Below are positions 1 through 38,272 of a stretch of 38,272 nucleotides of DNA, piece after piece (positions within the stretch are counted from its first letter, which is position 1; every line of letters begins with the position of its first letter). The position numbers and the translations under genes were made by a program. Source of the DNA: an uncultured Rubrobacteraceae bacterium. Its GTDB lineage: Bacteria > Actinomycetota > Rubrobacteria > Rubrobacterales > Rubrobacteraceae. Under the pieces are notes generated by a model. The model was not told the DNA's origin. It made no database searches and saw only the letters and a list, made by a program, of their open reading frames with translations. The DNA is taken from NCBI GenBank assembly GCA_902806085.1, contig CADCVH010000044.1:1-38272 (forward strand), read 5' to 3'.

Positions 1-117
1 GCCACCGGCCGCGCCCGCGCTGGCCGCAGCGAGGGTCTTGAAGAAGTCCCTCCGGCTCTTCTTGGGCCGCGACGCGAACTCCTCCGCGCCCGGCACGTCT
101 ACTTTGTGCTTGTGCAT
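1..117 (-). CDS. Tat-exported protein, N-terminal fragment (probably ferritin-like), cut by window edge
   Basis: Only the first 39 residues are present; the gene runs off the left edge. The start is ATG at 117, preceded by a strong GGGAGGAAGG ribosome site 6-8 nt upstream. A charged N-terminus of about 20 residues leads into a twin-arginine motif (SRRDFFKT) and an Ala/Gly-rich stretch, so export by the Tat pathway is likely. Its start lies 16 bases beyond the stop of the ferritin-like gene at 134-796, which has a very similar Tat signal (SRRNFLKA), so the two probably form a transcription unit of related proteins. Assignment to the ferritin-like family is inferred from the neighbour because the mature domain is outside the window. 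Confidence 0.7.
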   Translation of the reverse strand, partial: MHKHKVDVPGAEEFASRPKKSRRDFFKTLAAASAGAAGG

Positions 118-133
118 CTTTAGCCTTCCTCCC

Positions 134-796
134 TTAACCCGTGATCCCGAAGGGCTCGACCGCGGCCTGCACGTCCTGCAGGGGCAGGGCCTCCTCGAAC
201 GCCACCTGGTTCGGCGGGGTGATCAGGTTCAGTATGTTGATCGCGGCGCGGTGTTGGCACTCGGCGTTGTGGATCGAGATCGCCGCGGCCAGTATGTCCT
301 TGCTCTCGAGCGCGGGCGCCGCGCCCTGGTAGGCCCCGATCCCGACCGGCTCGAACGTCGCCGCCAGCTCGAGGAACGCCACCACGTCGGTGAACACGCC
401 CTCAGGATAGGTGAACTCGGGCACCGCGGGCACCTCCGCGCCGAGGTCGCCGAGCGTCGCCGCTATCGCCTCGGCGTGGGCGAACTCGTGGTCCCGGATC
501 ACCGCGACCTGATCGAGGAACGCGCCCCTAAAGAGGCCGGCGTTGAGGCCCTCGTCGTAGAAGATGCCCTCAAGCTGCTCCAGCTGGTACGCGAACTGCA
601 GGATCGCCGCGTCGCCCAGGCCCTGGTAGCTCTAGTAGGGCTGCGCCTGGGCGTTCGCCCGGCTGACGGCGACGCCGAAGCCACCGATCCCCGCCGCCGA
701 CAGCGCGGCACCGGCCCACGCCGCGGCCTTCAGGAAGTTACGCCGCGACGTCTCCCGATCCAACGCGATCAGGCCGCGGCTCTCTGCTCCATCCAT
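134..796 (-). pseudogene. Ferritin-like domain Tat protein with in-frame amber stop
   Basis: Reading from ATG 796 (GAGGAG ribosome site upstream) gives a Tat signal peptide (SRRNFLKA, then an Ala/Gly-rich h-region ending near ANAQA). After codon 54 (QPY) there is a TAG at 632-634. The same frame then continues without interruption to TAA at 134. The later part reads as a ferritin-like four-helix protein (PF13668 type): helix with LQFAYQLEQLEGIFY, DHEFAHAEAI with Glu/His ligands, and SIHNAECQHRAAI. Because the frame is intact on both sides, one C-to-T change of a CAG Gln codon explains the stop. A shorter protein could start at Met 502 but would lack the signal and the first helix. It could be a recent nonsense mutation, a sequencing error or, less likely, readthrough. 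Confidence 0.8.
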
Positions 797-1444
797 CGGT
801 TCTCTCCTCCTCTATTTGGCTCGCGCGGGCATCTCCAGGGCCAACCCTCATAGAGGCGCGTGAAGGCCCGGGTTCCCTGCCCGTGTGCTTTCAGGGTAAG
901 AACCTGGCAACATGGTTTAAGTAACAGTAGACACAACCCGGTGATGTCGGGCACGCGAATGGTCTGAAGTGTGCAAGGAAACCTGGCGCGGGTACCGCAC
1001 GTCTCTCATTCCGGGTTGGTCCACGAAGGCCAATACCGTAGCAATAAACTCCGTGGGGGCGTACCGATCGAACTCGATCTAGGGAAGCCTGGCGCCGATG
1101 TGATGGGGCGGTATCTCGATCGGGCCGCCGCTCCCAACGCTCGACGACGTTCCGAGGGCATTCGCGGGTACGCCCGGACGGCGGGCCCGAACCGCGCCTA
1201 CATGGGAGGCGTCGAGCGGGGCCAGCGCAACGTCGGCGCGGTCGACCTTACCGCGCCGTGGTAACGCCGGGGATGAGCCTGAGCGGGCTCAGGTGGTCGT
1301 TCGGGGAACGGATTTTGTCGGGCGTTTCGGGGGTCGGAGAGCCCGGTGCTCGGGCGCGTCTTCTCCCCAGAAGGCCATGACCCCCGGTAGCCTGACGGGG
1401 ACCGGTCGGTGCCCTCTATCATGCGCTGCGGCTTGCCCCAACCA
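797..1444. other. Long stretch without a recognisable gene
   Basis: About 650 bases between the ferritin-like gene and the YheT-type gene. A plus-strand reading frame of 97 codons (971-1264, GTG start) is open but has no ribosome site, weak codon bias and no family I recognise. I therefore do not call it a gene, although a small real gene is possible. No tRNA or strong terminator was seen. The promoter of the ferritin-like pair should lie in 800-960, but no clear -35/-10 pair stands out. Confidence 0.4.
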
Positions 1445-2470
1445 TCACCGGGTCGGCGCCCCGCCGGCCTCCCCGAGCGCCGTGCCGGCGAGGCGGTGGC
1501 AGAGATCGGCGATCAGCCCCTCGGCCCAGAAACGCTTTTCGCTCGTCCCCGAGACGAAGGCGACGTGCCCGCCGCGCGCCGGCGTGGCCATCGCGACGTG
1601 TCCGTTCGCGAGTTCCTCCGGGCGCGGCAGGGAGGCGAAGGGCACGAGGGGGTCGTCCCTGGCGTGGACGACGAGCGTCGGCACCCTTATGCGCGCCAGG
1701 AGGGGGGAGGCGCTCGCCCGAGCGTAGTAGTCGTCGGCGTCTGCGAAGCCGCCGTGGGGGGCGGTGTACATCTCGTCGAAGTCGCGAACGGTGCGCAGCC
1801 GCCCGAGCCGGCGGACGTCGTAGAGCGCCGGGTAGAGTTCCTTTTTGCGCCGGACGAGCCGGCGCAGGCCGCGGACGAAGAGCCACTGGTAGGGACGGTT
1901 GGAGGGCCGTTCGAGGTTCTCGGCCGTCCCTTTCAGGTCGAGCGCAGGCGAGACGGCGCACACGCCCAGGAGCGCCGAAGGCGTGCCCTCCCCCATCTCC
2001 CCGGCCATCTTCAGGACGAGGTTGCCGCCCATCGAGAAACCCGCGACGACGACGCGACGAAGGCCATCGACGTCCACCAACTCGCGCACCACGGAGGCCA
2101 CATCTCCGGACATCCCGCTGTGGTAGAGGGTGGGCGTCAGGTGCTCCGTCGCGCCGCAGTTGCGCTGGTTCAGGCGCACCACGTTCGCGCCCCCGCGGTA
2201 CGCCAGGTCGGCGGTCCCGAGCATGTACGGGGCGTCGCAGGAGCCGCCCAGGCCGTGAACCAGGACGAGGGTCGCGCGCGCGTCGGACCGGTCGGCCTGC
2301 CAGCGACAGCGGGCGAGAAGTCGCACCCCCGGCTCCACCTCGAACAGCCGCGCCTCGTCCGCCGGGTGGGCGCGAAACCGCCGCGGCCAAGCCCAACCGG
2401 CGACCGTCTGGGCGTGGCCTCCGCGTAGCAAAGGGTGCGGCCGGAACGGCCGCGCCGCGAGGGACCCCAC
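1445..2470 (-). CDS. Alpha/beta hydrolase, YheT/COG0429 family
   Basis: 341-residue hydrolase. The N-terminal HPLLRGGHAQT stretch is typical of the YheT family. It has an oxyanion HGLGG (72-76), nucleophile elbow GFSMGGN with Ser146, an acid at VHARDDP (Asp272/273) and catalytic His302 in RGGHVAF, so the triad is complete. The family acts on esters or lipid-like substrates; the natural substrate is generally unknown. The start is GTG 2470, with GGGAGGCG immediately upstream. It lies downstream of rarA on the same strand (gap about 125 bases) and may be co-transcribed. No signal peptide is seen, so it is cytoplasmic. Family membership is secure; substrate is not. Confidence 0.88.
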   Translation of the reverse strand: MGSLAARPFRPHPLLRGGHAQTVAGWAWPRRFRAHPADEARLFEVEPGVRLLARCRWQADRSDARATLVLVHGLGGSCDAPYMLGTADLAYRGGANVVRLNQRNCGATEHLTPTLYHSGMSGDVASVVRELVDVDGLRRVVVAGFSMGGNLVLKMAGEMGEGTPSALLGVCAVSPALDLKGTAENLERPSNRPYQWLFVRGLRRLVRRKKELYPALYDVRRLGRLRTVRDFDEMYTAPHGGFADADDYYARASASPLLARIRVPTLVVHARDDPLVPFASLPRPEELANGHVAMATPARGGHVAFVSGTSEKRFWAEGLIADLCHRLAGTALGEAGGAPTR

Positions 2471-2595
2471 CGCCTCCCGCGAACGCGGGTTCAGCCCGCC
2501 TCCGATGGCACCCGTGTCACCCCGCCGGCCTCTGGGCGCTTCCGGCCGGGTTGGGTGCGCTCAGACGCCACGGGGAGGCCGGGGCGGGGTCGGGC

Positions 2596-3888
2596 TCATC
2601 CGCCCTCCCGCGCCGTTCTCTCCCGCCGCCAACGGTCGAGCCGCGCCTTGATCTCCGCCTCTGCCCCGACCTCCTTCGGCCCGTAATACACGCGGCCTCT
2701 CAACTCCTCGGGCAGGTAATGGTCGTTCATGCCCTCGGGCGCGTCGTCGTGGGCGTAGCGGTACCCTGCGCCGTAGCCCTCGCTCTTCATCAGGTCGGTG
2801 CGGGAGTTGCGCAGGGAGAGCGGGACCTCGGGGGTGGTCCCGTGCCGCACGTCGTCTAGGGCGGTGTTGATGCCGACGTAGGCGGCGTTGGATTTCGCGG
2901 TCGAGGCCAGGTAGGTCGTGGCCTGGGCGAGCGGGATGCGTCCCTCGGGCATGCCCACGAGCCGTGCGGCCTCGGTGGCGGCCACGGCGAGCGGGAGGCC
3001 GTGGGGGTCGGCGTTCCCGATGTCTTCTGAAGCCAGTATGACGAGCCTGCGGGCCACGAAGACGGGGTCTTCCCCGGCTTCCAGCATCCTCGCCAGGTAG
3101 TGCAGGGCCGCGTCGGGGTCGCCGCCGCGCACGCTCTTGATAAAGGCGCTTATGACGTCGTAGTGCTCCTCGCGCCCGTAGCGGAGCGCCCTCTGCCCCA
3201 CCGCCCGCTCGACGTCCGCCGCCTCGATACGCTTCGTGCCGGCCGCCGCGACTTCGAGGGCGTTGAGCATCCGGCGTCCGTCCCCGCCCGCGAGGCTCAG
3301 GAGGTACTCGCGCCCTTCGTCGGAGATCGAGACCCCGAGCCCTTCGGTGCCCCGCTCCATCAGCAGGCCGAGATCCTCCTCCGAGAGCGGGCGCAGCCGC
3401 AGCACGCGCGAGCGGGAGAGCAGCGGGGCCGTGACCTCGAAGGACGGGTTCTCCGTCGTCGCCCCTATGAAATCCACGAGCCCTTCTTCCAGGGCCGGCA
3501 GGAGCGCGTCCTGCTGGGCCTTGTTGAAGCGGTGGACCTCGTCCACGAACAGGAGCGTGCCCCGGTCCCCGTACTTCAGGCGTTCGCGGGCGGCGTCCAG
3601 GGCCCCGCGGAGGTCTTTCACGCCGCTCGTCACGGCGCTCAGGGGCACGAACTCCTCCTCGACCGTGCCGGCGAGCACGCGGGCGAGGGTCGTCTTGCCC
3701 GTGCCCGGCGGCCCCCAGAGGACGAGGGAGCCGATCCTGCCCCGCTCCACCACCGCGCCCAACGGCCCCCCCTCGCCCGTCAGGTGGGCCTGCCCCACCA
3801 CCTCGTCAAGCGCCTTGGGTCGCAGGCGTTCGGCGAGCGGGGCGCGGCGGGAGAGGTTGTCGGCGCCCGATTGGTCGAAGAGGTCCAC
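2596..3888 (-). CDS. rarA: Replication-associated recombination protein A (AAA+ ATPase)
   Basis: 430 residues, the usual RarA/MgsA length. The N-terminus (LAERLRPKALDEVVGQ) is the family signature. Walker A GPPGTGKTT is at 59-67 and Walker B LLFVDEVH at 112-119, followed by FNKAQQDALLP. Sensor 1 lies in the IGATTENPSF region, and the C-terminal half carries the tetramerisation domain (YHYAHD-like YRYAHDD near the end). Clamp-loader-like AAA+ proteins of this family act at stalled replication forks and interact with SSB and DNA ends. Start choice: GTG 3888 lies 6 nt after a TATACT box, so the mRNA is probably leaderless; there is no ribosome site. The next gene downstream is the YheT hydrolase. 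Confidence 0.95.
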   Translation of the reverse strand: MDLFDQSGADNLSRRAPLAERLRPKALDEVVGQAHLTGEGGPLGAVVERGRIGSLVLWGPPGTGKTTLARVLAGTVEEEFVPLSAVTSGVKDLRGALDAARERLKYGDRGTLLFVDEVHRFNKAQQDALLPALEEGLVDFIGATTENPSFEVTAPLLSRSRVLRLRPLSEEDLGLLMERGTEGLGVSISDEGREYLLSLAGGDGRRMLNALEVAAAGTKRIEAADVERAVGQRALRYGREEHYDVISAFIKSVRGGDPDAALHYLARMLEAGEDPVFVARRLVILASEDIGNADPHGLPLAVAATEAARLVGMPEGRIPLAQATTYLASTAKSNAAYVGINTALDDVRHGTTPEVPLSLRNSRTDLMKSEGYGAGYRYAHDDAPEGMNDHYLPEELRGRVYYGPKEVGAEAEIKARLDRWRRERTAREGG

Positions 3889-3894
3889 GCGCAG

Positions 3895-3900
3895 AGTATA
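3895..3900 (-). promoter_or_regulatory. -10 box of rarA (leaderless)
   Basis: TATACT on the minus strand, separated by CTGCGC (6 nt) from the GTG start of rarA. A start site 6-7 nt below the box would put the 5' end of the mRNA on the start codon. No convincing -35 is visible. Confidence 0.65.
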
Positions 3901-3928
3901 CCGGCGGCCGGAGGGGCTTTGCGGGGGA

Positions 3929-4246
3929 TCAGCCCTTGTAACGCTCGTCGTGCTCGCGGCGCTGGCGGTCCATGCGCCGGGCGGCTTCGAGGACGTCCTG
4001 CGGGTAGAGGCTGCGGAGGGCCCCTGTTTCGAGGACCTGGTCCACCGAGTGCTCGGGGATCATCATCCACTCCGCCGCGTGCGGCACGGGCAGGGGCCTG
4101 TTGGCCGCCCTGTAGAACAGCCACACCACCCACCGCCCCGGACGCGAGCCGGACAAAAACCGCAAAATCGCACCTCCAAGCAGAGACCCGTAGAAGGGTG
4201 ATTCTAGCCTGACGCGCGACCGCGGGCGAAGCATCTGCGCGCCCAT
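3929..4246 (-). CDS. Small hypothetical protein
   Basis: About 105 residues from ATG 4246; TTG 4252 is an alternative start. No family recognised. Residues around 22-45 include a moderately hydrophobic stretch (GGAILRFLSG, then RWVVWLFYRAA). The C-terminal half is charged (LEAARRMDRQRREHDERYKG). It is divergent from the metallopeptidase gene, only about 15 bases away, so both promoters overlap the same few bases. It lies 40 bases upstream of rarA on the same strand, but rarA has its own -10 box. No clear ribosome site precedes 4246, so the true start may be further in, for example Met at LRPRSRV. Confidence 0.5.
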   Translation of the reverse strand: MGAQMLRPRSRVRLESPFYGSLLGGAILRFLSGSRPGRWVVWLFYRAANRPLPVPHAAEWMMIPEHSVDQVLETGALRSLYPQDVLEAARRMDRQRREHDERYKG

Positions 4247-4247
4247 G

Positions 4248-4253
4248 TACAAT
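4248..4253 (+). promoter_or_regulatory. -10 box of the metallopeptidase operon (leaderless)
   Basis: TACAAT, followed by 7 nt and the ATG at 4261. The distance fits a transcript beginning at or within a base or two of the start codon. No Shine-Dalgarno sequence fits in the gap. Confidence 0.65.
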
Positions 4254-4260
4254 TGGGTTT

Positions 4261-4629
4261 ATGAACAGGGAGACGGTTGACTTTTACGAGCTTGTCGAGA
4301 GGGCGCTCGAAGGGCTGCCGCCGGAGCTCGCGGAGCTTCTGGACAACGTCGCCATAGTGGTGGACGAATGGCCCGACCTCTCCTCTCCGCTCGTCGCCGG
4401 GGAGGAGAACGACACGCTCTACGGGTTGTACGAGGGGGTGCCGCTCACGGAGAGAGGGTCGGGGTATTACGGGATCTTGCCAGACAAGATCACGATCTTC
4501 CGCGGCCCGTTGGAGCGGGATTTCCGGCGGGGGGAGTTGGAGGAGCAGATCCGGATAACGGTCGTGCACGAGGTGGCCCACCACTTCGGCTTCGACGAGG
4601 GCCGGCTGGAAGAGTTGGGGTGGGGATGA
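4261..4629 (+). CDS. Zincin-like metallopeptidase family protein
   Basis: 122 residues. It has the zinc site HEVAHHFGFDE (103-113), the HExxHxxGxxD pattern of the COG3824 metallopeptidase family, and acidic patches before it. These are small cytoplasmic zincins whose physiological substrate is not established. The start is ATG 4261, 7 nt after a TACAAT box, with no ribosome site. It is the first gene of a three-gene operon: its TGA overlaps the ATG of the SRPBCC gene (ATGA, 4626-4629). The upstream divergent small gene is of unknown role. Confidence 0.85.
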   Translation: MNRETVDFYELVERALEGLPPELAELLDNVAIVVDEWPDLSSPLVAGEENDTLYGLYEGVPLTERGSGYYGILPDKITIFRGPLERDFRRGELEEQIRITVVHEVAHHFGFDEGRLEELGWG

Positions 4630-5072
4630 GCGGCGAGGGCAAGGGCGCGGTAACCATCGAGCAGCACATAGCCGTCCCGCCGGGGATGGTGGCAGACTTT
4701 GTGGGCGACTTCCGCAACGCCGGGCAGTGGATGGTAGGCGTCGAGGGGATCGAGCCGCTCGGGGAGGACCTCTACCGGCTGGAGATAGATAGCCCCATCG
4801 GCAGGATCCGGCCAGAGGTAAAGGTGCTGGAGCACAACGCCACGACCGTCCGCTGGGCCTACGCCTCGGCCGTCGAGGGCGGCGGCCGGGTGGACATCTT
4901 CCCCGACGCGAACGGCGGCTGCCGGGTCTCCTACGAGGGCGAGTTCCACCTCAAGCGCGGGTTCCTCGACCGGGCCGCCCGCTTCGTCGGCGCGGAGCGC
5001 TTCGCCCGCACCAACGGCGAGAGATCACTGTTCCGCCTGAAGCACCTGATGGAAGCCCGGCGGCTCGGATGA
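4626..5072 (+). CDS. SRPBCC family protein (START/polyketide-cyclase-like fold)
   Basis: 148 residues from the ATG that overlaps the metallopeptidase stop. The pattern is SRPBCC: an N-terminal strand with TIEQHIAVPPGMVADFVGD (positions 10-28), a middle antiparallel sheet (PEVKVLEHNATTVRW), and a C-terminal helix (RTNGERSLFRLKHLMEARR). Such proteins bind hydrophobic ligands or act as chaperone-like partners; the ligand cannot be told from sequence. The longer open frame upstream is an overlap with the metallopeptidase and was rejected because of the ATGA coupling. It also overlaps the TatA start by four bases at its 3' end, so all three genes are probably translationally coupled. Confidence 0.8.
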   Translation: MSGEGKGAVTIEQHIAVPPGMVADFVGDFRNAGQWMVGVEGIEPLGEDLYRLEIDSPIGRIRPEVKVLEHNATTVRWAYASAVEGGGRVDIFPDANGGCRVSYEGEFHLKRGFLDRAARFVGAERFARTNGERSLFRLKHLMEARRLG

Positions 5073-5257
5073 GCCTCGGCATCGTCGAGATCCTCCTGGT
5101 CGTCCTCGTCTTCCTCGTCATGGGCCCCCGACGCATCGCCGACCTCTTCCGCTCCGTGGGCCGCGGCGCCCACGACTTCGTGGACAACCTGGGCCGGGAC
5201 AAGGACCAGAAGGAACTGCCCAAGGGAGAACGGGACGACCTAGAGCCTCGCGGGTAG
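5069..5257 (+). CDS. tatA: Sec-independent protein translocase TatA-type subunit
   Basis: 62 residues. A short periplasmic N-terminus leads into one membrane helix (about 4-18, VEILLVVLVFLVMG). The hinge GPRRIADLFRSVGRG opens an amphipathic helix, followed by a charged tail; this is the TatA/TatE layout, and TatB is possible but usually longer. It forms the pore-type component for export of folded twin-arginine substrates, such as the two ferritin-like proteins at the left edge. ATG 5069 overlaps the TGA of the SRPBCC gene. No tatC is in the window, so this is an isolated or extra copy. Confidence 0.82.
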   Translation: MSLGIVEILLVVLVFLVMGPRRIADLFRSVGRGAHDFVDNLGRDKDQKELPKGERDDLEPRG

Positions 5258-5367
5258 CCCGTGGAGGCCTCCGGCGCGGGCCGGGGTTAGAAGGCGCGGC
5301 GTGGCGCGCATATTGTTTGCGGAGGCCCACCGTGGCTTTCGCCGGCAGGCAGAGCGAAGCGTGCTGA

Positions 5368-6234
5368 CTACAACCCCAGCGCTACGCGTCCGCCGGGGGC
5401 CACGCGGGCGTTCGGCGGTTCTCTGTCCACGCCGGAGAGGTCTTCGCCCGAGCTTTCGAGGTAGACGCGGGGTTCTCTTACGGCGGGGTTTGGGTCGGCG
5501 GCGTAGGTCTGCCAGGTGACGCCCTGCCAGGTGAAGTGGATCAGGGCCGCCGGCTCCTCCGTGTCCTGGAGGCCGACGTGGACCTCGGGGCGGCCCAGGG
5601 ACCGGGAGAGGGCGTTCATGGCGTCGCGCTCCCCGGAGTCGTTGAAGAGCTCGATGCCAGCCCGGAGGCGGTTCTCAGAGTCGGCGAGGCTCTCCCGCAG
5701 CTCGCGTTCGGCGTCTAGCTCGGCTCTCAGCGCCTCTACCTGGTCCTGGAGGTCGGAGATAACGGCCTCCCTGCCCTCGAGGTGCCGCTCCAACCCCTCT
5801 ACCCTGCCGAGCGCCCGCCGCAAGGCTTCGTCTTTGCGGGCGGATTCTTCCCGGGCGGACCTGTTCGCCTCCTCCAGCTCTTCTGAGCGGCGCTTCAGGA
5901 GGTGGTCGCGGCGGGCCATCTCGCCGTCTTTGCGCTCCACCTCGCGCTCCAGGCGCGAGATGCGGCGCTCCGAGCCCTCCCGCCGGCGCCGGCGCCCGCG
6001 GGACTCCTCTTCCAGCCCGCGGACCCGCTCCCGGAGCCTGGCGCGATCCCGGTCCAGGGCCTCGATGTGCCCCTCCCCCGCCTCCCTGGCCGCCCGGGCC
6101 TCGTCGGCCGCGAGGCGGGAGGCCGTTATCTCCTCCAGAAGCTCCCGGATGCGGTCGTCTTTTGTCCCGGTCCTGGCCTCGAGCTCCCCCGCGGGAGGCC
6201 CGCCGTTGCCCTCGCGCCCGTCCCCCTCTTGCAC
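5368..6234 (-). CDS. Long coiled-coil protein with C-terminal globular domain, unknown function
   Basis: 288 residues. Residues about 25-200 are almost continuous heptad-like Glu/Arg/Leu sequence (for example RISRLEREVERKDGEM), predicting a long coiled coil. The last 90 residues differ: LFNDSGERDAMNALSRSLG, then FTWQGVTWQTY, resembling a small beta-rich globular domain I cannot name. No signal peptide. It starts 14 bases below the stop of the peroxiredoxin-repeat gene on the same strand, so the pair is probably an operon. Both proteins are rich in charged helices, which hints at a shared structural or scaffolding role (inference only). Confidence 0.7.
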   Translation of the reverse strand: MQEGDGREGNGGPPAGELEARTGTKDDRIRELLEEITASRLAADEARAAREAGEGHIEALDRDRARLRERVRGLEEESRGRRRRREGSERRISRLEREVERKDGEMARRDHLLKRRSEELEEANRSAREESARKDEALRRALGRVEGLERHLEGREAVISDLQDQVEALRAELDAERELRESLADSENRLRAGIELFNDSGERDAMNALSRSLGRPEVHVGLQDTEEPAALIHFTWQGVTWQTYAADPNPAVREPRVYLESSGEDLSGVDREPPNARVAPGGRVALGL

Positions 6235-6248
6235 GATCCCCCCCGGCC

Positions 6249-7400
6249 CTAAGGCTTCTCTTCCGTCACCCCCGGCGGCGCGTCCCCGCTGCCCGCATCG
6301 GAAGGCCCCTCTCCCGCGGGCTTTTTGAGGGACTGGCCCGCCTCCCGCGCCGCCCGGCGCTCGGCCTTGATCCTCTCCCGCTCCTCCTTGGACATCTTCG
6401 CCGGGGCCGGTGCGGCACCGTCCGATGCTTCTCCCCCCTCGCCCGCCCCGGCGGGCGCGGTCGTCTCCGGGGCGCCGGTCTTCAACGATTTCCCGGCCTC
6501 CCGCGCGGCCCGGCGCTCGGCCTTTATGCGCTCCCGCTCCTCGGCGCTCATCTTCTTCGGCGCCCCGGCCGGCGCGTCCCCCGGTGCCGCCGCTGGAGCG
6601 TCCGCCGTCCCCGCGGGCGTAGCGGGTGTTCCAGCAGCATCGGACTTCAGGGACTTGCCCGACTCCCTGGCCGCGCGGCGTTCGGCCTTTATGCGGTCGC
6701 GCTCCTCCTTGGACATCTTCTTGGGCTGTTCCCCGCCGGCCGCGGTGCCGGGCGCCGCCGGGGACGTCTCGGCGGTCTTCACGGTCTTTCCGGCCTCGCG
6801 GGCAGCGCGGCGTTCGGCTTTGATCCTCTCCCGCTCTTCGGCGCTCATCTTCTTGGGCTTCTCGCCGTCGGATTCCTCGGGCTCCTCGGCCGGTTTCTCC
6901 TCCTCGGGTTTCTTCGGGAGGCCGGTGATGGCGCTGACCTTCTCCAGCAGATCTTCGACCGCGGGCCTCTCGCCCGTCCAGGCGTGGGCTACGTTCCCGT
7001 CCGGTCCGACGATAAAGACGGCCGGGCGCGAGGAGTCCCCGCGACGCCGGTCCCTCTCAAGGAGCCCCCAATCGGCGCTCGCCGCCCGGGCGTAGTCGTA
7101 GAGAAGGTAGGACTTCAGGCCGGAGTGCCGGGCGAACTCGCGGGCCGCGGAGGGCTCGGCCACGCCTATGCCCACGACCGATCCGGAGGCCATGTTGATC
7201 TCCTGCTCTTTGGCCGCGAGAGCTTTGAAGTATTCGACATCGTCCTCGTTGCCTGGCCGGTAGAAGGCCACCACGACGGGCCCCCTTACGGTCCTCATGC
7301 TCAACCTGAGCTGCCCCCCCTGGGCGCTCGGCAGGTTGAACTCGGGGGCCTTCGCCCCCACCTCCGGCACGGCGACCTCCCGCTTGCGTCTCGTAAACAC
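6249..7400 (-). CDS. Cysteine-free peroxiredoxin/thioredoxin-fold protein with four charged repeats
   Basis: 383 residues from GTG 7400, preceded by AGGAGG. Residues 10-160 are an AhpC/TSA-like fold: VGAKAPEFNLPSAQGG, PVVVAFYRPG, WGLLERDR, PAVFIVGPDGNVAHAW. The peroxidatic cysteine expected after FYRPG is missing, and the whole protein contains no cysteine, so it cannot be a normal peroxidase. After an acidic Pro/Glu linker come four near-identical 27-residue repeats (183-209, 227-253, 282-308, 334-360) with the core KMS-EER-RIKAERRAARE, separated by Ala/Pro/Gly linkers. The repeats should be short basic-acidic helices. It probably forms an operon with the coiled-coil gene downstream. Role unknown; a binding or scaffold function fits better than catalysis. 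Confidence 0.8.
   Translation of the reverse strand: MFTRRKREVAVPEVGAKAPEFNLPSAQGGQLRLSMRTVRGPVVVAFYRPGNEDDVEYFKALAAKEQEINMASGSVVGIGVAEPSAAREFARHSGLKSYLLYDYARAASADWGLLERDRRRGDSSRPAVFIVGPDGNVAHAWTGERPAVEDLLEKVSAITGLPKKPEEEKPAEEPEESDGEKPKKMSAEERERIKAERRAAREAGKTVKTAETSPAAPGTAAGGEQPKKMSKEERDRIKAERRAARESGKSLKSDAAGTPATPAGTADAPAAAPGDAPAGAPKKMSAEERERIKAERRAAREAGKSLKTGAPETTAPAGAGEGGEASDGAAPAPAKMSKEERERIKAERRAAREAGQSLKKPAGEGPSDAGSGDAPPGVTEEKP
6321..6854 (-). repeat. Four in-frame repeats of a charged helical segment
   Basis: Copies lie at 6774-6854, 6642-6722, 6477-6557 and 6321-6401 (81 bases each, spaced 44-55 codons). Their protein sequences differ at only a few positions (Ala/Lys after KMS, Glu/Asp, Ala/Ser, the last three residues), while the linkers share only Ala/Pro/Gly composition. 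The conservation of the repeats against free linkers suggests selection on the repeat protein sequence. Confidence 0.85.
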
Positions 7401-7518
7401 CCGTTCCTCCTAGCGCGTACCAAACTACCAGTCCCCGAAATACTACAGGCTAACAAAGGACTCTACCCGGCGATCTTCCTCAGCGCGACCGGCCCCGGGC
7501 TCTTCTGCGCGGCTCTGG

Positions 7519-7524
7519 TATTCT
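7519..7524 (+). promoter_or_regulatory. -10 box of the glycosyltransferase gene (leaderless)
   Basis: TATTCT, then GGCCGCC (7 nt), then the GTG start at 7532. No ribosome site or clear -35. Confidence 0.5.
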
Positions 7525-7531
7525 GGCCGCC

Positions 7532-9082
7532 GTGAGGCTTCTTATGACGCACGGGTACATGCTCTCCGGCACCGGGAGCAACGTCTACGTCCAGAACCTC
7601 TGCCGCGCCCTCGTGCGCGGGGGCCACGAGGTGCACCTCCTCTGCCAGGACGGAGAACCGCTGGCCCACGACTTCGTGGACGAGCACGCGGCCGTAGACG
7701 GGGCGGGGATCGAAGTCCTCGGAGAACAGAAGACGCCTTATCCCGGCCGTTGCGTCGTCTACAACCCGCGCATCGGGGACCTGTTGCCGGTTTACGTCTA
7801 CGACGAGTATCCCGGGTGGCGGGTGAAGACCTTTCTGGACCTCACGGAAGAGGAGCTGGAGGGCTACCTGGGGCGCAACGTCGAGGCAGTCGGGGCCGTA
7901 CTCCGGGCATCGGGGGTGGAGGCGGCGATCACGAACCACTCCGTGCCGGGGCCCCTGATCGCGCGCCGCGCGCTCGCGGGCTCGGGCGTCCCGTACGCGA
8001 GCATCGTTCACGGGTCCTGCCTGCAGTACGTCTCGCGCAGGAGCGAGACGTACATGGGCCTCACGCGTGAGGGGCTCGAAGGGGCCGCACAGATCCTGGC
8101 CCTCTCCTCCCACAGCGCCGGCACCATCGCCGAAGACCTCCCCCACCTCACCGGCAAGTCCCGCGTCCTTCCCGGCGGCGTGGACACCGACCTCTTCCGC
8201 CCGGACGCCCTGGACCTCACCGTGCTGGGGTCCCTGAACGGCGGGCGCGGGCGCGGCCCCGACCAGCAACGGGCGCTGGAAGAGAGGCTGGACCGTTCGG
8301 GGGACGCCGGAGACTTGATCGGGGTCCTCCAGGAGATCCCGGGCTCCTACGCCCCCCGCTCCCACGACCGGGACGCCGGGGACCGGCTGGCGCCTTTCCT
8401 GGCCTCGGACGCGCCCCTCATCGTCTACCTGGGCAAGCTCATCCACTCCAAGGGCGTCCACAGCCTCGTCTCAGCCTTCGCCCCGGTGCACGAGCAGACC
8501 GGGGCCCGCCTGCTCGTCGTGGGGTTCGGCACCCTCCGGGAGGTGTTGCAGGCCCTGGTTCGGGCGCTCGACGCCGGGGACGAGAAGACGGTCGGGCATC
8601 TGGCGGAGCGCGGGCGCCTGCTGGAAGGCGGCCCGGCAGAACCACTGGAACACTTCGATCCTTCGGCGTCCTCGCTGCGCGCGGCGCGGGGGTTCGGGGA
8701 GGCCGTGGAGTTCGTCGGGCCGCTCGGTCACGCGGAGCTCGCGAAGATGTTGCCCGCCGCCGACGTGGCGGTGGTCCCCTCCATCTTCCCGGAGACCTTC
8801 GGCCTCGTGGCCGCCGAGTTCGCCGCCGCAGGCGTCGTCCCGTTCGTGGCCGACCACTCGGGCCTCCGGGAGGCGGGGGCCCTCGTGGGCCGCGGGCTCC
8901 CCTTCGACCTTCGGGTCCCTATGGAGGGCTTCGAGGAGAACCTGTCGGCGGCCCTGATAGATTTCCTCGCCAGGCCGGAAGAGGAGCGGGGGGGTCACGC
9001 CGGAACCGTGCGACGCAACAGCGTGGGGTCGCTGGGCTGGAACACGTTGGCGGAGAAGGTCGTCGAGGTGTTTCGGGAGTAG
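7532..9082 (+). CDS. Glycosyltransferase family 4 (GT-B fold)
   Basis: 516 residues. The N-terminal acceptor domain begins MTHGYMLSGTGSNVYVQNLC, the usual GT4 glycine-rich loop, with GHEVHLLCQ following. The C-terminal nucleotide-sugar domain has LIVYLGKLIHSKGVHSL and VVPSIFPETFGLVAAEFAAAG, which contains the E-x7-E motif (about residues 420-428). A charged insertion of roughly 60 residues (about 230-290) separates the domains and makes it longer than most family members. Donor and acceptor cannot be deduced; glycolipid, polysaccharide or compatible-solute glycosylation are all possible. Start GTG 7532 follows a TATTCT box. It is convergent with the transporter at 9097-10371, with only 14 bases between stops. 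Confidence 0.88.
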   Translation: MRLLMTHGYMLSGTGSNVYVQNLCRALVRGGHEVHLLCQDGEPLAHDFVDEHAAVDGAGIEVLGEQKTPYPGRCVVYNPRIGDLLPVYVYDEYPGWRVKTFLDLTEEELEGYLGRNVEAVGAVLRASGVEAAITNHSVPGPLIARRALAGSGVPYASIVHGSCLQYVSRRSETYMGLTREGLEGAAQILALSSHSAGTIAEDLPHLTGKSRVLPGGVDTDLFRPDALDLTVLGSLNGGRGRGPDQQRALEERLDRSGDAGDLIGVLQEIPGSYAPRSHDRDAGDRLAPFLASDAPLIVYLGKLIHSKGVHSLVSAFAPVHEQTGARLLVVGFGTLREVLQALVRALDAGDEKTVGHLAERGRLLEGGPAEPLEHFDPSASSLRAARGFGEAVEFVGPLGHAELAKMLPAADVAVVPSIFPETFGLVAAEFAAAGVVPFVADHSGLREAGALVGRGLPFDLRVPMEGFEENLSAALIDFLARPEEERGGHAGTVRRNSVGSLGWNTLAEKVVEVFRE

Positions 9083-9084
9083 GC

Positions 9085-9098
9085 AGACGGCCCCGTCT
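9085..9098. terminator. Short hairpin between convergent genes
   Basis: AGACG-GCCC-CGTCT lies between the stop of the glycosyltransferase and the stop of the transporter. The stem is only 5 bp with no T-run, so a terminator role is tentative. Confidence 0.3.
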
Positions 9099-10371
9099 AC
9101 AGCTGGAACAGGAGCACGTAGGCGCTGGAGATGGCGAGCGCAACGAGCGTCAGCGGGAAACCCCAGAGCATAAAGCGCAGGAAGGTGAAGGTCGTCATCC
9201 CTTCGCGGGCGACGAGGCCCGCGACGACAAGGTTGGCGGAGGCCCCGATCAGGGTGAAGTTCCCGCCGAGGCACGCGCCGAGGGAGAGCGACCACCACAA
9301 GGGCTCGGTCGTGGCGGCGTCGTAGCCGCGGGCCTCGGCGAGGCCCTCTATCACGGGGATCATGGTCGCGGTAAACGGGATGTTGTCCACGACGCCCGAG
9401 GCGAGGCCGCTGCCCCACATCACGATCATCGCCGTCCCGGCCAGGGAGTCCGAGGCGGAGGCTAAAGAGTGCGCCACGAGGTCTATAAACCCCGTGGACT
9501 CGAGCGCCCCCACCATCACGAACAGGCCGACGAAGAACAGGATCGTCGGCCACTCCACCTCGTGCAGGACCGACTCGACCTCGGGGCCGCAGACGAGCAT
9601 CGCGACCGCGGCCCCCGCGAGGGCGACTATCGCGGGGTTGAGGCCCGTCACCTGCTGGAGGAAGAAGCCGATCACCGTGGCCCCGCACACCGCGCCCGCC
9701 CGGACGAGCAGTTTTCGGTCCTCTATCTCCTCGGCCGCCTGGAGTGCCATGATCCCTTTGCGGTCCTCCTCGGTGGTGTGGAGCTTGCGGCCGTGAACGA
9801 GCCAGACCAGGCCGAGCGTGACGAGCAGGATCGCGAAGATCGGGGGCGCCAGGTTCGCGATAAAGTCCATGAACGTCAGCTCCTCGACCACCGTCCCGAT
9901 GATGATGTTCGGCGGGTCCCCCACCAGCGTCGCCGTCCCCCCGATGTTGGACGCCAGCACCTCCACTATGAGGAAGGGGATAGGGTCCTCCTCCAGGATC
10001 TGCGCGATGACGAGCGTCACCGGAAACATCAGCAGCACCGTGGTGACGTTGTCCAAAAAGGCGGAGAGGAGGGCGGTTATGGCGGCGAGGTAGATCAGGA
10101 CGAGCCCCGGACGGCCCCCGGCGGCCTGGGCGCTCTTTATGGCGAGGTAGCCGAAGACCCCCGAGTCCTTGAGGATGCCGACCAGGATCATCATCCCGAC
10201 CAGAAGCCCTAGGGTTTCCCAGTGAACGGCCTCTATGGCCTCCTCCTGCCCGATGGACCCCACTATCACGAGCAACACCGCGCCGGCCAGCGCCGCCGGC
10301 GTACGGTGCACGAGGTCCACCGCGAACACGAACAACACCACCGCAAAGACCGCGAGGGCGAAGAACATCAT
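9097..10371 (-). CDS. NhaD/ArsB-type ion transporter (SLC13/IT superfamily)
   Basis: 424 residues with about ten to twelve membrane segments. Superfamily marks: FLDNVTTVLLMFPVT (about 105-120), SNIGGTATLVGDPPNIIIG, EWPTILFFVGLFVMVGALE, then SGVVDNIPFTATMIPVIEG, and LGGNFTLIGASANLV. The two Asp-Asn signatures in the inverted repeats are where substrate and sodium bind in the IT superfamily. Candidates are Na+/H+ antiport (NhaD) or arsenite export (ArsB); no ars genes are near, so antiport or anion transport is as likely. Start ATG 10371 or the next Met. Its closest relative in view is the gene at 11043-12320, and the CBS gene between them is on this strand. Confidence 0.85.
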   Translation of the reverse strand: MMFFALAVFAVVLFVFAVDLVHRTPAALAGAVLLVIVGSIGQEEAIEAVHWETLGLLVGMMILVGILKDSGVFGYLAIKSAQAAGGRPGLVLIYLAAITALLSAFLDNVTTVLLMFPVTLVIAQILEEDPIPFLIVEVLASNIGGTATLVGDPPNIIIGTVVEELTFMDFIANLAPPIFAILLVTLGLVWLVHGRKLHTTEEDRKGIMALQAAEEIEDRKLLVRAGAVCGATVIGFFLQQVTGLNPAIVALAGAAVAMLVCGPEVESVLHEVEWPTILFFVGLFVMVGALESTGFIDLVAHSLASASDSLAGTAMIVMWGSGLASGVVDNIPFTATMIPVIEGLAEARGYDAATTEPLWWSLSLGACLGGNFTLIGASANLVVAGLVAREGMTTFTFLRFMLWGFPLTLVALAISSAYVLLFQL

Positions 10372-10505
10372 CTAGCCAGGCCCCCGGCCAACCCGCCATG
10401 ACCCTCTCTCCACACGCCGGCATACTAGCAAGCGTCGGGCTCCCCGGCCCGAACGGGCCTTCGAGGAAGGGCCTTCGAAGGTGGTCTCGGCGGAGTTCGC
10501 TCCCT

Positions 10506-10976
10506 CTAGTCGATACCTTCGATCGCGGCGTAGAGGTCCAGGCGGTTCACGATGCCGACGACCTTGCCGCCGTCGGTGATCACGACGCTGGAGACGCCGT
10601 CGTGGACCATCTTGTGGGCCACGGCGAGCTCGCTGCGGCCGAGCGGCACCTGGGAGACCTGTCGGGTCATGACCTCGCGGACGGGTTTGTCGGCGGCGTC
10701 GGTCAGGTAATGGACCCACTCGTCGGCGTGGTCGGGCACGAAGGAGAGGTTGCCCATCATCTTCATGTACCGGGGTAGGGCCGAGTCCATGAGGTGGCCG
10801 TCGGTCACGAAGCCCTCCAGGTCGCCGTCCTCACCGACCACAGGCACGCCCGGCACGTTGTTGTCGCGCAGGATCTTGAGCACCTCCCGCGCCGGCGTCT
10901 CCGGCGTGACGCTCACGGCTGGGCGCATCACGTCTTCGATCCTTATGTTGCGCGGGGGCGTCGGCTCCTCGTTCAC
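10506..10976 (-). CDS. CBS-domain pair protein
   Basis: 156 residues, made of two CBS domains: the first begins IEDVMRPAVSVTPETPAREVLKIL, the second VREVMTRQVSQVPLGRSELAVAHKM and ends SSVVITDGGKVVGIVNRLDL. An insertion of about 35 residues between them (PRYMKMMGNLSFVPDHADEW) is typical of stand-alone CBS proteins. CBS pairs bind adenine nucleotides and often gate transporters or enzymes. It lies between, and on the same strand as one of, two NhaD/ArsB-type transporters, so a role in sensing energy or ionic state for them is a fair inference. Start GTG 10976, with GAGGGAAACAG upstream. It is divergent from 11043-12320. Confidence 0.85.
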   Translation of the reverse strand: MNEEPTPPRNIRIEDVMRPAVSVTPETPAREVLKILRDNNVPGVPVVGEDGDLEGFVTDGHLMDSALPRYMKMMGNLSFVPDHADEWVHYLTDAADKPVREVMTRQVSQVPLGRSELAVAHKMVHDGVSSVVITDGGKVVGIVNRLDLYAAIEGID

Positions 10977-11026
10977 CTGTTTCCCTCTGTTTCTCTCGTC
11001 GGACGCGTACGGTCTGGAGTGAATTG

Positions 11027-11032
11027 TATTAT
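11027..11032 (+). promoter_or_regulatory. -10 box before the second transporter
   Basis: TATTAT preceded by TG; its end is 10 nt before the ATG at 11043. The predicted leader is 2-4 nt or none, too short for a ribosome site. Confidence 0.45.
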
Positions 11033-11042
11033 CCTTGCCCGC

Positions 11043-12320
11043 ATGCAGGAAGTCTTCGCGGTCACGCTCTTCGCTTTGGTGCTGGCGCTCATAGCGTTCG
11101 AGGTGGTCAACCGGACGGTCATCGCCCTGCTAGGTGCTGCGGTACTCGTCTCCTTCGGCGTGGTCACCCAGGAAGAGGCGGCAAGCGAGTTCATCGACTG
11201 GAACACCATAGGGCTTCTCGCCGGGATGATGATAATCGTGGCTATCCTGGAGAGGACCGGCGTCTTCGAGTACCTCGCCATAAAGAGCGCCCAGTGGGGT
11301 GGGGCCAAACCGGGACGCATCCTGATCCTGCTCGCCCTCGTCACCGCCTTCCTCTCGGCCTTTTTGGACAACGTGACCACCGTCATCCTCATGGTGCCTG
11401 TCACCTTCCTGATCGCCGACGCCCTGGACGCCTCGCCGCTGCCGTTCCTGCTCACGCAGGTGATGGCCTCGAACATCGGCGGGGCGGCGACCCTCATCGG
11501 GGACCCGCCGAACATCCTCATCGGGAGCGCCGCCGACCTGTCTTTTGCGGACTTCGTGGTGAACATGACCCCGATAGTCCTGATCTCGCTTCCGGTCGTG
11601 CTCGGCATCCTCTACCTGATGTTCCGCAAGGATCTCACGAGCAGCGACGGCGCCGAACAGGTCATCGCCAACATGGACGCCGCCGGCAGCATCCGCGACG
11701 CGGTGCTCCTGCGCAAGTGCCTGATCATCCTCGGCCTCGTGATCCTCGCGTTCTTCCTTCACGGGGCGCTCCACCTCGAAGCGGCGACGATAGCCCTCTT
11801 CGGCGCGGCGGCCCTGCTGCTCTACTCGGGCGTGAGCGTCGAAGAGGTCCTGCGCGAGGTCGAGTGGCCCACCCTGCTCTTCTTCGTCGGCCTCTTCGTC
11901 CTCGTGGGGGGCCTCGAGGTGACCGGCTTCGTCGGGAGCATCGCCGAGGCGCTCACGAGCGTCGGCGCCGGGACCTCCGCGACGACGGCCGTCGTGGTCA
12001 TCCTGGGAAGCGGCATAGCGTCCGGCATCGTGGACAATATCCCGTTCACGGCGACCATGATTCCGGTGATACAAGACCTCGCCGAAGCCGAGGGCCTCTC
12101 GGAGGCCCAGGTGCGGCCCCTCTGGTGGTCGCTCGCCCTCGGCGCGGACTTCGGCGGGAACCTGACCCTGATCGGCGCCTCGGCCAACGTCGTCGTCGCC
12201 GGCATGAGCGAGCGCGCCGGGCAGAAGATATCGTTCGTAAAGTTCATGCTCTACGGAATCCCCGTCACCCTGGCGTCCCTCGCGCTGGCGACCGTCTACG
12301 TCGTCCTGCGGTATTTCTAG
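11043..12320 (+). CDS. NhaD/ArsB-type ion transporter, paralogue of 9097-10371
   Basis: 425 residues, colinear with the first transporter: AFLSAFLDNVTTVILMVPVT, ASNIGGAATLIGDPPNILIG, EWPTLLFFVGLFVLVGGLE, SGIVDNIPFTATMIPVIQD, FGGNLTLIGASANVVV. An upstream extension of the frame is open, but ATG 11043 aligns with the start of the paralogue and follows a TATTAT box. The sequence is similar throughout but clearly diverged, so the duplication is not recent. Substrate is uncertain (Na+/H+ or oxyanion). It is divergent from the CBS gene. Confidence 0.87.
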   Translation: MQEVFAVTLFALVLALIAFEVVNRTVIALLGAAVLVSFGVVTQEEAASEFIDWNTIGLLAGMMIIVAILERTGVFEYLAIKSAQWGGAKPGRILILLALVTAFLSAFLDNVTTVILMVPVTFLIADALDASPLPFLLTQVMASNIGGAATLIGDPPNILIGSAADLSFADFVVNMTPIVLISLPVVLGILYLMFRKDLTSSDGAEQVIANMDAAGSIRDAVLLRKCLIILGLVILAFFLHGALHLEAATIALFGAAALLLYSGVSVEEVLREVEWPTLLFFVGLFVLVGGLEVTGFVGSIAEALTSVGAGTSATTAVVVILGSGIASGIVDNIPFTATMIPVIQDLAEAEGLSEAQVRPLWWSLALGADFGGNLTLIGASANVVVAGMSERAGQKISFVKFMLYGIPVTLASLALATVYVVLRYF

Positions 12321-12894
12321 CGGGTTCAGAGGCGGCACCAGGCGGCAGCCCTGAAGAGCACCGACCCCGGTGGATACCTCCGCGGCGCGAAATGCTCTCG
12401 TTAGCGCCCGCCCCGGCTCGCGTCCTCGTTGGGCCCCGCGGCCGTGAGCCCTGCGGCGAGGGTCGAGGCCCGGGCATCGGCGCAGACCCCCGCAACGCGC
12501 GCCGCCTTCGATACGGCGGCGTTCGTAAAGGTTGGGCCCCAGGTTTTGTTTGGGTTCGAGGTTTTGAGGCTTTAGGTTTTGAAGGGTGCCCGGCGAAGCC
12601 CGGTCCCCGACGCACGCCCCCGATGCCTAGACAAGCCTCCGAAGGAGGCGGCCTCGAACCTCCTCGTGCCCGTCCCGGGAAGGATCGACCCTTCCGCAAA
12701 CCGCTGTAGCGCCGTTCGGGGCGACGCGGGACCGCGGGAAACCGCTCTTTAGAGAATTCAAATCGTTCCCCAAGGCCGCTCAAAACGTACCGGTCTATGC
12801 TCTCGGGTAGCAGGCAAGAAGACCGCGGTGGCTCGCGTGGGCGCGACCTGAACTGGGGGGCGTCCGAGACCCACCGGCGAGAGAGGAGCCGACC
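12321..12894. other. 574-base intergenic region with GGTTTTG repeats
   Basis: No gene was recognised. Three copies of AGGTTTTG at 12541, 12559 and 12574 make a G/T-rich patch unlike its surroundings. A small GCCTCC-GAA-GGAGGC hairpin lies about 60 bases later. The lipoprotein promoter is probably near 12780-12860, with no strong box. Long open frames here follow the high GC and look non-coding. Confidence 0.4.
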
Positions 12895-13599
12895 TTGATC
12901 GGGCCGAAGAGAAATCCGGGGCGTCGTAAGACAGGCGGGATGCCGCTCTTGCTGATCGCGGCCTGCGTCCCGATCCTCGCGGCGGCTTGCTCCGGTTTCC
13001 AGGGGGGCAACGGGGTGCCGGCCGTCGCGGAGGTGAGGGCCGGGGAGAAGGCGAATCCCCCCGAACGGGTCGTCCCGGCGACCCCGGGGGCGGAGGCGAA
13101 GGGCGAACCGAAGGGTGGGGTCGTCGCGCGGGCGGGTGTGGCGCGCGCCGGGGAGGCGGTGGCCGGGGGGGACCCCGCCCGAGAGCGGGCCAGGAACACG
13201 ACCGCGAAGGACAAGGCGAACGAGGCCACCGACAAGGTCGGCGGAGGCGAGGATCGCTCCAGGAAACTCGCGCTGAAGTTGGGCGGAGAACCGGGAACCG
13301 GGTTCTCGGGCACGTGCGCCGTCGGCAACGAAGAGAAGGAGATAGAGGGAAGCGTCCCCGAGCGATACGTGTTCGAGCCGGGCGAGGCGGGGCTCGAGTG
13401 CGAGATCCGCAAGGAGGACGGCGGCGCCCTGAAAATCGTCGTCGCCGGAGAAGGCGTCCGCTCCGTGCAGCAGACCGGGGCCGGGGAGAGCACCACAAGC
13501 TTCACCTTGTCGGAGGGCGGCATCTCCTCCTCGACCTCGTCCGTCTACTTGAACGGGACCGCCACGTCCTCGGATGGGTCCGGGAACGGCCCTCGGTAG
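12895..13599 (+). CDS. Putative lipoprotein, unknown function
   Basis: 234 residues from TTG 12895, chosen because GAGAGGAG stands 6-7 nt upstream and the frame begins a basic n-region (GPKRNPGRRK). A hydrophobic core (MPLLLIAACVPILAAAC) ends in a lipobox with Cys32, so the protein is probably lipid-anchored outside the membrane. Residues 40-120 are low-complexity Ala/Gly/Glu/Lys, a likely wall-spanning spacer. The rest (GFSGTCAVGNEEKEIEGSVPERYVF) suggests a small beta domain with two cysteines, similar in feel to other actinobacterial envelope proteins but with no name I can give. The tail is Ser/Thr-rich. Its last codons overlap the frame of the broken response regulator on the other strand. 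Confidence 0.7.
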   Translation: MIGPKRNPGRRKTGGMPLLLIAACVPILAAACSGFQGGNGVPAVAEVRAGEKANPPERVVPATPGAEAKGEPKGGVVARAGVARAGEAVAGGDPARERARNTTAKDKANEATDKVGGGEDRSRKLALKLGGEPGTGFSGTCAVGNEEKEIEGSVPERYVFEPGEAGLECEIRKEDGGALKIVVAGEGVRSVQQTGAGESTTSFTLSEGGISSSTSSVYLNGTATSSDGSGNGPR

Positions 13600-13998
13600 G
13601 GAAATGAACCTTTTTGAGAAGATCGGGCCACCTTCTCCAGGGGGCGCCTGGAGAGGGCCCGCACGCGGGCGAGGAGATCGGGGAACGCGAAGGATTTGGG
13701 GAGGTAGTCGTCGGCGCCGGCGTCGAGGACCTCCACGCGGTCCTCGATCTGGTCTCGGGCCGTGAGCATCAGGACCGGGGCGCCGACCTCTGCCGCCCGG
13801 AGCCTCTTTATGACCTGTACCCCATCGAGGCCGGGGAGCATCCAGTCGACCACGAGCAGGTCCAACGGCTCGACGAGGGCGCGGGCGAGGGCCCCCCGGC
13901 CATCGCCGACCACCTCCGCCGCGTAGCCCTCCCTGCCGAGCACCTCGGCGACGAGCCGGGCCAGGAGCTCCTCGTCTTCTACTACCAAGGATGCGCAT
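13545..13998 (-). pseudogene. OmpR-type response regulator remnant (receiver only, frameshifted)
   Basis: The minus strand reads a receiver domain: LVVEDEELLARLVAEVLGRE, phospho-acceptor in LLVVDWMLPGLDG, VLMLTARD and GADDYLPKSFAFPDLLARVRALSRR. Two lesions are visible. First, ATG CGC ATC CTT at 13998-13987 would give MRIL and join VVEDEE if one of two T residues were removed, so a one-base insertion breaks the natural start. Second, after the linker (RALSRR) the winged-helix DNA-binding domain is absent, and unrelated sequence runs to the stop at 13545. The usual KPF is also KSF. A protein from the upstream in-frame ATG 14018 is possible but would still lack an output domain. Confidence 0.75.
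13634..13654. terminator. Hairpin downstream of the lipoprotein gene
   Basis: TCTCCAGG-GGGCG-CCTGGAGA, an 8-bp perfect stem, 35 bases after the lipoprotein stop. It lacks a T-run, and it overlaps the response-regulator remnant, so a terminator role is only possible. Confidence 0.3.
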
Positions 13999-14148
13999 CG
14001 TCGCCGCTCCGGGACCATCCTGCCCCAGCGCCCGGCCACGGGCCCGACTCCTTTGAAAATCCTAATGGACGCCCAAAGCCCCTCCAATCCCCGTCCCGCA
14101 GACTCTTCGCACAGGGTCGGCACGAGAAACTCGTCGAAGGGGCAGGGC

Positions 14149-14406
14149 ATGGGGCTTATCAGCTGGGTAGTCGTCGGGGCCATCGCGGGGTTTTTGGCCA
14201 GGCGGATCGTGCCGGGGCCGGACCCGGGCCGTTTTGTCGTCACCGTGCTCCTCGGGATGGCGGGCGCCTCCGTAGGCGGGTTCGTCGTCGGCGTCCTCGG
14301 CGGGTCCGGGGCGACGGGGTTCAACGTCTGGTCCGTCCTCGTGGCGACGCTGGGCGCCGTCGTCTTGCTGTACCTCTACGGCCTGATCGCCAGGCAGACC
14401 GTTTGA
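14149..14406 (+). CDS. GlsB/YeaQ/YmgE family small membrane protein
   Basis: 85 residues from ATG 14149, with GAAGGGG 6 nt upstream. Three membrane segments with glycine-rich spacing: ISWVVVGAIAGFLARRIVPG, TVLLGMAGASVGGFVVGVLG and VLVATLGAVVLLYLYGLI. This is the transglycosylase-associated (GlsB/YeaQ) pattern; despite the name, no enzyme activity is established, and members are linked to envelope stress. It lies 22 bases before the universal stress gene on the same strand, so a stress operon is likely. Confidence 0.85.
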   Translation: MGLISWVVVGAIAGFLARRIVPGPDPGRFVVTVLLGMAGASVGGFVVGVLGGSGATGFNVWSVLVATLGAVVLLYLYGLIARQTV

Positions 14407-14428
14407 CGGAACGAAGGAGCGACGCCGG

Positions 14429-15433
14429 ATGACCACCCCACTGACCAGGATCCTGCTGGCAACCGACGGCATGCGGGAGGCCACACTCGCGGGGAGGGCG
14501 GCGACGGACATCTCCAACAAGACGGCCGCGGAGTTGCACGTGGTCCACGTCTGGACGCCCGTGCCGCCCCCGCCGTACCCGGGACTGGTGTTCGACGACC
14601 ACCACCGCTCGGCGAAGGAGGAAGCCGTAAGGCTCCTCAGAAAGCGGGCGTGGGACGCGCGGGTTGGCGGGGGAAGGGTCGCGGGGGAGCATCTTTGCGA
14701 AGGCCTGCCGGCGGAGGAAATACTCGTTCTCGCCGAGGAGCTTGGGGCCGACCTCGTCGTCGTCGGCAGCCGCCGGGCGGGGCGGGCGAGGCGCCTGATC
14801 ACCGGCAGCGTCTCCGAGGACGTGGTGCACCGGGCCTCGTGCCCGGTGCTCATCGTGCGCGGCGAGAAGTGGCCCGTGGGCAGGGTCCTGGTCGCCGACG
14901 ATGGATCCGAACCGTCGAGGAGGGCCGGCGACCTCGCCGCCGAGATCGCCGGCCTCTCTGGGGCCGAAGTCGTCGTCGTCCGGGCATACGAGCCTCCTCC
15001 CGAACCGGTGGGCGGTTGGGACGCCCGGGGCCGCCGCGAACTCGACGAGGCGCTCCTGCAAAACCGGCGGGACCTGAAAGAGCGGGCGGAGCAACTCGAG
15101 GAGATCGCACGCTGCCGGCCGAAGACCAGGCTCGTAAAGTCCAGGGCGGCTTCCGCCATAGACCTGGTGGCCGAGGAAGGCGACGGGGAGCAGACGCTCT
15201 TCGCGCTCGGCAGCCGCGGGCTCGGCGCAGTCGGGCGGGCGGTGCTGGGCAGCGTCTCGACCGCGGTGCTGAGGAGGGCAGACGGGCCCGTGCTCGTCGT
15301 GCCGTCCCGCGCGTCCCGGGGGCTCTCCACGAGAAGGGCCGCCACGCTGGGGCCGCGAGCTGGCAGGAAGCCATCCCTCGAACGTTCTACCCGCGCGGGG
15401 GCCCGACGCACCCGCCGAGAAGCCAAAGGGTAG
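14429..15433 (+). CDS. Universal stress protein, two UspA domains in tandem
   Basis: 334 residues. Domain 1 (about 1-145) begins TRILLATDGMREATLAGRAA and has the ATP-binding G-2x-G-9x-G(S/T) pattern in GSRRAGRARRLITGSVSEDV. Domain 2 (about 150-295) begins GRVLVADDGSEPSRRAG and has the same motif in GSRGLGAVGRAVLGSVSTAV. Both motifs look intact, so ATP binding is expected. The C-terminal 40 residues are basic (RRTRREAKG). The start is ATG 14429, with AAGGAG 9 nt upstream. It is probably co-transcribed with the GlsB/YeaQ gene. Confidence 0.92.
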   Translation: MTTPLTRILLATDGMREATLAGRAATDISNKTAAELHVVHVWTPVPPPPYPGLVFDDHHRSAKEEAVRLLRKRAWDARVGGGRVAGEHLCEGLPAEEILVLAEELGADLVVVGSRRAGRARRLITGSVSEDVVHRASCPVLIVRGEKWPVGRVLVADDGSEPSRRAGDLAAEIAGLSGAEVVVVRAYEPPPEPVGGWDARGRRELDEALLQNRRDLKERAEQLEEIARCRPKTRLVKSRAASAIDLVAEEGDGEQTLFALGSRGLGAVGRAVLGSVSTAVLRRADGPVLVVPSRASRGLSTRRAATLGPRAGRKPSLERSTRAGARRTRREAKG

Positions 15434-15482
15434 GGGACCGTCGGTGCCTCGGGCGGAGGATCTTACGAAAAATGAGGAGCAA

Positions 15483-15905
15483 ATGACCGAAAACGCGAGT
15501 ACCTTACCGGCCCGGCTGCCGTCGGGGAGAGCCCCTTACTCTAGCTGGTGGCTGCTGGCGAAAGGTGGCTCCCCCCTGGCGGACGTGCTCACCGTGGGCG
15601 GCGCCGTCGGACGGGTGTTGCCCGCCTTCAGCCACGAGGACGAGGCGGAGATGTTTCTCTGGTTCGGGTACGCGCTGGAGGACGGCTGGCACGTCAGGGA
15701 GACCTCGGCCGGCGAACTCGCGTCCTTGCTCTGCGGACCGTGCGCGGACGTGGGCGGTGTCGCCCTCGATCCTTTGCCGGGGATGGCGGAGGCGGGGACC
15801 CTCGATCTCGTGAGCGTGGACCGGAAGAGGTTCGTGCGCCGGATCGTCGCCGGTGGCGAGGGCAGGCCCATTGCGGCCCCGGGGCAAGGCCGCGGGTCCC
15901 AGTAG
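15483..15905 (+). CDS. Hypothetical protein, unknown family
   Basis: 140 residues from ATG 15483, chosen because GAGGAG stands 4 nt before it; an in-frame GTG at 15444 has no ribosome site. The middle (FSHEDEAEMFLWFGYALEDGW, then RETSAGELASLLCGPC) reads like a compact alpha/beta domain, possibly SseB-like, but I cannot assign it. The C-terminus is Gly/Pro-rich. It lies 50 bases after the universal stress gene and may belong to that operon. Confidence 0.6.
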   Translation: MTENASTLPARLPSGRAPYSSWWLLAKGGSPLADVLTVGGAVGRVLPAFSHEDEAEMFLWFGYALEDGWHVRETSAGELASLLCGPCADVGGVALDPLPGMAEAGTLDLVSVDRKRFVRRIVAGGEGRPIAAPGQGRGSQ

Positions 15906-16061
15906 TCGGCCGGGTAGCGAGTTCGCCACCCGGAACGCCGGCTTTCCTGGCGATCCGGAAGGACACCGGCGGGTTCGGGCCACGAAAGCCTCGGCCCTCA
16001 CCGGACCCGAATAGGCGGGGACCGAACCCCGCAAACCGCGAAGGGGGAGTTGGGGTGGGGC

Positions 16062-16262
16062 ATGCATTATCTGTTTGATTTCTGGCTCGTTCGGGATCGG
16101 CACGAAGAGCTGCTGCGGGAAGCCGCCCGGCAGCCCCCTCGACGCCAGCATGCCAAGGGCCCATCGGCGCCGCCCTCGCTGGCCGGAGGTCGGGAGGAAA
16201 AGGTGGGGCCGCCACGGTGCTTCGGCGATCATCCGTCAGCATCCGGGCGCGGCGAAGGGTAG
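16062..16262 (+). CDS. Possible small protein
   Basis: 66 residues from ATG 16062, after a G-rich stretch (AAGGGGGAGTTGGGGTGGGGC) that could act as a ribosome site. The first 30 residues (HYLFDFWLVRDRHEELLREAAR) form a plausible amphipathic helix, and the remainder is Pro/Arg/Gly-rich and less protein-like. Its N-terminus resembles short basic-acidic proteins common in actinobacteria, but there is no firm homology. The surrounding 15906-16290 region holds nothing else I recognise. Confidence 0.35.
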   Translation: MHYLFDFWLVRDRHEELLREAARQPPRRQHAKGPSAPPSLAGGREEKVGPPRCFGDHPSASGRGEG

Positions 16263-16290
16263 GGCCGCCGCGCCCGGCCGGGGACGTTGG

Positions 16291-17637
16291 CTACCCGATC
16301 GCTATGTCCTCCTGCGGGTACTTGTAGCGGGGCGGCCTCTGGCGGACGGTCATCGCGATGATGAACGTTATGGGGCCCACGCGGCCGAGGAACATTATGA
16401 CCGCCACGAGGATCTTCCCGAACGGGGAGAGTTGGGGGGTGACGTCAAGGGAGAGGCCGGTGGTGCCGAAGGCCGAGGTGATCTCGAAGAGGGCCGGCAG
16501 CAGTTCGAGCCGCTCGGAGATCATGATGGTCAGGGTTCCGAGCACGATCAGGACGCTGGACAGGGCCAGGACGGCGAGCGCCTTGGCCACCAGCGCCCTC
16601 GGCAGTTCGCGCCAGAAGAGCGTGATCCTGTCCTGCCCCCTGACCTGGGAGGCGACGATGAGGAAGACGAGGGCCACGGTGGTGACCTTCACGCCGCCGC
16701 CGGTGGAGGTCGGGGCGGTACCTATGAACATGAGCAGCGCCTGCACCACCAGGGTGGGGTCCCGCATCTCCGGGTAGTCCACGGTGGCGAACCCGGCCGT
16801 CCGGGGCGTGATCCCCTGAAAGACGGACATGGCCGCCCGCGTGCTTGTGGGCTCCCCGCCGAGCGTGGCCGGGTTGCTCCACTCCATCAGGGCCACGCTC
16901 AGGACGCCGACCACGACGAGCACGCCGGAGGTGATCAGGACGAGCCTCGAGTGCACCGACAGCCTCCGGTCGTCCCCGTAGCGGTAGAGGTCCACGAGCA
17001 CCGGGAACCCGAGCCCGCCGAGCGTTATGACGACGACGAGGGAACCGACGACGAGCCAGTCCCCGGCGTAGGGCACGAGGCCCTCGCCGGGCAGGATCGT
17101 GAACCCCGCGTTGCAGAAGGCCATAATGGAGTGGAAGACGCCCTGAAAAGCGCTCTCGCCAAGCCCCATCCCACGCCGGAAAAACGCCGCGCCCAGCACC
17201 ACGGCCCCGACGATCTCCACCGCGAACGTGATGGCCGCTATCTGGCCGAGCAGGCGGAACGTGTTGCGCAACGAGTCGACGTTGTCCATCTCCTCGCGCA
17301 CCGCGAGCAGGCCCCGAAACCCCACCCGCTGGCCCACGAGCAGGGCGGCGATGGTGGTGACCGTCATGATCCCCAACCCCCCGAGCTGCACCAACACCAT
17401 CATCACGACCTCCCCAAACGGGGTGAAGGTGGTGGGGATGGTGACGGTCGAGAGGCCGGTAACGCTCCCGCAGCTAACCGAGACGAAAAACGCGTCGGCC
17501 CAGGAGATACCCGCCTCCGTCGAGGCGGGCAGCTTCAGCAGCAAGGTCCCGAGCGCCATCAACGCCGCGAAACCGTAGACTATGACGCGCGGGGTCGAAA
17601 ACCGCCTGGACACACCCCTCCGAGCTCTCTGTCGCAC
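16291..17637 (-). CDS. ktrB: Potassium uptake channel subunit, TrkH/KtrB family
   Basis: About 448 residues from GTG 17637. It has the fourfold repeated pore architecture of the TrkH/KtrB family, with selectivity-filter turns VTGLSTV, NAGFT, TAGFATV and TTGLSLDVT. The conserved loop GTAPTSTGGGVKVTT lies in the fourth repeat region. Such proteins move K+ with a cytoplasmic nucleotide-binding partner (KtrA/TrkA), which is not in the window. An ATG at 17661 would add eight residues, but a TATACT box lies inside that extension, so GTG 17637, 9 nt below the box, fits better. It is divergent from moaA. Confidence 0.9.
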   Translation of the reverse strand: MRQRARRGVSRRFSTPRVIVYGFAALMALGTLLLKLPASTEAGISWADAFFVSVSCGSVTGLSTVTIPTTFTPFGEVVMMVLVQLGGLGIMTVTTIAALLVGQRVGFRGLLAVREEMDNVDSLRNTFRLLGQIAAITFAVEIVGAVVLGAAFFRRGMGLGESAFQGVFHSIMAFCNAGFTILPGEGLVPYAGDWLVVGSLVVVITLGGLGFPVLVDLYRYGDDRRLSVHSRLVLITSGVLVVVGVLSVALMEWSNPATLGGEPTSTRAAMSVFQGITPRTAGFATVDYPEMRDPTLVVQALLMFIGTAPTSTGGGVKVTTVALVFLIVASQVRGQDRITLFWRELPRALVAKALAVLALSSVLIVLGTLTIMISERLELLPALFEITSAFGTTGLSLDVTPQLSPFGKILVAVIMFLGRVGPITFIIAMTVRQRPPRYKYPQEDIAIG

Positions 17638-17646
17638 GACCCCGGA

Positions 17647-17652
17647 AGTATA
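17647..17652 (-). promoter_or_regulatory. -10 box of ktrB
   Basis: TATACT on the minus strand, ending 9 nt before the GTG start at 17637. The leader would be 2-3 nt at most. Confidence 0.5.
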
Positions 17653-17703
17653 ACCGCGCATAGTCGGGACTCAGGCGGACGCGGCAGCATCCCCGAAAAG
17701 GGA

Positions 17704-17709
17704 TACAAT
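17704..17709 (+). promoter_or_regulatory. -10 box of moaA (leaderless)
   Basis: TACAAT, 7 nt before the ATG at 17717. No -35 matches TTGACA at the usual distance. The ktrB -10 box faces the other way 51 bases away. Confidence 0.65.
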
Positions 17710-17716
17710 CGACGGC

Positions 17717-18733
17717 ATGGAGAGGATGGCATCGGAGAGGAAACCTTTGACGCAGCTAACGGACAGCTACGAGCGGAAGATGGACTACCTGCGCATCTCG
17801 GTGACGGACCGCTGCAATTTCCGCTGCCAGTACTGCATGCCCGAGGACATAAAGTTCCAGGACAAGAGCCACATCCTCACCCTCGAAGAGATGCTCACGT
17901 TCGCGGAAGCGTGCCTGCAAGTCGGCGTGAACAAGGTGCGCGTGACGGGCGGCGAGCCGCTCGTGAGGCGCGGCGTCGTCAAGTTCGTCGGCTGGCTGAA
18001 AGACCTGGGCTTCGAGGAAGTCACCATGACGAGCAACGGCTACCTGCTCGAAGAGAACCTCGACGGGCTCGTCGAGGCCGGCCTCGACAGGATCAACATC
18101 TCCCTGGACACCCTCCAGCCCGAGAAGTTCCGGTTCATAACCCGCCGCGACCACTTCGAGAAGGTCTGGCGCTCGCTGATGGCCGCGCTCGAGACCCCGC
18201 TCTCCCCCGTCAAGATCAACGCCGTGGCGATGCGCGGCGTGAACGACGACGAGATCTCGGCCATGGCGAAGCTGACGCTCAAGTACCCCCTGCACGTCCG
18301 CTTCATAGAGCTCATGCCCCTAAACGGGGACACCGACGGCTCGCGCTTCCGCAAGCTCTTCGTCTCGGGGCGTGAGATCCTGGAGCGGGCCCAGGAAGAG
18401 CTGGGCGACCTCAAGCCCGTGGAGAAAGACGACCCCGCAGCCCCGGCCGACGAGTTCAAGTTCGACGGCGCCCCCGGCACCTTCGGCGTCATAACCCCCG
18501 TCTCCGAGCCCTTCTGCGCCCGCTGCAGCCGCCTCAGGCTAACCGCGGACGGCAAGATCCACCCATGCCTGCTCACCGACCTCGACGTCCCCGTGAAGGA
18601 CGCGATCAGGAGCGAGGACCCCATCCCCGCCATCCACAAGGTCCTGTGGGAGACGGCGAGGGTCAAACCCGCCGCCGGCCTCACCCTCCCCGAGGAGTCC
18701 CGCAACCGCACCATGAGCCAGATCGGCGGCTGA
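17717..18733 (+). CDS. moaA: GTP 3',8-cyclase (molybdenum cofactor biosynthesis protein A)
   Basis: 338 residues, the usual MoaA length. It makes (8S)-3',8-cyclo-7,8-dihydro-GTP in the first step of molybdopterin synthesis. The radical-SAM cluster motif is CNFRCQYC (Cys33, 37, 40), followed by the SAM-binding VTGGEPLVRR (about 76-85). The C-terminal cluster cysteines are Cys267, Cys270 and Cys284. The C-terminal di-glycine (GG at 337-338), needed to finish the reaction in known enzymes, is present. ATG 17717 follows a TACAAT box by 7 nt. No other moa genes are in the window, so it is stand-alone here. Confidence 0.96.
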   Translation: MERMASERKPLTQLTDSYERKMDYLRISVTDRCNFRCQYCMPEDIKFQDKSHILTLEEMLTFAEACLQVGVNKVRVTGGEPLVRRGVVKFVGWLKDLGFEEVTMTSNGYLLEENLDGLVEAGLDRINISLDTLQPEKFRFITRRDHFEKVWRSLMAALETPLSPVKINAVAMRGVNDDEISAMAKLTLKYPLHVRFIELMPLNGDTDGSRFRKLFVSGREILERAQEELGDLKPVEKDDPAAPADEFKFDGAPGTFGVITPVSEPFCARCSRLRLTADGKIHPCLLTDLDVPVKDAIRSEDPIPAIHKVLWETARVKPAAGLTLPEESRNRTMSQIGG

Positions 18734-18741
18734 CGCGAAAA

Positions 18742-19365
18742 CTAGACGATCCGCTCGGGGCAATGAGGTTTTCCTGGAAGAGTCAGGTTCTGCCGAGTTC
18801 TCGGTCGGTGTATAAGATCTAGGTCCGCAGGCGAAAGGTTAGAATAGTCCAAACTGACTTTACGGCCGGGAGATAACTCAATCTCACGAGGCATCTCACG
18901 CCACTCCGCCGCATCTACGAACTTGTCGCGTATCCAGTGCTTCAAGTGGTGCATACCTCTAAGCCGTATCAACGACCGCTGCTGGTCGGCGAACCACCGG
19001 GCGTTCGGAGTAAACGATGTATTAGTTACGATTATGCCGACTTGAAACGGTTGATGGCCTACTGCACCTGCAAAGTCACGGACAACGTCGGGCCCCAACT
19101 TCTTGGTCGCAGATCGGGCACGTTTAACTTGAATGGCACCAAGAAACGGTACAGGTACGGGCGTGCTAGGCCAGAAAAGTATGTCCACCCCCCCATCTCC
19201 CTGGTACACATGACCGACCTGCTTGGCCTCCATGCCCATAGCCAGCACGCGGTCCAAAACAAGTTCCTCAAACCGCTTAGGGTGCATCTCACGCCTATAC
19301 GTTGTGGAGGCCCCGGACTCACGAAGCAGTAGGTAATTTTTCCACTGCTGATCGGCATTATACAA
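18742..19365 (-). CDS. Mrr-type restriction endonuclease domain protein
   Basis: Up to 207 residues from TTG 19365. Catalytic fold marks: MHPKRFEELVLDRVLAMG, GGVDILF (Asp61) and IQVKR (Gln79-x-Lys81), the D-QxK active site of Mrr nucleases, then GIIVTNTSFTPNA. The usual winged-helix N-terminal DNA domain is missing, so it is either a minimal or 5'-truncated member. The start is uncertain; TATAAT overlaps codons 2-3, which would favour the later ATG (MHPKR, codon 27). Base composition is visibly less GC-rich than its neighbours, suggesting transfer. It sits convergent to moaA with 8 bases between stops. Confidence 0.75.
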   Translation of the reverse strand: MYNADQQWKNYLLLRESGASTTYRREMHPKRFEELVLDRVLAMGMEAKQVGHVYQGDGGVDILFWPSTPVPVPFLGAIQVKRARSATKKLGPDVVRDFAGAVGHQPFQVGIIVTNTSFTPNARWFADQQRSLIRLRGMHHLKHWIRDKFVDAAEWREMPREIELSPGRKVSLDYSNLSPADLDLIHRPRTRQNLTLPGKPHCPERIV

Positions 19366-19430
19366 GAGGACTATTCCGCCCGACCTCTTGCCCTACGATG
19401 CTAAGACTGCTCCCAGCCCATGCTGCGCGG

Positions 19431-19769
19431 CTAGTCGGGTTCTATTGTGGAGATGAGGCCCTCGTTGTTGAGGCTCTCCATGTAAAGCTCGGCGAGCTCT
19501 TTGTGGGTCTTGGTGGCGACGGCCTTGCCGTTGGTGTGGGCTTCGATCATGATGTCGACGGCCTGGCGGGTGGACATGCGCGGGATGACCTTTTGCAGGG
19601 TCGCCACGACGTGCTCCATCGGGGTGAAGTCGTCGTTGTGCAGGATCACCTTGTACGGCGGCTCCTGGGTGACGCGGCGCTCTATCTCTATACCGGGCTT
19701 GGTCTCCATGGTGGAGGCGTTGGGCCCCGTCAGTACGCTATGCAACGTCGCTGTTCCCCGCACTATCAT
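19431..19769 (-). CDS. clpS: ATP-dependent Clp protease adaptor ClpS
   Basis: 112 residues from the upstream ATG, or 92 from ATG 19709, which gives the usual family size; neither has a good ribosome site. The core PPYKVILHNDDFTPMEHVV is the ClpS signature, where the Asp pair and hydrophobic pocket hold N-terminal degron residues, followed by the helical HTNGKAVATKTHKELAEL region. It delivers N-end-rule substrates to ClpA/ClpC-ClpP. No clp protease gene lies nearby. It shares strand with acuC, 70 bases upstream. Confidence 0.92.
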   Translation of the reverse strand: MIVRGTATLHSVLTGPNASTMETKPGIEIERRVTQEPPYKVILHNDDFTPMEHVVATLQKVIPRMSTRQAVDIMIEAHTNGKAVATKTHKELAELYMESLNNEGLISTIEPD

Positions 19770-19839
19770 CTCCGGTCCGCCGTATTGGTTACCCCGCCAA
19801 AATACCGCGACATCGCCGGGTTGGCAACCCCCTTGGTCT

Positions 19840-21000
19840 CTACCGGATGGAAGGCAGCACCTCCCTAAGGACTCTCTCGGCCGTGCGTTTGTTGCCGTCG
19901 GAGATCTCGCGCGCCCGCAATCCCGCCGGGTAATCGGCCGGGTCGTCGCGCACGAGCCGGGGCAAAGCGACGGGGCTCTTACCCTCCCACCTCGCGCGCC
20001 AGCCCTCGGGCAGTTTTTCCGGGAGATCCTGGTGGGAGACTGAGGCCCACAGGGACGCCCAGGCCCTCGGGACGACGCGCCAGATGTCGTAGCCCCCGCC
20101 GCCGGTGGCGACCCAGCGCCCGCCGCAGAGCTCGTGGGCGAGGTCGTGCATCCTGGCCGGGACGTGCCCGTAGAGGCGGGTCGTGGCCGACAGGTGGCTC
20201 AAGGGGTCGAGCTTGTGGGCGTCGCAGCCGTTTTGGGAGAGGATCAGGTCCGGCCCGAAAGCGCGCAACACCTCCGGCACGACGGCCTCGAAGGTGGAGA
20301 TAAAGGAATCGTCGTCGGTGAAGGGCCGCAGGGGGACGTTGACGGAGTAGCCCCTTCCCCTGCCATGCCCCTTCTCGTCCACCTCGCCGGTCCCGGGGAA
20401 GAGGTGGCGCCCGGACTCGTGCATGGAGACGGTCAGCACGTCCGGGTCTTCGTAGAACATCCACTGCACCCCGTCGCCGTGGTGGGCGTCGGTGTCGACG
20501 TAGGCGATGCGGATGCCGGGATGCTCTTCTTTGAGGCGCGCTATGGCGACGCCGGCGTCGTTGTACACGCAGAAGCCGCTCGCCCGGGAGCGCATGGCGT
20601 GGTGCAACCCCCCGGAGACGCACATGGCGTGGGTGGCCCCGCCGCCCATCACGAGCCGGCAGGATTCCAAAACCCCGCCGACCACGCGGGCGCAGGCGGC
20701 GTGCATGTCGGGAAAGAGTGGGTTGTCTGCGGTGCCGAGCCCGAAGTCCAGAAGGTCGGAGAAGAGCGCCGCCCCCCGCCCGGCCTCCTGGACCATGCGC
20801 ACGTAGGTGAGGGTGTGGACCGTCGTGAGGTCGTCGTCGGTGGCCGGTTCCGAGGGGGTGAGCGGGTAGCCTTCGAGGAGTCCGAGGTCCTCGCAGAGCT
20901 CCAGGGTCAGGCGCAGGCGCAAGGGGTTGAAGGGGTGGTCCCCGCCAAAGCCGTAGGACTCGAGGGCTGCGTCGTGGACGATGGCGGCGGTGCCGGTCAC
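19840..21000 (-). CDS. acuC: Histone-deacetylase-family protein, AcuC type
   Basis: 386 residues from GTG 21000, whose GTGA overlaps the stop of the acuB-like gene. Class I/II HDAC fold: GLHHA (His133-134), DTDAHHGDGV with zinc Asp171 and His173, NGCDAH with zinc Asp258, and GGGGYD with Tyr302 all intact, so deacetylase activity is likely. In Bacillus, AcuC removes acetyl groups from acetyl-CoA synthetase. Here acuA, the acetyltransferase of that system, is not beside it. A longer upstream frame is only overlap with acuB and was rejected. Confidence 0.9.
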   Translation of the reverse strand: MTGTAAIVHDAALESYGFGGDHPFNPLRLRLTLELCEDLGLLEGYPLTPSEPATDDDLTTVHTLTYVRMVQEAGRGAALFSDLLDFGLGTADNPLFPDMHAACARVVGGVLESCRLVMGGGATHAMCVSGGLHHAMRSRASGFCVYNDAGVAIARLKEEHPGIRIAYVDTDAHHGDGVQWMFYEDPDVLTVSMHESGRHLFPGTGEVDEKGHGRGRGYSVNVPLRPFTDDDSFISTFEAVVPEVLRAFGPDLILSQNGCDAHKLDPLSHLSATTRLYGHVPARMHDLAHELCGGRWVATGGGGYDIWRVVPRAWASLWASVSHQDLPEKLPEGWRARWEGKSPVALPRLVRDDPADYPAGLRAREISDGNKRTAERVLREVLPSIR

Positions 21001-21635
21001 GGTTGGGGCGGCCAGAGCACCCGGTAGCCGGCCCGCCCCAGCGCGTTCGCGGCCTCCACGGGGTTTATGGTGTCCACGCGGAAGACGGCGACGCGGGACG
21101 GGGGCTTGTCCTGCTGTCGGGGGCCGGTGACGACGCTCACGATGTTTATGCCGAACTCCCCGATCAGGCCCGCCACGCCGGCTAAAGTGCCGGGGCGGTC
21201 CGGCACGACCACCTCCATCCGGCTTCCCGGCTCGTGGGCCCCAAGCATGAAGACCAGGGAGTCCATGACGTCCGAGGAGGTGACGATGCCGACCAGCTCG
21301 TCGCCTTCGAGGACGGGGAGGCAGTTGATCCCCCTCTCCCTCATCGTGTTCGCCGCGCCGTCTATGGGGTCGTCGGGCCGCGCGGTCACCACCTCGCGCG
21401 CCATGACGTCCCCAACCCGAACCTCCGCGAGCGCCGCCGCCCGCGCCGGGTCCCCGAACGCCGGCGTCGCCGAGCGCAGGTCCCGATCCGAGACGACCCC
21501 GACGAGCCGGCCGTCCTCTAACACCGGCAGGTGCCTGATGCGCCTCTCGCGGCACAGCGCGAGCGCCGCCCCCGCCGTCTCCCCCGGCGAGAGCGTCGCC
21601 ACCTCGCGGGCCATGGAGTCCCTTACTAGAAGCAT
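20997..21635 (-). CDS. acuB: CBS-pair plus ACT domain protein, AcuB-like
   Basis: 212 residues. Two CBS domains (about 5-60, beginning VRDSMAREVATLSPGETAG; 75-130, beginning VGDVMAREVVTARPDDPIDG) are followed by an ACT-like domain (about 137-205, MEVVVPDRPGTLAGVAGLIG). This order matches AcuB. Start ATG 21635, with GAGGAGAGGAGG 5 nt before it. Translation is coupled to acuC by a GTGA overlap. CBS and ACT domains bind adenine nucleotides and small metabolites, so it may report cell energy state to the deacetylase (inference). It is divergent from 21718-22092. Confidence 0.85.
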   Translation of the reverse strand: MLLVRDSMAREVATLSPGETAGAALALCRERRIRHLPVLEDGRLVGVVSDRDLRSATPAFGDPARAAALAEVRVGDVMAREVVTARPDDPIDGAANTMRERGINCLPVLEGDELVGIVTSSDVMDSLVFMLGAHEPGSRMEVVVPDRPGTLAGVAGLIGEFGINIVSVVTGPRQQDKPPSRVAVFRVDTINPVEAANALGRAGYRVLWPPQP

Positions 21636-21705
21636 CCCGACCTCCTCTCCTCCTCCCCCGGATTGTATAGCAGCCCCCCGCCCCGGGCCGTTCGCCGCGA
21701 ACTGG

Positions 21706-21711
21706 TATAAA
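21706..21711 (+). promoter_or_regulatory. -10-like box of 21718-22092 (leaderless)
   Basis: TATAAA, 6 nt before ATG 21718; the last base departs from the usual T. No ribosome site is present. Confidence 0.45.
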
Positions 21712-21717
21712 GGCGCC

Positions 21718-22092
21718 ATGGCCGAGAAACTGAACGAGCTTTTGGCGGACAAGGCCACCCTCCTCGTGACGGAGAACTTCACCGGCGTCGGCGCGGAGTG
21801 GTGGTGGGAGCGGCGCATGGGCGGCGGCATCGAAATCTGCCAGGAGCTGGACCCGCAATCCATGAGCCGCGAGGTCTCCGAAAAGACGAGCCGGGACGCT
21901 TCGGAGGTGCGCCGGGCCGTCGGGCAGAGGCTCGGGCTGGAAGACGACGAGCCCGTCGTCCTGACCTTCGAGATAGCGGGCGAGGTCACCGTGGCGGAGG
22001 CCGCCCGGATGCTGCGGGAGAGGTCTTCGAAACCCGGGGGCCTGGCCGCAGCACTCTACGCGGAGGTCGAAGAGGCCTTCGAGGGCGGGTAG
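21718..22092 (+). CDS. Hypothetical acidic protein
   Basis: 124 residues beginning MAEKLNELLADKATLLVTEN. No family recognised. It is strongly acidic, with GAEWWWERRMGGG near 25-38 and a predicted helical C-terminal half (VTVAEAARMLRERSSK). The frame is open far upstream, but the ATG here follows a TATAAA box by 6 nt and the upstream frame overlaps the acuB-like gene. It is divergent from acuB and convergent with the rhodanese gene. Confidence 0.65.
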   Translation: MAEKLNELLADKATLLVTENFTGVGAEWWWERRMGGGIEICQELDPQSMSREVSEKTSRDASEVRRAVGQRLGLEDDEPVVLTFEIAGEVTVAEAARMLRERSSKPGGLAAALYAEVEEAFEGG

Positions 22093-22098
22093 CGCCGG

Positions 22099-22118
22099 CC
22101 GCCGGATGCGACCGGCGG
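22099..22118. terminator. Hairpin between convergent genes
   Basis: CCGCCGG-ATGCGA-CCGGCGG, a perfect 7-bp stem between the stop of 21718-22092 and the stop of the rhodanese gene. It could end transcription in both directions, though no T-run follows. Confidence 0.45.
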
Positions 22119-22122
22119 GGTC

Positions 22123-22452
22123 TCAGTACCTCGCCACGGAGTCGTCCACGTCGGCGTAAGCGTCGAGGCCGCCTTCGAGGTTGGAGACGTAGTGGAAACC
22201 GGCCCGGTTCAGGGCCTGGGTGACGTGGGCGCTGCGGGCGCCGTGGTGGCAGATCACGACGGTCTCGGCGCCGGGGTCAAGCTCGCCGAAGCGCTCCTCT
22301 ATCTCGGAGAGCGGGACGAGGGTGGAGCCTTCTATTCTGGCGAGGTCGTACTCCCACCGCTCGCGGACGTCTAGCAACACGGGGCTGTCCCCCGCGTCCA
22401 GACGCTCCTTGAGCTCGCGCGGGCTTATGTTCTCGTAGTCCGCCTCCCGCAT
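22123..22452 (-). CDS. Rhodanese-like domain protein
   Basis: 109 residues, a single rhodanese domain: ISPRELKERLDAGDSPVLLDVR opens it, and the active-site loop VVICHHGARS carries the catalytic Cys (about residue 71). The substrate may be sulfane sulfur or a redox partner. It starts 4 bases after the Dabb stop, so the two genes are coupled. Confidence 0.9.
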   Translation of the reverse strand: MREADYENISPRELKERLDAGDSPVLLDVRERWEYDLARIEGSTLVPLSEIEERFGELDPGAETVVICHHGARSAHVTQALNRAGFHYVSNLEGGLDAYADVDDSVARY

Positions 22453-22456
22453 GGCC

Positions 22457-22747
22457 CTAGAACCCGTAGTCCGCGACGATGCGGCCGGTCGTGGTCGCGT
22501 TCAGCTTCTCGACGACCGCGAGGTGCGCCGGATGCCCCATGTACACCTGCAGGCCCGCCGCGTCCTCGAACCGGGCGAAGAGCGCGTGGGTGTACTCGCC
22601 GGCCCGACCGCTAAAGTCTTCCCCCACCGACAGGTCCACCACGCCGGGAACCTCGTCCTTCAAGCCCCGGATCGAGGCCAGCAAATCCTCGACCTCCCCC
22701 GCCGAAGCCTCCTCACTGACGGCGAAAAATACCAGGTGGTCGACCAT
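22457..22747 (-). CDS. Stress-responsive A/B barrel (Dabb) domain protein
   Basis: 96 residues from ATG 22747 (GGAGG 5 nt before; a GTG three bases earlier is too close to it). MVDHLVFFAVSEEASAGEVE and YTHALFARFEDAAGLQVYMGHP are the dimeric alpha-beta barrel pattern of the Dabb family. Members bind or transform small aromatic or heme-like ligands, but no ligand can be named. It overlaps no gene and leads directly into the rhodanese gene. Confidence 0.88.
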   Translation of the reverse strand: MVDHLVFFAVSEEASAGEVEDLLASIRGLKDEVPGVVDLSVGEDFSGRAGEYTHALFARFEDAAGLQVYMGHPAHLAVVEKLNATTTGRIVADYGF

Positions 22748-22832
22748 CACGTCCTCCTTCTCTAGATCTCCGGCGGCTAGTCTAACAACGTGCCTCGTCC
22801 CGGTCAGCGCCAGCCCGGAGCAAACCTGGAGC

Positions 22833-23264
22833 CTAAGCCTGGAGAATCCTCCGATCGGACTCGTCTATTCTGTAGTCGTTGATCGAGGCGTCGCGACGCT
22901 TCATCAGGCCGTGGGCGTCGAACTCCCATAACTCGTTGCCGTGAGAACGCCACCACTGGCCGCTCTCGTCCCGGCTCTCGTACTCGAAGCGGACCGCGAT
23001 GCGGTTCTCGGTGAAGCACCACAGGTTCTTCTCGAGGCGATAGTCGAGCTCGCGTTCCCACTTGCGCGTCAGGAACTCGACTATGGCCTCCCGGCCCTCG
23101 AAGAACTCGTCGCGGTTGCGCCACTTCGAGTCCTCGGTGTAGGCGAGGGCGACCTTCTCCGGATCGCGGGTGTTCCATCCATCCTGGGCCGCCTTGACCT
23201 TTTGCCTCGCGGTCTCCTCGTCGAACGGCGGCATCGGCGGTCTCGTCTGCTGGTCCACGTGCAT
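22833..23264 (-). CDS. NTF2-like protein, DUF1348 family
   Basis: 143 residues with the SnoaL/NTF2-like cone fold: [19 protein letters not shown] opens, then [35 protein letters not shown] and [15 protein letters not shown]. The match to the YesE/DUF1348 type is clear, but function is unknown. Start ATG 23264, with AAGAGAAGGGG just before. Confidence 0.85.
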
Positions 23265-23310
23265 CCCCTTCTCTTCGTTCTCTCACGATCTTTTCACAAA
23301 ACGACCGCCT

Positions 23311-24216
23311 TTACCCGGGCGATTTCTCCGCGCGGCGCGGCGTGCGGTTTACCAGGTAGATGCCGGAGACGACGAGGGCGGCGCCGACGAGGAGCGGGGG
23401 GCCGAGGGCTTCGTCCAGTAGGAGCGCCCCGATCACGACCGCCGCGAGCGGCACGACGAAGATGTAGGAGGCGACCCGGCTCGCCTCCCCCGCCCGCACG
23501 AGCCCGAAGAAGAGCAGCCACGCCAGCCCCGTGCCGACGAACGCCGAGTACAGGACGCTTGAGATCAGGGGCCCCGTCCAGGAGATCTCCGACGGGCTCT
23601 CCAGCGCGAGCCCGAGCCCCGTGAGCGCGACGCCGCCCGCGAGGAACGGCATGGCCACGGCCCAGAGGGTCGAGATCCTGGCCTCGTACTTCTTGAAGCC
23701 CACGGTCCCGAGCGCCCAGAACAGCGCCGAGGCCACCCCGCAAGCCACCCCCAAGGGCGTAACGTCCCCCGCGCCCCCGAGAAGCCCCGCCGAGCTGACC
23801 GCCACGATCCCGGCGAAGCCGAGCAAGAGGCCTAAGACCTTCATCGGCGTCAAAGACTCGCCCAGGATCGCCCACGCAAAGACCCCGACGAGGATGGGCT
23901 GCAGGTAGATCAGGACGGCCGCCGTCCCAGACGGCAAGTACAGCAAGGCGAACGTCTGAAACCCGACGAACAGGACCACGTTGAACACCGCCAGAAACCC
24001 GAACACCCGCCAGTCGCGCCGGAAGTTCAGATCGCCGCCCCTCACGGACGCGACGGCGGTCAGCAGCACCCCCGCCAGCAACGTCCGACCGCCGACAAAC
24101 AGCACCGGCGGGGCATCTTCCAGCCCGATCTTCACCACGGAGAACGAAGAAGCCCAGGCGATCACGAGCACCGCGAACGCCAGGGCGCCGAAGCGCCGCT
24201 TGCCGAAGAGCCTCAA
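23311..24216 (-). CDS. EamA/DMT-family transporter
   Basis: 301 residues, ten membrane segments in two EamA repeats: LVIAWASSFSVVKIGLEDAPP begins the first, and LGVACGVASALFWALGTVGF the second. These export amino acids, metabolites or drugs; no substrate can be inferred. Start TTG 24216. The C-terminus (RTPRRAEKSPG) is cytosolic and basic. Its neighbours give no substrate hint. Confidence 0.88.
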   Translation of the reverse strand: MRLFGKRRFGALAFAVLVIAWASSFSVVKIGLEDAPPVLFVGGRTLLAGVLLTAVASVRGGDLNFRRDWRVFGFLAVFNVVLFVGFQTFALLYLPSGTAAVLIYLQPILVGVFAWAILGESLTPMKVLGLLLGFAGIVAVSSAGLLGGAGDVTPLGVACGVASALFWALGTVGFKKYEARISTLWAVAMPFLAGGVALTGLGLALESPSEISWTGPLISSVLYSAFVGTGLAWLLFFGLVRAGEASRVASYIFVVPLAAVVIGALLLDEALGPPLLVGAALVVSGIYLVNRTPRRAEKSPG

Positions 24217-24335
24217 ACTAGGTCGCTGTCGTACGGTACGGAGACGTCAAAGCCCAATGAGCTTACTACGCAACACCGAACCGGTCCGGGCCCGCGATCT
24301 GCCGATCTACCCTACCGCGGGCCCTCTTCGTTTCC

Positions 24336-25304
24336 CTACGCGTAGAAGTTGCGGACCCAGCGGTGGTTCTTCAAGAGCCGGACCTGGTCCTCGGGCAAAC
24401 CCTTGCCGTCGCCGACGCGCATGTTGCGTTCCACGTTGCGGACGGAGCGCATGCCCGGGATCACCGTCGAGACCGCCGGGTGGCTGAGGATGTACCGCAG
24501 CGCTATCTCGGCGATCTCGTCCTCGCTCGCACCCAGCTCGGAGATGATGGCCCGCACCCGCTCCTGGACCTCGTGCTTGCGGTCGCCGCGGAAGTAGTGG
24601 TTGCGGAAGTCGCCCTCGTCGAAGGTGGTCTCGGGGGTGACGTTGCCCGTGAGGGCGCCCTCGTCGAACGGCACCCGCACGATCACGCCGACGCCGTGCT
24701 CCTGACAGGCCGGGAGCAACCCGTCCTCCGGGCTCTGGTCGAAGACGTTGTAGATCACCTGCACCGTGTCCACCAGCCCGGTCTCGATGAGCCTTACCGC
24801 GTTGGCCGGCTGGTGGTCGTTTATGGAGACGCCGAAGTGGCGGATCTTGCCCTCCCGCTTGAGGTCCTCCACGGCCTCCTGCCAGCCCCCCTCGCCCAGC
24901 CACTCGTCCTGCCAGACGTGGAACTGCTGCACGTCGAGCGCCTCGACCCCGAGGTTCCTCAGGCTCTCCTCCGTGCACTCCCTAACGTAGTCGCCCGGGA
25001 AGGCCTCGTCGGGATGGAGCCCCGCGGGCGCGGGCCACTCCCGGTTCTTCGGCGGGACCTTGGTCGCGACGTGGATGGCCTCGTCCCGCTCGGCGACGAC
25101 CTTGCCGACGAGGCGCTCGCTGTGTCCGCCGCCGTAGGCGAGGGCCGTGTCTATAAAGTTCAGGCCGAGGTCCACGGCCCTGTTGAGGGCCTCCAGCGAC
25201 TGCTCGTCTTTGGCGCCGAGCCAGGCGTCGCCGGCGATCCCCCACGCCCCGTAGCCGATCTCAGAGACCTCGAGCCCCGTCCGGCCAAGCTTCCTGTAGT
25301 TCAC
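24336..25304 (-). CDS. Aldo/keto reductase
   Basis: 322 residues. The TIM-barrel family signature begins [22 protein letters not shown]. The catalytic tetrad is in [11 protein letters not shown] (Asp, Tyr), VATKV (Lys) and QFHVWQDEW (His). NADPH binding is suggested by [15 protein letters not shown] near the end. Substrate unknown. GTG 25304 follows GGAGGGGAAC. It is divergent from the dynamin-like gene, 116 bases away. Confidence 0.92.
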
Positions 25305-25387
25305 GTTCCCCTCCGTCTATACCGCTTCGCAGATGAATCGTGTTCTTACCACGGCGGGGTTGGCGCGAAACAACGGGGGCCGGCGTT

Positions 25388-25417
25388 TATAATGCTCGGA
25401 TGAAAAGGAGAGGATAG
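25388..25417 (+). promoter_or_regulatory. -10 box and five-codon leaderless mini-ORF before the dynamin-like gene
   Basis: TATAAT at 25388-25393 is followed, after 6 nt, by ATG AAA AGG AGA GGA TAG (25400-25417), a reading frame of only five codons starting at the predicted RNA 5' end. The mini-ORF contains the AAGGAGAGG ribosome site of the GTG at 25420, so ribosomes on it could affect access to the main start. Confidence 0.55.
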
Positions 25418-25419
25418 CG

Positions 25420-27189
25420 GTGCGGGTGCTGGACAGCGGCCAGGAGGCGCTGGTCGAGCGGGAGCGGGCTCTGCTCGACCGCCTGGTCGATTTCCTGGTC
25501 GGTTTCGGGGCGCCGGGCGAGGACGTGGAGATCGTCCGCCGGTCGCTCTCGGACCTCGAGGAGCTCTTCTTGCTGGTCATCGTCGGGGAGTTCAACGCCG
25601 GGAAGAGCGCGTTCGTGAACGCCCTGCTCGGGGCCGAGGTCTCGCGGGAGGGCGTCACGCCGACGACCGACAGGATCACGCTTCTCAGGCACGCGGAGGA
25701 GCCGACGGAGCGGGAGCGGCGGGACGGGGTGCTCGAGCGGGGGCACCCGAACGACTTCTTGCGCGAGGTCGCCATCGTGGACACGCCCGGCACCAACGCG
25801 ATCATCCGCCACCACGAGGAGCTCTCCCGCGGCTTCGTGCCCCGCAGCGACCTGGTCATCTTCGTCACCTCGGCGGACAGGCCGCTCACGGAGAGCGAGC
25901 GCGGGTACCTGGAGCTGGTGCGGGACTGGGGCAAGAAGGTACTCATGGTCGTCAACAAGGCGGACCTTTTCGACGAGGACGGACAGGTCGAGCAGGTCCG
26001 CTCGTTCGTGGAGGAAGGCCTCCGCTCGGCCCTCGGCCTCTCGCCCCCGATCTTCTTCGTCTCCTCCCTCCTCGCCCGCAAGGCGAAGGCGGCGACGAGC
26101 GCGATGGAGAGCAGGGCCCTGCTTCAGGCCAGCGGCTTCGGCAAGCTCGAAGCCTACGTCTTCGACCTCCTCCTGGACGAGGAGGGCCGGGTGCGCCTGA
26201 AGCTGCAGAGCCCGCTCGGCCCCGTCGAGGAGCTCGCCCGCCGCTACCGGGGGGCGGTCGAGGAGCGCCTGAACCTGCTCGAGGACGACTTCAGGACCTC
26301 GGAGAACGTCGAGGCCCAGCTCGGGCTGTACGTCGAGGACGCCAAGCGGGACTTCGAGGCCAGGCTGGCGGAGATAGAGAACATCGTCCTGAAGATGGGC
26401 GAGCGGGGCGACGTCTGGCTGGAGGAGAACATCCGGCTCATGAACGTGCGGGAGCTCTTCCGCGAGGAGAAGGTCAGGAGGCGCTTCGAGCGGGAGGTCG
26501 TGGCGGACACCGAGGAGGTCATAGACGAGCGGGTGGACGAGCTCGTCGACTGGCTCGTGGGGCGCAACCACAAGCAGTGGCGGACCGTGGTGGAGTACGT
26601 CGAGCGCCGCCGGCGGGCGGACTACGACGAGGAGATGATCGGGGAGGTCCGCGACGACTTCGAGCACGACCGGGGCAAGATCCTGCGCTCCGTCGGCAAG
26701 ACGGCCCAGGACGTCGTCGGCGGCTACGACCGCGAACGCGAGTCCGAGCTTCTGGCGACCTCCATCCAGAACGCCGTCGCCCGCACCGCCGCCATCGAGG
26801 CGGGCGCCCTTGGCATCGGGGCCGTCGTCGTGGCCCTCGCAACGACCCGCTTCCTCGACGCCACCGGGGTCATAGCGGCGGCCATCATCGCGGGCTACGG
26901 GCTCTTCGTCCTCCCGAACCGGCGGCGCAAGGCCCGCCAGGACTTCCGCGAGAAGACGGACGCGCTCCGCCTGAGGCTCGGCGAGGTCTTGCGCCGCCAG
27001 TTCGAGACCGAGCTGAACCGTTCCGTGGAGAAGATGCGCGAGGCCATAGCCCCCTACACCCGCTTCGTCAAAACCGAGCACGCGCGCATGACCCGCGCCC
27101 GCACGGACCTCTCCGAGATAGACGGCGAAGTGGACGCGCTCAAGGACGAGATCTCCGCCCCGGTCCCCGGTCCCGGAAAAGACGCCTAA
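25420..27189 (+). CDS. Bacterial dynamin-like GTPase
   Basis: 589 residues. GTPase motifs: G1 GEFNAGKS (56-63), G2 Thr in TPTTD (81-83), G3 DTPG (121-124), G4 NKAD (179-182). A long helical region, probably stalk, follows, and a membrane hairpin-like double hydrophobic stretch lies at about 459-502 (IGAVVVALATTRF, then VIAAAIIAGYGLFVL). The family remodels membranes, for example in membrane repair under stress. GTG 25420 follows AAGGAGAGG. The gene is alone in its direction and next to an acyltransferase remnant. Confidence 0.88.
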   Translation: MRVLDSGQEALVERERALLDRLVDFLVGFGAPGEDVEIVRRSLSDLEELFLLVIVGEFNAGKSAFVNALLGAEVSREGVTPTTDRITLLRHAEEPTERERRDGVLERGHPNDFLREVAIVDTPGTNAIIRHHEELSRGFVPRSDLVIFVTSADRPLTESERGYLELVRDWGKKVLMVVNKADLFDEDGQVEQVRSFVEEGLRSALGLSPPIFFVSSLLARKAKAATSAMESRALLQASGFGKLEAYVFDLLLDEEGRVRLKLQSPLGPVEELARRYRGAVEERLNLLEDDFRTSENVEAQLGLYVEDAKRDFEARLAEIENIVLKMGERGDVWLEENIRLMNVRELFREEKVRRRFEREVVADTEEVIDERVDELVDWLVGRNHKQWRTVVEYVERRRRADYDEEMIGEVRDDFEHDRGKILRSVGKTAQDVVGGYDRERESELLATSIQNAVARTAAIEAGALGIGAVVVALATTRFLDATGVIAAAIIAGYGLFVLPNRRRKARQDFREKTDALRLRLGEVLRRQFETELNRSVEKMREAIAPYTRFVKTEHARMTRARTDLSEIDGEVDALKDEISAPVPGPGKDA

Positions 27190-27272
27190 AAACCTCTCCC
27201 GAAAGGCCATGATGGCCCCCGAAATCGGTGCTGTCGTTCTTCCTCCTCAGATATTAAGGGGGGAGCAAAACG

Positions 27273-27286
27273 CGCAACATGTTGCG
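27273..27286. promoter_or_regulatory. 14-base perfect palindrome
   Basis: CGCAACATGTTGCG reads the same on both strands and covers the ATG at 27279, the likely start of the acyltransferase remnant. It could be an operator for a dimeric repressor, but no regulator lies beside it. Confidence 0.3.
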
Positions 27287-28179
27287 GTCTCGGCCGCCGG
27301 GCGGCACAACGCCCGGGGTCGGGCCAGAGATACGGCACGCCGTAAAAATCGTCGGCCCGTCGGACGAGAAGGCCCGCGGGATACGGTTGCCTCTCATGCC
27401 GGGTCTGGACGGGTTGCGGGCGCTCGCGGTCGTGGCCGTGCTGCCGTACCACGCGGGGCTGGCGTGGCTCCCGGGCGGGTTCTTGGGTGTTGAGGTCTTC
27501 TTCGTCGTGAGCGGGTACCTGATCACCGCCCTCCTCGTCACGGAGTGGCGCCAGCGGGGCCGGATAGACCTCAAAACGTCCTGGCTCCGGCGCGCCCACA
27601 GGCTGCTCTGCCGGCGCTCTACCGAAGACCGCTACCAAGGAAGATGCCCCAGGAATGAGGCCCCGGGAATGAGGCGCCGAAAAACCAGATAGCGGCGGCG
27701 GATGCCACGACGAGGCCGATCAGCGCCATCGGGGATTCGGTGGGGCTAGGCTCGGCCGCGACGTTGCAGGAGGAGGTCGACGAGCAGTCGGTGGTCGACG
27801 CCCAGGTGGGGATGCAGGTCTCCTACGCGATAGACGTCCTCCGTTCGTGGCGGGCAGCCGGGCAGCTCGGGGAGACCGTCGTCGTCCACCTCGGCAACAA
27901 CGTGCCTTCACCGCCGGCCAGTTCGACGAGATGATGAGGGCCTTCTCAGAGGTTGACCGGGTGGTCTTCGTCAACGCGCGGGTGCCCCGGGCCTGGGAGA
28001 CGCCCAACGACGAGGTGATCTACGCCGGCGTCCAGGAGCACCCGAAGGCGGAGCTCGTCGACTGGTACTCCGCCAGCGCCGGCAAGCTCGCCCTCTTCGT
28101 CGCCGGCGGCGTCCACCTCCAGCCCCCGGGCCAGCGCCTCTACGCCTCCATGATATCCGCCCAGACCGGCCAAGCCTGA
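27279..28179 (+). pseudogene. Decayed OafA/YrhL-type membrane acyltransferase with SGNH domain
   Basis: The first half reads MPGLDGLRALAVVAVLPYHA and FLGVEVFFVVSGYLITALL, the start of an acyltransferase-3 membrane domain. At CTGCTCTGCCGG (about 27602-27613) the frame shifts from RRAHRLL to PALYRR, and then the eight or so later membrane segments are missing. From about 27730 an SGNH hydrolase domain appears: IGDSVGLGSAATLQEE, VVVHLGNN. After NN (about 27900) loss of one G moves the frame; the other frame continues as GAFTAGQFDEMMRAF and ends HLQPPGQRLYASMI. So two frameshifts and a large deletion separate recognisable ends. It cannot make a functional enzyme. Confidence 0.82.
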
Positions 28180-28325
28180 CACCGCCCACGCGCCCAACCC
28201 CCCCAAAGACGCCCCGCCGCACCCCAGTCCGGTAAACTCCGAACGATCCCGCGCGAAAGGAACGGCACCCAACGCCCCAGCGCGGTGGTAGACCAGATGC
28301 CACCCCACCCACACAGGAGGAACCG

Positions 28326-28628
28326 ATGGCCGACCGCACGACGAAAGAGCGCAAGCTCATGGCCCTGATGGTCAACGACCTGGAAGCGAGCATGGGCCTC
28401 GAGGACCTCTCGCGGGCCGAGGAAGAGGTGGGCGCGCTTCCGGACGACGAGCTGGACAGGATGCTGGCTTCGAGGCTGGAGCTACCCTACCCCACCGACG
28501 CGGAGACCCTGGACGCCGCGCTTTTGCACGTCCAGGAACCGGAAACCCTCTCCGGCTCCCCCGGGAACCTCACCGCCGCCCCCGACATGAGCCACGAACC
28601 CGGCCCCGGGGAGAACAGGGATGTCTGA
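28326..28628 (+). CDS. Hypothetical acidic protein
   Basis: 100 residues from ATG 28326, with AGGAGGAACC right before it. No family recognised. It is acidic, with a helical N-terminal half (RTTKERKLMALMVNDLEASM) and a Pro/Gly-rich tail. The strong ribosome site argues for a real gene. Confidence 0.65.
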   Translation: MADRTTKERKLMALMVNDLEASMGLEDLSRAEEEVGALPDDELDRMLASRLELPYPTDAETLDAALLHVQEPETLSGSPGNLTAAPDMSHEPGPGENRDV

Positions 28629-28687
28629 CGGGCGCGCCGGGTTTCGGGTAGAGGCCGCGGGGTCGTCGCCCGGCCCCGGGAGACGGC

Positions 28688-28888
28688 CTAACCCTCCTCG
28701 CGCAGCCGGCGTTTCAGGTCGGCTACCTGCCGTTCCAGCTCGGAGATGCGGCGGTTCTTCTCCCTGTTTTTCTCCCGCCAGCGGTTCCGGATCTTTTTCT
28801 CGAACTCCACGGAGTTCTTGAGAACCAGCCGGTATTCGGCCCCGATCCGGGCCCGCTCTCTTTCCAGACGACGATCGCACCCGTCCAC
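28688..28888 (-). CDS. Small coiled-coil protein
   Basis: 66 residues from GTG 28888. Residues 15-66 are a continuous Arg/Glu/Leu helix with heptad spacing (RRISELERQVADLKRRLREEG at the end). The TAGACT box 6 nt upstream suggests a leaderless mRNA, supporting GTG rather than a later codon. Function unknown; it follows hsp20 on the same strand but is separated by a strong hairpin. Confidence 0.6.
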   Translation of the reverse strand: MDGCDRRLERERARIGAEYRLVLKNSVEFEKKIRNRWREKNREKNRRISELERQVADLKRRLREEG

Positions 28889-28894
28889 GCCCCC

Positions 28895-28900
28895 AGTCTA
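28895..28900 (-). promoter_or_regulatory. -10 box of the small coiled-coil gene (leaderless)
   Basis: TAGACT followed by GGGGGC (6 nt) and the GTG start at 28888 on the minus strand. Confidence 0.5.
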
Positions 28901-28925
28901 GCGTAACGGCGCCAGGGCACGGCGA

Positions 28926-28955
28926 AGAGGGGCCGGGGAGTCCCCTGGCCCCTCT
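28926..28955. terminator. Strong hairpin downstream of hsp20
   Basis: AGAGGGGCC (28926-28934) pairs with GGCCCCTCT (28947-28955), and inner bases add further G-C pairs. It stands 24 bases after the hsp20 stop and just before the next gene's promoter. No T-run follows. Confidence 0.55.
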
Positions 28956-28978
28956 CTCCCGACTCGTACGCCCAGGCG

Positions 28979-29464
28979 TTAGCCCCTGGAGGCGTTCCCT
29001 TCCGAGCCGTTGCCCTCGATCTGGATGCGCCTGGGCTCCTGCACGGCCGCGGCCCCCGCGACCCTCACCTCGAGCACGCCGTCCCGGAAGTGGGCGCTGA
29101 TGCTGCTCTCGTCCGTCCCCTGGGGCAACTGCATGCTCCGCCGGAACGATCCGTAACGCCGCTCCCGCACGTAGTACCCGGAGCCCCGCTTCTCCTCCTC
29201 GGCCTCCCGCGTCCCGCTGATGGTCAGAACGCCGTTGTGGAAGGTGATGTCCACATCATCCTGCCTGACGCCCGGCAACTCGGCCCGCACCACGACGTCC
29301 CCGTCCTCGTGCAAAACGTCGAGCGCCGGCGCCCACTGCATCGGCTGCAGACCCTGCTGCCGTCCGCCCACCCGCGAGAGGCCGCCGAACATCTCGTCGA
29401 ACATCCGGTTCATCTCGCTGTGCGCGTCGTAGAACCCGCGACCCCTGAAAGGACTTATAGCCAT
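28979..29464 (-). CDS. Small heat-shock protein, Hsp20 family
   Basis: 161 residues with a central alpha-crystallin domain (about 45-140): ALDVLHEDGDVVVRAELPGV, FHNGVLTISGTRE, RYGSFRRSMQLPQG and HFRDGVLEVRV. It is an ATP-independent holdase that keeps unfolding proteins soluble. The N-terminus (ISPFRGRGFYDAHSEMNRMFDEMFGGL) is typical. Start ATG 29464, with AGGAGG upstream; a consensus promoter (TATAAT at 29518-29523, TTGACA at 29539-29544) gives a 45-50 nt leader, unlike the leaderless genes nearby. It is divergent from an XRE regulator. Confidence 0.95.
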   Translation of the reverse strand: MAISPFRGRGFYDAHSEMNRMFDEMFGGLSRVGGRQQGLQPMQWAPALDVLHEDGDVVVRAELPGVRQDDVDITFHNGVLTISGTREAEEEKRGSGYYVRERRYGSFRRSMQLPQGTDESSISAHFRDGVLEVRVAGAAAVQEPRRIQIEGNGSEGNASRG

Positions 29465-29517
29465 CTCGACTACCTCCTCTTCTTCGTGGCCCCCTGGCCG
29501 GTGTCCTTACGCCCACC

Positions 29518-29557
29518 ATTATACCCACCAACACAGTTTGTCAACAGTTTTTTGACA
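29518..29557 (-). promoter_or_regulatory. hsp20 promoter with inverted TTGACA repeat
   Basis: On the minus strand TTGACA (29544-29539) is followed by 15 nt and TATAAT (29523-29518), both perfect hexamers. A second TTGACA points the other way at 29552-29557, giving TGTCAA-N7-TTGACA. This inverted repeat could be an operator, possibly for the adjacent XRE regulator, or a divergent -35. No CIRCE or HAIR element was seen. Confidence 0.6.
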
Positions 29558-29631
29558 GATTTTTACGCTCAACTACATGTTTTCTCCCGTTTGTGCTAAG
29601 GTATTTCGGCTGGCGGCTAGAGAGGCGGGCG

Positions 29632-30129
29632 ATGGACGAGGGTCGTTTGGGCAGGAACGTTGTCCTGATCCGGGAGAGGCGGATGTGGACGCAGGTGCGG
29701 CTGGCGGAGGAGGCCGGGGTGAGCCCGACCACGGTGTCGGGCATCGAGCGCGGGCGGATAGCGCGCCCCCACTTCGGGACCGTGCGCAAGCTGGCGCGGG
29801 CGTTGGGGGTGGAGGCCGAGGAGCTCGTCGCGGGGCCTACGGCGGGGCCCGCGGCGGGGCCGGCCGCGCTCTCGTTGGAGTGGGCTATGTCGTCTGGGGA
29901 AGAGGAGTTCGAGCGGGGGTTGGAGGGGGCGACCATGGCCAGGCTGGGCTCCCTGTCGCGGGACCTCGGCGAGGAGCAGGACCGGTTGCGGAAGCTCTAC
30001 GGCGAGGTCGGCGGCGACGGGCCGCGGCGGGTGCTGAAGGGCTTGATCCGGCACGCGGCCGCCAACTCCGGGTCGGTGGACGCGGCGATCTCCGTTCACC
30101 CGGACGCGGAGGCCGGCGGGAAGGTTTGA
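29632..30129 (+). CDS. XRE-family helix-turn-helix regulator
   Basis: 165 residues from ATG 29632, with GAGAGGCGGGCG upstream (an earlier in-frame GTG at 29593 lacks a site). The HTH is LGRNVVLIRERRMWTQVRLAEEAGVSPTTVSGIERG (about 5-40), followed by HFGTVRKLARALGVEAEEL. A Pro/Gly/Ala linker (about 65-80) joins a C-terminal helical domain with a plausible dimerisation role. It may regulate hsp20, since both share the intergenic promoter. Confidence 0.85.
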   Translation: MDEGRLGRNVVLIRERRMWTQVRLAEEAGVSPTTVSGIERGRIARPHFGTVRKLARALGVEAEELVAGPTAGPAAGPAALSLEWAMSSGEEEFERGLEGATMARLGSLSRDLGEEQDRLRKLYGEVGGDGPRRVLKGLIRHAAANSGSVDAAISVHPDAEAGGKV

Positions 30130-30135
30130 GGCGCG

Positions 30136-31776
30136 CTAGCCGGGTTGCGCAAGCTCCGAGAGGCGGGAGGTCGGGGTGATGAGGTCCGGGTCCGTGACGA
30201 CGTCGACCAGGGAGACCCCTTCGTGGGCGGCCGCGTCGCGCAGCGCGGGCACAAGGTCTCCGGGGGCGGTCACGGTGTAGCCTTCGGCGCCGAGGCTGCG
30301 GGCGAAGCCGGCGAGGTCCACGGGGCCGATCCCGGAGCCTGCGGTCCTGCCGACGTCGCGGGCCTGGTGCATGGCTATGGTGCCGTGCATCCCGTTTCGG
30401 AAGACGACCACCGTAATGCCCACGCCGTAGCGGACGGCGGTCTCTATCTCCTGGCCGCTCATCAGGAACCCGCCGTCGCCGCAGAGTGCTACGACGCTCC
30501 TGTCGGGGGCGGCGAGCTTCGCCCCGACGGCGCCGGGGACGCCGTAGCCCATGGCGCCGTTGGCCGCGGCCACCTGGGTGCGCGGGTGGTTGTGGCGCCA
30601 GTAGCGGTGCAGAAAGACCGAGAAGTTGCCCGCGTCGTTGACCAGGACGGAGTCTGCCGGCAACACCCCCCGGAGCGCGCCGACGATCTCGGCCGGGTCG
30701 ATCCCGGCTTCGGACCTGCTCCCCGGCACCTCGCTGAACGCGAGGTAGGCCCCGTGCGCGGCCGTCCAGTCCCGCCCGACCGCTTTCGGGGCGCGGTTGG
30801 CAAAGGCTTCGAGGGCGGTGCGTACGTCAGATACGATGCCGCGCTCGACCGGCACGGTGGCCCCGACCGTGCCGGGGTCGAGGTCTACCTGGATCACGGC
30901 CTGGTCCTGGCGGGGCAGCGAGTAGCCCTGCGACGTGACCTCGCTCAGGCGGCACCCGGCCACGATCACGAGGTCCGCCTCTTCCAGGGCCTTGAGGGTC
31001 TCTGCCGAGGTCGCGAGGGTGAGGTGTCCGAGGTAGAGGGGGTGTTCGTTCGGGAACACGTCCTGGCGGCGGAAGGCGGCGTAGACGCCGGCCCCGAAGG
31101 CTTCGGCGAACCGGACCAGGGCCTCGCGGGCGTGCCTCGCGCCGCCGCCCGCGACTACCACGGGCCGTTTCGCGCCGACGAGCCTGCGGGCCACGTGCTC
31201 GACGTCTTCGGGATCCGGGGCCGAACGCGGCCTGCCCCCGGAGAGCCGCGCCCCTTCGTCCGCCACCTCCTCGCCCAAAACGTCCGCGGGGAGGGCGAGC
31301 ACGACGGGGCCGGGGCGCCCGGAAGTGGAGACCCTCACGGCGCGGGCGACGAGCTCGGGGAGGCGGTCGGCGCGGTGGACGGTGGTCGACCACTTCGTGA
31401 TCGGGGCGTAGAACGCCGTCAGGTCCACCTCCTGGAACGCCTCCCGGTCCAGAAAGTCCGTCTCGACCTGCCCGAGCAGGACGACCATCGGGGTGGAGTC
31501 TTGCATCGCGGTGTGGACGCCGATGGCGAGGTTGGAGGCCCCCACCCCCCGCGTCGCCATCGCCACCGCCGGCACGCCGGTGAGCTTCGCGTCGGCCTCG
31601 GCCATAAACGAGGCCCCCGACTCGTGGCGGGCGGAGACGAGCGTCGTCTCCGGGTGCCGCTCCGCCGCGTCGAGCACCTCCAGGAAGCTCTCGCCGGGCA
31701 CGGTGTAGAAGCGCCGAACACCCGCCCGGGCCAGCACGTCGACCGCGAGGTGACCCGCTTTTGCTCGTCCGCCCAT
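30136..31776 (-). CDS. Thiamine diphosphate-dependent enzyme (acetolactate-synthase-like)
   Basis: 546 residues from ATG 31776 (GGAGGAGG 4 nt before). N-terminal PYR domain with catalytic Glu in SARHESGASFMAEAD (Glu52), a middle FAD/CoA-like domain (PVVVAGGGARHAREAL), and a PP domain with GDGGFLMSGQEIETAVRYG...FRNG, the GDG-x-N thiamine diphosphate motif. It could be a decarboxylase, carboligase or oxalyl-CoA-type enzyme; the exact reaction is not shown. It lies between an XRE gene and the divergent D-amino-acid oxidase gene. Confidence 0.87.
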   Translation of the reverse strand: MGGRAKAGHLAVDVLARAGVRRFYTVPGESFLEVLDAAERHPETTLVSARHESGASFMAEADAKLTGVPAVAMATRGVGASNLAIGVHTAMQDSTPMVVLLGQVETDFLDREAFQEVDLTAFYAPITKWSTTVHRADRLPELVARAVRVSTSGRPGPVVLALPADVLGEEVADEGARLSGGRPRSAPDPEDVEHVARRLVGAKRPVVVAGGGARHAREALVRFAEAFGAGVYAAFRRQDVFPNEHPLYLGHLTLATSAETLKALEEADLVIVAGCRLSEVTSQGYSLPRQDQAVIQVDLDPGTVGATVPVERGIVSDVRTALEAFANRAPKAVGRDWTAAHGAYLAFSEVPGSRSEAGIDPAEIVGALRGVLPADSVLVNDAGNFSVFLHRYWRHNHPRTQVAAANGAMGYGVPGAVGAKLAAPDRSVVALCGDGGFLMSGQEIETAVRYGVGITVVVFRNGMHGTIAMHQARDVGRTAGSGIGPVDLAGFARSLGAEGYTVTAPGDLVPALRDAAAHEGVSLVDVVTDPDLITPTSRLSELAQPG

Positions 31777-31887
31777 TGGACCTCCTCCAGAGTACCGTCC
31801 GGCCACCGTACATCCTACACGCCGGCCCCGGGCTGTTCCCTAGGGTGTTAGGTTGTAGAGTGTGCGTGCCGGCGAGGAGGGAGGGAG

Positions 31888-32844
31888 ATGTCCGCGGACG
31901 CGGTGGTAATAGGTTGCGGGGTGATCGGGCTCTCCACGGCCATCAGGCTGCGCGAGTCGGGCCTGGACGCCCGCATCGTCACCGCCGAACTTCCGGCGAA
32001 CACGACTTCGGCCGTCGCGGCTGCGATCTGGTACCCGTACAAGGCCTACCCCCAGGAGGACGTCCTGCGGTGGGGAGCCCGAACCTTCGAAGTGTTCGAA
32101 GGCCTGGCCGCGAATCATGGTACCGGGGTGCGGATGCGCGAGGGCGTCGAACTCGGGCGCGAACGGGCCGGGGAGCCGTGGTGGGCGGGGGCCGTATCGG
32201 GCGTCCGGCGCTGCGCGGAGGACGAGCTGCCGGCCGGCTACCGCGACGGGCACGCCTTCGTCGTGCCGGTTGTCGAGATGCCCGTCTACCTCCGGTACCT
32301 GGTGGACCGCTTCACCGCGGCGGGGGGCGAGATCGAGGAACGCGTCGTCGGACGCCCGGACGAGCTGGCGGGCGAGGCCCGCGTGCTGGTCAACTGCGCC
32401 GGCCTCGGGGCGAAGGGGCTCCTCGGGGACGATTCCCTCCGGCCGATAAGGGGCCAGGTCGTCCGCGTCCGAAACCCCGGCCTGGACCGCTTCTCCCTGG
32501 ACGAGGACGACCCGGAGGGCGTGACGTACGTGGTCCCCCGCTCCGAAGACTGCATCCTCGGCGGCACCGCCGACGAGGGCGCGTGGCATACGGAGCCCGA
32601 CGCCGTGGCGGCGGCGGGGATCCTGCGCCGCTGCACGGCCCTGGAGCCCCGCCTCGCCGGCGCGGAGGTGCTGGAGCACAGGGTCGGCCTCAGGCCGGGC
32701 CGTCCCGAGGTCCGGCTGGAGCGCGAGGCCGACGCTGTCCTCCCCCGCGTACACAACTACGGCCACGGCGGCTCGGGCGTAACGCTCTCGTGGGGCTGCG
32801 CCGAGGAGGCGCTGCGGCTCGTGCGCGAGGCGCTAGGCCCCTAG
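31888..32844 (+). CDS. D-amino-acid oxidase (FAD-dependent)
   Basis: 318 residues. N-terminal Rossmann loop VVIGCGVIGLSTA (GxGxxG at 9-14) binds FAD. AAIWYPYKAYP and the C-terminal VHNYGHGGSGVTLSWGCA (DAAO signature near 295-312) are family marks. The enzyme oxidises D-amino acids to 2-oxo acids, H2O2 and ammonia; a heat-stable member from Rubrobacter xylanophilus has been characterised, which fits this genome type. Start ATG 31888, after GAGGAGGGAGGGAG. Confidence 0.9.
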   Translation: MSADAVVIGCGVIGLSTAIRLRESGLDARIVTAELPANTTSAVAAAIWYPYKAYPQEDVLRWGARTFEVFEGLAANHGTGVRMREGVELGRERAGEPWWAGAVSGVRRCAEDELPAGYRDGHAFVVPVVEMPVYLRYLVDRFTAAGGEIEERVVGRPDELAGEARVLVNCAGLGAKGLLGDDSLRPIRGQVVRVRNPGLDRFSLDEDDPEGVTYVVPRSEDCILGGTADEGAWHTEPDAVAAAGILRRCTALEPRLAGAEVLEHRVGLRPGRPEVRLEREADAVLPRVHNYGHGGSGVTLSWGCAEEALRLVREALGP

Positions 32845-32982
32845 GGGTCACGCGCCGCGCAGGCGCCCCCGCCACCCGGCACGGCGCGTCCCTGCCGGAG
32901 GGTTCTGTGCGCCTCTAGTGAGCGCGGCGGAACTCTTCCCTCTCCAGGGCCCGTCTGGGGTGGCTCTCGAGCTCCAACCGCC

Positions 32983-33387
32983 TCAGGGCTCCGCGTGCAG
33001 GTTCGGGTCGAACACCGAGTACCCGGCCTTGCCGGAGCGCTTGGTGCGGTACATCGCGGCGTCAGCCTCGCGCATGAGATCGGCGGGCGACGCGTCTTCC
33101 GAGCCGGCCGGGGCGACGCCGATGCTCGCCGTGACGGTGGCCCCCTCCCCCCGCAGGGCGCCGGGCGCCCGCAACCTTTCCAGGATCCGGCCAACAACGA
33201 CAAGGACGTCCCGGATACCGGGGATGTTCGTGAGCACGACGGCGAACTCGTCGCCGCCCGAGCTCCCCGTTGAGCCGGTTGTGCTCCCGTTGGGCGCGCT
33301 CGACGACGCGTCCGAGCTGGGTGCCCACCTGACGCAGCACGCCGAGCAGCCGTGCGTCGGGCTCCATGACCTAGGTGGAGGCCGCAC
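32983..33387 (-). pseudogene. GGDEF diguanylate cyclase remnant
   Basis: The frame ending at 32983 has GGDEFAVVLTNIPG (near 33243-33257) and SPADLMREADAAMYRTKRSG, the second half of a GGDEF domain. Directly before GGDEF another frame reads EPDARLLGVLRQVGTQLGRVVERAQ, a GAF-type tail and linker. About 70 residues with the metal-binding part of the cyclase are missing at the join, and the two frames do not match. It is therefore a deleted, frameshifted remnant. Confidence 0.75.
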
Positions 33388-33462
33388 CAGGGTCGGCTCC
33401 TCCTCGAAGCGTTCTAGTACCGGCGGCGAGAGAGCCGGGCCCGAACAGGAGGGGGGTAAGAA

Positions 33463-33476
33463 AGTCGGGCCCGACT
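33463..33476. other. 14-base perfect palindrome
   Basis: AGTCGGGCCCGACT lies in the 33391-33614 stretch, which has no recognisable gene. A partial copy (CGGGCCCGA) lies 32 bases earlier. Its function is unknown. Confidence 0.25.
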
Positions 33477-33614
33477 ACCTGAGGTTACGCGTCCGAAGCC
33501 GCAAGGTTTCGCCGGGAACACCAAACACGGTTTCTCGTGCGCGGCGCCACGCGGAAGGCCGGGCCGCGTCGCGGCCCGAGGAAAGATCGCCAAGTTTTGC
33601 AAAGTCTTCAGAAG

Positions 33615-33656
33615 TGGCGGGACCGGGATTCGAACCCGGGACACCACGATTTTCAG
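33615..33656 (-). other. 3' half of tRNA-Phe(GAA), probable attachment-site scar
   Basis: On the minus strand the run starts at an anticodon loop CTGAAAA (anticodon GAA at 33652-33654), then stem TCGTG, variable GTGTC, T arm CCGGG-TTCGAAT-CCCGG and acceptor strand TCCCGCC plus A73 at 33615. Upstream of the loop the sequence leaves the tRNA: CACGA is displaced by five bases (CCGGC) and no 5' acceptor GGCGGGA or D arm is found. It is therefore a fragment, the usual product when an element integrates into a tRNA 3' end. Confidence 0.7.
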
Positions 33657-33954
33657 GCCGGTCGTGGAGCCTTCACCGACGTTAGCGGGCGTTACAAAAC
33701 CGCTTAGATACGCTTTTTAGCCTTGCCGGGTGTTCGTACACGTTAACGAGAGTTGCTGCCGCGTTGCTGCCAAAGTTCGCGGATCCAAGTCCCACCACTA
33801 CTCAATCGTGTTGCGGGCGCTTTCTTTCCCTTTTCATGGGAGCGCTGTGCAAGTCAACGGATTTCGAACGAGGCGATTATCGAAAAGTTGAGCTACCCGA
33901 TACCCCGTGTGTTCAGGATCCGCCTCCGAACACCCCGCCGCGCTGTGAGTTGGG

Positions 33955-34626
33955 CTACAAAGGGCGCAGTTCGTAACCGATCCCCGTGCTCTTGTTGCAG
34001 ATGGCCCGCAGCGGCACGGTGAGCAAAGGGTCGGAGAGGGCGCGGTTGGCCAGCGGACGGGGCGGGAACGCCCGTAAGGCGCGCTCGGTTAGAACGAGGG
34101 CGGGTTCTCCGCCGTTCATGGAAGAAGAGGAGCAGATGCCGCCGAGATCCGGGTAGGCGTCGTAGATGGAGCGGGCCCAGCCCTGCGTCAGGACCCTCGC
34201 GCCGTTGGAGTTTATGTCGTGAGATGCGCCCGCGCGGGTTGGCCACTTACCGCGCACCGAGAGTAGTTCGACTGCCTCGGAGAGCTCGAAGACGACGAAC
34301 CATGGCGCCCGGTCGAGGCGGTCGACGGTCCTGGTCTCCTGGAAGAACTCGGCCACGCAGGTGGCGAAAGCTTCTTCCCCGGTGGCACCGTAGAGCACGC
34401 CTAAGACACTAGGGCCGGGCGGTGGCGGGTGGTGGTCGAAGCGGACGTTCGGCGCGGGGCCCCAGTGTCTTAGGTCGTCCCATGACTGCGGATGCGGGCC
34501 GCCCGCGCAGTAGATCCTAGCCAGCCGTGTCCCGGCCTTGAGCCGAGCGATGTCGGGGACGACATCCTCCCGTAGGTAATTCGCCGACGGTGCCGGAAGC
34601 AGCTTCCGGCCTCCACCCGTACTCAA
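33955..34626 (-). CDS. RES-domain toxin (NAD-degrading family)
   Basis: 223 residues from TTG 34626 (no good ribosome site, start uncertain). RES-fold marks: RLARIY (Arg37, Tyr39), VRFDHH, GVLYGATGEEAFATCVAEFF with conserved Glu, and YDAYPDLGGICSSSSMNGG. RES toxins such as MbcT break down NAD+ and are held off by a paired antitoxin. The gene lies 72 bases below its likely antitoxin and on the same strand. Confidence 0.8.
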   Translation of the reverse strand: MSTGGGRKLLPAPSANYLREDVVPDIARLKAGTRLARIYCAGGPHPQSWDDLRHWGPAPNVRFDHHPPPPGPSVLGVLYGATGEEAFATCVAEFFQETRTVDRLDRAPWFVVFELSEAVELLSVRGKWPTRAGASHDINSNGARVLTQGWARSIYDAYPDLGGICSSSSMNGGEPALVLTERALRAFPPRPLANRALSDPLLTVPLRAICNKSTGIGYELRPL

Positions 34627-34698
34627 CAGCCCGCCGTTCTCACGGGGGCTCTCGCCATGTCGCGGCTCGTCCGAGGCGTGACCGCATAGCGCAAAGCT

Positions 34699-35580
34699 CT
34701 AGAGGGATTCGGCGAGCGGGAGGAGCGGTGAGGGGTCACGCCCCCCAAGCAACCATTCCCTAGGGGTAAGATCCCTGCCGAGATCCTCATCGCGAAGCTC
34801 GGGCTTGGGAAGGTGGAACCACCGCGCGACTGCGACGGGACTTAGGCGACGGTCTATCAGCGGCAGCACATGCTTTACGCCCGGCACCTCGCCAGAATCC
34901 GTGAACTGGAAAAGCGGCAGGCGCCACTCCCGACCCGGCTTGACCCCGTAAAGGGTTCCGGCGTCGAGCCTCTGACGCACGCTTCCGTCGCTGACGCCCC
35001 TGAGGCGGTCTGCGGCCTCCTTCGTGGTAAGCGCGGCGGCGAGCAACCCCGCGTAGCTCGCCTCGTAGGCGATCTCGGGGTCTACTTCCTCTTCGTCCAG
35101 CGGCGAGAACCTCGCCCCCACACTCCGAAGAACCTCCGCCTCTGACTCGGGGAGTTCCGACTCCAGGTGCCACCCGATCGCCGCATCGGCGAACCGCCCC
35201 GGCGAGTTCAGCATCCGCTCAACCATCACAAGGTTGGCTTCCAGCAGGTAGCCGAGGACCCGTTTCGCGAGCTCGTCGGCCCCTCCCCCCTCCGCCGAAG
35301 CCTCCGCGTCCTCTGTCGCCCGATCAGCCCGTTCCCGTCGCTCCGGCTCGGGCGTAGCCGAAAAGCCAGCCCCGGCGAGTAGTGCCACGACCCCGGCCCA
35401 CAACCGTCCGGTCTCCTCAACACTCGCCATCACCTGCGGGTCGAGGCGGGCGGTCTCCGCCGATCGCTCGGCATGCGGCAGCCCCTCCAGCAACGCCTCA
35501 TGCCGCCTGAAAGCTCGATGAACCTCGGCCAGGTAGCGCTCGCTCTGTCCCTCCGATCCGGGCCTAGTGGCGAACGTCAT
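34699..35580 (-). CDS. Large antitoxin for the RES toxin (MbcA/ParS-like C-terminus)
   Basis: 293 residues from ATG 35580 (AAAGGAGG upstream). Residues 184-225 form a DNA-binding unit (LTTKEAADRLRGVSDGSVRQ), and 236-292 (LIDRRLSPVAVARWFHLPKP, then TPREWLLGG) match the toxin-binding domain of RES antitoxins. These usually total 110-170 residues; here a helical, acidic region of about 180 residues precedes them, of unknown role. The strong ribosome site against the weak one of the toxin fits the usual antitoxin excess. Confidence 0.72.
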   Translation of the reverse strand: MTFATRPGSEGQSERYLAEVHRAFRRHEALLEGLPHAERSAETARLDPQVMASVEETGRLWAGVVALLAGAGFSATPEPERRERADRATEDAEASAEGGGADELAKRVLGYLLEANLVMVERMLNSPGRFADAAIGWHLESELPESEAEVLRSVGARFSPLDEEEVDPEIAYEASYAGLLAAALTTKEAADRLRGVSDGSVRQRLDAGTLYGVKPGREWRLPLFQFTDSGEVPGVKHVLPLIDRRLSPVAVARWFHLPKPELRDEDLGRDLTPREWLLGGRDPSPLLPLAESL

Positions 35581-35643
35581 AATCTTCCTCCTTTTGAACC
35601 CCCGGTGAGGGATCCAGTGACGAACCGAATCCTATCGGTTTAC

Positions 35644-35681
35644 TTACGCAACTATATGACGTAAGCGTGCGTAACATTGTA
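35644..35681 (-). promoter_or_regulatory. Promoter/operator of the toxin-antitoxin operon
   Basis: Three TTACG half-sites lie here: TTACGC (35644-35649), ACGTAA (35659-35664) and GCGTAA (35669-35674). They form inverted and direct repeats around TATAGT and beside TACAAT (minus strand, 35681-35676). Such a repeat cluster suits autoregulation by the antitoxin. Confidence 0.6.
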
Positions 35682-35761
35682 GCACCCTTCCGACTCGGTG
35701 GAGCAGCCGACCGGTCGGCCGAAGCGCACATCCGCTCCCCCACCTCTTTTTCGATCGGAAC

Positions 35762-35841
35762 CGGCCTAATCGGACCGATTACGGCAGAGCCGCGATGAGG
35801 ATTCAAAGCGTCGGCCAGCTCGCATGGCTCCGATTAGGCCG
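35762..35841. repeat. Perfect 13-bp inverted repeat enclosing 54 bp
   Basis: CGGCCTAATCGGA (35762-35774) is the exact reverse complement of TCCGATTAGGCCG (35829-35841). The left arm also forms a smaller palindrome with adjacent bases (AATCGGACCGATT). It resembles an 80-bp miniature element or operator; no flanking duplication was seen. Confidence 0.65.
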
Positions 35842-35990
35842 TTGGTACCTAGGTTAGTGTGGCCAAAGGAGGATGGGAAATTCCGGCGCGTCGTCCCAGA
35901 TCCGCGCGACCTGGTTCGAAGCAAGGTCCGAGAATCAAGATCTCGAATTAGTCTAGTATTGCCCTGTAACAGACAAGGGGGCAAGCGGGG

Positions 35991-36347
35991 ATGTTCGGAT
36001 CCGAGATACTCGAGGTTGCCATCGGTGTGGGAGTACTGTACCTCGTGCTGAGCCTCGTATGCTCGGCGATAACAGAGGCGGTGGCCCGAGCCTTCGCCAT
36101 GCGCTCGGGCACGCTCAGGTCCGGCATTCGAAACCTGTTGTGCGATCCGCACGGCGAGGGTTTGGCGAGAGACTTCTACGACCACCCACTGGTCAAGGGC
36201 CTGTACCGGCAAAAGATGAATTGGAACAACGATGCTCTTTATGATCCTTTACCTGTAACGTTGGGTTATGCGAAGGTGTTGGCTCGAGTGGTTAAGCGCA
36301 TGCGGGGCCTCGGGAGTGCGCCCTACCAGTTCCGATTCTTTATGTAA
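35991..36347 (+). pseudogene. Truncated membrane-protein gene
   Basis: The first 65 residues (ATG 35991: a membrane helix EVAIGVGVLYLVLSLVCSAI, then GIRNLLCDPHGEGLARDFYD and HPLVKGLYRQ) look like the start of a longer family of anchored proteins I know only as hypothetical. After that, sequence turns into an unrelated stretch and stops at 36347. Upstream AAGGGGGCAAGCGGGG may serve as ribosome site. Confidence 0.55.
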
Positions 36348-36508
36348 CTCGAACATCCCAACTCTCGGTACCTCCCCCGCGCATGAGACTTTCAGCGGCG
36401 CGTACTGGTGGGGGCGGTCAAGAGTCGTGCTCTTACCGCGGCACTCCGAACCTTTAATGCGGCCCTCTAGCCTCTCCCCTTCGCCGGAGCGGTGCGCGCC
36501 TAAACGTT

Positions 36509-36537
36509 CTGACACACCTTAATCAGTGTGCTATAAC
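36509..36537 (+). promoter_or_regulatory. Promoter of the gene before the integrase
   Basis: CTGACA at 36509-36514, 17 nt, TATAAC at 36532-36537, then 6 nt to ATG 36544. The spacer holds CACAC-N8-GTGTG, a possible operator. The -10 differs from consensus at its last base. Confidence 0.5.
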
Positions 36538-36543
36538 TCGGTG

Positions 36544-36828
36544 ATGGATGCGAAGACGCGGTACAAGGTTCGCAGGGTCGTCAGCAGGGGGTCGCCCTCC
36601 TACCAGTTCGGCCATTACGAGATGATGGGCAGGCCGGGTGCACGGCGGTCGGTGTTCAAGGTGCTCGTGCATCTTGGGGATCACCAGACGCCCGAAGCCG
36701 CGCTCGACGCGTGGCGCGAAGATGTCGAGAGAGCGCGGCGGGTAGGACGCGAAAAGACGGCCTCGCGGATCGAGGCGAAGATGCAGAAGCTCGAAGGCAC
36801 AATCAACAAAAGAACGGAGGCGCGGTGA
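36544..36828 (+). CDS. Hypothetical protein upstream of the integrase
   Basis: 94 residues from ATG 36544. No family recognised: RRSVFKVLVHLGDHQTPEAALDAWREDVERA suggests an alpha/beta domain followed by a charged helix. Its TGA overlaps the integrase GTG (GTGA, 36825-36828), so they are coupled; a recombination accessory role is possible but unsupported. Confidence 0.6.
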   Translation: MDAKTRYKVRRVVSRGSPSYQFGHYEMMGRPGARRSVFKVLVHLGDHQTPEAALDAWREDVERARRVGREKTASRIEAKMQKLEGTINKRTEAR

Positions 36829-37922
36829 CCAAGAGGGCTAACGGCGACGGCGATACCTGGCCGCGCAAGAACAAGGCCGGGCAGATAACGAGCTACCGCG
36901 GCGCGTACTTCGGGCCAGATGGGAAGCGCCGCTACGTCTCCGGTAAGACAAAGGAAGAAACGCGGGCCAAGTTGCGCAAGGTCCGGGGAGATGCGGATCG
37001 GGGGCTCGTCTCCGACGTCGGAAACGTCAAGCTCTCTCAGTACCTCAAGCGGTGGCTAAACGATTCCGTTAGGGGTAGCGTGAAGCCCATCACGCACTCG
37101 TCGTACGCGACGCTAGTAAACAAGCACGCCGTCCCGTCCCTGGGCAACGTCAGGCTCTCGAACCTCACCCCCGCCCACCTGCAAAGGTTCTACCGCTCGA
37201 AACTCGATGAGGGCCTGGCCCCGCGGACGGTTCAGTATTTGCACGTCGTCTTGCACCGGGCGCTCAAGCAGGCGCTGCGCTGAGGGCTCGTGCCGCGCAA
37301 CGTGGCAGAGGCAGTTGACCCGCCCAGGGTGCCCAAGAAGGAAATCACCCCCCTATCCCCCGAACAGGCCCGCGCGTTCCTAGAAGCGGTCCGGGGGGAC
37401 CGGCTCGAGGCGTTGTACGTGCTCGCCATCCACACCGGCATGAGGCAGGGCGAGCTGCTGGCGCTCAAATGGGACGACGTGGATCTCGAATCTGGCGTGC
37501 TGCGGGTCAGGGGCACGAAGACCGCCAGAAGCCGCCGCACCGTGAAGCTGTCCCGGGCGGCGCTTGAGGCCCTGACAGACCACCTTACGCGCCAACTAGA
37601 AGAGATCGACCGGGCGGGCGGCGCGTGGCGTGAGAACGGCCTCGTGTTCGCCACAGGGATAGGGACGCCGCTCAACCGCCACAACCTCACGCAGCGCTCG
37701 TTCGGGCCGCTGCTCGAGCGGGCCGATCTCCCCCGCGTCCGTTTCCACGATCTGCGCCACACGTGCGCGACGGTCCTGCTCTCCAAAGGCGTCCACGCGA
37801 AATTCGTGCAGGAATTGCTGGGACACTCGACCATAGCCATCACGCTGGACACCTACAGCCACGTCTTGCCCGGCATGGGCGGCTCGACGGCCGACGCCAT
37901 GGACGACGTTTTCGCGCCGTAG
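36825..37922 (+). pseudogene. Tyrosine-family integrase broken by in-frame TGA
   Basis: 365 codons from GTG 36825 (GGAGG just before). An N-terminal core-binding domain (about 1-150) is followed by TGA at 37281-37283 (codon 153), in the same frame as the catalytic half. The catalytic residues are present: Arg in HTGMRQGELL (about 207), HDLRH (about 308-312), LLGHST (His about 334) and Tyr344 in DTYSH. At the break the sequence reads QALR-stop-GLVPRN, where Trp (TGG) is usual, so one G-to-A change explains it. Separate translation from GTG 37290 is possible but would not restore function. Confidence 0.82.
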
Positions 37923-38097
37923 ATCGATGTGTCGCAAACCCCGTCACGAAATGCCCGGCAAGGAAGGGCACGTCGCAGCTTTCGGCTAGCACGTAGCCAT
38001 CGCGTCGCCAACGGCTTTTGAGGCGTTCGTTCGTAGCGCGCTCCAGGAAACGGGCCGGTGTTGCATGGATGTCCGATCAGGGTACGGCGGGTACGCT

Positions 38098-38272
38098 TCA
38101 GAACGTTTCGGCCAATCCCCCGCGGAGGACGATGCGGCGGTTGCGGTTCTCTATGACGCCCTCGCGCTGGAACTCGCTCATCACCTTGGAGACGGCCTCC
38201 CTGGTGGAGGCGATCATGTTCGCCAGGTCCTGGTGCGTGAGCCGCACGTCTATGAGCGTGCCACTCCCGTTC
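38098..38272 (-). CDS. Crp/Fnr-family regulator, C-terminal part
   Basis: 57 residues up to the stop at 38098; the gene continues past the right edge. LTHQDLANMIASTREAVSKVMSEFQREGVIE is the winged-helix DNA-binding motif of Crp/Fnr regulators, followed by NRRIVLRGG. The effector domain is outside, so no ligand can be inferred. Confidence 0.85.
   Translation of the reverse strand, partial: NGSGTLIDVRLTHQDLANMIASTREAVSKVMSEFQREGVIENRNRRIVLRGGLAETF

Follow-up and report, generated by a model that had tools for sequence, protein, structure and literature searches.

The PrxQ/BCP peroxiredoxins (2cx3, 2ywn, and 3hjp; PF00578) shared the fold, the length of the domain and the position of the active-site arginine with PrxL, the protein described here. 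The nearest solved structures by sequence were the archaeal PrxQ/BCP proteins 2cx3 (E 3e-9) and 2ywn (E 3e-8). PrxL differed from this group in three respects: the peroxidatic cysteine was replaced by aspartate, the PxxxT(S)xxC motif had lost its Pro and Thr, and the domain was followed by a long tail of helical repeats. Hyperoxidised peroxiredoxins act as chaperones (reviews PMC6316004, PMC12937771). In these forms the peroxidatic residue bears an acidic group and peroxidase activity is lost, a state similar to that of PrxL, which is probably inactive too; however, they are oxidised forms of typical 2-Cys enzymes. PrxL was absent from the titles and abstracts of the open-access papers searched on Rubrobacter peroxiredoxins or Cys-less peroxiredoxins.

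Two further groups were related to PrxL. The AhpC/TSA proteins with the motif FYRGxW[C/U]PYC (L127, L132, and L074), a group that includes candidate selenoproteins, had the FYRGxW stretch in common with the PrxL orthologues L035 and L065. These proteins keep Cys or Sec where the residues of PrxL are Ser/Asn and Asp. The other group, named PrxL2, is a Cys-less paralogue family in Rubrobacter genomes (L128, L129, L145, and L040), which was sister to PrxL in the tree with a support of about 0.97. PrxL2 had the S[AV]QGG..RL.MR...GPV stretch and no Cys at the site, like PrxL, but contained an insertion in the domain and no repeats.

The PrxL family provides a natural test of the peroxiredoxin fold without its cysteine. 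The same locus carried Asp (most genera) or Cys (one genus) at the reaction center and from zero to four helices in the tail. Since the natural orthologues varied in both features, the two changes can be separated by comparing them.

Peroxiredoxin domain and active site

PrxL was encoded in a window of 38,272 nucleotides, which is the whole stretch of DNA analysed. The gene, its domain and the two active-site codons were located as follows.

6249..7400, minus strand: PrxL gene, 383 aa, GTG start at 7400, no cysteine
6912..7367, minus strand: peroxiredoxin (PrxQ/BCP-type) domain, residues 12-163, predicted pLDDT about 87-96
7239..7241, minus strand: codon of Asp54 at the peroxidatic-cysteine position, from the orthologue alignment
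7026..7028, minus strand: codon of Arg125 at the conserved peroxiredoxin active-site Arg position

The open reading frame reported at 6249-7400 in the first-pass annotation was real and ran on the minus strand from 7400 to 6249. The same annotation had described a cysteine-free protein composed of a peroxiredoxin domain and a four-repeat tail; there were 0 Cys in the 383 aa, and the Pfam match and the comparison of the repeats recovered this layout. PrxL is probably expressed as a protein, judging from the reading frame kept by the orthologues and the low dN/dS. The AhpC-TSA profile (PF00578) matched residues 14-139 with an E value of 1.3e-12 and a score of 48.1 bits (cut-off 26), and the Redoxin profile was barely above its cut-off (27.1 bits vs 26.6). 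The structure of PrxL was predicted with AlphaFold2 on 21 orthologues. The predicted domain of PrxL matched Bcp4, PrxQ, and AhpE with TM scores of 0.74-0.86 normalised by target, and the Foldseek E values against the PrxQ structures in the PDB were about 1e-12 to 3e-13. PrxL thus belonged to the peroxiredoxin (AhpC/TSA) fold family by both the family profile and the fold match. Compared with five relatives, the domain showed a dN/dS of 0.14-0.31 and hardly any indels, and by this measure it is under purifying selection. Eight other AhpC/TSA matches were found elsewhere in the genome, most of which carry Cys at the site or have an in-frame TGA there; therefore, the PrxL copy was free to diverge and peroxide defence was not dependent on it.

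The family was compared using 27 orthologous sequences. The peroxidatic column contained Asp in 25/27 and Cys in 2/27, and no other residue was found. The Cys of PxxxT(S)xxC and the conserved arginine mark an active peroxiredoxin. PrxL had Asp54 in place of the former, with the Pro and Thr replaced, and retained the latter as Arg125. Across the family the Pro was lost, the Thr position was occupied by Ser, Asn, Asp, or Ala, and the arginine was kept in 26/27 orthologues. The loss of the cysteine claimed in the first-pass annotation was thus family-wide, although homologues with the cysteine in place, which the annotation itself had named as contrary evidence, were found in L065 and L035, both from one genus. 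Some members are possibly redox-active because these two orthologues carry Cys at the site. Since the Asp was replaced by nothing but Cys and the Arg was conserved, the pair suggests that the residue is a charged mimic of a thiolate or sulfinate and did not arise by drift. More simply, the Asp could be invariant just because it caps well the helix that starts at this position.

Selenocysteine encoded by TGA, as in other AhpC/TSA relatives, was rejected for PrxL, whose frame reads Asp at this site with no stop. An in-frame TGA at the nucleophile was found in the AhpC/TSA proteins L134 (from the same genome as PrxL), L127, L070, L071, L072, L074, L076, L077, and L079, which are candidate selenoprotein peroxiredoxins by their sequences. 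The genome of PrxL contained a tRNA-Sec above the cut-off. It also encoded the AhpC/TSA protein L136 with FCPRD where its relatives have WCPYC, that is, with Asp at the second cysteine position.

Tail repeats and their distribution

The tail of PrxL began with an acidic linker and contained four repeats of about 27 aa, starting at residues 182, 226, 281, and 333.

6858..6911, minus strand: Glu-rich disordered linker from the domain to the first repeat (sequence and predicted structure)
6771..6857, minus strand: repeat 1, PKKMSAEERERIKAERRAAREAGKTVKTA, predicted helix 187-202
6639..6725, minus strand: repeat 2, PKKMSKEERDRIKAERRAARESGKSLKSD, predicted helix 231-246
6474..6560, minus strand: repeat 3, PKKMSAEERERIKAERRAAREAGKSLKTG, predicted helix 286-302
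6318..6404, minus strand: repeat 4, PAKMSKEERERIKAERRAAREAGQSLKKP, predicted helix 338-353

The pairwise identity among the repeats was 76-90% in protein and 71-80% in DNA, in agreement with the four near-identical copies noted at first pass. Chance repetition was ruled out by shuffling, since the best 27-aa self-match of the tail was 25/27, whereas 500 shuffled tails gave at most 14/27. Recent duplication of the DNA was ruled out by the synonymous divergence: each pair of repeats showed 9-12 synonymous codon differences (dS about 0.76-1.6, dN 0.06-0.23), so the repeats were not a recent copying artefact and were conserved at the protein level. Compared with the two nearest orthologues, 108/116 residues (93%) were identical in the repeats against 39/65 and 49/74 (60-66%), plus gaps, in the linkers, which upheld the earlier view that the repeats were conserved and the linkers were not. 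Each repeat was predicted by AlphaFold2 as a helix of 16-17 residues with a helix-capping motif, and pLDDT reached up to 91 in the helix blocks and was <50 in the intervening linkers. In the sequence, Ser-x-Glu-Glu formed a helix N-capping box, Ala-Gly-Lys was a plausible C-cap, and Glu and Arg alternated along the helix. The linkers between the repeats were disordered and rich in Ala, Pro, Gly, and Thr, resembling flexible interdomain linkers. The repeat was not found in other proteins of the same genome, and in 198 sampled genomes of the phylum it was confined to the PrxL locus in Rubrobacteraceae. A sequence search of the PDB gave no match to the repeat better than E 0.4.

Orthologues were sought in one genome per species of 84,980 species and in additional whole-genome searches. 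True orthologues were found in Rubrobacteraceae only; the matches that came next scored far lower and were peroxiredoxin-type proteins of other kinds, whose site held either Cys or an in-frame TGA. The number of repeats varied within the family. Four were present in PrxL itself, L047, L022, and L054, three in L048 and L049, with at least three in the incomplete L039, two in L051, L057, and L061, and one at ten loci. Six of the 25 complete orthologues (L059, L033, L035, L036, L066, and L038) had none. With a repeat number from 0 to 4, the core function of the family cannot lie in the tail, and the array is therefore a lineage-specific elaboration in part of it. The orthologue L028 (G017, 122-799) had an in-frame TAG near residue 30 and no adjacent coil gene; it may be a pseudogene or result from an error in the assembly.

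Coiled-coil partner and proposed role of PrxL

The gene next to PrxL encoded a long coiled-coil protein, referred to as the coil protein.

5368..6234, minus strand: gene of the coiled-coil partner (288 aa), 14 bp downstream of PrxL
5371..5682, minus strand: C-terminal helix-helix-beta domain of the coil protein, no Pfam family

The coil protein was predicted to form a single helix of 168 residues (17-184) and a small C-terminal domain. The order RarA - Zincin - SRPBCC - coil - PrxL / GT4 (divergent) was conserved in most loci, and the coil gene was directly downstream of PrxL in most orthologous loci. The adjacency pointed out in the first-pass annotation was therefore not peculiar to the window, and its conservation supported the link between the two genes. 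The partnership was not obligatory because either gene occurred without the other at some loci. The coil gene was truncated in L035 and did not adjoin PrxL in L034, L056, and L058, and it was present without PrxL at the locus in G016 and G063, both of one genus. The coil gene was truncated or missing at the loci of both Cys-bearing orthologues, and this co-occurrence, seen in a single genus, is suggestive. An anti-phage system was also considered and rejected: PADLOC gave no match for PrxL, and the matches of the coil gene were weak coiled-coil similarity.

We give an even chance to the reading that PrxL is a Rubrobacteraceae-specific, catalytically dead pseudo-peroxiredoxin and serves as a scaffold or adaptor. 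The reading starts from the fold match, the residue loss, the selection, the repeat anatomy, and the gene neighbourhood, which were observed; its further steps, namely the loss of activity, the Asp-Arg bridge, the binding of the coil protein, and multivalent docking, are inferred. The PrxQ-type domain would be kept under selection and yet be unable to reduce peroxide, since Asp stands in for the reactive Cys and the motif has lost its Pro and Thr as well. Arg125, which was kept, probably forms a salt bridge with Asp54, and the bridge would freeze the site in a thiolate-like or sulfinate-like state. PrxL and the coil protein would be made from the same operon, and PrxL probably binds the coil protein, which is suggested as the partner by the conserved gene pair. 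In several lineages, the flexible tail would have gained one to four capped, charged helices of 16-17 residues on Ala/Pro linkers, and this array, like “beads on a string”, probably gives a protein partner additional places to dock. A binding module multiplied for avidity is a plausible description of the repeat. It is doubtful that PrxL, with Asp54 and Arg125 bridged, imitates the oxidised (sulfinate) form of a peroxiredoxin by a natural, genetically fixed change, acts as a constitutive scaffold or chaperone, has its docking tuned between species by the number of tail helices, and is organised on the coil partner.

Other explanations were weighed against the scaffold or adaptor role. The tail could be an array that binds nucleic acid or polyanions, in which the domain is no more than an anchor for basic helices that hold DNA, RNA, or polyphosphate. 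The 29-aa repeat unit has a net charge of +5, with KK and K..LK at its ends, as such an array would need; however, the helix core with its alternating Glu and Arg is almost neutral (+1 or +2), the whole tail carries only +2, and the linker that precedes the first repeat is acidic. No named Pfam family covered the repeat above the cut-off, and the best match, to the helix-turn-helix family HTH_38, scored 14.7-15.1 bits where 27 would be required. The nucleic-acid role raised in the first-pass annotation thus found no specific support, and we regard it as improbable. It is similarly unlikely that the repeats arose by expansion of low-complexity sequence under weak or no selection and that the domain alone matters. 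Such an expansion would fit the copy number, which ranges from 0 to 4 in this single family of bacteria, and the low complexity of the remainder of the tail, but the copies kept a protein identity of 76-90% despite high synonymous divergence, and the repeats were 93% identical to those of the nearest orthologues with the helix capping retained.

The domain might still be linked to redox chemistry, either as a non-catalytic sensor or as an enzyme that relies on a different residue; the Cys-bearing genus would then show the ancestral activity. In L065 and L035, the peroxidatic residue is Cys, a Ser precedes it by three positions, and the Arg is conserved, as would be expected for such an activity. 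The PrxL protein of the window, however, is without any Cys, and PrxL2 (L128, L129, L145, and L040) also lacks it at the site, so that the loss of Cys may predate the split of PrxL and PrxL2; the support of the tree is too weak to tell retention of the Cys from its regain. We judge a redox role to be quite unlikely for PrxL.

The conserved C-terminal domain of the coil protein is of interest in itself, as it belongs to no named family and recurs in other Actinobacteria. A search for its fold by Foldseek gave nothing below E 0.5, and the best VIA-align match (Z 6.5) was to unrelated helices. The domain was found again in a coiled-coil protein of about 600 aa in nearly every genome of the family, including that of PrxL (G000:C10:44728-45138). 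In other Actinobacteria, it was located behind a CxxC zinc-ribbon-like region (L123 and L124).
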